The position numbers were made by a program, and so were the translations under genes. Positions 1 through 64,000 of a stretch of 64,000 nucleotides of DNA are shown one piece after another; the stretch's first letter is position 1; every line of letters starts with the position of its first letter. Origin of the DNA: Vibrio ezurae NBRC 102218 (GTDB taxonomy: Bacteria > Pseudomonadota > Gammaproteobacteria > Enterobacterales > Vibrionaceae); assembly GCF_000467185.1 (NCBI RefSeq), contig NZ_BATM01000038.1, forward strand, positions 1 through 64,000, given 5' to 3'. Under the pieces are notes generated by a model. The model had not been told where the DNA came from. It worked only from the letters and a program-made list of their open reading frames with translations, and searched no databases.

Positions 1-62
1 GTATCTAGGAACAAAAACTGGATAGGGCATTTATAAGACCTTGTTTAGTAACAAATTGGTGC

Positions 63-139
63 GGAGTGGTAGTTCAGTTGGTTAGAATACCGGCCTGTCA
101 CGCCGGGGGTCGCGGGTTCGAGTCCCGTCCACTCCGCCA
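63..139 (+). tRNA. tRNA-Asp (anticodon GTC)
   Basis: This 77-nt cloverleaf starts GGAGTGGTAG and ends with an encoded CCA. The anticodon loop reads CTGTCAC, giving anticodon GTC for Asp. The T arm GGGTTCGAGTCCC is canonical. It matches the E. coli tRNA-Asp sequence closely from memory. A strong terminator follows 9 bases later. The 62 bases before it show no recognisable gene, so it may be the last member of a longer tRNA or rRNA unit outside the window. Confidence 0.97.
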
Positions 140-148
140 CTAATAAGA

Positions 149-179
149 AGCCCTAGCAGAAATGCTAGGGCTTTTTTTC
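149..179 (+). terminator. Rho-independent terminator of tRNA-Asp
   Basis: A perfect 10-bp stem (AGCCCTAGCA / TGCTAGGGCT) with a GAAA loop is followed by seven T residues. It ends the tRNA-Asp transcript. Confidence 0.93.
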
Positions 180-204
180 GTCTATAATATCGTCTATCTT
201 TTTA

Positions 205-345
205 TACCAATCACACTAAGTAATTGATCAGAAATAGCATTATTAAAATGCTCGAGAACAAGACAGAATATTATCAATAAGTCGTTACTCTACAATCAAA
301 AAATCTAACTCAGTTATCGAACATTTTAGAATGACCTATTATTTA
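205..345. repeat. Dispersed intergenic repeat, copy A
   Basis: About 140 bases upstream of the orphan gene at 387 align along their length with 58321-58460. Shared blocks include TGATCAGAAATAGC and TCTACAATCAAAAA, and both copies end near TAGAATGA. Copy A contains an imperfect inverted repeat (AAAATGCTCGAGAAC with GTTATCGAACATTTT), so the RNA could fold into a long hairpin. Similar repeats are, to my recollection, common between Vibrio genes. Function is unknown. Confidence 0.6.
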
Positions 346-386
346 GTACGATTAGTATTTTTCGCAAAGAATGGTTATTTGAGTCA

Positions 387-929
387 ATGAAGAAGTGGTT
401 TCTATTCGTCGTCTTTTTATTTTCTATTTGTTGTTTAACGGCGTTTGGTAGTTTGTTTGCTCTATTGTCATATCAGAGTAAAGGCTACGATTGGCAATGG
501 CTCAGTTTCCCATTTATTGATGGTGGAGTGCAGGTTACTCGTACTAGCGATACTCACCAATTATTGTTACGTAAGGTCTATTTTTTTCATTCCGCAGAAG
601 TCTCTGTGTATACCACTATGGATAATAAGTTGGTACTGCATCTCTCTCGTTTTCAGGCTTGTTCTGGACCTAATCAAACGCAGATACAACTCAACCAATT
701 ACCTCCACAGAAGGTCACCTTTAGTTGTGAAAACAATAACCAATTGAGTTTTAGTACGGTTACTACTCATTTAAATAAGATGATTGTGAACTTTGAAGAA
801 AGCGAATTAACGATTAATTTTGCTGATTGGAATATATCTGACATTAAAAAAGATCAATTTAAACAATTACATCCACACTATTTTGAACGATTAGGGCAAC
901 CTTCTAAGTACCAATGGTCACGGGATTAA
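387..929 (+). CDS. Hypothetical membrane-anchored or exported protein
   Basis: I do not recognise this 180-residue protein. It starts with MKKW and a hydrophobic stretch at about residues 4-29, which would act as a signal anchor or signal peptide. The remainder is polar, with two cysteines (in QACSGPN and FSCENN) spaced to allow a periplasmic disulfide. No catalytic motif is visible. It stands alone between tRNA-Asp and metA, directly downstream of a dispersed repeat, and has a weak ribosome binding site (TGAG). The complete uninterrupted frame and signal-like start support a real gene, but the function is open. Confidence 0.7.
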   Translation: MKKWFLFVVFLFSICCLTAFGSLFALLSYQSKGYDWQWLSFPFIDGGVQVTRTSDTHQLLLRKVYFFHSAEVSVYTTMDNKLVLHLSRFQACSGPNQTQIQLNQLPPQKVTFSCENNNQLSFSTVTTHLNKMIVNFEESELTINFADWNISDIKKDQFKQLHPHYFERLGQPSKYQWSRD

Positions 930-972
930 TACTTAGATTGCATATTCGCACTCGACACTTCCTTTATATTAC

Positions 973-1012
973 AGTAGTCTGAATTTAGAAACGTATAGAC
1001 GTCTAGATGCTT
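973..1012 (+). promoter_or_regulatory. MetJ operator array upstream of metA
   Basis: Five contiguous 8-base units in one register resemble the met box AGACGTCT: AGTAGTCT, GAATTTAG, AAACGTAT, AGACGTCT (perfect, 997-1004) and AGATGCTT. MetJ binds tandem 8-mers as dimers, so this array would repress metA when S-adenosylmethionine is high. The array ends only 14 bases before the metA start and overlaps the first bases of the ribosome binding region. Confidence 0.8.
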
Positions 1013-1026
1013 AGAGGAGTGAAGTT

Positions 1027-1968
1027 TTGCCTATTCGAGTTCCCGATCAATTACCTGCAACCGATATACTGAGAGGCGAAAGCATCTTTGTGATGTCAGA
1101 AACTCGCGCATCAACTCAAATGATTCGACCATTGCGTGTGTTGATCTTAAATTTAATGCCAAAGAAAATAGAAACAGAGACTCAGTTTCTGCGTCTACTC
1201 TCGAATAGCCCGCTTCAGGTTGATATCGAATTGCTTCGTATTGATAATAGACCGAGTAAAAACACACCGACTGAGCATTTAGACAACTTTTATCGACAAT
1301 TTGAAGCGGTAAAAGAACGAAACTTTGATGGGCTCATTATTACGGGTGCACCACTAGGTTTAGTGCAGTTCGAGGATGTATTCTATTGGGATCATTTGAA
1401 AACGATTATGTCTTGGGCAAAAGAGCACGTAACCTCAACACTATACGTTTGCTGGGCTGCACAAGCAGGACTGAAGCTGCTTTACGACTTACCGAAGAGA
1501 ACACGTAAAGAGAAGCTTTCAGGGGTATATAGCCATGAGACTCACAATGCTTACCATCCACTCTTAAGAGGCTTTGATGATTGCTTCTTAGCACCTCATT
1601 CGCGTTACGCTGATTTTTCTCCGAGTTATTTAGAAGAGAATACAGACTTAGATATTCTCGCGACTTCGAAAGAAGCTGGCGTCTATTTAGCCGCAACACA
1701 AGATAAGCGAAATGTATTTGTTACTGGGCACCCAGAGTATGAGTCACACACTCTGCATACTGAGTATGTTAGAGACTGTGGTGAAGGTATGGACCCTCAA
1801 GTTCCAGTTAACTATTACCCTGATAATAATCCTAGCAATGAACCACATGCAACTTGGCGAAGCCATGGGCATTTGTTGTTTAGTAACTGGTTAAACTACT
1901 GCGTTTATCAGCAAACGCCTTACGATTTGGATCAGTTCTCAGAGAAGAACTTTACCACTGACGAATAG
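1027..1968 (+). CDS. metA: Homoserine O-succinyltransferase MetA
   Basis: MetA acylates the hydroxyl of L-homoserine with succinyl-CoA (some family members use acetyl-CoA), the first committed step of methionine synthesis in the cytoplasm. The 313-residue length is normal for the family. The catalytic cysteine is in YVCWAAQAG (Cys142) and the catalytic His-Glu pair in VTGHPEYE (His235, Glu237). The start is TTG, preceded by AGAGGAG at a good distance, and the product begins [11 protein letters not shown] as in other MetA proteins. The overlapping MetJ-box array indicates repression by methionine status. It is monocistronic, with a strong terminator downstream. Confidence 0.96.
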
Positions 1969-1988
1969 CCGTTTGCGCTGAGAAAATA

Positions 1989-2029
1989 AAAAGGCATACC
2001 TGTATATAGGTATGCCTTTTGTGTTTTTT
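1989..2029 (+). terminator. Terminator after metA
   Basis: The stem AAAAGGCATACC / GGTATGCCTTTT is followed by a T-rich tail. The T and A runs on both sides would also allow function on the opposite strand, though the antiporter gene ends about 80 bases further on. Confidence 0.9.
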
Positions 2030-2108
2030 GGGGCAGCTAATAACTGTGTTATCTGAGCCTGCTTGAAAGGCTTTTAGGTGCCTTCTATGAATCCAGGGTG
2101 CAGTGTAA

Positions 2109-3404
2109 TTACTCGTTGTTGTCTTCCGTTACAGCTGGCTCTAAACGCTTCGCTTTTTCTATCATTGGGGTAATTGTCATTCCCTGTACAAGAATAGAGA
2201 ACATGACTACAGAGTAGGTCATCACCATTATGATTTCTTTTACATCAATATTTTTCTCTGGAATGACCATAATTCCCGCAGGTATAGAAAGCGCCATTGC
2301 CAGTGCAAGCCCGCCTCTTAGCCCCCCCCAAGTAAGAATTCTTACTGACATTGGGTTGTAGTATCTAAACCGATTGAAGCACAGATACGAGAGTTTAATA
2401 CTTAGGTAACGGACGATGAGCACTAATGGCACAGCAATGACCATTACAATCCAGTCTTCTTTGTGAAATTCAAATAGCAGCATTGACATGCCGATTAGTA
2501 GGAACAGTACGCCATTTAAGAACTCGTCAATCAGCTCCCAAAAATGGTCTAAGCTGCGATGGCTTTCTTCGCTGAAACCTGTTTTACGGGTCCAGTTGCC
2601 GATAATGATTCCCGATACCACCATAGATAGAGGTCCGGAAACTCCCATTAATTCTGCCAACGCATATCCTGCCGAAGGCACAAGCAATGTAAGGAGTAAT
2701 TCCATTGAATGATCATCGGTTAAGCTGATGAGTTTATGGAAGATTAGGCCGAGCACAAAGCCGTAGGCGATGCCCCCGATAGCTTCTTGTAGAAATAGTG
2801 TAGTGACTGACGTAAATGTAGGGGCGTCATTACCAAAGGCAATGGTATACATAGTGACAAAAATGACTAAACCAAAGCCATCATTAAACAGTGATTCCCC
2901 TTCGATCTGCGTAGAAATACGTGCAGGGGCTCGCAACTTCTTTACGATGGCCAATACCGCAATAGGGTCCGTTGGAGAGATAAGGGCGCCAAAAAGTAAG
3001 CAGTAGATAAGATCTAACTGGAAGCCAAGTAAGCCAAAGATTTCATGTAGAGCAAATCCAATGGCGAAAGTCGAAAATAACGTAGCTCCAAGAGCTAAAA
3101 ACGTGATTTCCCACTTTTGATCTTTTAAATGATTCAGCTGGATTCCTAAGCCTCCAGCGAACAGTAAGAAACCAAGAATACCTTTTAATAGAAAGTCTTC
3201 AAAATTAATTGATGCGATGGTTTCACTTGCGACATGCGATAGTTTAAACCACCCTGCTTGCCCTATAATTATGATTGCAAGCGAAAGGATCATAGCTCCT
3301 GCTGTTATAGCAATGGTGGTCTGCATCTTTCCTATCTTACTGTTTATAAATGCGATAAATACCGCACCCGCAGCTAGAAAACATAGCGTATGGTAGGCTT
3401 CCAT
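2109..3404 (-). CDS. CPA1-family Na+(K+)/H+ antiporter, NhaP-like
   Basis: This 431-residue inner-membrane protein has about 12 hydrophobic segments and belongs to the CPA1 cation:proton antiporter family. Visible family hallmarks are the SPTDPIAVLAI segment (residues about 144-154), the adjacent EGESLFNDGFG motif with its ion-binding acidic residues, and GGLRGGLALAMAL near residue 360. Such proteins exchange Na+ or K+ for protons and help pH and salt homeostasis, apt for a marine bacterium. The first codon lies about 180 bases from divergent metH. Specificity for Na+ or K+ cannot be read from the sequence. Confidence 0.88.
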   Translation of the reverse strand: MEAYHTLCFLAAGAVFIAFINSKIGKMQTTIAITAGAMILSLAIIIIGQAGWFKLSHVASETIASINFEDFLLKGILGFLLFAGGLGIQLNHLKDQKWEITFLALGATLFSTFAIGFALHEIFGLLGFQLDLIYCLLFGALISPTDPIAVLAIVKKLRAPARISTQIEGESLFNDGFGLVIFVTMYTIAFGNDAPTFTSVTTLFLQEAIGGIAYGFVLGLIFHKLISLTDDHSMELLLTLLVPSAGYALAELMGVSGPLSMVVSGIIIGNWTRKTGFSEESHRSLDHFWELIDEFLNGVLFLLIGMSMLLFEFHKEDWIVMVIAVPLVLIVRYLSIKLSYLCFNRFRYYNPMSVRILTWGGLRGGLALAMALSIPAGIMVIPEKNIDVKEIIMVMTYSVVMFSILVQGMTITPMIEKAKRLEPAVTEDNNE

Positions 3405-3502
3405 TACTTCCTCCTTGATTTAGTCAGTCTCATCACTGTGAGACAAAATAATACTGATATCAAATAAAACTCCTCGTAATACTGCATCATAGCGTCAATA
3501 TG

Positions 3503-3526
3503 CATACTTTAGACGTCTAGAAATCT
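3503..3526 (+). promoter_or_regulatory. MetJ boxes upstream of metH
   Basis: Three adjacent 8-base units, CATACTTT, AGACGTCT (perfect, 3511-3518) and AGAAATCT, lie 63 bases before the metH start in the divergent nhaP/metH spacer. The perfect core matches the one before metA, suggesting both genes belong to the same MetJ regulon here. Confidence 0.72.
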
Positions 3527-3588
3527 AATTTTTCTGTGATAGGATGTTATTCATAAGTAAGTAATAGCATGTCTGAGCAGGATGCAGT

Positions 3589-6500
3589 ATGAGAGAACAG
3601 ATAGAAGCCCAATTAAAGAAGCACATTCTTTTGATCGATGGTGGTATGGGCACCATGATCCAAAACCAGAAATTAGAAGAAGAAGACTATAGAGGCTCTC
3701 GCTTTGCCGACTGGCATTGTGATTTAAAAGGCAATAATGACCTACTTGTTCTTACTCAGCCGCAGTTAATTAAACAGATACACAGTGACTACTTGGAAGC
3801 GGGCGCTGATATTTTAGAAACAAACACCTTCAACTCGACCACCATTGCCATGGCGGATTACGACATGGAGGAGTTGAGTGAAGAGATTAACTATGTGGCG
3901 GCGAAGCTTGCTCGTGAAGCTGCTGACGAATGGACTAAGAAGACCCCAGAGAGACCACGTTACGTCGCGGGTGTTTTAGGTCCAACCAACCGCACTTGTT
4001 CCATTTCTCCTGATGTTAACGATCCTGGTTTTCGAAATGTCAGTTTTGATGAATTGGTTGTCGCTTATAAAGAGTCCACATTAGCGTTAATTAAGGGTGG
4101 CTCAGACCTTATTCTTATTGAAACCGTTTTTGATACTCTCAATGCTAAGGCTTGTGCATTTGCCGTTGAGACTGTCTTTGATGAAATTGGTCAGACGTTG
4201 CCAGTTATGATCTCCGGTACAATTACCGATGCATCGGGCCGTACGCTGTCTGGGCAAACCACAGAAGCTTTTTACAACTCATTGCGTCATGTAAATCCAA
4301 TTTCGTTTGGCTTGAACTGTGCATTAGGTCCAGATGAGTTGCGTCCTTATGTTGAAGAACTGTCTCGTATTTCTGAGACGTTTGTTTCTGTCCATCCTAA
4401 TGCGGGTCTACCAAATGCCTTTGGTGAATATGACCTGTCTGCCGAAGATATGGCCGAGCATATCGAAGAGTGGGCAGAGTCAGGGTTTCTCAACCTTGTT
4501 GGTGGCTGTTGTGGTACTACGCCTGAACATATTCGAGCGATGGCCGATGCCGTAGAAAAAGCGACACCTCGTGCATTACCAGAGATAAAACCCGCCTGTC
4601 GCCTTTCTGGTTTAGAGCCGTTATCGATCGAGAAAGAATCTTTATTTATGAACGTTGGTGAACGAACTAACGTAACGGGTTCCGCTCGCTTTAAGCGTTT
4701 GATCCGAGAAGAGCTTTACGAAGAAGCGTTGGATGTCGCTCGTCAACAGGTTGAAAACGGCGCTCAGATCATCGATATCAACATGGATGAGGGGATGCTC
4801 GATGCTGAAGCGTGTATGGTTCGTTTCCTCAATCTTTGTGCCTCAGAGCCTGAAATTTCTAAAGTACCGATCATGGTTGACTCCTCTAAGTGGGAGGTTA
4901 TCGAAGCGGGTCTAAAATGCATTCAAGGTAAGGGGATTGTTAACTCAATCTCTATGAAAGAAGGCAAAGAAAAGTTTGTTACCCAAGCTAAGCTGATTCG
5001 ACGCTATGGTGCGGCGGTTATCGTGATGGCCTTTGATGAAGTTGGGCAGGCAGATACTCGTGAACGCAAAGTCGAAATTTGTACCAATGCATACAATATT
5101 CTCGTCGATGAAGTGGGCTTCCCTGCTGAAGACATTATTTTTGACCCGAATATCTTTGCGGTGGCAACGGGTATTGACGAGCACAATAACTATGCGGTCG
5201 ATTTTATAGAAGCGGTTGCTGACATTAAACGTACTTTGCCTCACGCAATGATTTCTGGAGGGGTATCCAACGTTTCCTTCTCTTTCCGTGGTAACAACTA
5301 CGTACGTGAAGCTATCCACGCTGTATTTCTATACCACTGTTTTAAAAACGGTATGGATATGGGGATTGTGAATGCTGGTCAGCTAGAAGTTTACGATAAC
5401 GTCCCAGATAAGTTGCGTGATGCGGTTGAAGACGTTGTTCTTAACCGTCGTGCTGATGGCACAGAACGATTACTTGATATTGCGGATGAATACCGTGAAA
5501 ACGGTGTTGGCCCTAAAGATGATGGTACGGCGCTGGAGTGGCGTGGCTGGCCAGTAGAAAAACGTCTTGAACATGCACTGGTTAAGGGTATCACTGAATT
5601 TATTATTGAAGATACCGAAGAGGCGCGAGTGAAAGCCAGTAAACCATTAGAGGTGATTGAAGGGCCTCTTATGGATGGTATGAATGTGGTCGGTGACTTG
5701 TTTGGTGAAGGTAAGATGTTCTTACCACAAGTTGTAAAATCGGCTCGTGTAATGAAGCAAGCTGTGGGTCACTTAGAGCCGTATATCGATGCACTTAAAG
5801 AAGTGGGGCAAACCAACGGCAAAATACTATTGGCAACCGTAAAAGGCGATGTTCACGATATCGGCAAAAACATTGTTGGTGTGGTATTACAGTGTAATAA
5901 CTATGAAATCATCGATCTTGGTGTCATGGTGCCTTGTGACAAAATCTTGAAAGTCGCGAAAGAAGAAAATGTCGATATCATTGGCCTTTCCGGACTGATC
6001 ACTCCATCTTTAGATGAGATGGTGCACGTAGCCAAAGAGATGGAACGTCAAGGGTTTAATCTACCGCTATTAATTGGTGGTGCAACCACCTCTAAAGCGC
6101 ATACAGCCGTTAAAATTGAACAGAACTATTCAGAGCCCGTTGTTTATGTAAACAACGCTTCACGCGCGGTTGGGGTGTGCTCATCCTTATTGTCTGACGA
6201 ACTCAAGCCAGCTTTTGTTGAGAAACTGGTTTTGGACTACGAACGCGTTCGTGACCAACATGCGAGAAAGCGCCCTAAGAGTGCGCCAATTACGATAGAT
6301 AAAGCGCGTGAGAACAAAGTGGATATCGATTGGCAATCTTATGCTCCTCCTGCGCCGAAGCAACTAGACCCTGTTATCATTAAAGATATGAGTGTGTCAG
6401 TACTGCGTGAATATATCGATTGGACCCCTTTCTTTATGACGTGGACTTTAATGGGCAAATATCCCGCTATTCTTGATCATGAAGAGGTGGGTGAAGAAGC

Positions 6501-7257
6501 TCGACGTTTATTTAAAGACGCGAATGATATTCTTGATCGTGTTGAACGCGATGGCATTTTAAAAGCGAATGGCATTTGTCAGTTATTCCCTGCAAATAGT
6601 GTCGGGGATGATATTGAAGTATATACCGATGAGTCTCGTACCACCGTTGCAAAAACCTTACACCATCTTCGCCAGCAAACGAAAAAGCCGAAGGGATTCA
6701 ACTACTGCTTGAGCGATTATATTGCTCCGAAAGAGAGTGGTGTAAAAGATTGGATTGGTGCGTTTGCAGTCACTGGCGGTATTGGTGAGCGAGAGTTAGC
6801 GGATAACTACAAAGCGGCGGGCGATGATTATAACGCGATTATGATCCAAGCTGTGGCTGACCGCTTAGCGGAAGCTTTTGCCGAATATCTGCATCAAGAA
6901 GTGCGCACAAAAATTTGGGGATATAGCCCAGATGAGCAATTGAGCAACGATGATCTTATCCGTGAGAAGTATCAAGGCATCCGTCCTGCGCCAGGTTATC
7001 CTGCCTGTCCTGAGCATACAGAGAAAGGTCCTTTATGGGATCTTATGCAAGTGGAAGAACGTATCGGTATGTCACTCACAACCAGCTATGCAATGTGGCC
7101 GGGTGCTTCGGTATCTGGCTGGTATTTCTCTCATCCAGACAGTCGTTTCTTTGCTATTGCACAAATCCAAGAAGATCAAGCAAAAGACTACGCCGAGCGT
7201 AAAGGTTGGGAGTGGTTAGAAGCGGAAAAATGGTTAGGACCAAATTTAAATGGTTAG
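3589..7257 (+). CDS. metH: Cobalamin-dependent methionine synthase MetH
   Basis: MetH transfers a methyl group from 5-methyltetrahydrofolate through methylcobalamin to homocysteine. The 1222-residue length is full size. Four modules appear in order: homocysteine domain with DGGMGTMIQ at residues 17-25 and the zinc-binding GGCCGTT near 305; folate domain ([14 protein letters not shown] near 350); cobalamin domain with DVHDIGKN near 752-759, its histidine being the axial ligand; and the reactivation domain with [12 protein letters not shown] near 1137. Its start overlaps the stop of a possible 7-codon reading frame at 3569-3592. MetJ boxes lie upstream. A terminator shared with convergent lysC follows. 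Confidence 0.98.
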
Positions 7258-7270
7258 GTGTTAACAACAA

Positions 7271-7299
7271 AAATGGGGCTCTATCGAGCCCCATTTTTT
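7271..7299. terminator. Bidirectional terminator between metH and lysC
   Basis: The stem AAATGGGGCTC / GAGCCCCATTT with a 4-base loop is flanked by A and T runs, so it can stop the convergent metH and lysC transcripts. Confidence 0.9.
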
Positions 7300-7309
7300 A
7301 TCGTTACTT

Positions 7310-8668
7310 TCAGTCTTCGTGTTCAAACAATTCTCTGTGTAGATGCTGAACAGCATTTCGTGCATAAGACTCATGTAATAAGAAGCACAAGTTATGGCAG
7401 CTGGCGCCGTAACAGATCATACGTAAATTGTAGTCTTCAAGTGTGCTGAAAATCTTCTTAGCGGCTCCTTTAGCTTGTCCCATTTCGTTACCAATAAGAG
7501 CAACAAGGCTTAGGTTGTGCTCTACCACAACCGAACATAGTTTTTCTAATTCTTGTTGGGCTGCGGGTGGTAGTTTTGGTGAGCCACCTTGGGTGCTGGT
7601 ATGGTCAAGCGTTAGTGAAACACTGATCTCAGAGGTAGTAATAAGATCAACCGAGACTTTATGCTGTGCCAGGATGGTGAATACTTTGGCTAAGAAACCA
7701 CTGGCTTGGAACATATTTAGGCTCTTTAAGGTAATCATGGTTTGATTACCACGCAATGTGACCGCTCTAAATAGTGGTGCGCTGTCGACTTCTTGTTTTA
7801 CCCAAGTCCCTCCTAATTGTGGCTCTTTTGATGAACCTACAAAAACAGGTATTTTGTGTCTTAGTGCCGGAACCAATGTTGATGGGTGTAAGATTTTTGC
7901 ACCGAAGTTAGCCATTTCTGAAGCTTCAGCAAAACTGATTTCTTTGATTGGATGTGCTTGAGAGGCGATACGTGGGTCCGTCGTGTAAATACCTGGAACA
8001 TCAGTCCAGATCTCCAGCCCTGATGCTGAAAGCGCTTCGGCAATTAGGGCCGCGCTATAGTCACTGCCACCACGACCTAAAGTCGTTGTTTTATTATTGA
8101 GATCGGAGCCAATAAAACCTTGAGTAATCACAATCGACTCTTTGCATAAAGGCGCAAGGTGAGTTTGTACCGCAATACTAATTTCATCCAGAAGTGGCTC
8201 TGCATTGCCAAATACCGAGGTGGTTTTCATGACGGTACGAATATCAAAGCGTTGCGCATTGTGGCCTTGCTCGCACATTAATTGGCAAAGAATGTGCGTA
8301 GACATGAGTTCGCCACAAGAGACCAATTGATCGGTAAGTTGCTCACTTGGTTCATGTGCTGCTTTATCGGCACATTGTGATACCTTGGTCAGTATTTCAT
8401 TGATCTCATTATTGATTTTTTCAGGGTGCTGTAATTGATTGATAATCGAGAAATGAATATCAACTAACGTTTGTAGAAGTTGTTCGCGTTTGTTTTTTTC
8501 AGTAACACCGTTTGCAAGCTCCACCAAAATATTGGTGACGCCAGAGCAGGCACTAATCACAACAAGTTTAGTTTGAGGGTTGTTTTCTACGATAGTCACA
8601 CAACGGCTCATCGCCTCGAAGTTTGCGACACTGGTACCGCCAAATTTAGCAACGTTAATTGCGCTCAC
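7310..8668 (-). CDS. lysC: Aspartokinase III, lysine-sensitive type
   Basis: LysC phosphorylates L-aspartate with ATP, the entry to lysine, threonine and methionine synthesis. The 452-residue protein starts with the kinase motif VAKFGGTSVANF (residues 6-17) and carries TTLGRGGSDYSA near 215. Its C-terminal third holds paired ACT domains (FLAKVFTILAQHKVSVDLI near 328), the usual site of lysine feedback. It is monofunctional, with no homoserine dehydrogenase domain. The upstream spacer lacks a recognisable lysine riboswitch but has a perfect inverted repeat at 8731-8760, so transcriptional control may be of another kind. Confidence 0.95.
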   Translation of the reverse strand: MSAINVAKFGGTSVANFEAMSRCVTIVENNPQTKLVVISACSGVTNILVELANGVTEKNKREQLLQTLVDIHFSIINQLQHPEKINNEINEILTKVSQCADKAAHEPSEQLTDQLVSCGELMSTHILCQLMCEQGHNAQRFDIRTVMKTTSVFGNAEPLLDEISIAVQTHLAPLCKESIVITQGFIGSDLNNKTTTLGRGGSDYSAALIAEALSASGLEIWTDVPGIYTTDPRIASQAHPIKEISFAEASEMANFGAKILHPSTLVPALRHKIPVFVGSSKEPQLGGTWVKQEVDSAPLFRAVTLRGNQTMITLKSLNMFQASGFLAKVFTILAQHKVSVDLITTSEISVSLTLDHTSTQGGSPKLPPAAQQELEKLCSVVVEHNLSLVALIGNEMGQAKGAAKKIFSTLEDYNLRMICYGASCHNLCFLLHESYARNAVQHLHRELFEHED

Positions 8669-8730
8669 TGTATTTCTCCATTAATCCTTTAGAATGTGCA
8701 AATATCCATATTGAATCAACAACATGGGTT

Positions 8731-8760
8731 TCAAATGTGTTTTATTAATCACACATTTGA
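8731..8760. promoter_or_regulatory. Perfect 10-10-10 inverted repeat between lysC and the aminotransferase gene
   Basis: TCAAATGTGT and ACACATTTGA are exact inverted repeats separated by exactly ten bases, in the 277-base divergent spacer. No T run follows on either strand, so it is not a terminator. It could be an operator for a dimeric regulator or a leader hairpin of lysC. The regulator is unknown. Confidence 0.5.
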
Positions 8761-8945
8761 CAATTAGAGCTTGCCCTAAGGTTTTTCTCTCTTTTCTTCA
8801 TTGAACTGGTTTGTATAAATTATGTCAATGTCTTAATACAAATCCTTGATCTTTTACCTGCCGCATACTTCTAAACTTTGCTGATTGAACGCCTGTTTTC
8901 TATGCAATAAGCTGTGTATTCCCATTTAAAATTAAGGCTTTACCT

Positions 8946-10055
8946 ATGCGCAGCTTCAATCCCCCTAAACGCACTTTACTTGGCCCTGGGCCTTCAGATA
9001 TTTCCCCGCAAGTATTACAAGCTTTATCGCGCCCTACGATAGGACACTTAGATCCTCTCTTTATCGGCATGATGGATGAGCTTAAGTCTCTATTAAAATA
9101 TGCTTTTCAGACCGAAAATGAATTTACGATTGCGATTTCAGCACCAGGCAGTGCGGGGATGGAAGCGTGTTTTGTCAACCTGATTCAGCCGGGAGAAAAA
9201 GTAATCGTTTGTCGTAATGGCGTCTTTGGCGAAAGAATGCGACAAAACGTAGAGCGTTGTGGCGGTATTGCGGTTGTGGTGGACGATGAATGGGGCGCAC
9301 CGGTATCAGAGACTAAATTGGCTAGCGCTGTTGCTGAACATCCTGACGCGATAGCGGTTGCGTTTGTGCACGCTGAAACATCAACCGGTGCTCTAAGTGA
9401 CGCGCAAGCATTGTCAAAAATAGCAAAAGCGAAAGACATGCTAGTGATTGTTGATGCGGTCACTTCGCTAGGCGGCGTGCCGCTATTGGTTGACGAATGG
9501 CAGTTGGATGCAGTGTATTCTGGCAGCCAGAAATGCTTATCTTGTACTCCGGGATTGTCCCCTTTGACCTTTTCAGAAAAAGCACTAGCAAAAATTGAAT
9601 CGAGAACTCACCCAGTACAAAGCTGGTTCTTAGATCAAAGCTTAGTGCTTGGGTATTGGAGCGGTGCAGGTAAACGTGCTTACCACCATACAGCGCCAGT
9701 TAATAGCTTGTATGCGCTGCACGAATCCTTATTATTATTAAAAGAGGAAGGGTTACAGCAAGCGTGGCAACGTCATGCCGATGCTCATCAAATATTGAAA
9801 CAAGGGTTATCTGAGCTGGGTATTCAATTTGTAGTGGATGAGCAATATCGATTGCCACAATTAAACGCGATTTATATTCCAGAAGGTGTTGATGATAGCG
9901 CTGTGCGTCAACGCCTATTGAATGAGTACAATCTGGAAATTGGCGCGGGGCTGGGAGACTTAGCAGGAAAAGCATGGCGCATCGGTTTGATGGGCTATGG
10001 CGCCCGCAAGGAAAATGTCGCACTTTGCTTGCAGGCACTTAAAGAGGTTTTATAA
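8946..10055 (+). CDS. Class V PLP aminotransferase (alanine/serine-glyoxylate type)
   Basis: This 369-residue fold-type I enzyme resembles alanine-glyoxylate, serine-glyoxylate and related class V transferases. It opens with LLGPGPSDISPQVLQ. SAPGSAGMEA near residue 64 binds the cofactor phosphate, VDAVTSLGG near 169 includes the aspartate that pairs with the pyridine nitrogen, and SGSQKCL near 195 contains the Schiff-base lysine. The substrate cannot be fixed from sequence; glyoxylate is the likely amino acceptor. The same gene sits between lysC and the PglL-type ligase in V. cholerae, to my recollection. It converges on the ligase gene with only 28 bases between. Confidence 0.85.
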   Translation: MRSFNPPKRTLLGPGPSDISPQVLQALSRPTIGHLDPLFIGMMDELKSLLKYAFQTENEFTIAISAPGSAGMEACFVNLIQPGEKVIVCRNGVFGERMRQNVERCGGIAVVVDDEWGAPVSETKLASAVAEHPDAIAVAFVHAETSTGALSDAQALSKIAKAKDMLVIVDAVTSLGGVPLLVDEWQLDAVYSGSQKCLSCTPGLSPLTFSEKALAKIESRTHPVQSWFLDQSLVLGYWSGAGKRAYHHTAPVNSLYALHESLLLLKEEGLQQAWQRHADAHQILKQGLSELGIQFVVDEQYRLPQLNAIYIPEGVDDSAVRQRLLNEYNLEIGAGLGDLAGKAWRIGLMGYGARKENVALCLQALKEVL

Positions 10056-10083
10056 CCAAGAGAGCTAAACCACCAGTGAGGGA

Positions 10084-11853
10084 TTATTCGTTGCTGGTGG
10101 TAGGTTGCGCCTTACTCACCTTAATTCTCTTTAACGATACAGTGCTAAAGTCCACTTTAGGGAATAAAAACTCCGCTTCACTACGAATAGCATTCGCCAT
10201 CTGCTCTTGGTCTAGAGCTAAATATGCCAGTATTAAGTTTTTGTATAGCGCAGGGCGTGGCTTGTCTTTTATAAACGGGAGTGACCAATCAACATAGGCT
10301 TGAATATGCTGTTTTTGATTGGTGGCAATGCCAATGTTTAACAAGGTGCTGTTGATATCCCATTCGTAACGATCTTTCCATGCGATAGGGTTTGTTACTT
10401 TGTCTAAGATATCTGGATTTTTAGGCTTAGAATGTTCAAATTGAGTCAGAATATAATTGGTCTGTAGCGCTGTCACCATGTAGACGCAGGTTAATATAGG
10501 TAATATCAAACTGGCACTGCGTAGGAACATTTTACTCACGCGGCCAAAGCTTTGTGGGTGATAACGTGCTGTACGTTGATCGACCCAATACAGCAGAACA
10601 ATAAATGATACCCAGTGGATAGCAGAGTGATAGAAGGGGTATTCTAATTGCGTATGCAGCACTATCGGTATGAAGAGTGCCAAGATGCCAACGCGAGTGC
10701 CCTGCCTGACCATATACAAGCGGTATAGCACAAATCCCATCGCCAGAAATATCCCGACTAAAGGTATTATGCCTCCTTCAATTCCCCACATCAGTAGCTC
10801 ATTGTGCGGATGGTCCATCGAAGGTAAACCGGCAGGATAGTCTGGGTTTATTTGGTGTTGTCTTGCGGTATAGACAATATAAGCCGATTCAAATTTTCCG
10901 TAGCCATAACCTGAGATAGGGCGTTCGATAATCATATCGATCCCCTGTGGGAAGGTATAAGCACGTGGGCTTTCTAAGTCGGCTTTTTGGCTGATTAATG
11001 ACTGACTGCTGCCCGTGAAGGTCAAGCCGACACCAATAGCGAGTCCAATCAAAACCGCAGCAGACCAAATGATGGCTCGTGAGCGCAGGGCAAAGCGATA
11101 TAGATAAGGCGAGACCATAGCAACAGCAATGATGGCACCTAGCCAACCGGTTCTAGAAGCTAGCACCACTAATAAAGGGATTGTCAGTAGCGGAATGGCA
11201 TACAAAAAGGAGATTTTTTGTCGCCACTTTAAGTATTTGTCGTGAGGCTGTCTTGCGAGTAAGTATCCAGAAAGCACCAGTCCTGTGGCTAAGAAGCTAG
11301 CCATGACATTGGGTTGCTGAAAGATGCCATAAGGACGATTTCTTAGTGTGTCGTAACCAAATGGATTACCCGGTGACAGTAATGTGTATTGCACCCAACC
11401 AAATAGTACTTCAATGGCGACCGAAAATAAAATAAACCACAGTAATCGCTGCTTTTCTTCGTTACTAAATCTAAATTGCTGAAAAGATAGGAACAGAAAA
11501 AAGCCGGCCCATAATCCCATTAACCTTGGCAGTACAATCTCAACATTGGCATCGGGCAATAGCACAGGTAAGGTCATCAACAAACAGCTGATAAACAGAG
11601 CCACGGTCATTTTTGAGTATTTGATGGCACGATTATTGGCGGTTTGATACATGGCAATACCAAGTGCAATACTCAAAAATGCCCATACTGGAGGGTTAAA
11701 AGAGAGCGCTAAACCTGCTCCCCCAGGATTGGGGGAGAAAAAGTGTGTGGCGATGAGGAATATGATCCCCATAAACAGTAGAAAACGCCTGTTAAACGGT
11801 ACTTTAGGAGTCTTTTTTTCAAGTAATGTACCTGTAGTTAACAGGGTTGCCAT
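10084..11853 (-). CDS. pglL: PglL-type O-oligosaccharyltransferase (Wzy/WaaL fold ligase)
   Basis: This 589-residue inner-membrane protein has many hydrophobic segments and one large periplasmic loop with DHPHNELLMWGIEGG near residue 347, the His-containing motif typical of O-antigen ligases and PglL transferases. The soluble C-terminal domain, following the last membrane helices, is also PglL-like. PglL moves a lipid-linked glycan onto serine or threonine of exported proteins. V. cholerae has a proven PglL at this locus beside uvrA. An O-antigen ligase role is the main alternative. It sits 18 bases downstream of uvrA on the same strand and may be cotranscribed. Confidence 0.78.
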   Translation of the reverse strand: MATLLTTGTLLEKKTPKVPFNRRFLLFMGIIFLIATHFFSPNPGGAGLALSFNPPVWAFLSIALGIAMYQTANNRAIKYSKMTVALFISCLLMTLPVLLPDANVEIVLPRLMGLWAGFFLFLSFQQFRFSNEEKQRLLWFILFSVAIEVLFGWVQYTLLSPGNPFGYDTLRNRPYGIFQQPNVMASFLATGLVLSGYLLARQPHDKYLKWRQKISFLYAIPLLTIPLLVVLASRTGWLGAIIAVAMVSPYLYRFALRSRAIIWSAAVLIGLAIGVGLTFTGSSQSLISQKADLESPRAYTFPQGIDMIIERPISGYGYGKFESAYIVYTARQHQINPDYPAGLPSMDHPHNELLMWGIEGGIIPLVGIFLAMGFVLYRLYMVRQGTRVGILALFIPIVLHTQLEYPFYHSAIHWVSFIVLLYWVDQRTARYHPQSFGRVSKMFLRSASLILPILTCVYMVTALQTNYILTQFEHSKPKNPDILDKVTNPIAWKDRYEWDINSTLLNIGIATNQKQHIQAYVDWSLPFIKDKPRPALYKNLILAYLALDQEQMANAIRSEAEFLFPKVDFSTVSLKRIKVSKAQPTTSNE

Positions 11854-11871
11854 TGGTTGCGTCCTTTGTTG

Positions 11872-14697
11872 TTATTTAAGCATAGGCTTTAAAAAGTGAG
11901 CGGTGTGTGAGCCTTTTACTTTCGCTACTTGCTCTGGTGTACCGGTTGCGACAATTTCGCCACCACCTTGACCGCCTTCAGGGCCAAGATCGACAATCCA
12001 GTCTGCGGTTTTTATCACATCAAGGTTGTGCTCGATAACCACTACTGTATTACCGTGATCGCGCAGGCGATGTAAAACAGTAAGTAACTGTTGTATATCA
12101 TGAAAGTGCAATCCAGTGGTAGGTTCATCCAGAATATACAAGGTTTTTCCGGTATCACGCTTAGATAATTCTCGGGCTAGTTTCACACGCTGCGCTTCAC
12201 CGCCTGATAGCGTCGTTGCCGCTTGTCCTAAACGAATATACGAAAGCCCCACATCAATTAAAGTTTTTAGCTTTCTGGCGATGACAGGTACAGGTTCAAA
12301 GAAAGCATGCGCATCTTCCACCGTCATATTCAGCACTTCATCAATGGACTTACCTTTGTATTTAACTTCTAGGGTTTCACGATTGTAGCGTTTGCCTTTA
12401 CAAGAGTCACAAGGTACATAAACGTCTGGTAGGAAGTGCATTTCAACTTTGATTACACCATCGCCTTGGCACGCTTCACAGCGGCCACCTCGTACATTAA
12501 AGCTAAATCTACCCGGCTTATAACCGCGAGAACGAGACTCTTGAGTGCCGGCAAATAACTCACGAATCGGCGTGAAGATTCCGGTGTAAGTGGCAGGGTT
12601 TGATCTTGGGGTACGACCGATAGGGCTTTGGTCAATATCGATCACTTTATCAAAATGCTGTAAGCCATCTACTGTGTCATAAGCGCTTGGATTGCTGGTG
12701 GTTGCGCCGTTGAGTTCTCTATGTGCAATTTTAAAGAAGGTGTCATTAATTAAGGTTGATTTACCCGAACCTGATACTCCAGTGACACAAGTAAATAGTC
12801 CACAAGGAATGGTCAGATCAACGGTTTTTAAATTGTTGCCGGACGCGCCTTTTAGCACGATCAATTTCTCTTTATCGACAGGAGTTCGCTTTTTCGGAAT
12901 CGCGATTTCTTTGGTGCCGTTTAGGTATTGTCCGGTTAGTGAATCAGGGTTGTTGATGATATCGTCATAAGTCCCTTCTGCAACGACATGTCCGCCATGT
13001 ACGCCGGCACCGGGGCCTATATCAATAATATGGTCGGCAGTTCGAATGGCATCTTCGTCATGTTCTACCACAAGAACGGTATTTCCAAGATCTCGCAAAT
13101 GGGTAAGGGTGCCAAGTAAGCGCTCATTGTCTCTTTGGTGCAGGCCAATGGAAGGTTCATCCAATACATACATTACACCGACTAAACCTGCGCCAATTTG
13201 GCTGGCCAAACGGATACGCTGCGCTTCACCACCAGATAGGGTTTCAGCACTGCGAGAAAGGTTGAGATAGTTAAGGCCAACATTAACCAGAAAGCTTAAG
13301 CGATCGTTGATCTCTTTCATGATCTTATCGGCTATTTGCGCTTTTTGCCCTTCGAGATTCATGTTTTTAAAGAAGTCTAATGCTTCGCTAATGCTCATCT
13401 CAACAATGCTAGGCAATGGCGTATCGTCTACAAATACGTTACGCGCCTCTTGTCGTAATCGAGTGCCATCACAACTGGTGCAAGAACGAGTCGAGATATA
13501 TTTGGCGAGATCTTCACGCACAGAATTGGATTCAGTATCGTGATAGCGACGTTCTAGTGTATTAAGAATACCTTCAAATGGATGCGTCTTAACTCGAATA
13601 TCACCACGATCATTGATGTATTTAAATTCGATCTCGGTACGCCCCGAGCCTTTTAATATGATCTCTCTGATCTTCTTCGGCAGAGATTTAAAAGGTGCAT
13701 ACAAGTCAAAATCATAGTGCTCAGCCAGTGCGCCTAGCATTTGGAAATAATAATAGTTCTTTTGATCCCAGCCTTTGATTGCTCCCTCGGCAATGCTTAG
13801 ATTGCCATCTAAAACCACTCGGCTTTCATCAAAATATTGCTGCACCCCAAGCCCGTCACAAGTATGACAAGCCCCGGCAGGGTTGTTGAAAGAGAACAGT
13901 CTTGGTTCTAATTCCTGCATGCTATAACCACAGCGTGGACAAGCAAAATTGGCAGAGAAGATGATCTCTTCTTGGTCGCCTTTATCCATCGAGGCGACGA
14001 CGGCGATCCCGCCAGAGAGCTCTAAAGTGGTCTCAAAGGATTCAGCAAGGCGCTGCTGGAGATCGCTACGCACCTTGAAGCGATCGACGACAACTTCAAT
14101 GGTGTGTTTTTTATGTAATTCTAACGTCGGTGGATCGGAAAGATCGCAAATATCACCATCAATACGCGCACGAATAAAGCCTTGTGAAGCGAGATTCTGG
14201 AAGGTTTTAACGTGTTCCCCTTTGCGCTCTTTAACTATCGGAGCCAGCAACATCATTTTTGAGCCTTCTGGCAACTCAAGCACTTTGTCGACCATTTGAG
14301 TAATGGTTTGCGCGGATAGAGGCTCTTTATGCTCAGGACAACGAGGTTCGCCAACACGGGCATACAATAAACGAAGGTAATCATACACTTCGGTAATTGT
14401 ACCCACTGTTGAACGGGGGTTATGAGAGGTTGATTTTTGTTCTATTGAAATAGCAGGTGACAGACCTTCAATATGGTCAACATCTGGCTTTTCCATCAAA
14501 GATAAAAATTGGCGGGCATAGGCTGATAGAGACTCAACATAGCGACGCTGACCCTCGGCATATAAAGTATCAAAAGCCAACGACGACTTACCAGAACCGG
14601 ATAGGCCAGTAATAACCGTCAGTTTATCTCTTGGAATAGTGAGGTTGATGTTTTTAAGGTTGTGAGTTCTAGCACCACGAACGTCGATAGTATCCAT
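11872..14697 (-). CDS. uvrA: UvrA, excinuclease ABC subunit A
   Basis: UvrA is the dimeric ATPase that finds bulky DNA damage and loads UvrB in nucleotide excision repair. The 941-residue length is standard. It has two ABC modules: Walker A motifs [13 protein letters not shown] near residue 31 and [12 protein letters not shown] near 640, and signature motifs [12 protein letters not shown] and [12 protein letters not shown]. Zinc-binding cysteine pairs are visible at [21 protein letters not shown] and CDSCKGK. A LexA-box-like site about 66 bases upstream indicates SOS induction. Direction and neighbours match other vibrios. Confidence 0.98.
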
Positions 14698-14762
14698 CTA
14701 ATCCTGCTCAATTACATAATCATCTGCCAAGTATTACATAGCTTTAAACGACTGCAAATAAA

Positions 14763-14782
14763 TACTGGATAAAAAAACAGTG
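14763..14782 (-). promoter_or_regulatory. LexA (SOS) box upstream of uvrA
   Basis: TACTGGATAAAAAAACAGTG fits the gammaproteobacterial SOS box, with CTG-N10-CAG spacing and an A/T-rich centre. It lies about 66 bases before the uvrA start. Its right half is also part of the galU terminator stem. Confidence 0.75.
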
Positions 14783-14801
14783 ACACTGGGTCACTGTTTT
14801 T
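14774..14801 (-). terminator. Terminator after galU
   Basis: AAAAACAGTGAC / GTCACTGTTTTT forms the stem. On the minus strand the T run follows the stem, about 20 bases beyond the galU stop. It overlaps the LexA box of uvrA. Confidence 0.85.
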
Positions 14802-14823
14802 AAGATTTAGAGTGGCTATCGTT

Positions 14824-15702
14824 TTACTTGATAGGTTCTTTTAATGTCGATTTTTTGCCAAGTTCAGTGGCTTTTTTATCTTTTAGATAGATGTTTTCAA
14901 AGCAGTAGTTAGTGGCTTCGATATAGCCTTCTACGCTACCGCAATCAAAACGAGTGCCTTTAAATTTGTAGGCAAGCACACAACCAGCTTTAGCTTGTTT
15001 AAGCAGGGCATCAGTGATTTGAATTTCACCGCCTTTGCCTGGTTCTGTCTCTTCAATAAGATCAAAGATATCTGGAGTTAGAATATAACGACCAATGATG
15101 GCTAGGTTGCTCGGTGCTGTCCCAGCTTCTGGTTTTTCTACCATATCATCAACGCGGATGATGTCGTCTTTGATCATTTCACCTTTGATCACACCATACT
15201 TGTGTGTTTCATCTTCTGGCACTTCTTGCACAGCCACAATAGAGCAACGGAACTGCTTATAAAGCGCTGCCATTTGCGCTAGAACGCCTTGTTCTTCATT
15301 GACACATAGGTCATCAGCAAGAACGACTGCAAAAGGTTCATCACCGACTAGTTCACGCCCGGTTAGAATTGCATGACCTAAGCCTTTCATTTCGCGTTGG
15401 CGAATGTAGGTAAAGTTGGCTGACTCAATGACATTGCGAATGTCTACGAGTAATTCTTCCTTATTGGTGCCTTGAATTTGATGCTCAAGTTCATAGTTCT
15501 TATCAAAGTGATCCATGATTGAGTGTTTGCCACGGCCTGTCACAATACACATTGCATCCATACCTGCTTGAATAGCTTCTTCAACACCGTATTCAATAAG
15601 AGGTTTATTAACGACAGGCATCATTTCTTTTGGCATTGATTTGGTCGCGGGTAGGAAGCGAGTCCCGTAACCTGCTGCAGGAAAAAGGCATTTTTTAATC
15701 AT
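14824..15702 (-). CDS. galU: UTP-glucose-1-phosphate uridylyltransferase GalU
   Basis: GalU makes UDP-glucose from UTP and glucose-1-phosphate, feeding envelope polysaccharides and galactose metabolism. The 292-residue protein starts with the nucleotide-binding motif FPAAGYGTRFLPATKSMPKE, and VLADDL near residue 129 supplies the metal-binding aspartate. EKPEAG near 190 is the usual sugar-phosphate motif. It lies between uvrA and qstR with its own terminator, on the same strand as both. Confidence 0.97.
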   Translation of the reverse strand: MIKKCLFPAAGYGTRFLPATKSMPKEMMPVVNKPLIEYGVEEAIQAGMDAMCIVTGRGKHSIMDHFDKNYELEHQIQGTNKEELLVDIRNVIESANFTYIRQREMKGLGHAILTGRELVGDEPFAVVLADDLCVNEEQGVLAQMAALYKQFRCSIVAVQEVPEDETHKYGVIKGEMIKDDIIRVDDMVEKPEAGTAPSNLAIIGRYILTPDIFDLIEETEPGKGGEIQITDALLKQAKAGCVLAYKFKGTRFDCGSVEGYIEATNYCFENIYLKDKKATELGKKSTLKEPIK

Positions 15703-15809
15703 GAGGGGTAACCTAACTGAGTCATTATAATTAAATAGTTTTGCCTAACTCTATCATTAGAATTAGGCGATATAAAATACACTTAGGTTAAATCTGCAAT
15801 TTTATTGCT

Positions 15810-16445
15810 CTATGGCAGAAAATGATGTGCCCACAGTACTGCTTCTTCTCGGTTTTTTACCTTAATTTTGCGGAAAATCTTATATAAATGAGACTTTATA
15901 GTGTGTTCACTAATGAATAATTGTTCAGCTAAGCCAAAGTTGGATTTACCTATTCTTAATGCTTCCAGAACTTCCATTTCTCGTCGTGTTAAGTCAATGG
16001 TATGTGGTGGCGCATAGCGAACCAGCACGGATTGATAATAAGAAATTAACTGCTCGTTGACCGCTTTACTTAGCCATGAGCGTCCTTGGCTTAACGCTTG
16101 CAAACCTTGCACAATGTCATCAAAGGATTGTTGTTTATAGAAAACCCCGCGCAAACGTCCATATTTAAGTAAGTCGGCTGTTTTTAGTTGCAACGGTGCT
16201 TGAGTAATGACCATATTGATATGTTTCCCTGGTGTACTTGGGTTCTCGAAGTCTGCAGGGTCAAATGTTGGGTCGTTGTAATCCACAAAAATAATCGGTG
16301 TTAAGCTAGGCTTGTAGCTCATGTGCCATTCTTCTAGAGGGTACAGGGTTAGCTTTGATTCCTCTTGTAATTGTTGAATTACCTCGCCACTAAACCCGCC
16401 GCTCTCATGCAAAAAAAGCTGAGAATTTATTCCATCAAAATACAT
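15810..16445 (-). CDS. qstR: LuxR-family regulator, QstR-like
   Basis: This 211-residue protein has an unassigned N-terminal half and a C-terminal LuxR helix-turn-helix at about residues 145-205 (LTRREMEVLEALRIGKSN, then ISEHTIKSHLYKIFRKI). Its position between galU and ssb is that of QstR in V. cholerae, which joins quorum-sensing and TfoX signals to activate late DNA-uptake genes and type VI secretion. The N-terminal part is receiver-like in size but I see no clear phosphoacceptor pattern. Identity rests mainly on position and domain architecture. The 285-base spacer to divergent ssb must carry both promoters. Confidence 0.82.
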   Translation of the reverse strand: MYFDGINSQLFLHESGGFSGEVIQQLQEESKLTLYPLEEWHMSYKPSLTPIIFVDYNDPTFDPADFENPSTPGKHINMVITQAPLQLKTADLLKYGRLRGVFYKQQSFDDIVQGLQALSQGRSWLSKAVNEQLISYYQSVLVRYAPPHTIDLTRREMEVLEALRIGKSNFGLAEQLFISEHTIKSHLYKIFRKIKVKNREEAVLWAHHFLP

Positions 16446-16730
16446 ACTTTTCCTCCCTGTTAACTACGGTCAGTTTCTTTTATATCTTTCCAATTTGAGA
16501 AGCTCGACACTAACTTTTTGCGATTATATTCAATAAAAAGTCCTGTCTCATGTGTTTTATTGCATAAAATTGCGTGATAAGTCGAAAAAAATGCAAATAA
16601 GTGTTTCTGCTTTTGTATGGATGTTATCTATAGGGCAGTCTCTCTATTACACTTTCTAGTGATTTAAGTAGTCCGTTAGGCGTGTTATGCTTGGCGTATT
16701 AGCGCAAATAAAAAGTAAATGGAGTGATAC

Positions 16731-17282
16731 ATGGCTAGCCGTGGCGTCAACAAAGTAATTATTATGGGTAACTTGGGGCAGGATCCTGAGGTTCGTTTCG
16801 CCGCAAATGGCAATGCAATTGCAAATATTACAATTGCGACTTCAGAGACTTGGCGTGATAAAGCCAGTGGTGAACAACGTGAAAAAACAGAATGGCATCG
16901 TGTTGTTTTGTTTGGTAAAACTGCTGAGATTGCTGGTGAGTACTTGAAAAAAGGTTCACAAGTTTATATCGAAGGCCAATTGCAAACACGTAAGTGGCAG
17001 GACCAATCAGGTCAAGATCGCTACACAACAGAAGTGGTAGTGCAGTGGCCAACAGGTCAAATGCAACTGCTAGGTTCTCGTCAAGGTGGTGGCCAAGGTC
17101 AAAACCAAGGCGGCCAATACGGCGCTCAGCAACAAGGTCAACAACAAGGTGGATGGGGTCAACCTCAGCAACCTCAAGTTCACCAACCCGCTCAGCAACA
17201 ACCGCAACAGCAGAAACCACAACAGGCTCCTCAGCAGTATAATGAGCCACCAATGGATTTTGACGACGATATTCCGTTTTAA
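16731..17282 (+). CDS. ssb: Single-stranded DNA-binding protein SSB
   Basis: SSB coats single-stranded DNA during replication, repair and natural transformation. The 183-residue protein has an N-terminal OB fold ([17 protein letters not shown] at residues 5-21), a Gly/Gln-rich disordered linker at about 115-170, and the acidic protein-recruiting tip ending [12 protein letters not shown] at 16721-16724 gives a good ribosome binding site. I see no LexA box with CTG-N10-CAG spacing in the spacer, in contrast to the uvrA side. A terminator follows 45 bases downstream. Confidence 0.98.
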
Positions 17283-17327
17283 GGAATATTCGCTGTAAAG
17301 TGTTGGTATAAACACATTAATAAAATG

Positions 17328-17352
17328 AACCCGCTAATATAGCGGGTTTTTT
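17328..17352 (+). terminator. Terminator after ssb
   Basis: AACCCGCT / AGCGGGTT with a short ATAT loop is followed by a T run. Confidence 0.92.
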
Positions 17353-17913
17353 ATTATTTAATATTCTAGAAATTCACTTTGTATTAGCAGAAACACACTT
17401 CAGATTTAACCTCACAATGCTCGTTTTTTGTGGATATTTTCTCTTGGTTTATTGCGTATAAACAACGGATGATAAATGCAGTAGTGGCTCGCTCAATGTA
17501 TAGCCACTCTTGTAATAAAAATGCATGACTGAGTAGCCTCTATGCTATTTATCTTAGCTATTGTATTGATAACATAAGTAAAAATAGTCACGGGAAATTT
17601 AGGGCTATTGAGTGAAAAACCTATTTCTTGATTAAATGTGACGAAAAACTACCCCTTCACTTACCCCTACAAAGTGTGAGCGAGCTAGCTCAAACTAATA
17701 CCTTAAAATTCAGTATTAATCGTGATGCATATCCTACTTTGAATTGTTTTGTAATTTCCAATGTTGCTAAAAAGTAAAATTAAGTTACTTTTAGTTTCAA
17801 CGGAAATGATTTGTATTATAAGAATATAACAATCATATATCTGTTCTATAGGGATTGAAGACAAATTATCAGGGGTCTTCACTAGGTAATAATCTTTAGG
17901 GATATCATTTATT
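17353..17913. other. Long A/T-rich spacer before the alginate lyase gene
   Basis: I see no coding region in these 561 bases. There is an inverted repeat, TGAAGAC with GTCTTCA, at about 17856-17881, roughly 33 bases before the lyase start, which could fold in the leader. A short palindrome GAGCTAGCTC lies near 17680. The length suggests regulated promoter DNA for the lyase, but no operator is recognisable. Confidence 0.4.
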
Positions 17914-19923
17914 ATGATGCTTAAGACAAAACAGAAATACCTTACTGTGGTTGTTGCTACAGCCTTATCTATCGGGGTGTTGCCGGCCGTTCATGCGGCA
18001 ACTGTATCCATTGAAAATGCCAGTTTTGAAAGTAGTTTTGACGGTTGGTCAGACACTGATCCTTCGGCTATTTCAGGGGATGCTCGTACTGGATCAAGCT
18101 CAGCAAAAATTACAGGCTCTGCCGGTAAAGTTGAGCAAGTGTTAACAGTTGAACCTAATACTACTTATTTATTAAGCGCTTATGTTAAAGGTCTGGGGGA
18201 GATCGGCGCGGTGGTTGATGGTCAAACTTATAGCAATACAGGGGGAGGAGACGACTTCCAACAAGTCAGTCTTTCATTTAACTCTGGCTCTGCAACCTCG
18301 GTCACCATTTTTGGTGGTTATGGTGGTGATGAAGGCCGCATTGATGATTTTACTTTAGAAAGTACGGATGACAGTGGCGATTCAGGTACAGTTCCAACTC
18401 CTGATCCTGATACCGATGACGGCTCTGACAGTGGTTCAGGAGAGGGTGATTCTGGTAGTGTTGGTGGCTCTTGTAGTGTCGATAGCAGTGGTCAGTTAAG
18501 CATTGCCAGCGCTTATGATGATGGCACTAATGACGGCCACGGCCCTGAAAATGCGTACGATAATAATACAACAGATGAGTCGCGTTGGTCTTCAAATGGT
18601 GTGGGTAAAGCCATAACGTTTGACCTTGGTTCTCAAGCCTCAGTGACGGATTTAGCCATTCAGTGGTACAAAGGTAATGCGCGCAGCTCTTACTTTGATG
18701 TTGAAACTTCAACAGATAATAGCAACTGGGTAACGGTACTGTCTGGTGGTATTTCATCAGGTGCAAACTCTGGTTTTGAAGATGTTGATGTTGCTGATAC
18801 CCAAGCACGTTATGTACGTATTATTGGTGCGGGTAACTCAGCAGGTTCTGAGTGGAACAGTATTATTGAAACGCAAGTCTATGGCTGTGGCGATGGTGAT
18901 ACAGACTCAGACTCTGGTTCTGACAGCGGCTCTGGTGATTCAGGTTCTGGCTCAGATACTGATTCTGGTTCTGGTGACTCTGGTTCAGATTCAGGTTCAG
19001 GCAGTGAGATTGTTGGCAGCTGTAATATCGACATGTCTATTTGGGGATACACCACTGGTGATGGTGTATCAATGAATGATGTTGAAGATATTCAAGACCT
19101 TGTTGACAACAAAACACTAGGCTCTAACGGCGCAGAAGAAATTGTCTTTAATGATGGTTGTGTGACCTTCTCTGTGAAAAATGACGCGGCAAGTTCTGGT
19201 GGTTCAACCTACCCTCGCTCTGAACTGCGTGAGCTAATGGCAAGATACACTGATGGTGGTGATGCGAATGTTAAAGGTATCACTAAGAATAACTGGGTAA
19301 CAAGTGAAGCATCATCCTCTGATCAATCAGCCGCTGGTGGCGTTAACGGCAACATGAAAGCCACTCTAGTGGTTAACCAAGTGTCTGTAGATGCAACAAG
19401 TGAAGATCAAATTGGACGCATCATTGTGGGTCAGATTCATGGTGGGGATCATGAACCTGTTAAGATCTACTACCGCAAACTACCGGAGCACGATAAAGGT
19501 TCAGTATTCTTTACTGTCGATGACTCTAGTGGCAACCCTGGTGACCGTATCAACGTTATCGGCTTTACGGATAAAAACGATACTGACCAAGATGCAAGTG
19601 GTGACCCAGTTGAGCCTGAAAATGGTATCGCACTAGGTGATGAGTGGAGCTACGAAATTGACCTAACTGGCGACCAACTAAAAGTGACAGTTTGGCACGA
19701 TGGCTACACATACACGACTGCAGATTCAATTGCTTATACCAAAACACGTTCTAAGCAAACAATCCGCAACTCAAGTGATACAGACGCAATTACTATTTCT
19801 GACTTTTATGCAGACGATTACATGTATTTCAAAGCAGGTTTATATAACCAGAATAAATCAGGTACAGAGTACCCAGATTATGCCTCGGTTACATTTACTG
19901 TGATTGATGTTACTCATGACTAG
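17914..19923 (+). CDS. Secreted multidomain alginate lyase, PL7 family
   Basis: This enzyme cuts alginate, the brown-algal polysaccharide, by beta-elimination outside the cell. The 669-residue chain has a signal peptide (residues 1-28, cleavage after VHA), a jelly-roll carbohydrate-binding module at about 30-145, an Asp/Ser/Gly linker, an F5/8-type C (CBM32-like) module at about 190-325, a second acidic linker, and a PL7 catalytic domain from about 365. PL7 motifs are all present: YPRSELREL (433-441), QIH (507-509) and YFKAGLYNQ (638-646). A GspAB pair elsewhere in the window fits type II export. A terminator follows. Confidence 0.93.
   Translation: MMLKTKQKYLTVVVATALSIGVLPAVHAATVSIENASFESSFDGWSDTDPSAISGDARTGSSSAKITGSAGKVEQVLTVEPNTTYLLSAYVKGLGEIGAVVDGQTYSNTGGGDDFQQVSLSFNSGSATSVTIFGGYGGDEGRIDDFTLESTDDSGDSGTVPTPDPDTDDGSDSGSGEGDSGSVGGSCSVDSSGQLSIASAYDDGTNDGHGPENAYDNNTTDESRWSSNGVGKAITFDLGSQASVTDLAIQWYKGNARSSYFDVETSTDNSNWVTVLSGGISSGANSGFEDVDVADTQARYVRIIGAGNSAGSEWNSIIETQVYGCGDGDTDSDSGSDSGSGDSGSGSDTDSGSGDSGSDSGSGSEIVGSCNIDMSIWGYTTGDGVSMNDVEDIQDLVDNKTLGSNGAEEIVFNDGCVTFSVKNDAASSGGSTYPRSELRELMARYTDGGDANVKGITKNNWVTSEASSSDQSAAGGVNGNMKATLVVNQVSVDATSEDQIGRIIVGQIHGGDHEPVKIYYRKLPEHDKGSVFFTVDDSSGNPGDRINVIGFTDKNDTDQDASGDPVEPENGIALGDEWSYEIDLTGDQLKVTVWHDGYTYTTADSIAYTKTRSKQTIRNSSDTDAITISDFYADDYMYFKAGLYNQNKSGTEYPDYASVTFTVIDVTHD
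18890..19012 (+). repeat. Low-complexity Asp/Ser/Gly linker repeats inside the alginate lyase gene
   Basis: About 40 codons encode almost only Gly, Ser and Asp, with recurring DSGSGDSG units. A shorter similar linker is at about 18365-18465. Near-identical short DNA units make this stretch prone to slippage and length change, while the flexible linker separates binding modules from the catalytic domain. Confidence 0.85.
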
Positions 19924-19952
19924 TTAGAATAAAAACAGCGTTTTTAATCGCC

Positions 19953-19994
19953 AACGCCTCCTTATAGCCACTGGCTTTAAGGGGGCGTTTTCTA
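19953..19994 (+). terminator. Terminator after the alginate lyase gene
   Basis: An imperfect long stem (ACGCCTCCTTA with TTAAGGGGGCGT) is followed by TTTTCT, about 30 bases past the stop. Confidence 0.8.
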
Positions 19995-20104
19995 TTATTC
20001 AAAACATACTCAATAATTAATAAATCAGTCATGAGAATTAAACGAGATCAAGGTTAAATCATGCCCTTCTTTTCTGAGATAATTCTAATAAGAGCAGTGT
20101 GACT

Positions 20105-21265
20105 ATGATTCGTTTTAAAACTGGATTTGTATTCCTTTCCATTTCTTTAATTGCAGCTTGCGATAGTGAGAGCCTTGATATTGAAGCTCCAACAGAGGCA
20201 AATATTCAACTTGGCCCTCGTCCTGCTTATTTGGTTGACCAACTGGCAGAGGGAGAACTAAAGGATAACTTAACAAGTTGTCTAAATAACCGATCTCACT
20301 TTGAAAAGAGTGAGCTTTCTATCGGGCACCGCGGCGCACCATTAATGTTCCCTGAACATACAAAAGAAAGCTACGTTGCCGCTGCACGCATGGGTGCCGG
20401 TGTATTGGAATGTGACGTAGCCTTTACCAGCGACGCTGAATTAGTGTGTCGTCATTCCCACTCAGATCTACACACGACTACTAATGTATTAGCAACTGAA
20501 TTGGCAGATAAATGTTCAATTCCATTTACGCCAGCGGATGAGCTCAACGGCGTTAAAGCGCAGGCAGAGTGCCGCACTTCTGATTTTACCCTGGCAGAAT
20601 TTAAGTCACTGCAAGGCAAAATGGACGCATACAATCCAAACGCGACCACAGTTGCTGAATATATGGATGCGACACCAAGCTACCGTACCGACCTTTATGC
20701 CGGTACTGGCACACTGATGACGCACAGAGAAAGCATCGCTTTATTTAAAGAACTTGGCGTAAAAATGACTCCAGAGCTAAAAACGCCGGATGCACAAGAC
20801 TTAGCAGCAGCAGGTCTAACTCAAGAAGAGTTTGCTCAAAAAATGATCCAAGAATATATCGACGCAGGTGTTGCACCCAGTGACGTTTACCCACAGTCAT
20901 TCTTAATCGACGATGTTGAATATTGGGTAGCGAATACTCCAGAATTTGGAGAGCAGGGCGTCTACCTGACTTTCTCTCTAAACAACGTCCCAACTCCAGC
21001 CGAAATCGTGGAAAAAGGCATCAATATCATCGCCCCTATTTATCCGCTACTAGTAACAAAATCGGGTGATGAAGTCGTCGCAACCGATTATGCGAACGAG
21101 ATTAAAGAGTCAGGACTAGACATCATCACATGGACTATTGAGCGTCAATACACCGACTACAATGAGCTAGAAGTCGTCAACGTATTAAAGAATGATATTA
21201 ATGCGATTGGCATATTCAGTGACTGGCCAGCAACCGTAACGTTTGTTGATAACTGTACTGAGTAA
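20105..21265 (+). CDS. Lipoprotein glycerophosphodiester phosphodiesterase
   Basis: This 386-residue GDPD-fold enzyme would split glycerophosphodiesters to glycerol-3-phosphate and an alcohol. GHRGAP near residue 75, LECDVAFT near 98 and CRHSHSDL near 113 carry the two histidines and the acidic metal ligands. The N-terminus ends in LIAAC, a lipobox, so the mature protein is probably lipid-anchored and faces the periplasm or surface. I chose the ATG at 20105 because AAGAG lies 10 bases before it; a GTG at 20099 is possible. It follows the alginate lyase gene but has a separate terminator on each side. Confidence 0.87.
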   Translation: MIRFKTGFVFLSISLIAACDSESLDIEAPTEANIQLGPRPAYLVDQLAEGELKDNLTSCLNNRSHFEKSELSIGHRGAPLMFPEHTKESYVAAARMGAGVLECDVAFTSDAELVCRHSHSDLHTTTNVLATELADKCSIPFTPADELNGVKAQAECRTSDFTLAEFKSLQGKMDAYNPNATTVAEYMDATPSYRTDLYAGTGTLMTHRESIALFKELGVKMTPELKTPDAQDLAAAGLTQEEFAQKMIQEYIDAGVAPSDVYPQSFLIDDVEYWVANTPEFGEQGVYLTFSLNNVPTPAEIVEKGINIIAPIYPLLVTKSGDEVVATDYANEIKESGLDIITWTIERQYTDYNELEVVNVLKNDINAIGIFSDWPATVTFVDNCTE

Positions 21266-21305
21266 GAGTGCATTAGTTAATGAATAAGGCTGAATAAAAT
21301 GTGTG

Positions 21306-21333
21306 AACCAGCAGCGATTGTTGCTGGTTTTTA
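21306..21333 (+). terminator. Terminator after the phosphodiesterase gene
   Basis: AACCAGCAGC / TTGCTGGTT stem is followed by a short T run. Confidence 0.85.
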
Positions 21334-21338
21334 GGCGT

Positions 21339-21375
21339 AAAAAAGGCGTAATAGGTATAAACCCACTACGCCTTT
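21339..21375 (-). terminator. Displaced original terminator of tRNA-Ile2
   Basis: On the minus strand, just beyond the CCA end of the tRNA fragment at 21384, the stem AAAGGCGTA / TACGCCTTT is followed by six T residues. This is what the chromosomal tRNA gene would have used before the element inserted. The stem could also work weakly in the plus direction. Confidence 0.7.
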
Positions 21376-21383
21376 CTTGTATA

Positions 21384-21431
21384 TGGTGGCCCCTCGCAGA
21401 CTTGAACTGCGGACCAATCGATTATGAGTCG
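21384..21431 (-). repeat. Distal attachment site: 48-bp copy of the tRNA-Ile2 3' part
   Basis: These 48 bases are identical to 32298-32345, the 3' portion of tRNA-Ile2 from within the anticodon stem to CCA. Identity stops at both ends exactly (A versus T before, T versus A after). This marks the end of the integrated element away from the intact tRNA. It is not a functional tRNA. Confidence 0.95.
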
Positions 21432-21554
21432 TTTTTTTAATGGTTTTTGATGTACAGCAGTGAACAAGAGTGGTAATAATAAATCTTTATATAACAATGC
21501 TTTACTTGTGTATCTTGTTTATTGTTGTTTTTCTGTGTTCATGGTTAATCAAAA

Positions 21555-21580
21555 AAAGTGCTATAAATATGCTATAAATA
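21555..21580 (+). repeat. 26-bp inner direct repeat, integrase end
   Basis: AAAGTGCTATAAATATGCTA plus six more bases is identical to 32221-32246. It is itself a near-tandem of GCTATAAATA. It lies between the attachment site and the integrase gene, as expected of arm-type integrase binding sites. Confidence 0.75.
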
Positions 21581-21605
21581 ACTTTTATGAGATGAGTTTG
21601 ATAGC

Positions 21606-22841
21606 ATGGCGATTAAAAGTAAGATTACAGGAGCGTCACTTCGCAACCTTACATTAGAAGATCGACGTATTAATGATACGGAAGTAAGTGGCTTTCACGC
21701 TATCAAATTTAAGTCAGGAAAAATTGTTTTCTATATTTATTATCGCCTTGGTGGGAAGCAGGTGAATTATAAGATTGGCTTGGGAAGTGAGCTTACTCCT
21801 GCACAAGCGAGAGATCTTGCCAGAGCCAAGTTAGGACAAGTTGCTAAGGGGCAAAATGTTCAGGAAGAAAAGAAACTGGCGCGAGAAGAATCCAAACGTC
21901 GTAAATACCTTAACTTAGAAACCTACCTCGATAAAAAATACCGCCCTTTTCTAGAAGCTCGAAACCCTAAAACAGTCGATAAAATCATAGGGCATCTAAA
22001 GTCGCAATTTAAACATTTCTTGAGCAAAGACTTAGATCGGATAACTGCTTGGGATGTTGAAAAGTGGAAAAGTGAGCGCATAAAACTTGGTCGAGCACCT
22101 GCAACGATAAATTACTCAATTAATACCTTGAAAGGGGCTCTTTCTCGAGCTGTAGAGTGGGATCTGATAGAAGCACACAATCTTACGAAAGTGAAAACAC
22201 TGAAGAATGATAATACGCGCATACGTTATCTTTCAGAGGAAGAAGAAGACAGATTGTTCGAAGCTATATTTAACCGCACCGAACTTATTCGTAATAAAAG
22301 AATTTCCTCAAATAAACATCGAGAAATTAGAGGTGAGCCTTTATATCCGAGTCTGTCTGGTGTTCGCTTTGTTGATTACGTTGAGCCGATTATTTTAACG
22401 GCGATGCATACAGGATTAAGGCGTGGAGAGTTGCTATCACTCACTTGGGATGATGTTTACTTTTCTCACCAATATTTAGTTGTTAAAAGTAGTGAGGCTA
22501 AATCTAAGAAGGCTCGAACTCTTCCTTTGAATACAACGATTATGGACGTGTTAAAAGATTGGCGAAAGCAGCACCCATTCAATCACTATGTTTTTACAGC
22601 AGGGACAGATAAGCCACTAACAGATATTAAAAAGCCATGGTTGAGAATTGTTGAAAAGGCGGGACTTAGTAACTTTAACTTTCATGATTTGCGTCATCAC
22701 TTTGCGAGTAAGTTAGTTATGGCTGGCGTTGATTTAAATACTGTTCGAGAGTTACTAGGGCATGCTGATCTTAATATGACATTACGCTACGCTCATTTGG
22801 CCCCAGAGCACAAAGCTGCGGCTGTCAATCTTATTGGGTAG
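21606..22841 (+). CDS. Tyrosine recombinase (island integrase)
   Basis: This 411-residue site-specific recombinase should insert and excise the element at tRNA-Ile2. It has an N-terminal DNA-arm-binding region (YKIGLGSELTPAQARDLA near residue 58), a SAM-like core-binding domain at about 100-190, and a catalytic domain with Arg in TGLRRGELL near 274, Lys in SKKARTLPL near 301, HDLRH near 361, His in LLGHAD near 383 and the nucleophile in TLRYAHL near 394. All catalytic residues are present. It is transcribed away from the distal attachment site, and the intact tRNA lies at the other end of the element. Confidence 0.95.
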   Translation: MAIKSKITGASLRNLTLEDRRINDTEVSGFHAIKFKSGKIVFYIYYRLGGKQVNYKIGLGSELTPAQARDLARAKLGQVAKGQNVQEEKKLAREESKRRKYLNLETYLDKKYRPFLEARNPKTVDKIIGHLKSQFKHFLSKDLDRITAWDVEKWKSERIKLGRAPATINYSINTLKGALSRAVEWDLIEAHNLTKVKTLKNDNTRIRYLSEEEEDRLFEAIFNRTELIRNKRISSNKHREIRGEPLYPSLSGVRFVDYVEPIILTAMHTGLRRGELLSLTWDDVYFSHQYLVVKSSEAKSKKARTLPLNTTIMDVLKDWRKQHPFNHYVFTAGTDKPLTDIKKPWLRIVEKAGLSNFNFHDLRHHFASKLVMAGVDLNTVRELLGHADLNMTLRYAHLAPEHKAAAVNLIG

Positions 22842-22952
22842 TAAAGCGATTTAGTTTGTAATCATATGACGATTATTGGGTATGTGTCGGTAAGATATTG
22901 ATACTATATGCAATGTCTTAGTTGAACTAATAATTTGGAGGTAAGGGCAAAG

Positions 22953-23423
22953 ATGAAGGGAAGAATCGTTCGATGGGTTGATGATAAAGGGTTTGGTTTT
23001 ATTCAGTCCAGTGAAACGAATGGAGATATTTTTGTCCATATATCGAAGTTTAAATCAGGTTATAGAAGGCCTCAAATAGGTGATGAAGTTGAATTTCAGA
23101 TAGGTAGTAATAAGGGTAAAGTAGCAGCTAAAAAAGCAATACTAATTGGGATTGAGCCACTTAAACCCAATGTTAGCCCACTATCTATTGTGTTTTTAGG
23201 GCTTTCAATCGCATTTGCGGGTTATGCTCTTTGGGCTTATGTAGTGGAGCCACGATTGAACCCTCCATATGAAAATATGGGGTTTAGCTGCCAAGGCAAA
23301 ACACACTGTAGCCAAATGACATCATGCAATGAAGCTAAATTCTATTTAGCCCATTGCCCAAATGTGAAAATTGATGGTGACAATGACGGTATCCCATGTG
23401 AAAGCCAGTTATGTAGTCGCTAA
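22953..23423 (+). CDS. Cold-shock domain, membrane helix and Excalibur domain protein
   Basis: This 156-residue protein joins three parts. An N-terminal cold-shock OB fold (residues 1-65) keeps the RNA-binding motifs KGFGFIQ and IFVHISKF. One membrane segment follows at about 75-95. A C-terminal Excalibur calcium-binding module (about 105-156) has paired cysteines and the ligand loop DGDNDGIPCE. The ATG at 22953 is preceded by GGAGG, which decides the start. Nucleic acid would be bound on the inside and calcium outside. It stands alone behind the integrase; its role in the element is unknown. Confidence 0.82.
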   Translation: MKGRIVRWVDDKGFGFIQSSETNGDIFVHISKFKSGYRRPQIGDEVEFQIGSNKGKVAAKKAILIGIEPLKPNVSPLSIVFLGLSIAFAGYALWAYVVEPRLNPPYENMGFSCQGKTHCSQMTSCNEAKFYLAHCPNVKIDGDNDGIPCESQLCSR

Positions 23424-23678
23424 AATAGTGTTGTTTAGAAGATTGTTTGGATTTATTGGCTAAATTTTGGTTTTTTATAGGCAATAATGACTACTAATTT
23501 GGTAATAAATCTTGGGTATATTCTCTTTCATAGTGAATAGTAGGCAACACAAAGCGATCGGAAGGAATTTTGTGATCCAAAGCCAATTTATTCACAATAG
23601 GGGTTCACAATAAGAGTAAAAAGTTATGTAGGTTAAATATCACTTAGTAAACATTACAAGCAAACGAGTGATAAACCT
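23424..23678. promoter_or_regulatory. Control region upstream of the AlpA-Rep operon
   Basis: These 255 non-coding bases contain direct repeats of TTCACAATA (near 23591 and 23604) and an inverted repeat TATCACT / AGTGATA (about 23637-23673) ending next to the AlpA start. They may bind the AlpA-like regulator or hold the operon promoter. Assignment is by position only. Confidence 0.45.
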
Positions 23679-23912
23679 ATGAACATTGATAAACGAGCTT
23701 TAACAGAGCAAGAAACTTCCGCTTATATTGGCATGAGTCGTTCTTTTCTTCGCCAAGCAAGAATGGAAGGACACCGCAAAAACCGCACCGTCGCACCACC
23801 ATTTATTAAAATTGGGCGTGCCGTCCGTTACCTAAAAGAAGACTTAGATAAGTGGTTGGATAGCCATACCAAGTTAAGCCATCTACCTCAAGATGGAGGT
23901 TTTTATGCCTAA
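23679..23912 (+). CDS. AlpA-like helix-turn-helix regulator / excisionase
   Basis: This 77-residue protein of the MerR/AlpA helix-turn-helix type (TEQETSAYIGMSRSFLRQAR at residues 9-28, then PPFIKIGRAVRYLKEDLDKWL) resembles phage and satellite regulators that activate integrase or act as recombination directionality factors. It begins an operon of three overlapping genes ending in the replication protein, and probably switches excision and replication on. The next gene begins inside its last codons, overlapping by 8 bases. Confidence 0.85.
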   Translation: MNIDKRALTEQETSAYIGMSRSFLRQARMEGHRKNRTVAPPFIKIGRAVRYLKEDLDKWLDSHTKLSHLPQDGGFYA

Positions 23913-24165
23913 TCTAACTAAAGAGCAAAAGACCCTTTTACTATGGATGAGCACAGGACAAACCTTTAAAGTTTGTTCTGATTATTGCCCAGATAAAGGG
24001 GATATTATTCCTGCAAGAAGACTTCCTGTTCGAGTTTTTGCTAAAACAATTGAAAAACTCTATCAGGCAGGCTTCATTAGTTTTGTTCCTGTTGTTTATT
24101 TCGGTCTGCGCTGGGATGAGTTCAGTTTGACTCATAAAGGTAAGGAGGCAATATGGACAACATAG
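23905..24165 (+). CDS. Small hypothetical protein between AlpA and Rep
   Basis: I do not recognise this 86-residue protein. The ATG at 23905 is preceded by GGAGG at 7 bases, favouring it over an upstream ATG at 23893. The chain is basic and mixed helix and strand, with FSLTHKGKEAIW near the end resembling the last strand of a winged helix. It overlaps AlpA by 8 bases and Rep by 13, so the three are translationally coupled. A DNA-binding accessory to replication or excision is a guess. Confidence 0.7.
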   Translation: MPNLTKEQKTLLLWMSTGQTFKVCSDYCPDKGDIIPARRLPVRVFAKTIEKLYQAGFISFVPVVYFGLRWDEFSLTHKGKEAIWTT

Positions 24166-25697
24166 ACCTAACGCTTGTTGAGCGAGATGATAGATCTTTT
24201 GTTCAATCTAGGCTGTCTCGGTTTCCATTGGAGATTCAATCATTACTACTTAAAGAGTATTTTTCTAAACTGAGTAAATTCGAGCGCAATAGCTACTTGC
24301 GTTTAATTACTGATGAGTTAGCCAAGAAATTATCTATTCCTTTAACAAAATTAGAGCTGAGTTTAACTGAAGATGATTTACGCTATAAAGCAAAGCAATA
24401 CGCTGAATCAGTGTTGGCTCTTCGTCGTCAGTATTTAGATGATGTTCAAGCTCTTGATGTGGTGAAAGCATTTATCATTCAGCAGGGAGTTGTTATTAGC
24501 TCTGCTCAATACTCAGTACGTGGCGAGTTAGGTCGGTATAGTGATCATAAGTGGTGGTTAAGAAAACTGAGAAAGACACTAAGACGAAATATTGAAAGCG
24601 TCCTACACCACCTTAATCAGATAAATAAACCCAATAGTTTGTATTGTTCAAGGGCTACCTTGATAGCTAGATTGAACCAAAAAGCCTATCAAAAAGAATA
24701 CCTATCAAACATTATTGCCACTAACGAGCATGGGCAAAGTTTCTCTCTGCTAGAGCTATCTCAAAAGGGTGTGTCAGATCCTAAAATCAGAAAAGGTGAA
24801 TTGATGATGCGTGCCCGAGGCTTTGAAGATATGGCAAAAGAGTTAGATCATGAAGCTGGATTTCTTACCATCACTTGCCCGTCAAAATATCATCGCAGTT
24901 ATTCTAAATCTGGTCATGTTAATCCAAAGTGGGGAGGGTACACCCCTTTAGATGGTCAGCAATATCTTAATAATATTTGGCAACTTATACGTTCTAGGCT
25001 TAGTTGTCTTGGTATTCGTTTTTATGGGTTTAGAGTAGCTGAACCACAACATGATGGAACGCCTCACTGGCACTTGCTTCTGTTCGTAGAAAAGCATCAC
25101 TACGATGAAATGGTGAGTGTTATGCGTGATTATTCTTTGAAAGAAGATGGAGCAGAGCAGGGGGCAGTAGAGCACCGTTTTACCGAAGTGAAGATTGATC
25201 CAAGTAAAGGAACGGCCACAGGTTATATCGCAAAGTACATATCTAAAAATATAGATGGCTCAGATCTAGATTCTGGGCTTTATGGTGAAGATCCTCAAGA
25301 TGCAGCTGCAAGGGTAGATGCTTGGGCATCTTGCTGGGGAATACGCCAATTTCAGCAACTCGGTGGTTGCTCTGTCACTGTATGGCGTGAGCTTAGAAGA
25401 TTGAAAGAGGTATTAGGCTTAGATGATGTCAGAAAGCGTGTGATTGAAGCTGCGGATACAGGTAATTGGAAAGAGTTTACTCAACTAATGGGCGGTGTTT
25501 TTTGTATGCGCAAAAATCAGGTTTTTAAGCCTTACTACGAACTTTCTATAGATAAGGCGACAGGTATTATCAAAACAAGCCAATATTGCTCTGATGAACT
25601 TGTGAGAACACTTAAAGGTGTAATAACTGACGGGCTAGAGCTAATCACTCGCCTTTACCAATGGCGAATTGAATCTCAATTCCGCCATGCTGTTTAA
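24153..25697 (+). CDS. HUH-type replication initiator, phage gpA family
   Basis: This 514-residue protein resembles the gene A replication protein of P2-like phages, which nicks an origin and starts rolling-circle replication. The metal-binding HUH motif is in GTPHWHLLLF near residue 303. The catalytic Y-x3-Y motif is YIAKY near 357-361, with KN following. It is shorter than P2 gpA, mainly at the ends. Such Rep proteins act on their own element, so the island may replicate after excision. It closes the AlpA-small protein-Rep operon. Confidence 0.85.
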   Translation: MDNIDLTLVERDDRSFVQSRLSRFPLEIQSLLLKEYFSKLSKFERNSYLRLITDELAKKLSIPLTKLELSLTEDDLRYKAKQYAESVLALRRQYLDDVQALDVVKAFIIQQGVVISSAQYSVRGELGRYSDHKWWLRKLRKTLRRNIESVLHHLNQINKPNSLYCSRATLIARLNQKAYQKEYLSNIIATNEHGQSFSLLELSQKGVSDPKIRKGELMMRARGFEDMAKELDHEAGFLTITCPSKYHRSYSKSGHVNPKWGGYTPLDGQQYLNNIWQLIRSRLSCLGIRFYGFRVAEPQHDGTPHWHLLLFVEKHHYDEMVSVMRDYSLKEDGAEQGAVEHRFTEVKIDPSKGTATGYIAKYISKNIDGSDLDSGLYGEDPQDAAARVDAWASCWGIRQFQQLGGCSVTVWRELRRLKEVLGLDDVRKRVIEAADTGNWKEFTQLMGGVFCMRKNQVFKPYYELSIDKATGIIKTSQYCSDELVRTLKGVITDGLELITRLYQWRIESQFRHAV

Positions 25698-25867
25698 CTT
25701 GGAGTTCTGTGAATAACTGTATTTTTATCAGTAAAGTAATAAGGAAATACCCCAAAATAGTTTAGGGTAAATACTCATCGTTTATTCAAAAGAGTGAGCT
25801 ATGGCAAATTTTGATTCTAAATGTCAATAGTGTCAGAGGGCATTAAAGTTTTAAACTTTTGTAATTT

Positions 25868-27085
25868 CTATCGCCTAACGATTTCACCCTTGACCTCATC
25901 ATATACATACAGATGTATAGTTTTGTCTCTAATCAAATCGACAGCTTGCTCGATGATATTTAGGGGTACGATAAACCACTCTCTGGCTGTGCGTTCTTTG
26001 CCATCACGATCAATGACTCCAATCTCAAGCCTGACTTTTTCAAGCAGGGCATGAATAGCGCTTTCAGCAGAACGCAGGTCTATTCCCTCTAGTGGAATGA
26101 CTTTCACGCGCTCAGCCTCGGCCATTAAAAATGCTGTATCACGTTTAGCAGCTTTAAAACGCTTTTCAACGTCTTTGGCTAAGCCAATTTTAAAAAGGTT
26201 ATCAAATTGTCGTGTAGCTGCGTTATCTCCAAGTGTTCTTGCAATGTAAACATAACCTGTGCTGCGAGCATTTGAGTAAATCTGCATGCGTGGGTCTGAT
26301 TCATTGTTGGCTTTCACTCGAGCTGCGTTGTAAAAACTGCCATCTGTATTAGCGATACGTTTAGAGTTTTTATCTTCACGTAAGCGGCGCATTAATGAGT
26401 TCAGAATCATCGTTGATTGCGTGCCATTTTCATAAATGATTAATGTTCGCTGGTCTTTACGGCTTACGCCTTGATACTCCTCACTCAGAAAATCAATGAA
26501 TACTAGCGCACCGTTTAATAGGAAAAAGTCACCCTCACTACAGTCGGATGTATCAATACGGTTAGAGTTAATATCCCATTGCAGCTTAGTCCCACGTTTC
26601 AACCCTTCATGTACTTGCTTAAACAACGGTTCAAATACTTCAAAGTTATGGCATGCTGTTGTTTGACCTATTTGAGTGGCTTTCTTACGCTCACGGATAA
26701 CTTCAGGGTGGGTGACATTTTTGAACTCATAGATAGAATTATTAGCTTCATTGCTAGATGAAATAGTCTCAAACAGACGTGAGTTCATGATATCGTCGAT
26801 GGAATCAAACTTTTCCCGCAACAAACCATACTCATCCATTGGAGCTAGTTCATCACAAATGGCATTATCTAGGCGTAACTTTTCAAGTAAAAAGCCCAAC
26901 TTCATTTCAATAACATCAAAGGCATTGCTATCTGGCGCTCTGCCATATTCATTATGAAAATCTAAGATGGTTTGAAACTCATCAGCATGGGTGCTACGCA
27001 CAGCTTTGGTTTTGAACTCTACATCACTTATCCAGTTATATTTATCAGCCTTCTCAATGGCAGCTAGAAAATCTAAATTATCCAT
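25868..27085 (-). CDS. GIY-YIG nuclease (T5orf172-like), third gene of a restriction-like cassette
   Basis: The 405-residue protein has an unassigned N-terminal region of about 260 residues and a C-terminal GIY-YIG nuclease domain of the T5orf172/Mug113 kind: GYVYIARTL near 276, LFKIGLAKDVEKRFKAA with the catalytic arginine, AESAIHALLEKVR with the likely metal-binding glutamate, and AREWF near 381. I chose ATG 27085, which has AAGGCGG upstream and overlaps the helicase stop by 8 bases; a GTG at 27112 is the alternative. I infer that it supplies the DNA cleavage missing from the methyltransferase. Confidence 0.85.
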   Translation of the reverse strand: MDNLDFLAAIEKADKYNWISDVEFKTKAVRSTHADEFQTILDFHNEYGRAPDSNAFDVIEMKLGFLLEKLRLDNAICDELAPMDEYGLLREKFDSIDDIMNSRLFETISSSNEANNSIYEFKNVTHPEVIRERKKATQIGQTTACHNFEVFEPLFKQVHEGLKRGTKLQWDINSNRIDTSDCSEGDFFLLNGALVFIDFLSEEYQGVSRKDQRTLIIYENGTQSTMILNSLMRRLREDKNSKRIANTDGSFYNAARVKANNESDPRMQIYSNARSTGYVYIARTLGDNAATRQFDNLFKIGLAKDVEKRFKAAKRDTAFLMAEAERVKVIPLEGIDLRSAESAIHALLEKVRLEIGVIDRDGKERTAREWFIVPLNIIEQAVDLIRDKTIHLYVYDEVKGEIVRR

Positions 27086-29120
27086 TTTGCGCCGCCTTTT
27101 GCATTTGCTCACGCTTCATTTTTTCAACAAACAAAATCGCCTCTGCCATGCGCTTCTCGATTGGATCAACTGAATCAAACGATGGCTTACGACCATGCTT
27201 TTGCATGAAGGCTTCGATTTTGCGCTCTTGAAAGAGTATCAGCACTTCTTCTTTGGTGATTTGAATCTTATGTGAGTCAATTTCATTCTTAATAGCAAGT
27301 AACACTGGTGTATCAATCGCTTTTGAAAGAACATTAAAGGCATGCTCATAGATATTGTGCTGATCAATCAGGTCAATGCTTAAATTATCTAAATCAAAGC
27401 TCTGGTTTGCCATTTTGATAAATTGGGATTCAGTGCCATCGGCATTTTGACGCGTTTCAATTCGTGAAGGCTTGATAAGAGTTTCAGCAATATAGTGCTG
27501 ACGTACTTCTTCGATCTCTTGTTCTGTTAGTCCTAGGCCTTTGAATTTTTCCTCGATGATTCGAGGTAGGTGTAGTTTATTGGTCACTTCAGGGTCAGAG
27601 CCGCCAGACATAGACTTTTGCACAGCATCATCTTTTAGGACTGCAGCTTGAAGTTCTGTAAAGTCCTCTTGAATGATACGACGCACTTTGTCCGTACTTG
27701 GCTCCATGAAGCCTTTAATCGTCACAGTGCCTGCCTTAGACTTGTTCTTATGCTTCTCTTTTTCTTTTTCGATTTTGTCTTTGTCATTAAATGGGTTATC
27801 GGGCCCATTATCCTTCGAACGCTCGGAGCGAAAATTCAATCTAGGCTCTAAGATCTGTTCCATCAAAAGCGAAGCAGTGATAGCCTTTAGCATGTTATTT
27901 ACCGAATCTTTAATCATGTCATCACCCACCTCTGGGTTAATGATTAGGTTGGTAAATTGCGCATGGGTTTTGTTATGAGAGTCACGCGTACAACGGCCAA
28001 TGATCTGGACTATCTCAGTTAATGAACCACGGTTACCGACGGTAAGTGAATGCTCGCAAAATGACCAGTCAAAGCCCTCTTTTGCCATGCCTAGGGCAAT
28101 GATAAGGTCCATATCATCTATGCCTTTAATATCACGCAAGTAGCCCTGTAGGGCCTCACGCTCTTTGGCGTTATCATTCACCAAATCAGCTACTTTGATA
28201 ATCTTATGGTCACCTTTTCGGCGTACAAACTGTACTCCTGCATCATAGGCTTTAGGGTCTATGCTACGATCATCAATGACATCACCGATTGAGTCGATGA
28301 TATACCCCACCTCATCATACTTGCGTTTGGTGGATTCCATCGAGTTAACATTTGGAATGTGCAGAATGGTTTTTTTATCAGTATCTAGTACATCACTAAT
28401 TTCTTCTAGGTATGAGCCTTGGTAAAAGTGATAACCAATGCCTAAAGATTTAAGATACCGATAGCCATTTAATTGCTCGTAATAGTTATAAGTGACCTTT
28501 TCAAACTTATCTTCATACTTGGGCGGGAGCACTGGTTCTGCATCCCCACGGAAATACGAACCTGTCATCGCTAGGATATGTGCGCTTGAATTATCCATAA
28601 TAGATTGCAGTACTTGACCTAGTATGTTCTCTTCATTGGCGGATACATGGTGAAACTCATCAATGGCAACTAGGCAATTATTGAACTCAGTAGCTAAGAT
28701 GGTTTTAAAGGCGTTACGCAGGGTTGAGTGCGTACAAATCAGTACTTTATCATCTGACCTCATAAAGCGTTTAAATGCCTCAGAGGTAGCACTAGCATCT
28801 ACACAAAGGTTGTTGTGTACATAAACTTCCCAGTTTGCATAGAAGCCATAAGTCATAAGATCTGTATTAGAAAATGAGCCACCAATAGACTTTTCAGGTA
28901 CAGCAATAATAGTCTTTTTGAGGCCTTGATTAAGCATTTTATCTAGTGCGATAAACATCAGGGCACGCGACTTACCTGAGGCGGGCGGTGACTTTAAGAG
29001 TAGATACTTTGCATCACGGTGATCATATGCTCGGGCCTGCATTTCACGCATGCCTAATTCATTGTTATTAACACTGCTTTTGGTTTGGTCGTAGTGTACT
29101 TCCACAAAGTTAACTGTCAT
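27078..29120 (-). CDS. SF2 DEAD/DEAH-type helicase, second gene of the cassette
   Basis: This 680-residue SF2 ATPase has Walker A PPASGKS at 45-51, Walker B DEFH at 154-157, motif III TGS near 189, and motif VI QIIGRCTR near 372, preceded by the motif V-like GMAKEGFDW. The order is that of restriction-type translocases (type I HsdR, type III Res). There is no nuclease motif in its C-terminal 300 residues, which hold a highly charged coiled stretch (about 425-450, KDKIEKEKEKHKNKSK). Start and stop overlap the flanking genes (TAATG upstream, 8 bases downstream). Confidence 0.88.
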   Translation of the reverse strand: MTVNFVEVHYDQTKSSVNNNELGMREMQARAYDHRDAKYLLLKSPPASGKSRALMFIALDKMLNQGLKKTIIAVPEKSIGGSFSNTDLMTYGFYANWEVYVHNNLCVDASATSEAFKRFMRSDDKVLICTHSTLRNAFKTILATEFNNCLVAIDEFHHVSANEENILGQVLQSIMDNSSAHILAMTGSYFRGDAEPVLPPKYEDKFEKVTYNYYEQLNGYRYLKSLGIGYHFYQGSYLEEISDVLDTDKKTILHIPNVNSMESTKRKYDEVGYIIDSIGDVIDDRSIDPKAYDAGVQFVRRKGDHKIIKVADLVNDNAKEREALQGYLRDIKGIDDMDLIIALGMAKEGFDWSFCEHSLTVGNRGSLTEIVQIIGRCTRDSHNKTHAQFTNLIINPEVGDDMIKDSVNNMLKAITASLLMEQILEPRLNFRSERSKDNGPDNPFNDKDKIEKEKEKHKNKSKAGTVTIKGFMEPSTDKVRRIIQEDFTELQAAVLKDDAVQKSMSGGSDPEVTNKLHLPRIIEEKFKGLGLTEQEIEEVRQHYIAETLIKPSRIETRQNADGTESQFIKMANQSFDLDNLSIDLIDQHNIYEHAFNVLSKAIDTPVLLAIKNEIDSHKIQITKEEVLILFQERKIEAFMQKHGRKPSFDSVDPIEKRMAEAILFVEKMKREQMQKAAQNG

Positions 29121-31834
29121 TATTTGCCTGCCTTAGCTTTCATTTCAGTGTACAGTTTAAACAGCACCTCTAGGCGATCTGCATCGGTTTCAAGTGGTTT
29201 GCTGCGACCCGATGCCTTTTGATAGAGCGAGTCCATAAAGGCATCTAGCTCGCTATGAACTTTTAAAAGTGAAGCAGGCATTTTGCTGCGCACGCACAGG
29301 GTCGCTAAAGTATCGCCACTCATTATACGCTCACGGATGATTTGATTAGCAAAGGCCTCTAATTTATCTATGTCGGAGTTAGCTAGGTCTGGCACAGGAA
29401 ATGTGTTGTAACACAGGGTATTTGAGTAGCGATAATCTGTTTTTAAACGCCCACCAACAGTTGCAACCCATAGAGTGTGCATTTTGTTGGAGAGTAATGC
29501 CAAAAGATAACGTGGGGCATCGTATACAACAAAGTTGGAGTCACTCGCGACAGTATCATTGCCTCTAAAATCCATTGGTATATAGTTTCGAGTTTCAGAA
29601 GAAACCCTTGGAATGAATAAACCTGTGCCACGTTTGCTACTGTAACTAGCAAACTCAAACTTGTTTGGTTCCTTTGCAAAGTCACGTGTGGCAGCTTTAG
29701 TGCTATCAAGCCTCATTTTTCTAACTTTGTCTAATCGTGCCTTTATCACTATATTTTTCTCTAACTGTTCCAAGTCAGTCTCATGCAACCAAAGGCACCA
29801 TCTTCTTTTTCCATTAATTAGTTCAGCTGATCCGATATACTCTCTGAGGAATCGTTTAGCAAATGGTTCATTGTTGAATATTTCATTCCTTTCATCATCA
29901 TTTAATATTAGGTTTCCACCGTCTGTGGGCTTATTCCCATACTCGATCATTGGAAAAGAGTTCAAAGCTTTCCACGAACCATCAACAATAATTGATTCAG
30001 AATTTGCCAAATAAGGGCTTATGTTTTTTACAACCGAAACAATATTTTCCGTTATGAGAAGTTTGTCTTCTGAGCTCAAAGTTCGTAGACCCACTATTAC
30101 GCAGATAACAGCTGCCTTATTCTTTGCATTATTTGTCCACTTGAAGGATGTATGAGCAAAACTAATTTCAATGTTATTTTGAAGTATGGATGGCCATAGA
30201 GAACCAGTTTGACTACCTTGGCAAATTGAGTTTGTCGATACCAAAGCAAATTCAGCTGAAGTGTTTCGAATGTATTGTCCAGCAAGGTAGAACCAGCATG
30301 TCACAAAATCTAGTTTTTTATACTTGGGTAACTTTGAAAGGATATGTTTCATATCTTCTTTCTGTTCTTTAGACTGCATTGATGACCCCAGAAACGGCGG
30401 ATTTCCAACAATATAAACCTCACCTTCATTTGGCATCACCGAATTCCAGTCAATACGCAATGCATTTCCTGCATGTAGATTATTGTAGGATTTCAGAGGC
30501 AGTACCGCTTCACTCGACCCAAATTCTTCATTAAATTGTTGGTTCATTTGATGCTCGACAAGCCACAGTGACAACTCAGCAATCTGGCAGCAAAATTCAT
30601 CTAGTTCAATACCATAGAACTGACCAACAGAGATGCCACACTGAGGTGAACCAAAGCCCAACGCCATTTGGTTGCTATTGCCCTCTAGCTCTCTGATGGA
30701 TTTTAAAATTTCCATTTCAAGCAAGCGTAGCTCTCTATAAGCAATGATTAAAAAGTTACCTGAACCACAGGCCATGTCTCCAATTTTAATCTTGCTCAGG
30801 CGGCTACATAGTGCTTTTAGCTCTGTTACTTTACGTGCGGCATTAAAACCAGACTCCAAAACCTTTTGGTGTGCGTCATGCAGTTTCTCTAAAAATAGCG
30901 GGCTGATTACCTTCATAATATTTTCAACAGAGGTATAGTGCATTCCCATGTTTGCACGCTGTTTCACATCAACCACAGCCTGAATCATAGAACCAAAAAT
31001 ATCAGGATTTATCTTTGACCAATCTAGTGCTCCACATTCAATGAGTGCACTGCGAGCTCGCAGGTTAAATTTAGGCACAGGTAGGCTTTCAGCAAACAGA
31101 CCACCATTTACATACGGTAGGCTTTTAATTAGATTTGAGTGATTATCACGCCCAGGTTCATGAGGAGCTAAATCAAGAATGCTAAACACCTCCGCCAATA
31201 TGCTATGCATATCAGAGCCATCTTTTTGCGTAACATCAGCGGTAAGTTGTGTGAACTGATTTTTACCAAAGATACCAGTATCTTCGGCAAAGAAACAAAA
31301 CAGCAAACGCGCCAAAAACACATTCATGGCGTGCAGCTCTTCATCAGTTGATGTGCCGTTATATGCTTTTAAAATATCAAACAGCTTTGCCATCTTCTCG
31401 GCAGCTTTTGCATCAGCAACAGACTCAGAGGCAAGCGAGGCTCGCTCCATTCCAGCTAACGGTAAAAAGAACTCGAATTCTTCATGCAGGTTTTCAAGAG
31501 GCAGTGTAGGCATGGTTTCATTGACTTTAGTATCAAAGGCAATTGCAGTTTCTAGGTTTGTCACCATCAAGATGCGAATACGGTTAGTCTTTAGGCTCTT
31601 TTCATTTTTTAGGCGAACAAGTGCATCAATTGGATCACCGTCAACCACGCGTACCATAGCCCCACCTTTATGGATAACCTCGCGCCCATCTGGCGATGTC
31701 TTTTTGAGTTTTGTCAATGTCGCCTTAGGGATACCAAATGCTTGTACAAAGTCAAACGCATAAGTTTGTGGGGTAATATTTTCAGATAGGGTTTTGAGGT
31801 TATCTTGAACCTCTGTATAAGTAATCTTTGCCAT
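29120..31834 (-). CDS. MmeI-like adenine-N6 DNA methyltransferase, first gene of the cassette
   Basis: The 904-residue protein follows the MmeI (type IIL) order: N-terminal domain, helical spacer with LLFCFFAEDTGIF near 180, methyltransferase with SAM motif DMACGSGNF near 353 and catalytic NPPF near 477, target-recognition domain with YGNKPTDGGN near 642 and YNTFPVPD near 808, and C-terminal helices. NPPF predicts N6-adenine methylation. In MmeI the N-terminal domain cuts DNA using D-x(n)-ExK; here the equivalent stretch (about residues 45-95) has no such motif. It would modify host DNA and give the system its sequence specificity. Confidence 0.9.
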   Translation of the reverse strand: MAKITYTEVQDNLKTLSENITPQTYAFDFVQAFGIPKATLTKLKKTSPDGREVIHKGGAMVRVVDGDPIDALVRLKNEKSLKTNRIRILMVTNLETAIAFDTKVNETMPTLPLENLHEEFEFFLPLAGMERASLASESVADAKAAEKMAKLFDILKAYNGTSTDEELHAMNVFLARLLFCFFAEDTGIFGKNQFTQLTADVTQKDGSDMHSILAEVFSILDLAPHEPGRDNHSNLIKSLPYVNGGLFAESLPVPKFNLRARSALIECGALDWSKINPDIFGSMIQAVVDVKQRANMGMHYTSVENIMKVISPLFLEKLHDAHQKVLESGFNAARKVTELKALCSRLSKIKIGDMACGSGNFLIIAYRELRLLEMEILKSIRELEGNSNQMALGFGSPQCGISVGQFYGIELDEFCCQIAELSLWLVEHQMNQQFNEEFGSSEAVLPLKSYNNLHAGNALRIDWNSVMPNEGEVYIVGNPPFLGSSMQSKEQKEDMKHILSKLPKYKKLDFVTCWFYLAGQYIRNTSAEFALVSTNSICQGSQTGSLWPSILQNNIEISFAHTSFKWTNNAKNKAAVICVIVGLRTLSSEDKLLITENIVSVVKNISPYLANSESIIVDGSWKALNSFPMIEYGNKPTDGGNLILNDDERNEIFNNEPFAKRFLREYIGSAELINGKRRWCLWLHETDLEQLEKNIVIKARLDKVRKMRLDSTKAATRDFAKEPNKFEFASYSSKRGTGLFIPRVSSETRNYIPMDFRGNDTVASDSNFVVYDAPRYLLALLSNKMHTLWVATVGGRLKTDYRYSNTLCYNTFPVPDLANSDIDKLEAFANQIIRERIMSGDTLATLCVRSKMPASLLKVHSELDAFMDSLYQKASGRSKPLETDADRLEVLFKLYTEMKAKAGK

Positions 31835-32220
31835 TTGATAAGTACTGCATGTTATGTCAAATTTTCATCATATTATCATCTATGAAAGTTCATTTCACAG
31901 CCCGATGATTTCTATCTCCTAATAAGTTGGTGACTTTGCCAGCCCAGTCCAAAATTAATTCTGTGGTAATTATTCTTTAACTGATTTTTATCCAAAAATG
32001 AGTCGCAATGCGCTTAAAAGTAATTTTACCGTTCTCTGAATAAATGACGTTTCTTTTCTTAGGGAGTAGCAGGTAGTTCACTCTCACTCAGAGCAAGGTT
32101 GTGCACCCTACACAGAAAGCTCTTAGCTTCACCTTGATGAGTTCTGAACCTTATGCTTGTTTAGTTCTGGGTAGGGATAAGTTGCTGAGGAGCGTTATCG
32201 TAATGGTTTGCTACAAAATG
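31835..32220. other. Non-coding stretch upstream of the restriction-like cassette
   Basis: I find no convincing reading frame longer than a few dozen codons in these 386 bases. They must hold the promoter of the minus-strand cassette. No regulator gene of the C-protein kind is present here. Confidence 0.4.
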
Positions 32221-32246
32221 AAAGTGCTATAAATATGCTATAAATA
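32221..32246 (+). repeat. 26-bp inner direct repeat, tRNA end
   Basis: It is identical and in the same orientation to 21555-21580, about 50 bases inside the attachment site at the intact tRNA. It is a probable arm-type integrase binding site. Confidence 0.75.
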
Positions 32247-32255
32247 GCAGAAATG

Positions 32256-32294
32256 AAAAAAGCCTGAGAAACGAATTGCTTCTCAGGCCTTTAA
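32256..32294 (-). terminator. Element-borne terminator for tRNA-Ile2
   Basis: On the minus strand, AAAGGCCTGAGAAG / TTCTCAGGC followed by six T residues lies directly beyond the tRNA CCA. The insertion took the tRNA's own terminator away (now at 21339-21375) and this one replaces it. Confidence 0.85.
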
Positions 32295-32297
32295 ATT

Positions 32298-32373
32298 TGG
32301 TGGCCCCTCGCAGACTTGAACTGCGGACCAATCGATTATGAGTCGACTGCTCTAACCACTGAGCTAAGGGGCC
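32298..32373 (-). tRNA. tRNA-Ile2 (anticodon CAT, lysidine type), integration target
   Basis: This is a 76-nt cloverleaf with encoded CCA. The 5' half, GGCCCCTTAGCTCAGTGGTT, equals the E. coli ileX/ileY tRNA from memory. The anticodon is CAT, so pipelines often call it Met, but the body is that of tRNA-Ile2, whose C34 is changed to lysidine by TilS to read AUA. The 3' part (32298-32345) is the attachment site and was restored by the element on integration. Confidence 0.93.
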
Positions 32374-32479
32374 TTTGTAGGGTGAAGATTATATGAGATG
32401 GACAGGGGAGTGTCTAGGTGAAGTCACTAGAATAGGGAGTAATAATGTACAGTTTTTGTGCTATCAAACTGATAAATAC

Positions 32480-32506
32480 AAAAAAGGTGAGCCAGTGCTC
32501 ACCTTT
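32480..32506 (-). terminator. Terminator of the rpsU-dnaG-rpoD operon
   Basis: AAAAAGGTGAGC / GCTCACCTTTT forms a stem with a CAGT loop, about 20 bases past the rpoD stop on the minus strand. Confidence 0.88.
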
Positions 32507-32526
32507 TGTACATAAAGACTGATTGT

Positions 32527-34371
32527 TTACTCGTCTAGGAAGCTGCGCAGTGTTTCTGAGCGGCTTGGGTGACGCAGTTTACGTAGTGCTTTTGCTTCGA
32601 TCTGACGGATACGTTCACGAGTAACGTCGAACTGCTTGCCCACTTCTTCTAGAGTGTGGTCAGTGTTCATGTCGATACCAAAGCGCATGCGCAGTACTTT
32701 AGCTTCACGAGGTGTTAGGCCTGCTAGTACGTCTTTAGTTGCAAACTTAAGGCTAGTTGCCGTTGCTGAGTCTAAAGGCAGTTCTAGAGTGGTATCCTCG
32801 ATGAAATCACCCAGATGCGAATCTTCGTCGTCACCGATTGGTGTCTCCATTGAGATTGGCTCTTTAGCGATTTTAAGTACTTTACGAATCTTGTCTTCTG
32901 GCATTTGCATGCGTTCTGCCAATTCTTCTGGCAGTGGCTCACGGCCCATCTCTTGAAGCATCTGACGAGAGATACGGTTCAATTTGTTGATGGTTTCAAT
33001 CATGTGCACAGGGATACGAATAGTACGCGCCTGGTCAGCGATAGAACGTGTAATTGCCTGACGAATCCACCATGTCGCATAAGTTGAGAATTTGTAACCA
33101 CGACGGTATTCAAATTTATCAACGGCTTTCATTAGACCGATGTTACCTTCTTGGATAAGATCCAAGAACTGTAGACCACGGTTGGTGTATTTCTTCGCAA
33201 TAGAGATAACCAGACGTAAGTTCGCTTCTACCATCTCTTTTTTCGCACGGCGAGCTTTTGCTTCACCGATAGACATGCGACGGCTGATGTCTTTAATAGA
33301 CTGAACCGTTAGAGAGGTCTCTTGTTCAATGCTTTTCAGCTTTTGAATAGAGCGACGGATGTCTTCTTCGTTACGACGAATCTTTTCTTTATAAGGTGCT
33401 GTTGAAGACAATACGTTGTCTACCCAAGCATCGCTTGATTCGTTGCCAGTGAAAGTTTTAACAAACTCTTTCTTAGGCATGCCACCGTATTCTACGGTTT
33501 GACGCATGATTAAACGCTCTTGTGTACGAACTCGCTCCATAGAGGTGCGAAGTTGAGTCACAAGGTGATCAAACTGTTTTGGTGTTAGACGGAATTCGCG
33601 GAATACATCATTTACCTTAGCGGTTGCTACTTTGAAGGCTTTGCTGTCGCGGCCTTCGCTGTTAGAAACTAGCTGTAGGTTTTGGTATGTGTTACGAAGA
33701 TTGGTGAACTTCTCTAGAGCTAGCTCTGGATCGATACCTGTATCTTCTTCTTCCTCGTCTTCGTCATCTTCAGCATCGTCAGCGTCTGACTCTTCAAGAT
33801 CGGTTTTAGCCAGCTCTGAACCAACGTGAGTTGCTGTTGGCGCTGTTGTACCGTCATCATCAGGGTCAACAAAACCTGAAATAATGTCTGTTAGGCGAAG
33901 TTCTTCAGCTTGAACTTTATCGAACTGCTCTAAAACATACGGTATTGTGCCAGGAAATTCTGCAACTGATGCTTGAACTTGGTTGATGCCATCTTCGATA
34001 CGCTTAGCGATATCAATCTCGCCTTCACGAGTTAGAAGCTCAACAGTACCCATTTCACGCATATACATGCGCACTGGATCTGTTGTTCGGCCAATTTCAC
34101 TTTCAACGGTGCTTAAAGCGGCAACAGCTGCTTCAGCTGCATCCTCATCGACTTCTGTGCTTTCATCATTGATCGTGTCATCATCGATCTCAGTGGCGTT
34201 TTCTACCACTTTGATACCCATGTCGTTGATCATCTGAATGATATCTTCGACTTGTTCTGAATCTACGATTTCAGGCGGTAGATGGTCGTTAACTTCGGCA
34301 TAAGTTAGATAGCCTTGCTCTTTGCCTTTAAGAACAAGCGCTTTAAGCTGTGACTGCCTATTTTGATCCAT
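32527..34371 (-). CDS. rpoD: RNA polymerase primary sigma factor RpoD (sigma-70)
   Basis: This is the housekeeping sigma factor, 614 residues. It has region 1.1 at the start, 1.2 ([11 protein letters not shown] near 97), an acidic insertion at about 193-212 typical of proteobacterial sigma-70, region 2 with [20 protein letters not shown] near 424, region 3, and region 4 with [20 protein letters not shown] near 580. It is the last gene of the macromolecular synthesis operon, 97 bases behind dnaG. Confidence 0.98.
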
Positions 34372-34468
34372 AGATGGTATCCAAATTCTGGTCTGGTGAA
34401 GGAACTAGTTTGCGAAATGCAGACCGCTAATTATAGCAAACTTTTTTACATTACAAGCGTTCAGGGTC

Positions 34469-36235
34469 TCATGCTTTTAAATCTAGCATTAAAGCCAGCA
34501 GCTCCCTTTTTTCTTCGACTGATAAGCCGACACTTCTTTCTTTCGCTTGTAGGGTTTCAATTTGCCGTTCAATACACTGGTAAATTACTTTATCCAGTGA
34601 ATCACAAAATATATCGTCATGATTGTCTTCTTCCTTATAAGTTGGGAGATCCCAGCTTGCCAGAAGTGACAATATGCGTTCTTCTTTTTGATTTCGCCAG
34701 TGCTCTAATAACTGGCCAGTGGTGATATGGGGATGATTTATACACTTATCAACCACATCGAGTAATAAACTTAGCCCAGGTAGGTTAGTTTGACTAACTG
34801 AATCTAGGTTTGGTATTAACTCTACGTAATGCGGGTTCTGTAGCAATAATGCTATGACAACACGCATTGGCGTTCTTTCTATCTTCTTATGCGGCGCTGG
34901 ACGCGCAGATTGCTCGTCTGTTTTGGCGATCAATTGTTGCAGCTGACGCTCATCGACTAAACCTAGTTTTCGTCCAAGTAATTCACGCAGATACATACGC
35001 AGTGTACCGCCCGGTACTTTACTAATCAGAGGGATAGCTAAAGTGCTTAACTTAGCCATGCCTTCTTTACTGCTGGTATCCACTTGCTGCATTAAAGTTT
35101 GAAACATAAATTCTGATAGCGTCGTCGCACTGCGAACTTGCTCTTCAAAAGCCTGTTTACCGTGTTGACGGATATAGGTATCAGGGTCTTCGCCATCCGG
35201 CAAAAACATAAACTTAAGCTGACGCCCGTCGTTTAAATAAGGCAGGGCATTTTCCATTGCTCGCCATGCTGCATCACGACCGGCTCTATCCCCGTCATAA
35301 CAACAAATAATATTGCTGGTTTGACGAAATAGCATTTGCAGGTGATCGCCAGTGGTAGAGGTGCCAAGTGAGGCTACCGCATAGTCCACGCCAAACTGCG
35401 CCAAAGCGACTACATCCATATACCCTTCAACCACCAGAATTTGTTCTGGCGAGCGATGAGTTTGTAGCACTTCATATAAACCATAAAGCTCTTTGCCTTT
35501 ATGGAATATGGGCGTTTCCGGTGAGTTGAGATATTTTGGCGTACCGTCACCTAAGACGCGTCCACCAAAACCAATCACTCGACCACGACGGTCACGAATA
35601 GGGAACATGACTCGACCACGGAAGCGGTCGTATCTATTACCTTTGTCGTTTTCAATGAGCATGCCAGCACTGACTAACGCATCTTGTGCCTGTTTTTGCT
35701 GACCAAATTGTTTTCGTACCGAATCCCATTCATCCGCTACGAAACCAATCTCGAATTTTTGTGCTATTTCTCCGCTGAGCCCTCGGTTTTTTAAGTACTC
35801 AATCGCGGTTTTTCCGGCGCTCGTTTTTAATTGCGAACGGTAGAAGTTAGCGATGCTGCCCAATAAATCATATAGGCTACGTTTCTGTTCAGTATTGGCG
35901 GTCGGGCCTTGGCTACTAAAGCCACCTTGACGCTGTTCTCTTGGAACTTCTAAACCGAGATGAGCGGCAAGCTCTTCAATGGCTTCGACAAACTCAAGAC
36001 GTTCGTATTCCATCATGAAATCGATGGCATTCCCGTGAACACCACAACCAAAGCAATGATAAAACTGCTTTTCTTGGCTAACACTGAAAGAGGGGGTTTT
36101 CTCGTTATGGAATGGGCAGCAAGCACCGTAGTTCTTGCCTTGTTTCTTTAGTTTTACTCGCGCGTCAACGATATCGACAATATCCAGTCGAGCAAGTAGG
36201 TCATCAATGAAGGTACGTGGTATGTGTCCAGCCAT
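34469..36235 (-). CDS. dnaG: DNA primase DnaG
   Basis: DnaG makes RNA primers at the replication fork. I place the start at ATG 36235 (MAGHIPRTFI), preceded by AGGA; an upstream in-frame ATG at 36283 would add 16 unusual residues. The 588-residue protein has the CHC2 zinc motif (CCPFHNEKTPSF and CFGCGVHG near 40-65), a TOPRIM core (VEGYMDVVALAQFG near 264 and YDGDRAGRDAA near 308), and a C-terminal DnaB-binding helical domain. It lies between yqeY and rpoD. Confidence 0.97.
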   Translation of the reverse strand: MAGHIPRTFIDDLLARLDIVDIVDARVKLKKQGKNYGACCPFHNEKTPSFSVSQEKQFYHCFGCGVHGNAIDFMMEYERLEFVEAIEELAAHLGLEVPREQRQGGFSSQGPTANTEQKRSLYDLLGSIANFYRSQLKTSAGKTAIEYLKNRGLSGEIAQKFEIGFVADEWDSVRKQFGQQKQAQDALVSAGMLIENDKGNRYDRFRGRVMFPIRDRRGRVIGFGGRVLGDGTPKYLNSPETPIFHKGKELYGLYEVLQTHRSPEQILVVEGYMDVVALAQFGVDYAVASLGTSTTGDHLQMLFRQTSNIICCYDGDRAGRDAAWRAMENALPYLNDGRQLKFMFLPDGEDPDTYIRQHGKQAFEEQVRSATTLSEFMFQTLMQQVDTSSKEGMAKLSTLAIPLISKVPGGTLRMYLRELLGRKLGLVDERQLQQLIAKTDEQSARPAPHKKIERTPMRVVIALLLQNPHYVELIPNLDSVSQTNLPGLSLLLDVVDKCINHPHITTGQLLEHWRNQKEERILSLLASWDLPTYKEEDNHDDIFCDSLDKVIYQCIERQIETLQAKERSVGLSVEEKRELLALMLDLKA

Positions 36236-36322
36236 AGATCCTAAAGAAAGTTCGTTTGTGCGAGATACAAACAAGCCGTGCATTCAATGAATAGCACGGC
36301 TTGCTTTAATTTTTATTGGGAT

Positions 36323-36766
36323 TTAAGCCAGTTTAGAACGAACTAAACCACTCACTTTACCCATATCTGCGCGCCCTTGAATTTGTGGTTTGAGAACGCC
36401 CATTACTTTACCCATATCTTGCATGCCCGCAGCACCAGATTCGGTAATTGCACTATCAACTAATGCAGATACTTCTTCTTCGCTCAGCGGTTGAGGCATA
36501 AATTCCTCAAGTACTGTAATTTCAGCTTTCTCAATGTCCGCAAGATCTTGACGACCGGCAGATTCATATTGAGCGACAGAATCGCGACGCTGTTTAACCA
36601 TTTTAGTCAGCACACCGATGATATCGTCGTCGGTCAGAGTAATCCTCTCGTCGACTTCACGTTGTTTAATTGCTGATAGGGCTAAACGAATAGTGCCAAG
36701 GCGCGGTTTGTCCTTGGCTTTCATCGCAGATTTTTGCTCTTCTTTGAGTTTCTCAATAAGAGCCAT
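36323..36766 (-). CDS. yqeY: GatB/YqeY domain protein
   Basis: This 147-residue helical protein of the YqeY family resembles the tail domain of the GatB amidotransferase subunit (MKAKDKPRLGTIRLALSAIK at 15-34, MQDMGKVMGVLKPQIQGRADM near 115). It has no transamidase core, and its function is unproven. In many gammaproteobacteria it is inserted between rpsU and dnaG, as here. It begins 25 bases after rpsU. Confidence 0.92.
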   Translation of the reverse strand: MALIEKLKEEQKSAMKAKDKPRLGTIRLALSAIKQREVDERITLTDDDIIGVLTKMVKQRRDSVAQYESAGRQDLADIEKAEITVLEEFMPQPLSEEEVSALVDSAITESGAAGMQDMGKVMGVLKPQIQGRADMGKVSGLVRSKLA

Positions 36767-36791
36767 TACTAATTCCTAATAATATCGGGGA

Positions 36792-37007
36792 TTAGTAAAG
36801 ACGAACGCGACGTGCGTTTTCACGAGCTAGCTTCTTAGCGTGACGCTTTTGAGCAGCTGCTTTAGCGCGTTTACGAACTGTAGTTGGTTTCTCATAGTGC
36901 TCACGACGACGCACTTCAGAAAGAATACCTGCTTTTTCGCAAGAGCGCTTAAAGCGACGTAGAGCTACGTCGAACGGTTCGTTTTCACGTACTTTAACTA
37001 CTGGCAT
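36792..37007 (-). CDS. rpsU: 30S ribosomal protein S21
   Basis: S21 is a 71-residue, highly basic protein that assists mRNA start selection on the 30S subunit. It begins [20 protein letters not shown] and ends with an Arg/Lys-rich tail ([14 protein letters not shown]). It leads the rpsU-yqeY-dnaG-rpoD operon. Its leader (37008-37090) contains nested inverted repeats. Confidence 0.98.
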
Positions 37008-37024
37008 ATGCCTTTCACCTCAGG

Positions 37025-37084
37025 GGTTATTCGTTAATACTGGGTTCCACTTTCTGGGCAAGTTAACTTGCAAGGGGAATAACC
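37025..37084 (-). promoter_or_regulatory. Nested inverted repeats in the rpsU leader
   Basis: GGTTATTC (37025-37032) pairs with GAATAACC (37077-37084), and inside them sits the 14-bp palindrome GCAAGTTAACTTGC (37058-37071). In the operon mRNA this could fold just before the rpsU ribosome binding site and control translation. No LexA box was seen here. Confidence 0.4.
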
Positions 37085-37228
37085 AGTTTGATCAAAAATG
37101 GTGCGGAATTTTAATCCGAACTGATAGCGTTTGTAAAGCATTTTATTGCGGAGAAAACGATCAATCATTTGTTTGAACAATTAGGACAAGGTAAACTTGC
37201 CACACATTAAAGAAGTCGCGAGAAATGC

Positions 37229-38245
37229 ATGCGTATTTTAGGTATTGAAACCTCCTGTGATGAGACGGGAGTTGCTATTTATGATGAAGAGAAAGGTTTG
37301 CTTTCACATCAACTATATAGTCAAGTGAAGCTACACGCTGATTATGGTGGCGTGGTTCCAGAACTCGCTTCTCGCGATCATGTGAAAAAAACCATTCCAT
37401 TAGTGAAAGAAGCATTAAAAGAAGCCAACTTAACCTCTGCCGACATTGATGGCATCGCTTATACCGCAGGCCCAGGCCTAGTGGGTGCTTTGTTAGTCGG
37501 TGCGACTATTGGCCGTAGTATTGCGTATGCGTGGGATGTCCCTGCGGTGCCAGTACACCACATGGAAGGGCATTTGCTGGCACCTATGCTAGAAGATAAC
37601 CCGCCGCCGTTTCCTTTTATTGCGCTGCTTGTTTCGGGTGGTCACACCATGATCGTCGAAGTGAAAGCAATTGGTGAATATCAAATTCTTGGCGAATCAA
37701 TTGATGATGCTGCGGGGGAAGCCTTTGATAAAACGGCTAAACTGATGGGGCTGGATTACCCAGGTGGTCCGCTGTTATCTCGTTTAGCGGAAAAAGGAAC
37801 GCCAGGTCGCTTTAAGTTCCCTCGTCCTATGACTGACCGTCCGGGGCTGGATATGAGCTTTTCGGGTTTAAAAACCTTTGCTGCCAATACTATCTCTGGC
37901 AATGACAACGATGAGCAAACTCGCGCTGATATTGCGTATGCCTTCCAAGAAGCGGTGTGTGCGACGTTGGCGATTAAATGTAAACGTGCGCTACAGCAAA
38001 CAGGCATGAAGCGCATTGTGATTGCGGGTGGCGTAAGTGCCAACAAACAATTGCGCCTTGAACTTGAAGCCTTGGCGAAGAAAGTGGGCGGTGAAGTCTA
38101 CTACCCAAGAACCGAGTTCTGTACCGACAACGGCGCTATGATCGCTTATGCAGGTATGCAACGTTTGAAAAATGGTGAAACATCAGGTTTAGGTGTTAAA
38201 GCTCAGCCTCGCTGGCCTATCGATCAGCTAGAGCCGATTGCCTAG
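37229..38245 (+). CDS. tsaD: tRNA threonylcarbamoyladenosine transferase TsaD
   Basis: TsaD attaches the threonylcarbamoyl group to A37 of ANN-decoding tRNAs, together with TsaB and TsaE. The 338-residue ASKHA-fold protein begins [16 protein letters not shown], binds iron with HMEGH (His111, His115) and has SGGHT near 134 and [11 protein letters not shown] near 269 for nucleotide contact. It is divergent from rpsU, a classic arrangement. Confidence 0.98.
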
Positions 38246-38291
38246 TTATTTTGCTTGGTTATTACCGTCGCTAAACTAGATTGATATGAAG

Positions 38292-38316
38292 CCGACCTAA
38301 CTAGGTCGGTTTTTTT
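38292..38316 (+). terminator. Terminator after tsaD
   Basis: CCGACCTA / TAGGTCGG stem is followed by seven T residues. Confidence 0.9.
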
Positions 38317-38372
38317 ATGCGTTGAATGTGAACTATTTGATGGGGAGAGAGAGGGAAAGGCTATCGGCGTAA

Positions 38373-38966
38373 TTACAGCTTTTTAGATCCCACCTTAGGC
38401 TCTTCTCCAGAAAACAGGCGTTTAATATTGTCTTGATGTCGCCAGATAATAAGACAGCACAGCATTGCCACCGGCAAGGTGTATTGCGGTTTGATCATCC
38501 AAGTGTATAGCGGAGCGACTAAAGCGGTTACTAGGGCCGCCAGTGAAGAGTAGCGTGAGACTACTGCGGTAATTAACCATGTTCCCATCAATAAGCCCGT
38601 TAAATCAAAGCCAATAGGGGCAATCGCCCCCACCGCTGTTGCTACGCCTTTGCCACCTTTAAAGTGGAAGAAAATGGGATAAATGTGGCCAATACAGGCC
38701 GAAATACCAATCAAACCTAACATCACAGGATCAAGATCGAGGTAGTAGGCTGACCAAACAGGGATGGTCCCTTTTGCCATATCGCATAGTAGAACAAGTA
38801 CCGCAGGTAGCTTTCCTCCAATGCGCATTACATTGGTCGCACCGGGGTTGTTTGAGCCTGCTGTTCTAGGGTCAGGAAGGCGAAATACCCGGCAAATGAG
38901 AACGGCACTCGACACTGAGCCTAATAAATAGGCCAAGATGATCATGAGTAGAGCCGTTGCTGTCAT
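38373..38966 (-). CDS. plsY: Glycerol-3-phosphate acyltransferase PlsY
   Basis: PlsY transfers an acyl group from acyl-phosphate to glycerol-3-phosphate, the first step of phospholipid synthesis. The 197-residue protein has about five membrane segments. Family motifs are [11 protein letters not shown] near 16, [12 protein letters not shown] near 37 and [13 protein letters not shown] near 100. It is divergent from folB. Confidence 0.96.
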
Positions 38967-39138
38967 AGATATCCTTTACACTTTGTAGCTAATATCGATT
39001 GAATCGGGATGATAGTAGGGCATTCAATGTAGTATATTACGTTTTTTTATACTTTTAGCTTATCCGACCTCAATCTATGTATTTGAACTTGTTTTGCAAG
39101 AATTTACTACCGAAAGAGGCAATTAAAGGATCGAAATA

Positions 39139-39498
39139 ATGAATCAAGACCGAGTTTTTATCGAACAGCTCGAGGTAATTACCACTATTGGGGTGTATGA
39201 CTGGGAGCAAGAGATCAAGCAAAAACTAGTGCTTGATATAGAAATGGCTCACGATAACCAAGCTGCAGGACACAGTGACAATGTTGAAGATGCGTTAGAT
39301 TACTTCTCTGTCAGTCAAGCGGTTCTTGCTCATATTGAGGGTGGTCGATTCTTGCTAGTAGAGAGAGTGGCGGAAGAAATCGCCAGCCTAATTATGGATA
39401 AATTTAATGTTCCTTGGATTCGAATCAAGCTTCGTAAGCCTGGCGCTGTGCCACAAGCGGCAAGCGTTGGTGTTGTCATTGAGCGAGGTGCATTGTGA
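39139..39498 (+). CDS. folB: Dihydroneopterin aldolase FolB
   Basis: FolB cleaves dihydroneopterin to hydroxymethyl-dihydropterin and glycolaldehyde in folate synthesis. The 119-residue protein starts MNQDRVFIEQLEVITTIGVYDWEQ, with the pterin-binding glutamate in that segment, and ends with the typical RIKLRKPGAVPQAASVGVVIER. Its TGA stop overlaps the GTG start of folK by 4 bases, so they are coupled. Confidence 0.96.
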   Translation: MNQDRVFIEQLEVITTIGVYDWEQEIKQKLVLDIEMAHDNQAAGHSDNVEDALDYFSVSQAVLAHIEGGRFLLVERVAEEIASLIMDKFNVPWIRIKLRKPGAVPQAASVGVVIERGAL

Positions 39499-40001
39499 CC
39501 CGAACCTATTTAGGTATTGGGACCAACATCGAACGAGATAAGCACGCTCGCGCTGCGATCATAGAGTTGCAACGTTTAGGGAGTAATCTGCAAATCTCTA
39601 CGATTTACAGTTGCCCTGCAACCGGATTTGATGGCGCTGAGTTCTACAACTTTGTGGTCGGCCTAGAGACGGATTTAGCTTTGCCTGAATTCTGTCATCG
39701 TTTGCGAGCGCTTGAGCTGGCTTATGGTCGTCCGCTTAACGCCCAAAAGAAACAAGATCGTACGTTAGATATTGATATTCTTTTATTTGGTGATCTGCAA
39801 AGCCCGCAAGCGCCGCAAATACCAAGGAAGGACATTGTTGAATTCAACTTTGTACTGCAACCTTTGTACGAACTTTGCCCTGAACTGATTGTTCCTGGGG
39901 ACGGGCGTAGCATCCGCCAAATTTGGCAACAACAATTTTTGTCTATCGGGGGGATGTCGAACCTTACGGCGACCCCTCTTCATTTAAGTGATGATAATTA
40001 A
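39495..40001 (+). CDS. folK: HPPK, hydroxymethyl-dihydropterin pyrophosphokinase FolK
   Basis: FolK activates the pterin made by FolB with ATP. The 168-residue protein has [12 protein letters not shown] at the N-terminus and the hallmark [13 protein letters not shown] near residue 87, with the metal-binding aspartates. The start is GTG overlapping folB. It overlaps uppP by one base. A folK-like gene inside a folB-uppP operon is common in vibrios; a second FolK paralogue beside pcnB is likely elsewhere in the genome. Confidence 0.93.
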
Positions 40002-40804
40002 TGAGTTATTTAGAAGCTTTTGCCCTGGCCTTGATTCAGGGGCTAACGGAATTTTTACCTATATCGAGCTCTGCTCACCTGATTTTACCTTCTGCGGTTT
40101 TAGGGTGGGAGGATCAAGGACTGGCGTTTGACGTTGCCGTTCACGTAGGCACTTTGCTGGCCGTTGTGATCTACTTTAAACACGAAGTGATAACCCTTTT
40201 ACGTGCATTTTTTGGCTCCGTGTTTAAACAGCAACACAATAAAGAATCCAAGTTAGCATGGATGATCATTCTTGCGACTATTCCTGCCGGACTTGCCGGG
40301 TTATTTTTAAATGATCTGATTGAGCTGTATTTGCGCAGTGCTTGGGTGATCGCCTGTACTACGATCATCTTTGGTTTATTGCTTTGGCACGCAGACAAAA
40401 CCTCAACTTTGACTAAAGACGAGTATCAAGCCACTTGGAAAAAGACGCTCATTATTGGTATTGCTCAAGCGATGGCGATGATTCCGGGAACATCACGCTC
40501 AGGGGCCACCATTACCGCGGCGTTATATCTTGGCTTTACTCGTGAGGCTGCGGCGCGCTTTTCGTTTTTAATGTCTATCCCAATTATTACGTTAGCTGGT
40601 GGCTACTTGGGGACTAAATTGGCTCTTAGTCCTGAACCAATGCATTTAGGTGTGCTTTCTACCGGTATTTTGGTCTCGTTTGTGAGTGCTTATATTTGTA
40701 TTCACTACTTCCTTAAACTGATCTCTCGTATGGGAATGACGCCATTTGTGATTTATCGATTGTTATTGGGTGCAGGTTTATTTGCTTTCTTGCTGACTCA
40801 GTAA
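40001..40804 (+). CDS. uppP: Undecaprenyl-diphosphatase UppP (BacA)
   Basis: UppP recycles the lipid carrier of cell-wall and glycan synthesis by removing a phosphate from undecaprenyl diphosphate. The 267-residue integral membrane protein carries [20 protein letters not shown] (13-32) and the second motif [13 protein letters not shown] near 162. It starts at TAATG with folK. Loss of this family raises bacitracin sensitivity in E. coli. Confidence 0.97.
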
Positions 40805-40821
40805 TTGATAACCACAAAATG

Positions 40822-40857
40822 AAAGGCCTCCAAAGGTAAACTTTGGAGGCCTTTTTT
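40822..40857. terminator. Bidirectional terminator between uppP and cca
   Basis: A perfect 14-bp stem, AAAGGCCTCCAAAG / CTTTGGAGGCCTTT, has a GTAAA loop and T and A runs. It serves convergent uppP and cca. Confidence 0.93.
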
Positions 40858-40868
40858 ATGCCGATTTT

Positions 40869-42101
40869 TTACCGCCAATGCCAGCTTTGTTTCACTTGCT
40901 CAATTGCCTCAGTGCGGCGTTTGTTGAGCTCTTCTCTGATATCTTTGCCAGTAAAACCGTCTTTAATGACTTGCTGTACATTCACCGAGAGCGCAGCTTG
41001 ATAGGTTGCGACAAAGTAGTCTCGTTGCGGGTAGGGAGTAGACTCATGCCCTAGTCGTCCTTGCGTATCGGCTTGGCAGGTCATTAATACTTGCTCTAGT
41101 ACGTTTGGTTTACGCCATACATCAAAGCTATCCAGCACGCGCAAAACGGTTGTGGCTTTTAGCTCTTGTGCTCGATGAATATTGGAGTGTTGCTTGCACA
41201 CATGCAGTGCTAACTCTTTGTATTGATTCGGCACGCGTAGGCGCTTGCAGAGGGATTCAATGATGTTGAGGCCTGTATGGCAATGCATTTTATGGCTTGG
41301 CCACTCTTGCTGTGGTGTGACACCTTTGCCGAGATCGTGCATTTGCGCAGCAAAGCGTATTTCGGGTACTTTGCTTAATTGTGCCGATCGCTTAGCGACC
41401 ATTAGAGTGTGAATTCCAGTATCGATCTCTGGGTGCCATTTTTCGGTTTGTGGCACACCAAATAAACGGCTAATTTCGGGCATGACAACGGCGAGTGCAC
41501 CGCATTCTTGTAGCACTTCAATAAACACCTGCGGATCTTGGGTTAATAACGATTTATGCCACTCTTGCCAAACACGCTCAGCGGTGAGGGTTTGTAGCTC
41601 ACCTGAATCGACAATCTCTCGCATTAGGTTAAGGGTTTCTTGCGCTACGCTAAAGCCGAGGTGATGCAACTTAGCGGCAAAACGCGCCACACGTAATACA
41701 CGCAAAGGGTCTTCCACAAAAGCGCGCGAAACATGTCGTAGGCACTTGTTTTGGATATCTTGCTGACCGCCATAAGGGTCATACAGGGTGCCAGATTCAT
41801 CTTGAGCAATGGCATTGATAGTGAGATCGCGGCGTATCAGATCTTCTTCTAAAGTGACATCTTGCGCAAAGTAGCAATCAAACCCAGTGTAACCGCTTCC
41901 TGATTTACGTTCGGTGCGAGCCAGTGCGTATTCTTCATGCGTTTTGGGATGCAGAAAAACAGGGAAATCTTTGCCGACGGCTTGGTAGCCAAGATCCAGC
42001 AATATTTGCGACGTCGCGCCCACGACAACCCAGTCTCGGTCGTAGTTCTCAATATTGAGCAGTTTATCTCTCACTGCTCCACCCACTAGATAGGTTTGCA
42101 A
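40869..42101 (-). CDS. cca: Multifunctional CCA-adding tRNA nucleotidyltransferase
   Basis: Cca adds or repairs the 3' CCA of tRNAs. The 410-residue protein has GGAVRDKLL near 7, DRDWVVVG with catalytic aspartates near 21, RRDLTINAIA near 90 and ADP/CTP-selecting RVLRVARFAAK near 137. The C-terminal HD domain (AAQMHDLGKG near 251) gives phosphatase and phosphodiesterase activities as in E. coli. It is convergent with uppP. Confidence 0.97.
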   Translation of the reverse strand: MQTYLVGGAVRDKLLNIENYDRDWVVVGATSQILLDLGYQAVGKDFPVFLHPKTHEEYALARTERKSGSGYTGFDCYFAQDVTLEEDLIRRDLTINAIAQDESGTLYDPYGGQQDIQNKCLRHVSRAFVEDPLRVLRVARFAAKLHHLGFSVAQETLNLMREIVDSGELQTLTAERVWQEWHKSLLTQDPQVFIEVLQECGALAVVMPEISRLFGVPQTEKWHPEIDTGIHTLMVAKRSAQLSKVPEIRFAAQMHDLGKGVTPQQEWPSHKMHCHTGLNIIESLCKRLRVPNQYKELALHVCKQHSNIHRAQELKATTVLRVLDSFDVWRKPNVLEQVLMTCQADTQGRLGHESTPYPQRDYFVATYQAALSVNVQQVIKDGFTGKDIREELNKRRTEAIEQVKQSWHWR

Positions 42102-42269
42102 AATGAATTCTCTCTTTTTGGTATTGTGGATGAACGTAATGACAATGGTATGTCGTTATTATTTGCTCTAGCTAACACAACGATTAGCCGATGAAAGGAT
42201 TGCTTTACTTTCTTGTATTCAATGGTAGCTTGACTCAGATGAGAAAAGAAGTATGTATAGAAGCTCTAA

Positions 42270-43943
42270 ATGTATAAGGATTTTTTTGGTTTTGTAGAAG
42301 AACCATTTTCAATTGTTCCTAGCTCCAAGTATTTATTCTTAAGTGCGCGCCATCGTGAGGCTCTGTCACACTTACAAATTGGTCTCAATAGTGGAGGTGG
42401 CTTTGCCATGCTCACCGGCGAGGTAGGCACAGGTAAGACAACCGTCTCTAAAGCCATGCTCGCGAATTTAGAAGGAAATTGGGTTTCAGGTCTAATACTG
42501 AATCCTACCTTCTCAGAGGTGGAGCTACTGGAAGCGATTTGTGATGAGTTTTCACTTTCTTATACTCAACCTTCCAGTTTAAAACAGCTTTCTCAAGCCA
42601 TTTATCATTACCTTTTAGAGAATCATAAAAAGGGCATTCAAACTTTATTGTTGATTGATGAGGCTCAGCATTTATCAGCGCAAGTGCTAGAGCAGCTTCG
42701 TTTACTCACCAATTTAGAAACAGATAGCCGTAAGTTACTCAAAGTTTTGTTAGTAGGACAGCCTGAGCTACAACACAAACTACAAACTATCGAGTTGCGT
42801 CAATTAGCGCAGCGAATTACGGGTCGTTATCATCTTTTGCCTTTAGTGGAAAAAGATATTGCTGATTATATTGGATTTCGCTTGCGAGTCGCCGGTGGGC
42901 GTGAAGATATTTTTTCTGATAGATCAGTACAATTTATTGCTTCGCAGTCACAAGGTATTCCGCGTTTAATCAACCTTATTTGTGATAAGGCGCTGTATTA
43001 TGCCATGTTAAGTCAGCAACAAACCGTGGACCGAAACTTAGCAAAAAAAGCGTGTCATGATGTGCTGGCTTATCAAGCGCCAACAGCGAATAAAGCGCAA
43101 GTTAGTACTCACTCAAGCCATTCTTATCATTGGTTCTCTCCTGCATTACTATCTCTTGCCATTGCAGGGGCAACGTATCTCGGTTTGACCTCTTGGCATC
43201 AGTGGCAACAATTGCAAACCCAGTTCAATGAACAACAAGCTCATACCCAGCAACTGCAACAGCAAATGGCGGACAAGCAGAGCATTGCCAACCAACAACA
43301 GCAGCATTTTGCTCAGTTAATAGAGCAAAGCCGTTCCCCAATGGGCGCGATGCAGGCGTTGTATCATCTTTGGGGATTTGATGCCTCTATCGTGGACTCC
43401 GACTGTGAATATGGCACAACGCCACCGTTCCATTGCTTTCAGAGTAAAGCGTCTTTATCGGCCATTGTGGCGTCTAATCGCCCTGTGGTGATTACTCTGT
43501 ATGAGGATGCTCAGCCCTATTTTGCAATCTTGCAAGGTGTGACTAAGGATAGAGTGACTCTGCTACTGGCAGGAGAGCGAGTACAGTTGCCAGTGACTTG
43601 GCTTGATCAACATTGGAAAGGACAGTTTCGATATCTTTGGTATAGCGAGATACTGGAAACAATCAAATCAGATAGTCGTGGTGAACAAGTACAAATACTG
43701 GATAAATTGCTAGCAAAAGCGTTGAATGCAGCGCCTCTGGACACGTTTACCTTTAATGATGAATTGAAGAAAAGAGTGTCTACTTTTCAGGCATGGCAAG
43801 GATTAGATGCCGATGGCATAGCCGGAAATAAAACATTACGTCAACTTGATAGACTCACAAGCGACAATGCGCCTAAGTTACTGAGTGCTACAACACAAGC
43901 AAGTGCGCCAAGTGCCGCAAGTGATCACAAGGAGAATCAGTAA
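42270..43943 (+). CDS. gspA: GspA/ExeA-type AAA ATPase with peptidoglycan-binding domain
   Basis: GspA with GspB helps insert the type II secretion secretin through the peptidoglycan. The 557-residue protein has an N-terminal AAA ATPase with Walker A TGEVGTGKTTVS near 50 and Walker B LLLIDEAQHL near 128, one membrane helix near 290-307, a periplasmic Gln-rich stretch and a C-terminal peptidoglycan-binding region (AWQGLDADGIAGNKTLRQL near 509). It overlaps gspB by one base. Secreted enzymes such as the alginate lyase here are plausible clients. Confidence 0.92.
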   Translation: MYKDFFGFVEEPFSIVPSSKYLFLSARHREALSHLQIGLNSGGGFAMLTGEVGTGKTTVSKAMLANLEGNWVSGLILNPTFSEVELLEAICDEFSLSYTQPSSLKQLSQAIYHYLLENHKKGIQTLLLIDEAQHLSAQVLEQLRLLTNLETDSRKLLKVLLVGQPELQHKLQTIELRQLAQRITGRYHLLPLVEKDIADYIGFRLRVAGGREDIFSDRSVQFIASQSQGIPRLINLICDKALYYAMLSQQQTVDRNLAKKACHDVLAYQAPTANKAQVSTHSSHSYHWFSPALLSLAIAGATYLGLTSWHQWQQLQTQFNEQQAHTQQLQQQMADKQSIANQQQQHFAQLIEQSRSPMGAMQALYHLWGFDASIVDSDCEYGTTPPFHCFQSKASLSAIVASNRPVVITLYEDAQPYFAILQGVTKDRVTLLLAGERVQLPVTWLDQHWKGQFRYLWYSEILETIKSDSRGEQVQILDKLLAKALNAAPLDTFTFNDELKKRVSTFQAWQGLDADGIAGNKTLRQLDRLTSDNAPKLLSATTQASAPSAASDHKENQ

Positions 43944-44812
43944 TGTCAGAGGTATTAAAAGCACTTGAGCAATCTCAGAAACAATTTGAACAGGCATCTA
44001 TTCAAGGTAGCGGACAGGCTCACTTATCATCTAGACCACAAGCGGGTAAGGGAAAAATGAAGCTGGTGGTTGCGATTGCCGTGGGGCTAGGTGTGGGTGT
44101 CGCAGCCCATAGCTTGCTGTCAGGCTCTGCAACCACTCGTACCATTGAAGCTATGTTAAGCCCTGCACTCAACAGTGTATTGGTTGTAGAGGAAGCGCCA
44201 ATCGCGACTGTGGCAGATACCACTCCGAGCTTCGACATTGTGTATTTGCCTGCTGAGCCTGCAAAACCTTTGCTGCCATTACCTAAGATTATGCCGGCAG
44301 TGGTCACTGAAGAACCTAAGCCTGTCACAGAAACAGCCGTTGCGAGTTCAACAACCCGAGCTAAAGCCTCTTCATCTACACCTAAGGTTGAGCCTAAGGC
44401 AAAGATCGCCTCTAGCCCTTCTAAGAAAGAGTCGGACGATGAGTGGAACCTTTCTAAGTTAGACTTATCGCAGTTGTCACCGGAGTTAGCAGGGCGAATT
44501 ACCAGTGCATTAGATGAACCGTCCGATACGGATAAAGCTGAGTCGCACACTCACTTGGATCACACCAAGAATAATGAGCTAGATAAAAACACGGCACGTT
44601 ATAAAGGTCGCTTACCCGCTCTTAACTTACAAACTCATATGTATGCCAGTAACCCTAAGCATCGATTAGTGAAAATTAATGGAAAAGAGCTGCAAGAGGG
44701 AGAGATGATCAACGATCAGACTAAGCTTGTTGAAATTGCACCTCGCTATGTAGTGGTCGAGTTTGCGGGTGAGACAATTCAAATACCGGCCTTGTACGAT
44801 TGGCATGGCTAA
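43943..44812 (+). CDS. gspB: General secretion pathway protein GspB
   Basis: GspB is the partner of GspA in secretin assembly. The 289-residue protein starts MSEVLKALEQSQKQFEQA, has one membrane helix at about 38-60, a long Pro/Ala/Lys/Ser linker, and the C-terminal GspB domain at about 225-289 (HMYASNPKHRLVKINGKEL). This is bitopic inner-membrane topology with a periplasmic C-terminus. A convergent terminator follows. Confidence 0.92.
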   Translation: MSEVLKALEQSQKQFEQASIQGSGQAHLSSRPQAGKGKMKLVVAIAVGLGVGVAAHSLLSGSATTRTIEAMLSPALNSVLVVEEAPIATVADTTPSFDIVYLPAEPAKPLLPLPKIMPAVVTEEPKPVTETAVASSTTRAKASSSTPKVEPKAKIASSPSKKESDDEWNLSKLDLSQLSPELAGRITSALDEPSDTDKAESHTHLDHTKNNELDKNTARYKGRLPALNLQTHMYASNPKHRLVKINGKELQEGEMINDQTKLVEIAPRYVVVEFAGETIQIPALYDWHG

Positions 44813-44836
44813 ATGGTAAATTGGTTTTTTACGCAT

Positions 44837-44864
44837 AAAAAAAGCTGCCTTTGGCAGCTTTTTT
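44837..44864. terminator. Terminator between gspB and the SH3 gene
   Basis: AAAAAAGCTGCC / GGCAGCTTTTTT with a short loop serves both convergent genes. Confidence 0.92.
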
Positions 44865-44895
44865 GATTCGGATATCCCGTCTTAAATAAGGGAAA

Positions 44896-45507
44896 TTATG
44901 CCCAACCGTTAGGTGATTTTTTACGACGAGGGATAATATGTGGCAGTAATAGACCAAACAATAAGCCTAGACCCGCAACACCGCCGCCATACATGAAGTA
45001 GCGCAATAGAAGGTCTTCTTTTTGCGTATCAATGCGAGCTCTAAGCTCACGCACTTCAGTTTGTGCTGAAAGAAGTTGGTCGCTGACTTTTTTATAGTTT
45101 GTTTCCATCTCAGCAATTTGCGCATTGCGTGATTCTAGAGAACGAACTAGGCCTTCTTGCTCTTTGTCTGCTTTCTCGTTGAAGCTTGCCAGTTTGGCTT
45201 TAACTTGAACCAGTTCTTTTTCCAGACGAGGCATACGAGTGATCATGCCTTCTGTTTTCGTTACGTATTTAGACTCGACCCAGCCTTTACGACCACGTTG
45301 ATCCACAACTTCGGTATAACCACTTTTTTTATTTGTTTGCACTAGCGTTACTTTAGTACCAGCATCAACACTACCGATAATTCGGTATTGAGCACTAGGA
45401 CCTGAGTGCATATAAGTAAATAGGTTGTCGGAGATGTAGCTCGTTTGAGCCCATGCCGCAGGTGCTGATATCACAGCAGCAAAAGCGATCAAAAAAAGTT
45501 TTTTCAC
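44896..45507 (-). CDS. SH3-domain, coiled-coil, membrane-anchored protein (YgiM-like)
   Basis: This 203-residue protein has a signal peptide (cleavage after AWA near residue 20), a bacterial SH3 domain at about 24-90 (MHSGPSAQYRIIG), a coiled coil at about 90-167 and one C-terminal membrane helix at 172-190. It matches the YgiM/TIGR04211 family. Family function is poorly known; the SH3 domain probably touches the cell wall. Confidence 0.88.
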   Translation of the reverse strand: MKKLFLIAFAAVISAPAAWAQTSYISDNLFTYMHSGPSAQYRIIGSVDAGTKVTLVQTNKKSGYTEVVDQRGRKGWVESKYVTKTEGMITRMPRLEKELVQVKAKLASFNEKADKEQEGLVRSLESRNAQIAEMETNYKKVSDQLLSAQTEVRELRARIDTQKEDLLLRYFMYGGGVAGLGLLFGLLLPHIIPRRKKSPNGWA

Positions 45508-45593
45508 TGTATGTCCTTCAAAAAATCAGATTCAGGTGAGGAATGCATTCCATCATTGTCTAAATAGTAAGTAGATTATAGGTCGCCTGCAAC

Positions 45594-45620
45594 TAAAAGA
45601 GGGGCCAAAGCCCCCCTCTA
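45594..45620 (-). terminator. Terminator after pitA
   Basis: On the minus strand, AGAGGGGGGC / GCCCCTCT followed by TTTTAG lies about 45 bases beyond the pitA stop. Confidence 0.85.
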
Positions 45621-45663
45621 TAACGTTAGATTGTCAAAATATGACAGACATTTGACATTTTAC

Positions 45664-46929
45664 TTAGGTGAAAATCATCAACATGATCTCGTAGAACACA
45701 ATCGCAAGCAATGCTCCGGCAGGTAGAGTGACGACCCAAGAGACGACGATGTTACGTACTACACCTAGATTTAGTGCTGCAATACCACGAGCAAACCCCA
45801 CGCCTAAAACAGCACCTACAAGGGTTTGAGTGGTTGAAATCGGTAGACCTGTACCAGAAGCCAGAACAACGGTACTTGCGGTTGCAAGCTGCGCTGCAAA
45901 ACCACGGCTTGGGGTTAATTCTGTAATACCAGTACCCACTGTCGACATTACTTTGTGACCCATAGTGGCAAGACCGACAACGATACCTACGCCACCAAGA
46001 GGAAGAATCCACCAAGCAATTTGAGTTTTCTCTGCAATTTCACCCATGTTGCTAATCGTAGCGACGATGGCTGACAATGGACCGATTGCGTTCGCAACAT
46101 CGTTAGAGCCATGAGCAAATGCCATTGCACAAGCAGTAATGACCATGAGTGTGCTAAAGACTTGCTCAACACCAGTAAAGCTATGTTCATGGTTTTTGCT
46201 ATCAAGCTTGAAACGCTTTTGGATGTAGAGATAACCAATCACCATTACAACTAAAGAGAGCACAATAGACCAAATCCATGCTTCAGTTGTCGATAGGTAT
46301 AAGCCAACGTGTTTTAGGCCTTTCTTAATGGTCACTAGTGAAATCACAATCGTGGTTAAGAACATATAGCCAGGTACATAACGTTTTGCGTTTTCTAACG
46401 GTTTATCGGTATTGAATATAAACTTTTGCGCACTGACAAAAATAAAATAGGCAAATAACCCCGATATAAACGGCGTAATGACCCAACTGCCCACAATGTT
46501 TTGTACCGAATGCCAGTCAACTGCATCAGAACCGACAGAGACGGTCGCAAAACCAATGATGGCACCAATGATGGAGTGGGTGGTTGATACAGGCCATCCC
46601 ATATAAGAGGCCACTAGTAACCAAGTACCCGCCGCCAGTAGGGCTGACATCATACCGAAAACAAGGAGATCCGGTGTATTGATAAACAGAGAGGTGTCAA
46701 TAACCCCTTTACGAATCGTGTCGGTAACTTCACCACCTGCAAGGTAAGCCCCTGCAAATTCAAAAATCATGGCGATGATAATCGCTTGTTTTACAGTTAA
46801 TGCTTTAGACCCTACAGAGGTGCCCATAGCATTAGCCACATCGTTGGCACCGATACCGATAGCCATCATAAAACCGAATACGGCAGCACAGATAAGAAGT
46901 ATAGTGCCGTAGTTAGCTAGAATATCCAT
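45664..46929 (-). CDS. pitA: Inorganic phosphate transporter, Pit family
   Basis: This is a 421-residue proton- or sodium-coupled phosphate permease of the inner membrane. The duplicated Pit signature is clear: GANDVANAMGTSVGS near 27 and GSNDVANAIGPLSAI near 273. About ten membrane segments are present. It lies 45 bases behind the DUF47 gene in one unit, the usual pairing, in which the PhoU-like protein is thought to modulate transport. Confidence 0.94.
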   Translation of the reverse strand: MDILANYGTILLICAAVFGFMMAIGIGANDVANAMGTSVGSKALTVKQAIIIAMIFEFAGAYLAGGEVTDTIRKGVIDTSLFINTPDLLVFGMMSALLAAGTWLLVASYMGWPVSTTHSIIGAIIGFATVSVGSDAVDWHSVQNIVGSWVITPFISGLFAYFIFVSAQKFIFNTDKPLENAKRYVPGYMFLTTIVISLVTIKKGLKHVGLYLSTTEAWIWSIVLSLVVMVIGYLYIQKRFKLDSKNHEHSFTGVEQVFSTLMVITACAMAFAHGSNDVANAIGPLSAIVATISNMGEIAEKTQIAWWILPLGGVGIVVGLATMGHKVMSTVGTGITELTPSRGFAAQLATASTVVLASGTGLPISTTQTLVGAVLGVGFARGIAALNLGVVRNIVVSWVVTLPAGALLAIVFYEIMLMIFT

Positions 46930-46974
46930 TAAATATCCTTTGATATTAATAAGTTGAAATGAGGTGGAGAATGA

Positions 46975-47655
46975 TTAGCTACGCGCTATCATCAACTCTA
47001 GACGAGCACAAACGCGCTGCGCTTGGTCCGCAATGCCTCCAACCCACTCGAGGATTTTGTACAAGAACATCACATCAATTGGATTATATTGATCTTCAAT
47101 TTCTCTGAGGCTTCGACGCAATTCAATCTGCATTTGGTCAGTATCATCTTCTATTCGATCGAGTTCATCGATCATCGATTCAACCAGTTCTGCTTCACGT
47201 CCTTTGAAGCCTGTTTCTAGCAGTTCATCTAACCCGTTAATTACCCTATACATTTGTCCGACAGCATCTAAGCAACGCTTAACGTATGCTAAGAAGTCTT
47301 CGTGCAAAGCTTCAGGTACAAGTAGATTTCGGCCTAGAACACGGCCACAGATATCTTTAGCAATATTTGCTACTTTATCTTGTTGAGTTAGTAATTCCAG
47401 CAGATCACCTCTATCAAAAGCCATAAATAGGCCTGTTGGTAGATGTAAACGAATCTGACGTTTGAGAGCATCAGCTTCTTTTTCTAGCGTAGAAATTTGT
47501 TGACGGTATTCTGCCGCCTTTTCCCAGTTGTTCGCATTTGACGCAGCAAAAAAGTCTGGCAAGAGTGATGCACACTCCTGGACCTTTGCTCCGTGCTGCT
47601 GCAACGGTTTTATCGGCGATTTTGCGAATAAACCAATGATGGTATTTACTGGCAT
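46975..47655 (-). CDS. DUF47 (PhoU-like) protein, TIGR00153 family
   Basis: This 226-residue all-helical protein has PhoU-like acidic patches (ETGFKGREAELVESMIDELDRIEDDTD, with DELDRIEDD the likely metal site). It is the first gene of the DUF47-pitA operon. It is likely a regulator or accessory of the phosphate permease, with exact action unknown. It is divergent from ygiF. Confidence 0.9.
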   Translation of the reverse strand: MPVNTIIGLFAKSPIKPLQQHGAKVQECASLLPDFFAASNANNWEKAAEYRQQISTLEKEADALKRQIRLHLPTGLFMAFDRGDLLELLTQQDKVANIAKDICGRVLGRNLLVPEALHEDFLAYVKRCLDAVGQMYRVINGLDELLETGFKGREAELVESMIDELDRIEDDTDQMQIELRRSLREIEDQYNPIDVMFLYKILEWVGGIADQAQRVCARLELMIARS

Positions 47656-47759
47656 ATTTGTATTGTCATGTGATTGTCATGCTGGGGTGTAACTATAATA
47701 GGTTTTTTTAGTATTAAAAGGGTTTATGTGATTTAAAATTGCACAAAAGGCATTTTTTT

Positions 47760-47775
47760 TGTGATTTAGATCAGC
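47760..47775. promoter_or_regulatory. Possible CRP site in the DUF47/ygiF spacer
   Basis: TGTGATTTAGATCAGC matches the CRP half-site TGTGA and the central AGATCA, with a weak second half. It lies about 68 bases before the ygiF start. Based on consensus matching by eye only. Confidence 0.35.
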
Positions 47776-47842
47776 TGAATGTCACTTGCTGACAAACTAA
47801 ATTCGATTTAATCTGCTATAGACAGTCGATTATGAGTGATTT

Positions 47843-49360
47843 ATGGAAACTGAAATAGAGCTGAAATTTTTTGTTTCGCCACAATTCTCTGAAGTATTAA
47901 AAGAGAAAATCCCCCAAAACAAAATCCTTCAACATAATAGCCGAGAACTGGGTAACATTTATTTTGATACTCCAGACAACTGGCTGCGAACCCACGATAT
48001 TGGTATGCGTATTCGTCGTTTCGACGATGTCTATGTACAAACGGTCAAAACATCAGGCCGAGTGGTCGCAGGTTTACACCAGCGTCCAGAGTACAATGCA
48101 GAACACACCAGTAACGATCCTGACCTTGCTTTGCATCCAGAAACCATCTGGCCAGATGGGCGTACTGTTGAAGAGTTAGCCTCGCAACTACAACCTTTAT
48201 TCGCGACAAACTTTACTCGTGAACTCTGGTTAGTCGGTATGCCTGATGGTAGCCAAGTTGAAGTGGCCTTTGATCAGGGTGAAGTTGTTGCATCCGAGAA
48301 GTCTTCGACAATTTGTGAAGTTGAGCTGGAATTAAAGTCTGGTCAAACAGATGCTTTATTTACTTTAGCCAGACAACTGTGTGAAGACGGCGGCATGCGT
48401 CTTGGTAATTTAAGCAAGGCGGCAAGAGGCTATCGATTAGCACAAGGTTTTACGGGCAGTGAACCTAAACACTTGGGCTTGGTGGATGTAGCGGTGCAAG
48501 ACAGCGTTGAAGAGTGCTTTATTAAGTCTCTGGAGCATGCATTGTCTCATTGGTTGTATCACGAACAAGCGTATGTTGAAGCGCCCTCAATGGCCTGTCT
48601 TAATGAAATTTGCTATTCGTTGAGTTTTGTAAGACAAACCTTATCCGTATTTGGCGGAATTGTACCTCGACGAGCCAGCGCTATATTAAGACAAGAATTA
48701 AAATGGCTAGAGCAAGAGTTGCTGTGGGTACAAGCTGCTGACTATCTTGATGATCTGACTGAGGATAAAGGGCATGCATTGCGTAAGCTGGATACTCAGA
48801 AGACGTTAGTGAAGCAGCTTAAAAGAGTAAGAGCGGATCTATCCACAGAAGAGGATGTATTACAATTACTTGAATCTTCTCGATATACTGGCGTTATTCT
48901 CGATCTAAGCCGTTGGGTGCTGACTAAGGGTTGGCAACCATTCTTAGATACTAAAGCCAGTAAGAAAATGTCAGGAAACCTAGTTTCGTTTGCGCAAGAT
49001 CAACTGGATCGTACCTGGGCAGAAATGGTCAGTGCTTTTCCTATTGAACAAACTTTAACGTCGAAAGACTATATAGAAGAGCACTATCATCTTAAGCGTT
49101 GTTTATTCTCCGGAATCTGCTTTGCGGCATTATTTGATGCCGAACCTCGTCAATCTTTCCGATTGCCGTGGGCTGACTTAGCGCAAGGGATAGATGATCT
49201 GTTAATGCTTGAGCCTGTGTTTCAATTAGTGGATCAACTGCAAGGTGAAGAGCAAGATCAATTGCAACGTTGGTTGGAGCGTCAACAAGCTTCTATTTTA
49301 TATGCCATGGAACAAACTCGAGCAATGTGTATGGAAGCGCGCCCATACTGGAAAAGCTAG
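47843..49360 (+). CDS. ygiF: Inorganic triphosphatase, CYTH-CHAD protein YgiF
   Basis: This 505-residue protein has an N-terminal CYTH domain with the METEIELKF (ExExK) motif that binds triphosphate and metal, and a C-terminal CHAD helical domain (about 205-500) that binds polyphosphate. E. coli YgiF hydrolyses inorganic triphosphate. It lies upstream of glnE as in E. coli, with a terminator in the 122-base gap. Confidence 0.92.
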   Translation: METEIELKFFVSPQFSEVLKEKIPQNKILQHNSRELGNIYFDTPDNWLRTHDIGMRIRRFDDVYVQTVKTSGRVVAGLHQRPEYNAEHTSNDPDLALHPETIWPDGRTVEELASQLQPLFATNFTRELWLVGMPDGSQVEVAFDQGEVVASEKSSTICEVELELKSGQTDALFTLARQLCEDGGMRLGNLSKAARGYRLAQGFTGSEPKHLGLVDVAVQDSVEECFIKSLEHALSHWLYHEQAYVEAPSMACLNEICYSLSFVRQTLSVFGGIVPRRASAILRQELKWLEQELLWVQAADYLDDLTEDKGHALRKLDTQKTLVKQLKRVRADLSTEEDVLQLLESSRYTGVILDLSRWVLTKGWQPFLDTKASKKMSGNLVSFAQDQLDRTWAEMVSAFPIEQTLTSKDYIEEHYHLKRCLFSGICFAALFDAEPRQSFRLPWADLAQGIDDLLMLEPVFQLVDQLQGEEQDQLQRWLERQQASILYAMEQTRAMCMEARPYWKS

Positions 49361-49406
49361 CGGCTAGCCTTTTATCTAGCACCGCTACCTCTTATTTCCG
49401 AAATAG

Positions 49407-49435
49407 AGCGCTTGCCCTTGGGTTAGCGCTTTTTT
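49407..49435 (+). terminator. Terminator between ygiF and glnE
   Basis: AGCGCTTGCCC / GGGTTAGCGCT folds into a stem followed by six T residues. Confidence 0.8.
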
Positions 49436-49482
49436 ATGCTTTATACACGCCCTCCTTCTTTTGAACGCAATAATGGATTTTT

Positions 49483-52344
49483 ATGCTTCTCAATTCAGAA
49501 CACGCCACCGTTAGATATCAGCAACTGACCAGTAAGTTTCCTTTTGTCACTGAGCAGTGGCCTACGCAAAGGCTTGAAGAACTTAATAAAGTCGTGAATT
49601 TTAGCGCTTTTATTTTCAATCGATTGCTGTGTGATGAAGCCCTGCTATTAAAGCTTCCTGAGATGTTGCAAAGTGAACAGCGCTGTCTCAATTATCGAAC
49701 TGATCTACATGCTCAACTGGCGGCCTGTCAGGATGAAAATCAAGTGATGAAGGTGCTCAGAGACTTTCGCAATCATGAGATTATTACGATCGCATGGAGA
49801 GACATCGTTGCCAGTTGGCCTATTGAGCAGAGTTTAGAGCATGTCTCTGTGCTGGCTGAGGCGATGATTTTTGAAAGCTACGCTTGGCATTATGCTGATT
49901 GTTGTAAATTATGGGGCACACCGAAAGGCTCTGATGGTTCCGATCAGCCAATGTTAGTGATTGGTATGGGGAAACTGGGTGGTGGCGAATTAAATTTCTC
50001 ATCCGATATCGACCTTATTTTTACCTATCCAGAAAATGGCGAAACGGAAGGGGCGAGACGCCCTATAGCTAACGCACAATTTTTTACTCGACTGGGTCAG
50101 CGCTTGATTAAGTCTTTGGATCAGAACACGTTGGATGGCTTTTGTTATCGGGTAGATATGCGTTTACGCCCGTTTGGTGAAAGTGGCCCACTGGTGATGA
50201 GCTTTGCCGCACTGGAAGATTACTATCAAGAACAAGGGCGTGATTGGGAGCGCTATGCGATGGTTAAAGCTCGGGTGATGGGGCGAGAAATGTATCCGCA
50301 ATATCAAGAGCTTCGTCAGATGTTGCGCCCATTTGTGTTCCGTCGCTACATTGATTTCAGTGCCATTCAATCACTGCGTCGTATGAAAGCAATGATTCGT
50401 AGCGAAGTGCGCCGTCGAGGGCTAACCAATAATATTAAGTTGGGGCCGGGTGGCATTCGTGAGATCGAGTTTATTGCGCAAGTCTTTCAATTGATTCGTG
50501 GAGGTCGAGAGCCGAGCTTACGTGGTCGAGGCTTGCTTGAAACCTTACACGCCATTCAACAGCAGCAGTTATTAGAACCTAGTGATGTCGATGGAATGAT
50601 GTCAGCGTATCGCTTTTTGCGTCGTCTTGAGAACTTACTGCAAGCGATGGAAGACAAGCAAACTCAAACACTTCCTGATGATGAAGACAATCAACGCAAG
50701 CTTGCCTTAGTGATGGGCTTTGAGCAGTATTGCGATCTGCAAGCTGAACTCAGTCGACATATGGGGAATGTGCACAGTGTTTTTGAAGAGTTGATTGGAG
50801 ATGAAGAAGAGCACGGTCAAAGTATTGATCCCGTTTATATGGAGCTATGGAGCTTAGCGAAAGATCCAGAACAAGTGCAGGGGATCTTGCAAGAGTTGTC
50901 CCTTGATGTAAAAGAGAAGGATCTTTCCGATCTTTCTAATAGTGTGTGCCATTTTAAATCCGAGCTAACGAAGAAAACATTAGGGCCAAGAGGGAGAGAG
51001 GTCATTAGGCACTTAATGCCTAAGTTGTTATATACAGTATTCTCTCATCCTGAAGGAGAGTTTGGCTTAGAGCGAGTGCTAACGGTGCTGGCAAAAATAG
51101 TCACTCGAACAACTTACCTTGAACTGCTTGATGAACATCCAGCCGCGTTAGAACAACTGATTAGACTGTGTACCGCAAGTCCTATGATCACTGAGCTATT
51201 AGGGCGTTATCCTATTTTGCTGGATGAGTTGCTGGATCCACAGCAGTTGTACAAGCCAGTTGAGTTAAGTAGCTATAAATCAGAACTGCGAGATTATTTG
51301 GCTCGTATCCCTGAAGAGGATATGGAGCAACAGATGGAAGCACTGCGTCAATTTAAACAAACCTGCATTTTACGTATTGCGGCTGCGGATATCGCAGGGG
51401 TATTGCCGGTGATGCAAGTCAGTGACCACTTAACGTATTTAGCCGAAGCCATTGTCGAGCAGGTCATCAACCAAGCATGGCGTCAAATGGCGGCGAAATA
51501 TGGAGAACCTAATCACCTTGAAGGTCGTGAAGGCCGAGGGTTTGCGGTGCTTGGCTACGGAAAAGTGGGTGGCTGGGAGTTAGGCTATAACTCTGATTTA
51601 GATATTGTATTTGTGCACGATTGTCCATTATCAGCCTATACCGATGGTGAGAAATCTATTGATGGCCGACAGTTCTATCTTCGCCTTGCACAAAGGATCA
51701 CACACCTATTTTCAACACGTACAGCCTCAGGAATCCTCTACGAAATCGATACTCGTTTAAGACCGTCAGGGGCATCAGGATTAATGGTAAGCCCAATTGA
51801 TTCGTATGAAGAATATCAACTGACAGAAGCTTGGACTTGGGAGCATCAAGCTCTGGTGCGTGCCCGACCTATATACGGCGATGCCTTATTGGTGGATGCA
51901 TTTGCTAAGGTCAGAAATAAGGTGCTTTGCATTGCGCGTGATGCGCAGCAGTTGCGCAGTGAGGTGGTCAAAATGCGAGAGAAAATGCGTGATCATCTTG
52001 GCGGTAAAGAAAAAGATCGCTTTATGCTAAAACAAGATCCGGGCGGAATCACCGATATTGAATTTTTGACCCAATATTGGGTGCTGAACTACGCACATCA
52101 GCACACTCGCCTGACAAAATGGTCTGACAATGTTCGTATCCTAGATAGCCTTGTTGAAGTGAACTTACTTTCAGCACCGCAAGCGAAGATATTGGCTGAG
52201 GCGTATACCTCTATGAGAAATGAAATCCATAGACGTAATCTTCTTAATTTAGATGCGAATGTGGCGCAAGATAAGTTCGTAGAACAGCGTGAGCTGGTCA
52301 GCGACCTGTGGTCTGAATGGATGCTAGATACGCAACCGAGATAA
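49483..52344 (+). CDS. glnE: Bifunctional glutamine synthetase adenylyltransferase/removase GlnE
   Basis: GlnE adds or removes AMP on glutamine synthetase according to nitrogen state. The 953-residue length is standard. Two nucleotidyltransferase domains are visible: GMGKLGGGELNFSSDIDLIF near 163 (removase) and GYGKVGGWELGYNSDLDIVF near 688 (adenylylation), each with the metal-binding DxD, linked by helical PII-responsive regions. It is upstream of hldE, as in E. coli. Confidence 0.97.
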   Translation: MLLNSEHATVRYQQLTSKFPFVTEQWPTQRLEELNKVVNFSAFIFNRLLCDEALLLKLPEMLQSEQRCLNYRTDLHAQLAACQDENQVMKVLRDFRNHEIITIAWRDIVASWPIEQSLEHVSVLAEAMIFESYAWHYADCCKLWGTPKGSDGSDQPMLVIGMGKLGGGELNFSSDIDLIFTYPENGETEGARRPIANAQFFTRLGQRLIKSLDQNTLDGFCYRVDMRLRPFGESGPLVMSFAALEDYYQEQGRDWERYAMVKARVMGREMYPQYQELRQMLRPFVFRRYIDFSAIQSLRRMKAMIRSEVRRRGLTNNIKLGPGGIREIEFIAQVFQLIRGGREPSLRGRGLLETLHAIQQQQLLEPSDVDGMMSAYRFLRRLENLLQAMEDKQTQTLPDDEDNQRKLALVMGFEQYCDLQAELSRHMGNVHSVFEELIGDEEEHGQSIDPVYMELWSLAKDPEQVQGILQELSLDVKEKDLSDLSNSVCHFKSELTKKTLGPRGREVIRHLMPKLLYTVFSHPEGEFGLERVLTVLAKIVTRTTYLELLDEHPAALEQLIRLCTASPMITELLGRYPILLDELLDPQQLYKPVELSSYKSELRDYLARIPEEDMEQQMEALRQFKQTCILRIAAADIAGVLPVMQVSDHLTYLAEAIVEQVINQAWRQMAAKYGEPNHLEGREGRGFAVLGYGKVGGWELGYNSDLDIVFVHDCPLSAYTDGEKSIDGRQFYLRLAQRITHLFSTRTASGILYEIDTRLRPSGASGLMVSPIDSYEEYQLTEAWTWEHQALVRARPIYGDALLVDAFAKVRNKVLCIARDAQQLRSEVVKMREKMRDHLGGKEKDRFMLKQDPGGITDIEFLTQYWVLNYAHQHTRLTKWSDNVRILDSLVEVNLLSAPQAKILAEAYTSMRNEIHRRNLLNLDANVAQDKFVEQRELVSDLWSEWMLDTQPR

Positions 52345-52451
52345 CGAACAATGTTAAATTGCTCAAAAGCTTAGCATTGCTTTGATATATCTTTAGCTAT
52401 GCTAGAATTGAAAGCAAAAATTGAAAGTAAAAATAATTATGTGGAGTCGTT

Positions 52452-53882
52452 ATGAAACCAATCTTGCCTGATTATAGCGAGGCGGATGTCCTTATTGTTG
52501 GTGATGTGATGCTTGACCGTTATTGGTACGGTCCAACAGGTCGAATCTCGCCTGAAGCACCTGTGCCAGTAGTTAAGGTTGAAAATAACGAAGAGCGTCC
52601 AGGTGGTGCGGCTAACGTTGCGATGAATATCGCGGCATTAGGGGGCGCTTCGCACTTGATCGGTCTCACCGGTGACGATGAACCTGCTCGCGTATTAACT
52701 GAAAAGTTAAGTGCATTGAACGTGCAGTGTGACTTTATTTCTTTACCTGACTATCCAACCATCACTAAATTGCGTGTGATGAGTCGAGGTCAGCAACTTA
52801 TTCGTTTAGATTTTGAAGACAAATTTGAGAATATCGACTCTCAAAAAGTACTGTCGCGTCTAGACAGTTCTTTGCAAAGCAGCAAAGCCATTATCTTGTC
52901 TGATTATGCGAAAGGAGCGCTAGAGCACTCTAAATCCATGATTGAAAAAGCAAGAAAAGCAGGCGTGCCGGTTTTTGTTGATCCGAAAGGTGCGGATTTT
53001 GAGCGCTATCGCGGTGCAACACTATTGACCCCAAATATGTCAGAGTTTGAGTGTGTTGTTGGTCCAATTAAAGATGATCAGCAATTGGCAGAAAAGGGAT
53101 TAGAACTGATTGAAAAGTTCGATTTAGAAGCCTTGCTAGTGACTCGCAGTGAGCACGGTATGACGCTATTACGTCGAGGTCTTCCTCCATTCCACCTTCC
53201 GACTCAAGCACAAGAAGTGTATGACGTTACTGGTGCGGGTGATACGGTAATTTCAGTATTGGCTGCTTCCGTTGCGGCGGGTAAACGTTTAGACGAAGCG
53301 TGTGCGCTGGCGAATGCCGCAGCGGGCGTTGTAGTGGGTAAACTGGGTACATCTACATTATCGACCATTGAACTTGCCGAAGCTATGCATGGTTCACAAG
53401 ACACTGATTTTGGTGTGATTGGCGAACAAGCACTGATTGCCGCAGTGAAAAAGATGCAAGCTAAGGGTGAGCGAGTCGTTATGACTAATGGCTGTTTTGA
53501 TATTTTACATGCCGGTCATGTGTCGTACCTAAACCACGCTGCGGGATTGGGCGATCGCTTAATTGTTGCAGTCAATACCGATGATTCAGTGAAACGTCTA
53601 AAAGGTCCTGCAAGACCTGTTAACCCAACCGATCGTCGTATGGCGGTTCTAGCAGGATTAGGCGCAGTAGATTGGGTGGTGCCATTTTCAGAAGACACAC
53701 CACAAAGGTTGATTGCTGAAGTTCTGCCTGACTTATTAGTCAAAGGCGGTGATTATAAGCCTGAAGAAATTGCGGGTGGAGAAGAAGTGATTGCTGCGGG
53801 CGGACGAGTCGAAGTGCTTAATTTTGAAAATGGTTGTTCAACGACGGAAATCATTGAAGCTATCAAAGGCGGAAAAGAGTAA
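52452..53882 (+). CDS. hldE: Bifunctional heptose kinase/adenylyltransferase HldE
   Basis: HldE makes ADP-heptose for the lipopolysaccharide core. The 476-residue protein joins a ribokinase-like kinase ([17 protein letters not shown] near 51, catalytic [13 protein letters not shown] near 258) to a nucleotidyltransferase domain with [16 protein letters not shown] near 345. The start ATG follows GGAG. Downstream lie a heptamer repeat and a terminator. Confidence 0.97.
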
Positions 53883-53887
53883 TTTTT

Positions 53888-53929
53888 TAGAAGCTAGAAG
53901 CTAGAAGCTAGAAGCTAGAAGCTAGAAGG
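53888..53929. repeat. TAGAAGC heptamer tandem repeat
   Basis: Five perfect TAGAAGC units and a sixth with one change run from 5 bases past the hldE stop to just before the terminator. I recall TAGAAGC runs in other vibrio intergenic regions. The copy number may vary between strains. Confidence 0.92.
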
Positions 53930-53944
53930 CGGATATCGCCGTCA

Positions 53945-53981
53945 TAAAAAAAGGCTAGTCATTTGACTAGCCTTTTTTTTT
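53945..53981. terminator. Bidirectional terminator between hldE and tolC
   Basis: AAAAAAAGGCTAGTC / GACTAGCCTTTTTTT with an ATTT loop serves both convergent genes. Confidence 0.94.
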
Positions 53982-54000
53982 GTTCTTATTTTGCAATCAC

Positions 54001-55317
54001 TTAAGACGATTTAGATTCTGCAGGTGCAGGTTTTAAGCCATCGTTGATGTCTAAAATATCTTGTTCGCTTAGTGTACCCACGGCTTCTTTTAATTGAAGT
54101 ACGCTGATGATGTAGTTGTAACGAGCATCAGATAGGTTGCGTTTTGCTTCAAATACGCGACGGGTAAAGTCCAACACATCAACAACAGTACGTGAACCTA
54201 CTTCATAGCCAGTTTCAACCGCAGATAGTGCGGACTCGGCAGAGACTAGAGACTGTTCAAATGCACGGATAGAGCCGATGGTGGCGTCAATATTGTTATT
54301 TGATGCACGAACCGTTTTAACCACTGAACGATATGACGCTTCTAGATCTTCACTTACAGCAACGTAATCGTATTCGGCTTGTTTTACTTGAGAGGTAACG
54401 CTACCACCAGTATACAATGGAACAGAAAGGTTAATACCTAGGTTGTATTTAGTGTCGTCAACATCAGTACCACTGATTTCACCGTTACCGTATCCTGCAT
54501 CTGCATTAAACGTCAGTGAAGGTAGATGGCCTGAGCTTGCTAAACGGATGTTGTCTCTTGCGATATCTTGATTGATACGAGCCGCAAGTAAACTTAGGTT
54601 TTCTTGTTGTGCTTGTTCGACCAATGCTTCGTTTGTTTTGTCTGATTTAGCGGCAGAGAAACGTTTAATATCAAGGATATCTAGGTTCTTATGACCTGTA
54701 CCTGTAATTTCGCGTAGTGATTCATAACTGTTCACTAAAGCATTTCTTGCGGTAACTTCTTCCGCGAGTACGCTATCGTATTCAGCTTGCGCTTCATGGA
54801 CGTTAGTAATCGCAGATAGACCAACATCAAAGCGTTGCTTTTCTTGATCTAACTGACGTTCAACAGCACTTTTTTCTGCTTGAACAAACTCAAGAGTATC
54901 TTTAGCTCTTAACACTTCAAAATAAGCCGTTGCAGTACGAAGAATGAGATCTTGCTGTTTTGCTGCATAGGCTGAATCTGCTTGGCGTGCTTGCTTCTCT
55001 GAAGTTTCAAGTGCAACCCAGCTTGAGCGTTGGTAAAGCTCTTGGCTTAGGCCCACACCTGCTTGAAAAGCGTTTGTTCTTGCGCCAGTGTAACCTTCAC
55101 CATAATCATAAGAAGCGGTTAGGTTAATTTGCGGAAGTAAGGAGCTGCGTGATGAGCTAATAGACTCGAAAGCTGCATCGCGTTGAGCAGCCGAGCGTAA
55201 CAGCTGAGGATCACTATTTTTCGCTTGATTATAAACATCAGCTAGGTTTTCTGCATAGGCTGATAAAGACAGACCGCACAGAGAAGCTGAGATAAAGATG
55301 GACAGCGCTTTCTTCAT
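54001..55317 (-). CDS. tolC: Outer-membrane efflux channel TolC
   Basis: TolC is the trimeric outer-membrane channel for drug efflux pumps and type I secretion. The 438-residue protein has a signal peptide (MKKALSIFISASLCGLSLSA), then two internally repeated helical/strand halves (YNQAKNSDPQLLRSAAQRDAA near 30; PLYTGGSVTSQVKQAEYDY near 296). It ends shortly after VGTLSEQDI. It is divergent from nudF, as in E. coli. Confidence 0.95.
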   Translation of the reverse strand: MKKALSIFISASLCGLSLSAYAENLADVYNQAKNSDPQLLRSAAQRDAAFESISSSRSSLLPQINLTASYDYGEGYTGARTNAFQAGVGLSQELYQRSSWVALETSEKQARQADSAYAAKQQDLILRTATAYFEVLRAKDTLEFVQAEKSAVERQLDQEKQRFDVGLSAITNVHEAQAEYDSVLAEEVTARNALVNSYESLREITGTGHKNLDILDIKRFSAAKSDKTNEALVEQAQQENLSLLAARINQDIARDNIRLASSGHLPSLTFNADAGYGNGEISGTDVDDTKYNLGINLSVPLYTGGSVTSQVKQAEYDYVAVSEDLEASYRSVVKTVRASNNNIDATIGSIRAFEQSLVSAESALSAVETGYEVGSRTVVDVLDFTRRVFEAKRNLSDARYNYIISVLQLKEAVGTLSEQDILDINDGLKPAPAESKSS

Positions 55318-55390
55318 TGTCGTAACTCTTCCTGCTACTTAAATTTATATTTAATTGTTTAGGATATAGGTATTGGTTTGAATTTGAACT

Positions 55391-55435
55391 GTTTTTACAC
55401 AGTTTTACACAGCATCCTATACAGTGTCGTATAGG
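55391..55435. promoter_or_regulatory. Palindrome and direct repeat in the tolC/nudF spacer
   Basis: The palindrome CCTATAC-N6-GTATAGG (55416-55435) sits beside a direct repeat (GTTTTTACACA then GTTTTACACA, 55391-55411), about 75-120 bases before the tolC start. It looks like an operator for a dimeric regulator of tolC. The regulator is unknown. Confidence 0.45.
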
Positions 55436-55583
55436 GTACTACAAAAAACAATAATATGGCTATTGTTACCTGTTTTGTTTAATAAATACAGTTCATTATC
55501 TGTACATACGGTGTAATTCTTATCCATGATAATTAGCCATGACCTAAAATCCATTGTCATTCATTGATTAAAAGAGAATGTGT

Positions 55584-56222
55584 ATGTTTAACCCTAGCTC
55601 GTACCCTACATTTCACAACAAAGATGTTGAAGTTATTGAAAAAAGAACTCTGTTTCGAGGGTTCTTCTCCCTTACTCAGGTGAAGTTTCGTCATCGCTTA
55701 TTTGCTGGAGGTTGGAGTGAAGAGATCGAACGAGAGCTATTTGAGCGAGGGCATGCAGTGGCGATTCTACCTTATGATCCGGTTACTGATCAGCTTGTTA
55801 TGGTTGAACAAATACGTGTAGGTGCATTGGGTGATACGCGACCATGGCAGCTGGAAGTGGTGGCTGGAATGCTAGATAAAGACGGTGAAAACCCGCTGGA
55901 TGTGGCGAAAAGAGAGTCAGTAGAAGAAGCTGGGTTGGAGGTGAAATCTATTGAGCATATTAGTGGGTATTACCCTTCAGCTGGGGGCTGCTCTGAACGT
56001 ATAGAATTGTATATTGGTCAGATAGACGCTCCATTATCAGGAGGCTTTTTTGGCTTAGAGTCGGAAGGGGAAGATATCCGAGTACACGTCCTAAATAGAG
56101 AAGAGGCTTACCAATTAGTGAAAAATGGTACAATCGAGAACGCAGCATCCATCATAACAATTCAGTGGTTGATGTTGAATCATCAACAACTGAGGCAGCA
56201 ATGGTTAACTCAAGAAAAATAA
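55584..56222 (+). CDS. nudF: ADP-ribose pyrophosphatase NudF
   Basis: This Nudix hydrolase splits ADP-ribose to AMP and ribose-5-phosphate. It has 212 residues from ATG 55584, chosen because GAGA lies 6 bases upstream; ATG 55578 is too close to it. The Nudix box is GMLDKDGENPLDVAKRESVEE near 98, with one residue more between G and E than the textbook spacing. It overlaps yqiB by 22 bases. Confidence 0.93.
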   Translation: MFNPSSYPTFHNKDVEVIEKRTLFRGFFSLTQVKFRHRLFAGGWSEEIERELFERGHAVAILPYDPVTDQLVMVEQIRVGALGDTRPWQLEVVAGMLDKDGENPLDVAKRESVEEAGLEVKSIEHISGYYPSAGGCSERIELYIGQIDAPLSGGFFGLESEGEDIRVHVLNREEAYQLVKNGTIENAASIITIQWLMLNHQQLRQQWLTQEK

Positions 56223-56641
56223 ACTCAACTTATCATGTTGATTTTGCAGGGCTTATGCGTCTGTATGAAACCAACTACGCAAAGTTAAATGCGTTGCTTC
56301 CTCGTCCATCTGCGGTAGGAGATAAGCGAACTTATCAGGTGCAGGAGTTGGTTTATCAGATTAATATTCTGGAAATTACTCGTTATACCACCTTGGTGAA
56401 CGTCTATCAGTGTGATATACATCCCATTTTTCCACTTCCAAGCATGACGGTACGTCTATATCACGATGCAAGGGTTGCAGAAGTGTGTGCAAGTGAAAAA
56501 ATGAGAGTAGTCAATGCTCGTTATGATTACCCAAACAAGAAAATGGTGCAGAAAGATGAAAAGCACCAGTTAAATCAATTTCTTGGTGACTGGCTGACAT
56601 TTTGCTTAAAAATGGGAATTAGTAGAGAGCCCCTACTATGA
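56201..56641 (+). CDS. yqiB: DUF1249 protein YqiB
   Basis: This 146-residue protein belongs to the DUF1249 family, of unproven function and always near cpdA in gammaproteobacteria. FAGLMRLYETNYAKLNALLP at 12-31 matches the family start. I chose ATG 56201, which follows GAGG; an upstream GTG at 56165 would extend it within nudF. Confidence 0.88.
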   Translation: MVNSRKINSTYHVDFAGLMRLYETNYAKLNALLPRPSAVGDKRTYQVQELVYQINILEITRYTTLVNVYQCDIHPIFPLPSMTVRLYHDARVAEVCASEKMRVVNARYDYPNKKMVQKDEKHQLNQFLGDWLTFCLKMGISREPLL

Positions 56642-56675
56642 GCTCAGATTATAAATACTATTGGAAAGACAGATT

Positions 56676-57494
56676 GTGGAACAGCAAATAGTTGCGGCGG
56701 AAGAGACCGTCCAATTACTACAAATTACAGATACGCACTTATTCGCTGATGACGAAGGGTGCTTGTTGAGTGTGAATACTGGGTCGAGTTTTCAAGCCGT
56801 AGTAGAAGATATTGCCGCACGAAACCCGTACTTTGATGCCATTGTCGCCACGGGTGATATCTCTCAAGATCATTCGATTGCCTCTTATGAGCGCTTTGCC
56901 AATGGTATCGAAAAATTAGTGAAACCTTGCTATTGGTTGCCTGGCAATCACGATCTGAAAGCCAATATGGGCAGTGTTTTTCCTTCGACACAAATTAACG
57001 AAGTTGAACATGTGTTTGCTGGAGAGTATTGGCAACTGATTATGCTAAATAGCCAAGTAGAAGGCTTACCACACGGGTACTTAGAACAGCAGCAACTTGA
57101 TTTACTGGATGAAAAACTGAGTCAGTATCCTGAACGACACACGTTAGTCCTGCTTCATCATAATTCATTGCCTATTGGCAGCACTTGGCTTGATCAACAC
57201 AAGTTGCAAAAAGCTGAGCAATTTTGGAATGTTCTCGAAAAACACAGCAATGTACGCGCCGTCGTCGGTGGGCATGTGCATCAAGATTTTGAAGAAGAAT
57301 ATAATGGCATCAAGGTGCTTGCGACACCTTCAACCTGCATTCAATTTAAGGCCAATACCCATGAGTTCGCATTAGACTCATTACCGCCGGGTTGGCGCCA
57401 TTTGCAGTTGCATAAAAATGGACACCTAGAGACTCAGTTATACCGTTTAGCGGAAGGGTGTTTTGTCCCTGACTTTGAGGCTCAAGGCTATTAA
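56676..57494 (+). CDS. cpdA: 3',5'-cyclic AMP phosphodiesterase CpdA
   Basis: CpdA hydrolyses cAMP and so lowers CRP activity. This calcineurin-fold metallophosphoesterase has TDTHLF, GDISQDHS, GNHD, LHHNSLP and GGHVHQD in order. No ATG is near the start; GTG 56676 with GGAA 9 bases before gives 272 residues, and TTG 56661 is the alternative. A weak start may keep its level low. It is followed after 1 base by yqiA. Confidence 0.93.
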   Translation: MEQQIVAAEETVQLLQITDTHLFADDEGCLLSVNTGSSFQAVVEDIAARNPYFDAIVATGDISQDHSIASYERFANGIEKLVKPCYWLPGNHDLKANMGSVFPSTQINEVEHVFAGEYWQLIMLNSQVEGLPHGYLEQQQLDLLDEKLSQYPERHTLVLLHHNSLPIGSTWLDQHKLQKAEQFWNVLEKHSNVRAVVGGHVHQDFEEEYNGIKVLATPSTCIQFKANTHEFALDSLPPGWRHLQLHKNGHLETQLYRLAEGCFVPDFEAQGY

Positions 57495-57495
57495 G

Positions 57496-58089
57496 ATGAC
57501 TGCTGATAAAAAGCCATCACTGCTGTTGTATTTACACGGCTTCAATAGCTCTCCATCCTCACACAAAGCCGAATTGATGCGAGAGTTTTGCCAAACGAGC
57601 AGACCTGATATTCGTTTTGTGTCGCCACAGTTGCCTGTCTACCCTGAGTCTTGTATTCAATACTTGCGCACCCTTTGTGACGAATTGAGTCAAGAGTATC
57701 AAGTCGGAGTTGTGGGAAGCTCACTAGGCGGATATTTATCGACTTGGCTAAATAAAGAGTATGGCTTTAAAGCGGCTTTAATTAATCCAGCAGCAAGACC
57801 TTTTGAGTTATTCAAAGATTATTTAGGTCCGCAATTCAACCCTTATACCGAAGAAGAGTATCGACTCGAAGCGATTCATATAGAGCAGTTAAGGTCGATT
57901 GATGTCCCTACTATCAGTGATACGGCAAGTTTTTGGTTATTGCAGCAAAAAGGGGATGAAGTACTCGATTATCGTCAAGCAGTCGATAAATATAAGGGAT
58001 GCAAACAGACGGTAGAAGAAAATGGTGATCATAGTTTTATAGGGTTTGAGCGCTACCCAAGCGCGATCGTGGAGTTTCTTCAACTCTAG
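57496..58089 (+). CDS. yqiA: Esterase YqiA (alpha/beta hydrolase)
   Basis: This 197-residue alpha/beta hydrolase has the oxyanion motif YLHGFNSSP near 13, nucleophile elbow GSSLGG near 75, and the catalytic histidine in NGDHSF near 178. E. coli YqiA is an esterase of unknown natural substrate. The start ATG 57496 follows the cpdA stop by 1 base. It precedes parE, as in E. coli, but here a 511-base gap intervenes. Confidence 0.92.
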   Translation: MTADKKPSLLLYLHGFNSSPSSHKAELMREFCQTSRPDIRFVSPQLPVYPESCIQYLRTLCDELSQEYQVGVVGSSLGGYLSTWLNKEYGFKAALINPAARPFELFKDYLGPQFNPYTEEEYRLEAIHIEQLRSIDVPTISDTASFWLLQQKGDEVLDYRQAVDKYKGCKQTVEENGDHSFIGFERYPSAIVEFLQL

Positions 58090-58320
58090 TGTGATAAGCC
58101 TTTAGCGACAATACACCTTTAGCGGCAGGCAATGCATCTTTAACGACAATGTATAAGGTTTGTTTGATAACTGCTCAATTGTCATGCTTTTTTATCAGGA
58201 TCTGAGCGCAAACTTGACATCACCGCCACTGCGCCAGACTATGTAAAGCAGTCAAGTTGTCTCACGGTTAATAAATGACCTGAAATCAATTCATCTGCCA
58301 TTGCCGTTTAACAACTTTAA
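58090..58320. other. Gap after yqiA with short imperfect repeats
   Basis: Three imperfect units of about 20 bases, beginning CTTTAGCGACAATACAC, CTTTAGCGGCAGGCAATG and CTTTAACGACAATGTAT, lie at about 58100-58158. No coding region is seen. A clear terminator for the nudF-yqiA unit was not found. Confidence 0.45.
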
Positions 58321-58460
58321 TATCAATCACCGTCATTTAAGTGATCAGAAATAGCGTAGGAAAAATGTGGCTAAATAAGACTACAATTTTTTGATGAGTA
58401 GCGATTCTACAATCAAAAATTGCCATGCTCTATCAAGCCTCTGAACCCGCTAGAATGATA
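58321..58460. repeat. Dispersed intergenic repeat, copy B
   Basis: It aligns with copy A at 205-345 over its length, sharing AGTGATCAGAAATAGC-like and TTCTACAATCAAAAA blocks and a final CTAGAATGAT. Copy B has lost much of the internal inverted repeat seen in copy A. It lies 140 bases before parE. Confidence 0.6.
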
Positions 58461-58600
58461 AGTTCATATAAGTACCTATAATTATGCCTTTCTGAGTGTA
58501 AAAGCAACACACTCAGATGCTCTCCAATTGAGTAGTAGGTTACGAATTTCTCAATGATGAGAAGCGATGTTTAACAACGCCAAGAGTAAACTTTCAAATT

Positions 58601-60481
58601 ATGACTGAACAATATAACGCTGGGGCGATAGAAGTCTTAAATGGCTTGGAGCCAGTCCGCCGTCGCCCTGGAATGTATACCGATACTGTCCGCCCAAACC
58701 ACTTAGGGCAAGAAGTTATTGATAACAGTGTCGATGAAGCGCTTGCTGGACATGCTTCAAAGATACAGGTCATCCTTCATGCTGATCAGTCACTAGAAGT
58801 GATTGATGATGGGCGTGGTATGCCTGTGGATATTCACCCTGAAGAAGGGATTTCTGGTGTGGAGCTTATTCTATGTAAGTTGCATGCTGGTGGTAAATTT
58901 TCCAATAAAAACTATCAGTTTTCTGGTGGTTTGCACGGGGTCGGTATTTCAGTTGTAAACGCCTTATCAAAACGCGTTGAAATTACGGTGCGACGTGATG
59001 GGCAGGTATACCAAATTGCTTTTGAAAATGGCGATAAGGTGGAAGAGCTGTCAGTGATTGGCACTTGTGGGAAGCGTAATAGCGGTACGAGTGTTCACTT
59101 CTGGCCAAACAGTCAATATTTTGATTCTGGTAATTTCTCTGTTTCAAGGCTGGTGAATAACCTGCGCGCGAAAGCAGTCTTGTGTCCTGGGTTGGAAATC
59201 ACTTTACAAGATAAAGTGAATGGCAAAGAGCATAAGTGGTATTACGAAAGTGGCCTAAAAGACTATCTTGCCGAAGGGGTAAAAGGTTACACAGTCTTAC
59301 CTGAAACGCCGTTCACAGGTCAGTTCTCTAGTGAGATTGAAGGGGCTGATTGGGCGATTATTTGGCAGCCGGAAGGCGGCGAACTTATCACCGAAAGCTA
59401 TGTGAACTTAATTCCTACCTCACAAGGCGGTACGCACGTTAACGGTTTACGCCAAGGTTTACTGGATGCGATGCGTGAGTTTTGTGAGTTCCGAAACTTA
59501 TTGCCACGCGGCGTGAAGTTAACGGGTGATGACATATTTGATCGCTGTTCTTATGTACTGTCGATCAAAATGCAAGATCCGCAATTTGCAGGACAAACCA
59601 AAGAACGCCTATCTTCCCGTCAATGCGCATCCTTTGTGTCAGGTGTTATTAAAGACGCCTTTAGTTTATGGCTAAATGAAACCCCACATATTGCCGAGCA
59701 ATTAGCTGAGGCGTGCATTGCGAGTGCCCATCGCCGTATGCGTGCCAGTAAAAAGGTGGTACGTAAAAAAGTGGCATCGGGCCCAGCTTTGCCGGGTAAA
59801 TTAACCGACTGCTCGGTTCAGGATTTAGCGCGTACAGAACTGTTTTTAGTCGAAGGTGACTCTGCGGGAGGCTCAGCGAAACAAGCAAGAGACCGTGAGT
59901 TTCAGGCGATCATGCCACTGCGTGGTAAAATTTTGAATACATGGGAAGTGAGCGCAGATCAAGTGTTGGCTTCGCAAGAGGTGCACGATATTTCCGTTGC
60001 ATTAGGCATTGATCCTGATACTGAAAGTTTAGAAGGTTTACGTTACGGTAAAATCTGTATTCTTGCGGATGCGGACTCGGATGGGCTGCATATCGCAACG
60101 CTACTCTGTGCCTTGTTCACACGTCATTTCAGCTCATTGGTGCGTGCCGGCCACGTGTACGTTGCCATGCCACCGTTATTTAGAATTGATTGCGGTAAAG
60201 AGGTTTTTTACGCTCTTGATGAAGATGAGAAAGAGGGCGTTATCGAGCGTTTAAGTAGCAAGCGAGCCAAAATCAACGTACAACGATTTAAAGGTTTGGG
60301 TGAAATGAACCCATTGCAGCTTCGTGAAACGACCATGGACCCCAATACTCGCCGTCTAGTACAGCTCACCATAGATGATGATGAACAGACAATGGAAATG
60401 ATGGACATGCTATTAGGTAAAAAGCGTGCAGATGATCGCCGTCATTGGTTACAAGATAAAGGCGATATGGCTGAGGTATAA
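58601..60481 (+). CDS. parE: DNA topoisomerase IV subunit B, ParE
   Basis: ParE is the ATPase subunit of topoisomerase IV, which unlinks daughter chromosomes. The 626-residue protein has the GHKL ATP site ([13 protein letters not shown] near 41, DDGRGMP near 69, [15 protein letters not shown] near 108) and a TOPRIM region with [17 protein letters not shown] near 416. It lies directly upstream of parC, 2 bases apart. Confidence 0.98.
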
Positions 60482-60483
60482 GA

Positions 60484-62736
60484 ATGTCGAACGAGATTAC
60501 ATATGATGGCGTTGAGCAGTTACCACTGCGCAAATTTACCGAAGACGCTTATTTAAATTACTCAATGTACGTGATCATGGATCGTGCATTGCCTTACATT
60601 GGCGATGGCTTAAAGCCTGTACAACGTCGCATCATTTATGCGATGTCAGAGCTGGGTTTATCCGCTTCATCTAAATACAAAAAATCAGCGCGTACCGTGG
60701 GTGACGTACTGGGTAAGTATCATCCTCACGGTGATTCAGCCTGTTATGAAGCTATGGTGCTAATGGCGCAGCCTTTTACCTATCGCTACCCATTGGTGGA
60801 CGGTCAAGGCAACTGGGGTGCCCCCGATGACCCGAAATCGTTTGCCGCAATGCGTTATACCGAATCTAAACTGTCTAAGTTTGCTGAGGTGTTGCTAGGT
60901 GAATTAGGTCAAGGCACAGTGGAATGGCAACCTAACTTTGATGGTTCGATGAAAGAACCACAAATGTTGCCTGCACGTCTGCCACACATTTTGCTTAATG
61001 GCATTACCGGTATCGCTGTTGGTATGGCGACGGATATACCGCCACACAATGTGCGTGAAGTGACGAACGCTACCATTGAGCTTATTGAAAATCCGAAGGC
61101 AGAACTGTCGGATGTGATGCAGTTTGTACAAGGCCCTGATTACCCGACCGAAGCGGAAATTATTTCGCCTAAAAACGACATTGAAAAAATTTATCGTACC
61201 GGCCGTGGCAGCATAAAAATGCGTGCGGTTTGGCATAAAGAAGCCAGCGATATAGTGATTACTGCGTTACCTCACCAAGTATCAGGCTCTAAATTGTTAG
61301 AGCAAATTGCCAACCAAATGCGTGCTAAAAAGCTGCCTATGGTTGATGATCTGCGTGACGAATCTGATCACGAAAACCCAACTCGCATTGTGATCGTACC
61401 TCGTTCAAATCGAGTGGATTGCGATCAATTGATGAACCACTTATTTGCCTCTACGGATCTTGAGAAAAACTATCGTGTGAATTTAAACATGATTGGTTTG
61501 GACAAACGTCCACAGGTAAAAGGTCTTGTTCAAATATTAAAAGAGTGGATTGAGTTTCGTCGTTCAACGGTTCGCCGTCGCTTGCAGTTCCGTTTAGATA
61601 AAATCTTAGCGCGTTTACACATCCTTGAAGGCTTGTTGGCAGCGTACCTCAACATTGATGAAGTGATTGAGATTATTCGCACCGAAGATGAGCCTAAAGC
61701 CGTACTGATGTCTCGCTTTGAGTTATCGGCGATTCAAGCGGATGCCATCTTAGATACCAAATTACGTCAATTGGCGAAATTAGAAGAGTTTAAGATTCGT
61801 GGCGAGCAAGAAGAGTTAGAGAAAGAGCGTAAGCAACTTGAGTTGCTACTAGGCTCTGAGCGTCGCTTAAATACTTTATTGAAGAAAGAGTTAAAAGCCG
61901 ACGCTGAAAAATACGGTGATGATCGCCGTTCACCATTAGTTGAGAGAGCAGAAGCACGAGCGTTAACAGAGAAAGACTTACTGCCTAATGAGCCAATTAC
62001 GGTTGTCTTGTCAGAGAAAGGCTGGATTCGTCATGCCAAAGGGCATGAGGTTGACGCATCAACATTGAACTATAAGTCAGGTGATAAATATCTCACCTCA
62101 GCCAAAGGTAAGAGCAATCAACCGGCGGTGTTCTTAGGCTCAGATGGACGAAGTTATTCGTTAGAATCGCATTCTCTACCATCGGCGAGAAGCCAAGGCG
62201 AACCGATTACAGGTCGTTTGAACTTGTCGACGGGGACCAGCATTCGTCAGGTGCTAATGGGCGAAGAAGAACAGCTATGGTTAGTTGGCTCTGATGCAGG
62301 TTATGGATTTGTCTGTCGCGGTAGTGATTTACTCTCCAAAAACCGTAACGGTAAAGCGTTAGTTAACTTGCCTCAAAGTGCTGAGATCTTAACCCCGAGC
62401 GCGATTTCTGACTTGGATCAAGATGAGATCTTAGCGATCACTAATTTAGGTCGTATGTTGATGTTTGCGATTAAAGACTTACCGCAACTGAGTAAAGGTA
62501 AGGGTAATAAGATCATTAATATCCCTTCAGCTAAAGCTAAGAGCCGAGAAGAGTTTGTGACACAACTGCTTGCCGTTCCAGCCAACGCCACGGTGACCTT
62601 ATATGCAGGTAAACGTAAGCTAGGTTTGAAACCGAGTGACTTGGACAACTTTAGAGGGGAGCGAGGACGTCGCGGTGCTATGTTGCCACGTGGCCTACAA
62701 CGCGTTACCGCTATCGAAGTGCAAACGAACGAGTAA
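60484..62736 (+). CDS. parC: DNA topoisomerase IV subunit A, ParC
   Basis: ParC is the DNA-cleaving subunit. The 750-residue protein has catalytic Tyr in AMRYTESKL near 121 and the quinolone-determining segment [13 protein letters not shown] near 76-88, where the Ser and Glu of susceptible E. coli are kept. The C-terminal beta-pinwheel begins near 500. It is operonic with parE; a convergent terminator follows. Confidence 0.98.
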
Positions 62737-62764
62737 TGACAGTACTCACTAAAGCTTAATCGTC

Positions 62765-62797
62765 AAAGCCCTGTAAATTGATTTGCAGGGCTTTTTT
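62765..62797. terminator. Terminator between parC and degS
   Basis: AAAGCCCTGTAAA / TTTGCAGGGCTTT with a T run serves both convergent genes. Confidence 0.9.
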
Positions 62798-62813
62798 AAT
62801 GCGTGTGAGATGA

Positions 62814-63887
62814 CTAAGGCGTTAAGCGGCGATTATCTTCACCAATTTCAACCGTCAGCTGTTTTTCTTTACCATTTCGTACAATGGTGATGTTCACCTT
62901 TGAGCCCGGTCGAGCATCGGTGATCGCGTCCATGACAGTTTGACGATTGTCAGCCACCATATCATCAATCTTAACGATGATATCTTGCGCTTTTATCCCC
63001 CCTTTGTCGGCGGGGCCACCAGGTTCAACGCCCAGTACAATAATGCCACCATTGAAGTTCCCAGCGAGAAGACGATTAGTCATGGAGCTGGTGTCTTGAC
63101 CATCAACACCGATGTAACCACGAATCACACGCCCATCGGCAATGATCTTGTTCATGATTTTCCACACCAGTTTTTGCGGGATAGCAAAAGAAATGCCATA
63201 GGTTTCTAAATCGGTCGCTTGTTGAAAAGAAGCGGTATTAATGCCAACCAGTTCACCTTTCGAGTTAACTAACGCGCCGCCAGAGTTGCCTTCATTGATA
63301 GCAGCATCGGTTTGGATGAAGGCTTGACGTCCATCGTTACTGATTGAAGAGCGACCGGTGGCGGAAATAATGCCAAAGGTAGTGGTTTGCCCAAGGTTGT
63401 ATGGGTTGCCAATAGCCAGTACTACGTCACCGACCTTAGCGGTATAGTGAGAGTTGAGTGGGATAACGGGCAGATCAGACATTGATATTTGCAAGACGGC
63501 AATATCAGTACGGCGATCTTGTCCTATTAATTGAGCACTGGCAACACGACCATCTTGCAGCGCAACAATGACCTGATCGGCGCTCGCCACGACATGGTAG
63601 TTGGTAATGATATAGCCTTTGTCACTGACTATCACACCAGACCCTAAACCTTGTGTTTTTAGCTTGCTGCGATCTTCTTCAGAGTATTGGCGACTATAGA
63701 TATTGACTACCGCAGGTGCTGCTCGTCGCACTGCTGTATTGAAGGACATTGGGCTTACTGCGGTGTCGTTTTGACTCTCTTGAGCAAAAGTTGGTATCAC
63801 TTTATTACGCAGATCAGGGACTACTGCGATAACCAAAGCCGCTGCAATTAATCCAAGCAAAACAGAGCGTAATAAGAATCTCAACAT
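62814..63887 (-). CDS. degS: Outer-membrane stress sensor protease DegS
   Basis: DegS is the inner-membrane-anchored periplasmic serine protease that cuts RseA and releases sigma-E when unfolded porins bind its PDZ domain. From ATG 63887 (MLRFLLRSVLLGL) it has 357 residues; an upstream start at 63932 would add 15 residues unlike the family. It has one N-terminal membrane helix, catalytic His in ITNYHVVAS, Asp in RRTDIAVLQI, Ser in NEGNSGGALV, and a single PDZ domain from about 255. Confidence 0.96.
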   Translation of the reverse strand: MLRFLLRSVLLGLIAAALVIAVVPDLRNKVIPTFAQESQNDTAVSPMSFNTAVRRAAPAVVNIYSRQYSEEDRSKLKTQGLGSGVIVSDKGYIITNYHVVASADQVIVALQDGRVASAQLIGQDRRTDIAVLQISMSDLPVIPLNSHYTAKVGDVVLAIGNPYNLGQTTTFGIISATGRSSISNDGRQAFIQTDAAINEGNSGGALVNSKGELVGINTASFQQATDLETYGISFAIPQKLVWKIMNKIIADGRVIRGYIGVDGQDTSSMTNRLLAGNFNGGIIVLGVEPGGPADKGGIKAQDIIVKIDDMVADNRQTVMDAITDARPGSKVNITIVRNGKEKQLTVEIGEDNRRLTP

Positions 63888-63940
63888 GGCAGTCTCAATA
63901 AGTGGTGTGTTAATGCCAAGCATAACACTCAATTTTAGCG

Positions 63941-63970
63941 AAAGAAAAGGGAAGCCCGATAAGCTTCCCC
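63941..63970 (-). terminator. Terminator of a gene beyond the window end
   Basis: On the minus strand, GGGAAGC / GCTTCCC followed by CTTTTCTTTC lies upstream of degS. It implies a minus-strand gene ending near or past base 64000. degQ is the usual neighbour, but too little sequence remains to say. Confidence 0.6.
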
Positions 63971-64000
63971 AAATGATATCAGTGCTCTGTTCTAGCGAAC

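What the first reader, a model, noticed from the sequence alone, without database searches (positions are those of the whole stretch)
25868..31834. Three-gene methyltransferase-helicase-GIY-YIG cassette: candidate split restriction system
Three overlapping minus-strand genes (1-base and 8-base overlaps) encode an MmeI-like N6-adenine methyltransferase with its own target-recognition domain, an SF2 helicase with restriction-translocase motifs, and a GIY-YIG nuclease. The parts equal modification/recognition, motor and blade. It lacks HsdS, PglZ, BrxC, a phospholipase D nuclease and DUF1998, so it is not canonical type I, BREX or DISARM. Similar gene trios may exist in databases, but I know of no characterised mechanism.
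Basis: partly seen in the sequence, partly recalled or inferred. Interest (0 to 1): 0.87.

Follow-up and report, generated by a model that had tools for sequence, protein, structure and literature searches.

The report
DnmA-YeeB-YeeC type split restriction operon
Three neighbouring genes for a DNA-marking enzyme, a DNA motor and a DNA cutter probably form a known but poorly understood bacterial immune operon, carried here on a small mobile element.

Summary
In detail: an MmeI-like adenine methyltransferase (MTase), an SF2 helicase and a T5orf172/GIY-YIG protein form one minus-strand operon at 25868-31834, all open, motifs intact. The trio is not new: it is the dnmA(yeeA)-yeeB-yeeC arrangement published for Bacillus subtilis (inactive in phage tests there; reported protective in Vibrio crassostreae). 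Evidence added here: (1) GIY-YIG lies directly behind the helicase in 82 of 84 loci, the other two ending at a contig edge; (2) the MmeI nuclease motif is in 0 of 76 trio MTases but in 17 of 18 MTases without the helicase; (3) motor, nuclease and MTase core co-vary (r 0.82-0.87), but the target-recognition domain (TRD) much less (r about 0.4), so cleavage specificity most likely comes from the MTase; (4) the MTase-motor gap takes the same Schlafen/RhuM genes as some Type I operons; (5) the trio is cargo of an AlpA/gpA element in tRNA-Met whose relatives, three at the same site, often carry other defence genes. Best reading: an ATP-dependent, Type I-like restriction system split over three proteins. 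Cleavage is undemonstrated.

The parts
29120..31834 (-). MmeI-like N6-adenine DNA methyltransferase with its own TRD; N-terminal nuclease site lost
   Evidence: five MmeI domains; PADLOC REase_MTase_IIG 946.7 bits; MmeI 5hr4, 9.4e-174; no D..ExK
27078..29120 (-). SF2 helicase/translocase (YeeB-like); Walker A PPASGKSRAL, DEFHH box, TGSYFRGD, QIIGRCTRD motifs
   Evidence: model and fold search
25868..27112 (-). T5orf172/GIY-YIG protein, presumed nuclease (YeeC-like); helical N-terminal part, small barrel-like middle, GIY-YIG region about 284-413; possible ATG start at 27085
   Evidence: (invariant G286 Y289 K308 G310 R318 E350 H354)
32295..32345 (.). attachment repeat overlapping the tRNA-Met gene (tRNA 32298-32373, minus strand)
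21381..21431 (.). second attachment repeat, 50 of 51 bases identical; with 32295-32345 it bounds a 10.9-kb element
21606..22841 (+). tyrosine integrase of the carrying element
   Evidence: Phage_integrase 1.8e-33
23679..23912 (+). small helix-turn-helix protein (77 aa), AlpA-like by eye
   Evidence: HTH_17 9.3e-07; the name AlpA is recalled
23893..24165 (+). small protein that precedes gpA in related elements; only a sub-threshold winged-helix match
   Evidence: (HTH_45 0.071)
24153..25697 (+). phage gpA-type rolling-circle replication initiator
   Evidence: Phage_GPA 1.5e-79; phrog_91 1.6e-150

Best explanation
[quoted passage not shown] The MTase binds a non-palindromic site through its TRD and methylates one adenine, which marks the host (methylation shown for B. 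subtilis DnmA in the literature; inferred here). On an unmethylated site the MTase acts as the recognition subunit and loads the SF2 translocase (inferred). The translocase moves along the DNA, and the GIY-YIG protein, not the lost N-terminal nuclease of the MTase, makes the cut, probably when two complexes meet or stall (inferred; a two-site rule would protect freshly replicated DNA). It travels as defence cargo of an integrase-AlpA-gpA element in tRNA-Met.
For: Fixed unit: GIY-YIG within 130 nt downstream of the helicase in 82 of 84 loci, the other two ending 0 and 37 nt after it; an MTase on the same strand in 75 of 84, the other nine having at most 2,406 nt upstream before the contig ends. 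Overlapping frames between helicase and GIY-YIG in 61 of 71 full trios, with starts taken mechanically as the first start codon. Blade moved: D..ExK in 17 of 18 full-length MTases without the helicase, in 0 of 76 trio MTases. Cleavage specificity from the MTase: distance correlations MTase core-helicase 0.87, MTase core-GIY 0.82, helicase-GIY 0.87, but TRD-helicase 0.44 and TRD-GIY 0.41; the about equally variable N domain gives 0.89 and 0.83. Conserved motifs: GIY and helicase motif residues invariant or nearly so in 77 and 91 homologues, all present in the window. Type I-like hitchhikers: Schlafen, RhuM or Fic-like genes in the MTase-helicase gap of 24 of 87 trio loci and in 6 of 20 HsdM loci, but in 0 of 23 MmeI loci without helicase. 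Defence slot: 7 of 10 cargo proteins scanned from related gpA elements match PADLOC models. Published methylation, synteny and a V. crassostreae phenotype (passages).
Against: In B. subtilis the trio gave no protection against three phages and no block to plasmid transformation, its motif is not avoided in phage genomes (O/E 0.97), and its authors call it a relic. No cleavage, translocation or complex is described in the passages I read. The V. crassostreae phenotype was seen only as a statement in another paper. The TRD is the least conserved domain, so saturation may lower its correlation, although the N domain control argues against that as the whole cause; its correlation still exceeds all 500 shuffles, and some MTase windows outside the TRD are also only 0.49-0.58. 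Distances among related rows are not independent, and 6 of the 14 closest helicase pairs come from the same four loci. The 84 loci are the best-scoring ones, not a random sample. The Type I comparison rests on 20 loci from one class. The fold searches give only a generic SF2 match and no significant GIY-YIG match.
Confidence: 0.72

Rival explanations
1. Orphan methyltransferase with a silent restriction relic, as concluded for B. subtilis: methylation regulates genes and the helicase and nuclease no longer act.
For: B. subtilis dnmA, yeeB, yeeC deletions had no phage phenotype, dnmA deletion no transformation phenotype, and the motif is not under-represented in phage genomes.
Against: In the window all three frames and the conserved motifs are intact. 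The authors note that B. subtilis YeeB and YeeC lack stretches present in the V. crassostreae proteins. The trio sits on an element whose relatives carry defence genes. Motor and nuclease co-vary tightly with the MTase core.
Confidence: 0.13
2. Type II-like set: the GIY-YIG protein recognises and cuts the same site on its own, the MTase only protects, and the helicase is accessory.
For: GIY-YIG enzymes can be Type II nucleases (recalled: Eco29kI, Hpy188I).
Against: An independent nuclease would have to change with the TRD. Instead GIY-YIG tracks the helicase and MTase core much more than the TRD; most of the closest helicase pairs have very different TRDs. Deleting dnmA caused no growth defect in B. 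subtilis.
Confidence: 0.06
3. Methylation-guided block without cleavage (BREX-like), or a response that kills or stalls the infected cell rather than cutting phage DNA.
For: No cleavage was described in the passages read; toxin-like genes sit in the operon of many relatives.
Against: The GIY-YIG motif residues are invariant in 77 homologues. The extra genes are absent from many loci, including the window.
Confidence: 0.09

Closest known systems
DnmA-YeeB-YeeC of Bacillus subtilis (PMC7261158, PMC9973331; passages read)
   Same: Same three protein kinds in the same order; MmeI-like MTase lacking the REase motif; helicase then T5orf172/GIY-YIG downstream
   Different: On a tRNA-Met element here; published B. 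subtilis YeeB and YeeC lack C-terminal stretches and showed no restriction. No direct alignment to the B. subtilis proteins was made here
DnmA-YeeB-YeeC homologues of Vibrio crassostreae (Piel et al. 2021 preprint, seen only as cited in PMC9973331)
   Same: Same trio; deletions of dnmA and yeeB reported to raise sensitivity to some phages
   Different: Sequence and paper not seen; relation not measured
MmeI, Type IIL/IIG enzymes
   Same: MTase, spacer, TRD and C-terminal domains
   Different: Nuclease motif lost; motor and nuclease supplied by separate genes
Type I restriction systems (HsdRMS)
   Same: Inferred use of the modification enzyme as recognition part; SF2 motor, EcoR124I HsdR among the fold matches; same Schlafen/RhuM hitchhiker genes
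   Different: No HsdS; TRD fused to the MTase; nuclease is a separate GIY-YIG protein, not part of the motor
Type ISP enzymes (LlaGI, LlaBIII; recalled)
   Same: MTase plus TRD plus SF2 motor plus nuclease, non-palindromic site, one strand modified
   Different: Single polypeptide with an Mrr-like nuclease there; three proteins and GIY-YIG here
DISARM
   Same: DrmMI is a weaker relative of the MTase (6.6e-37)
   Different: No DUF1998 protein and no PLD nuclease among the island proteins scanned

Membership tests
DnmA-YeeB-YeeC | MmeI-like MTase without nuclease motif, then SF2 helicase, then T5orf172/GIY-YIG, one strand | tested here: met
   definition from passages
DnmA-YeeB-YeeC | Sequence homology to the B. 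subtilis proteins | not tested
   No named B. subtilis sequence was aligned; B. subtilis is the only one of 14 named controls with an MmeI_Mtase match
DnmA-YeeB-YeeC | Site-specific m6A in the host | not testable with these tools
   Needs a long-read methylome
Type IIL/IIG (MmeI) | D..ExK nuclease site in the N-terminal domain | tested here: not met
   0 of 76 trio MTases, window included, against 17 of 18 full-length MTases without helicase
Type I | Separate HsdS subunit and nuclease fused to the motor | tested here: not met
   TRD is inside the MTase; the helicase has no Pfam nuclease domain; the GIY-YIG domain is in a third protein
Type I | ATP-dependent translocation before cleavage | not testable with these tools
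   Only SF2 motifs and fold were seen
Type ISP | Single polypeptide with nuclease, motor, MTase and TRD (definition recalled) | tested here: not met
   Three ORFs
DISARM | DUF1998 (DrmB) and PLD nuclease (DrmC) with the MTase (definition recalled) | tested here: not met
   No such Pfam match among the seven island proteins scanned
BREX | PglZ and BrxC with PglX (definition recalled) | tested here: not met
   No such match among the island proteins scanned (seven with Pfam; five with PADLOC); PglX models only weakly (27.4 bits, cut-off 500)

The most novel reading that the evidence does not exclude
A very widespread, unnamed architecture of translocating restriction: an MmeI-type enzyme that gave up its own nuclease, serves as swappable recognition module, and drives a shared motor plus GIY-YIG cutter in trans. 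Evolution changes target by exchanging only the TRD, and the MTase-motor junction serves as a socket for back-up toxins, as in Type I operons.
Probability: 0.5. Interest if true: 0.62.

Novelty: new member of a known kind. Interest (0 to 1): 0.42.

Why it matters
Relatives of the helicase turn up in many bacterial phyla and one archaeal MAG (record titles of the 80 loci kept) and on 262 plasmid records, 152 of them over at least 80% of the query. Yet PADLOC's 2023 library has no close model for the window's helicase or for the 77 nuclease homologues, and scores the MTase as a Type IIG enzyme (946.7 bits). If the reading is right, some annotated 'Type IIG enzymes' are in fact recognition subunits of a three-part system. 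TRD exchange then offers a direct test of who decides where the cut falls.

Tried and rejected
Considered and rejected as memberships: Type IIG, Type I, Type ISP, DISARM, BREX (see Membership tests). PADLOC PbeA (1e-09) for the helicase and PDC-S57 (3.2e-05) for the nuclease look like generic domain matches. PF01541 finds two other places of the genome, not this one. In phage records the helicase has only two partial matches (23% of the query). Fold searches: no PDB match at E 0.001 or better for the GIY-YIG model; VIA Z at most 5.6 for its middle part, which looks like a small SH3/Tudor-like barrel, too weak to use. Sequence searches of the PDB: nothing for the nuclease profile at E 0.1, only two DHX58 chains at about 0.0008 for the helicase. 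The helicase model matches many SF2 enzymes about equally (RIG-I, FANCM, MDA5 at Z about 22; EcoR124I HsdR among Foldseek's first ranks), so this says 'SF2 motor' only. Promoter-like sites are no more frequent than in shuffles. Paper searches for the trio or its parts added no paper on the trio beyond the two found; the search for RhuM in Type I loci gave nothing useful. Morgan 2009 was not held; Piel 2021 is a bioRxiv preprint, and no preprints are held.

Correction of a count: one search printed the MTase as 'adjacent upstream' in 44 loci and 'downstream only' in 2. The script misfiled the window as downstream because of its one-base overlap, so the true numbers are 45 and 1 (L031); the total of 75 is unchanged.
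Full report
Observation. The MTase has all five MmeI domains, the helicase ResIII and DEAD, the third protein T5orf172 and MUG113. One base is shared between MTase and helicase; the 8-base overlap of helicase and GIY-YIG assumes the ATG at 27085.

Setting. The trio lies in a 10.9-kb element bounded by two 51-base repeats (50 of 51 identical) at 21381-21431 and 32295-32345, the latter overlapping a tRNA-Met gene. From left to right the element holds an integrase, a cold-shock/Excalibur protein, a small AlpA-like HTH protein, another small protein, a gpA-type replication initiator, then the trio on the other strand. G+C is 39.6% in the element against 42.9% and 44.3% on either side.

It is known. 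B. subtilis dnmA(yeeA)-yeeB-yeeC has the same three kinds of gene in the same order (passages read; not the whole papers). DnmA makes m6A at GACGAG and lacks the MmeI nuclease motif. Those papers credit Morgan 2009 (not held) with noticing the neighbours and with the suggestion of a Type I-like system. Deletions had no phage phenotype in B. subtilis with three phages, dnmA deletion did not change transformation, and the motif is not avoided in phage genomes. Deletions of dnmA and yeeB homologues in V. crassostreae are said to raise phage sensitivity (a preprint cited there, not seen). I found no other paper on the trio.

Synteny. Among close genomes, 4 of 61 (own included) have the helicase, and each of the three others has the full trio in the same order. 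With those, the three relatives and the window, 82 of 84 loci have the GIY-YIG gene within 130 nt downstream and the other two end 0 and 37 nt after the helicase; 75 of 84 have the MTase on the same strand, and the nine without have at most 2,406 nt upstream (with the correction given under Tried and rejected). The sample is best-first, so it favours loci like ours. On plasmids 262 records match the helicase; the two that I opened (H1, H25) have the GIY-YIG gene behind it, H25 with a full MTase gene in front and H1 with only a fragment.

From the MTase side. PF20473 matches 45 of 370 genomes of the class. I fetched 35 of the 59 non-own rows, leaving out 24 weaker rows or second pieces. Of the 35, 12 have helicase and GIY-YIG behind the MTase and 23 have neither in the stretch fetched; four of these 23 (L109, L127, L128, L129) end within 0-652 nt downstream of the MTase, so they cannot be judged. 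Of the 23, 18 have an MTase frame of at least 850 aa; 17 of these 18 have the aligned D..ExK, and the exception is L109, one of the truncated ones. Trio MTases have it in 0 of 76 (in the E column one row has E, and it lacks K); a looser regular expression hits 1 of 76, L019. So loss of the built-in nuclease goes with gain of the motor-nuclease pair; the papers say that Morgan 2009 noted this for a set of MmeI homologues.

Who sets the cleavage site. Across 71 full trios, pairwise distances of MTase core (window residues 17-600), helicase and GIY-YIG agree (0.82-0.87), but the TRD agrees poorly (0.44 with helicase, 0.41 with GIY-YIG, 0.39 with the MTase core); 0 of 500 shuffles reach any of these values. 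The N domain, about as variable as the TRD (mean identity 0.417 and 0.399), still gives 0.89 and 0.83; 60-residue windows at 641-740 of the TRD fall to 0.12-0.16, while windows before 601 lie between 0.49 and 0.85. Of the 14 closest helicase pairs, 12 have TRDs at least 46% different; six of the 14 pairs come from the same four loci. TRDs are thus exchanged or diverge while motor and nuclease stay. If the nuclease had its own site, such exchange would leave host sites unprotected. I infer that the MTase tells motor and nuclease where to act. This inference is mine and rests on comparative data only.

Active sites. In 77 GIY-YIG homologues G286, Y289, K308, G310, R318, E350, H354, E378 and W379 are invariant; in 91 helicases the Walker A (S48 nearly), DEFHH, TGS.FRGD and GR.TRD residues are invariant. 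The window has them all. Their catalytic roles are recalled from the families. Models: GIY-YIG mean pLDDT 83.5 but pTM 0.46; helicase 81.7 and 0.70; fold searches as told under Tried and rejected.

Extra genes. Between MTase and helicase 38 of 87 loci have more than 130 nt; at least three of these gaps (L009, L077, L108) are affected by split frames. I scanned 43 of the 54 gap ORFs listed, dropping 11 on the opposite strand: Pfam finds HATPase_c_4 in 10, SLFN_AlbA_2 in 9, RhuM in 7, Fic in 5. Profiles built from 22 of these proteins hit 24 of the 38 gaps, largely by construction. The same profiles hit 6 of 20 fetched HsdM loci (20 of 42 rows): in L153, L158, L159, L160 and L168 just before or overlapping the start of the large DEAH motor gene, in L162 next to the presumed HsdM gene. 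They hit 0 of 23 MmeI loci without helicase and 0 of 17 gpA loci. The window has no insert.

Defence slot. gpA relatives at 64-72% identity were examined in 16 loci of the genus (17 regions asked; L092, a 3.1-kb contig, was left out of the cargo view). The small protein upstream of gpA was found in all 16 (in L147 at some distance, with transposase-like ORFs between); integrase hits in all 16 but partial or distant in L136-L139 and L142; none has the trio helicase in the stretch fetched. Of ten large cargo proteins chosen by eye from ten of these loci, seven match PADLOC at E 0.001 or better: a helicase next to a DUF2290 protein (L133; DUF2290 4.9e-14), PD-Lambda-4_A (L135), BovA (L140), PD-Lambda-2_B (L143), PDC-M60A (L147), PDC-M26A (L148), PDC-M58A weakly (L145); three (L136, L137, L141) do not. 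Six of the 16 loci were not scanned, and element ends were found only for L133, L143 and L145, which sit in the same tRNA-Met site with both repeats and enclose the scanned cargo. So the trio occupies a position where relatives often keep other defence genes. Elements of this general class (integrase, AlpA, defence cargo) are described in PMC12595487 and PMC10803314 (passages read); one search was made for the gpA type and was not followed further.

Verdict. A known kind of operon, complete and probably active, whose mechanism is still open. The TRD result and the shared hitchhiker genes favour a Type I-like mechanism with the MTase as recognition subunit; cleavage, translocation and complex formation remain inferred.

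Noticed in passing
21381-32345: 10.9-kb integrase-AlpA-gpA element in tRNA-Met; at the same site in relatives (L133, L143, L145) similar elements carry other PADLOC-matching genes (a helicase with a DUF2290 partner, PD-Lambda-2_B, PDC-M58A weakly).
   Followed up: partly
21555-21601 and 32221-32267: A second pair of 47-base repeats (79% identical, AT-rich, CTATAAATA units) just inside the attachment repeats; perhaps integrase arm sites.
   Followed up: no
22935-23423: Cold-shock domain fused to an Excalibur domain inside the element; several related elements have a different-looking protein of roughly 300-380 aa near this place (no Pfam match for the two scanned).
   Followed up: no
L005:3818-5986: An AAA_13 protein (3.8e-109) lies divergently next to the trio of G009; this class includes PrrC-like anticodon nucleases (recalled), which can accompany Type I systems.
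   Followed up: no
L161 and L165 (G000:C60, G000:C63): The window's own genome also carries two HsdM-type loci with a large DEAH motor gene behind them.
   Followed up: no
L149:4770-6001: On Providencia rettgeri plasmid p06-1619-1 an IS5 transposase gene lies just before a 198-nt MmeI-annotated fragment, followed by the annotated helicase and GIY-YIG genes.
   Followed up: no
L007:1996-2769: A separate 257-aa protein that looks GIY-YIG-like by eye (not scanned) lies just before the MTase of the trio in G038.
   Followed up: no
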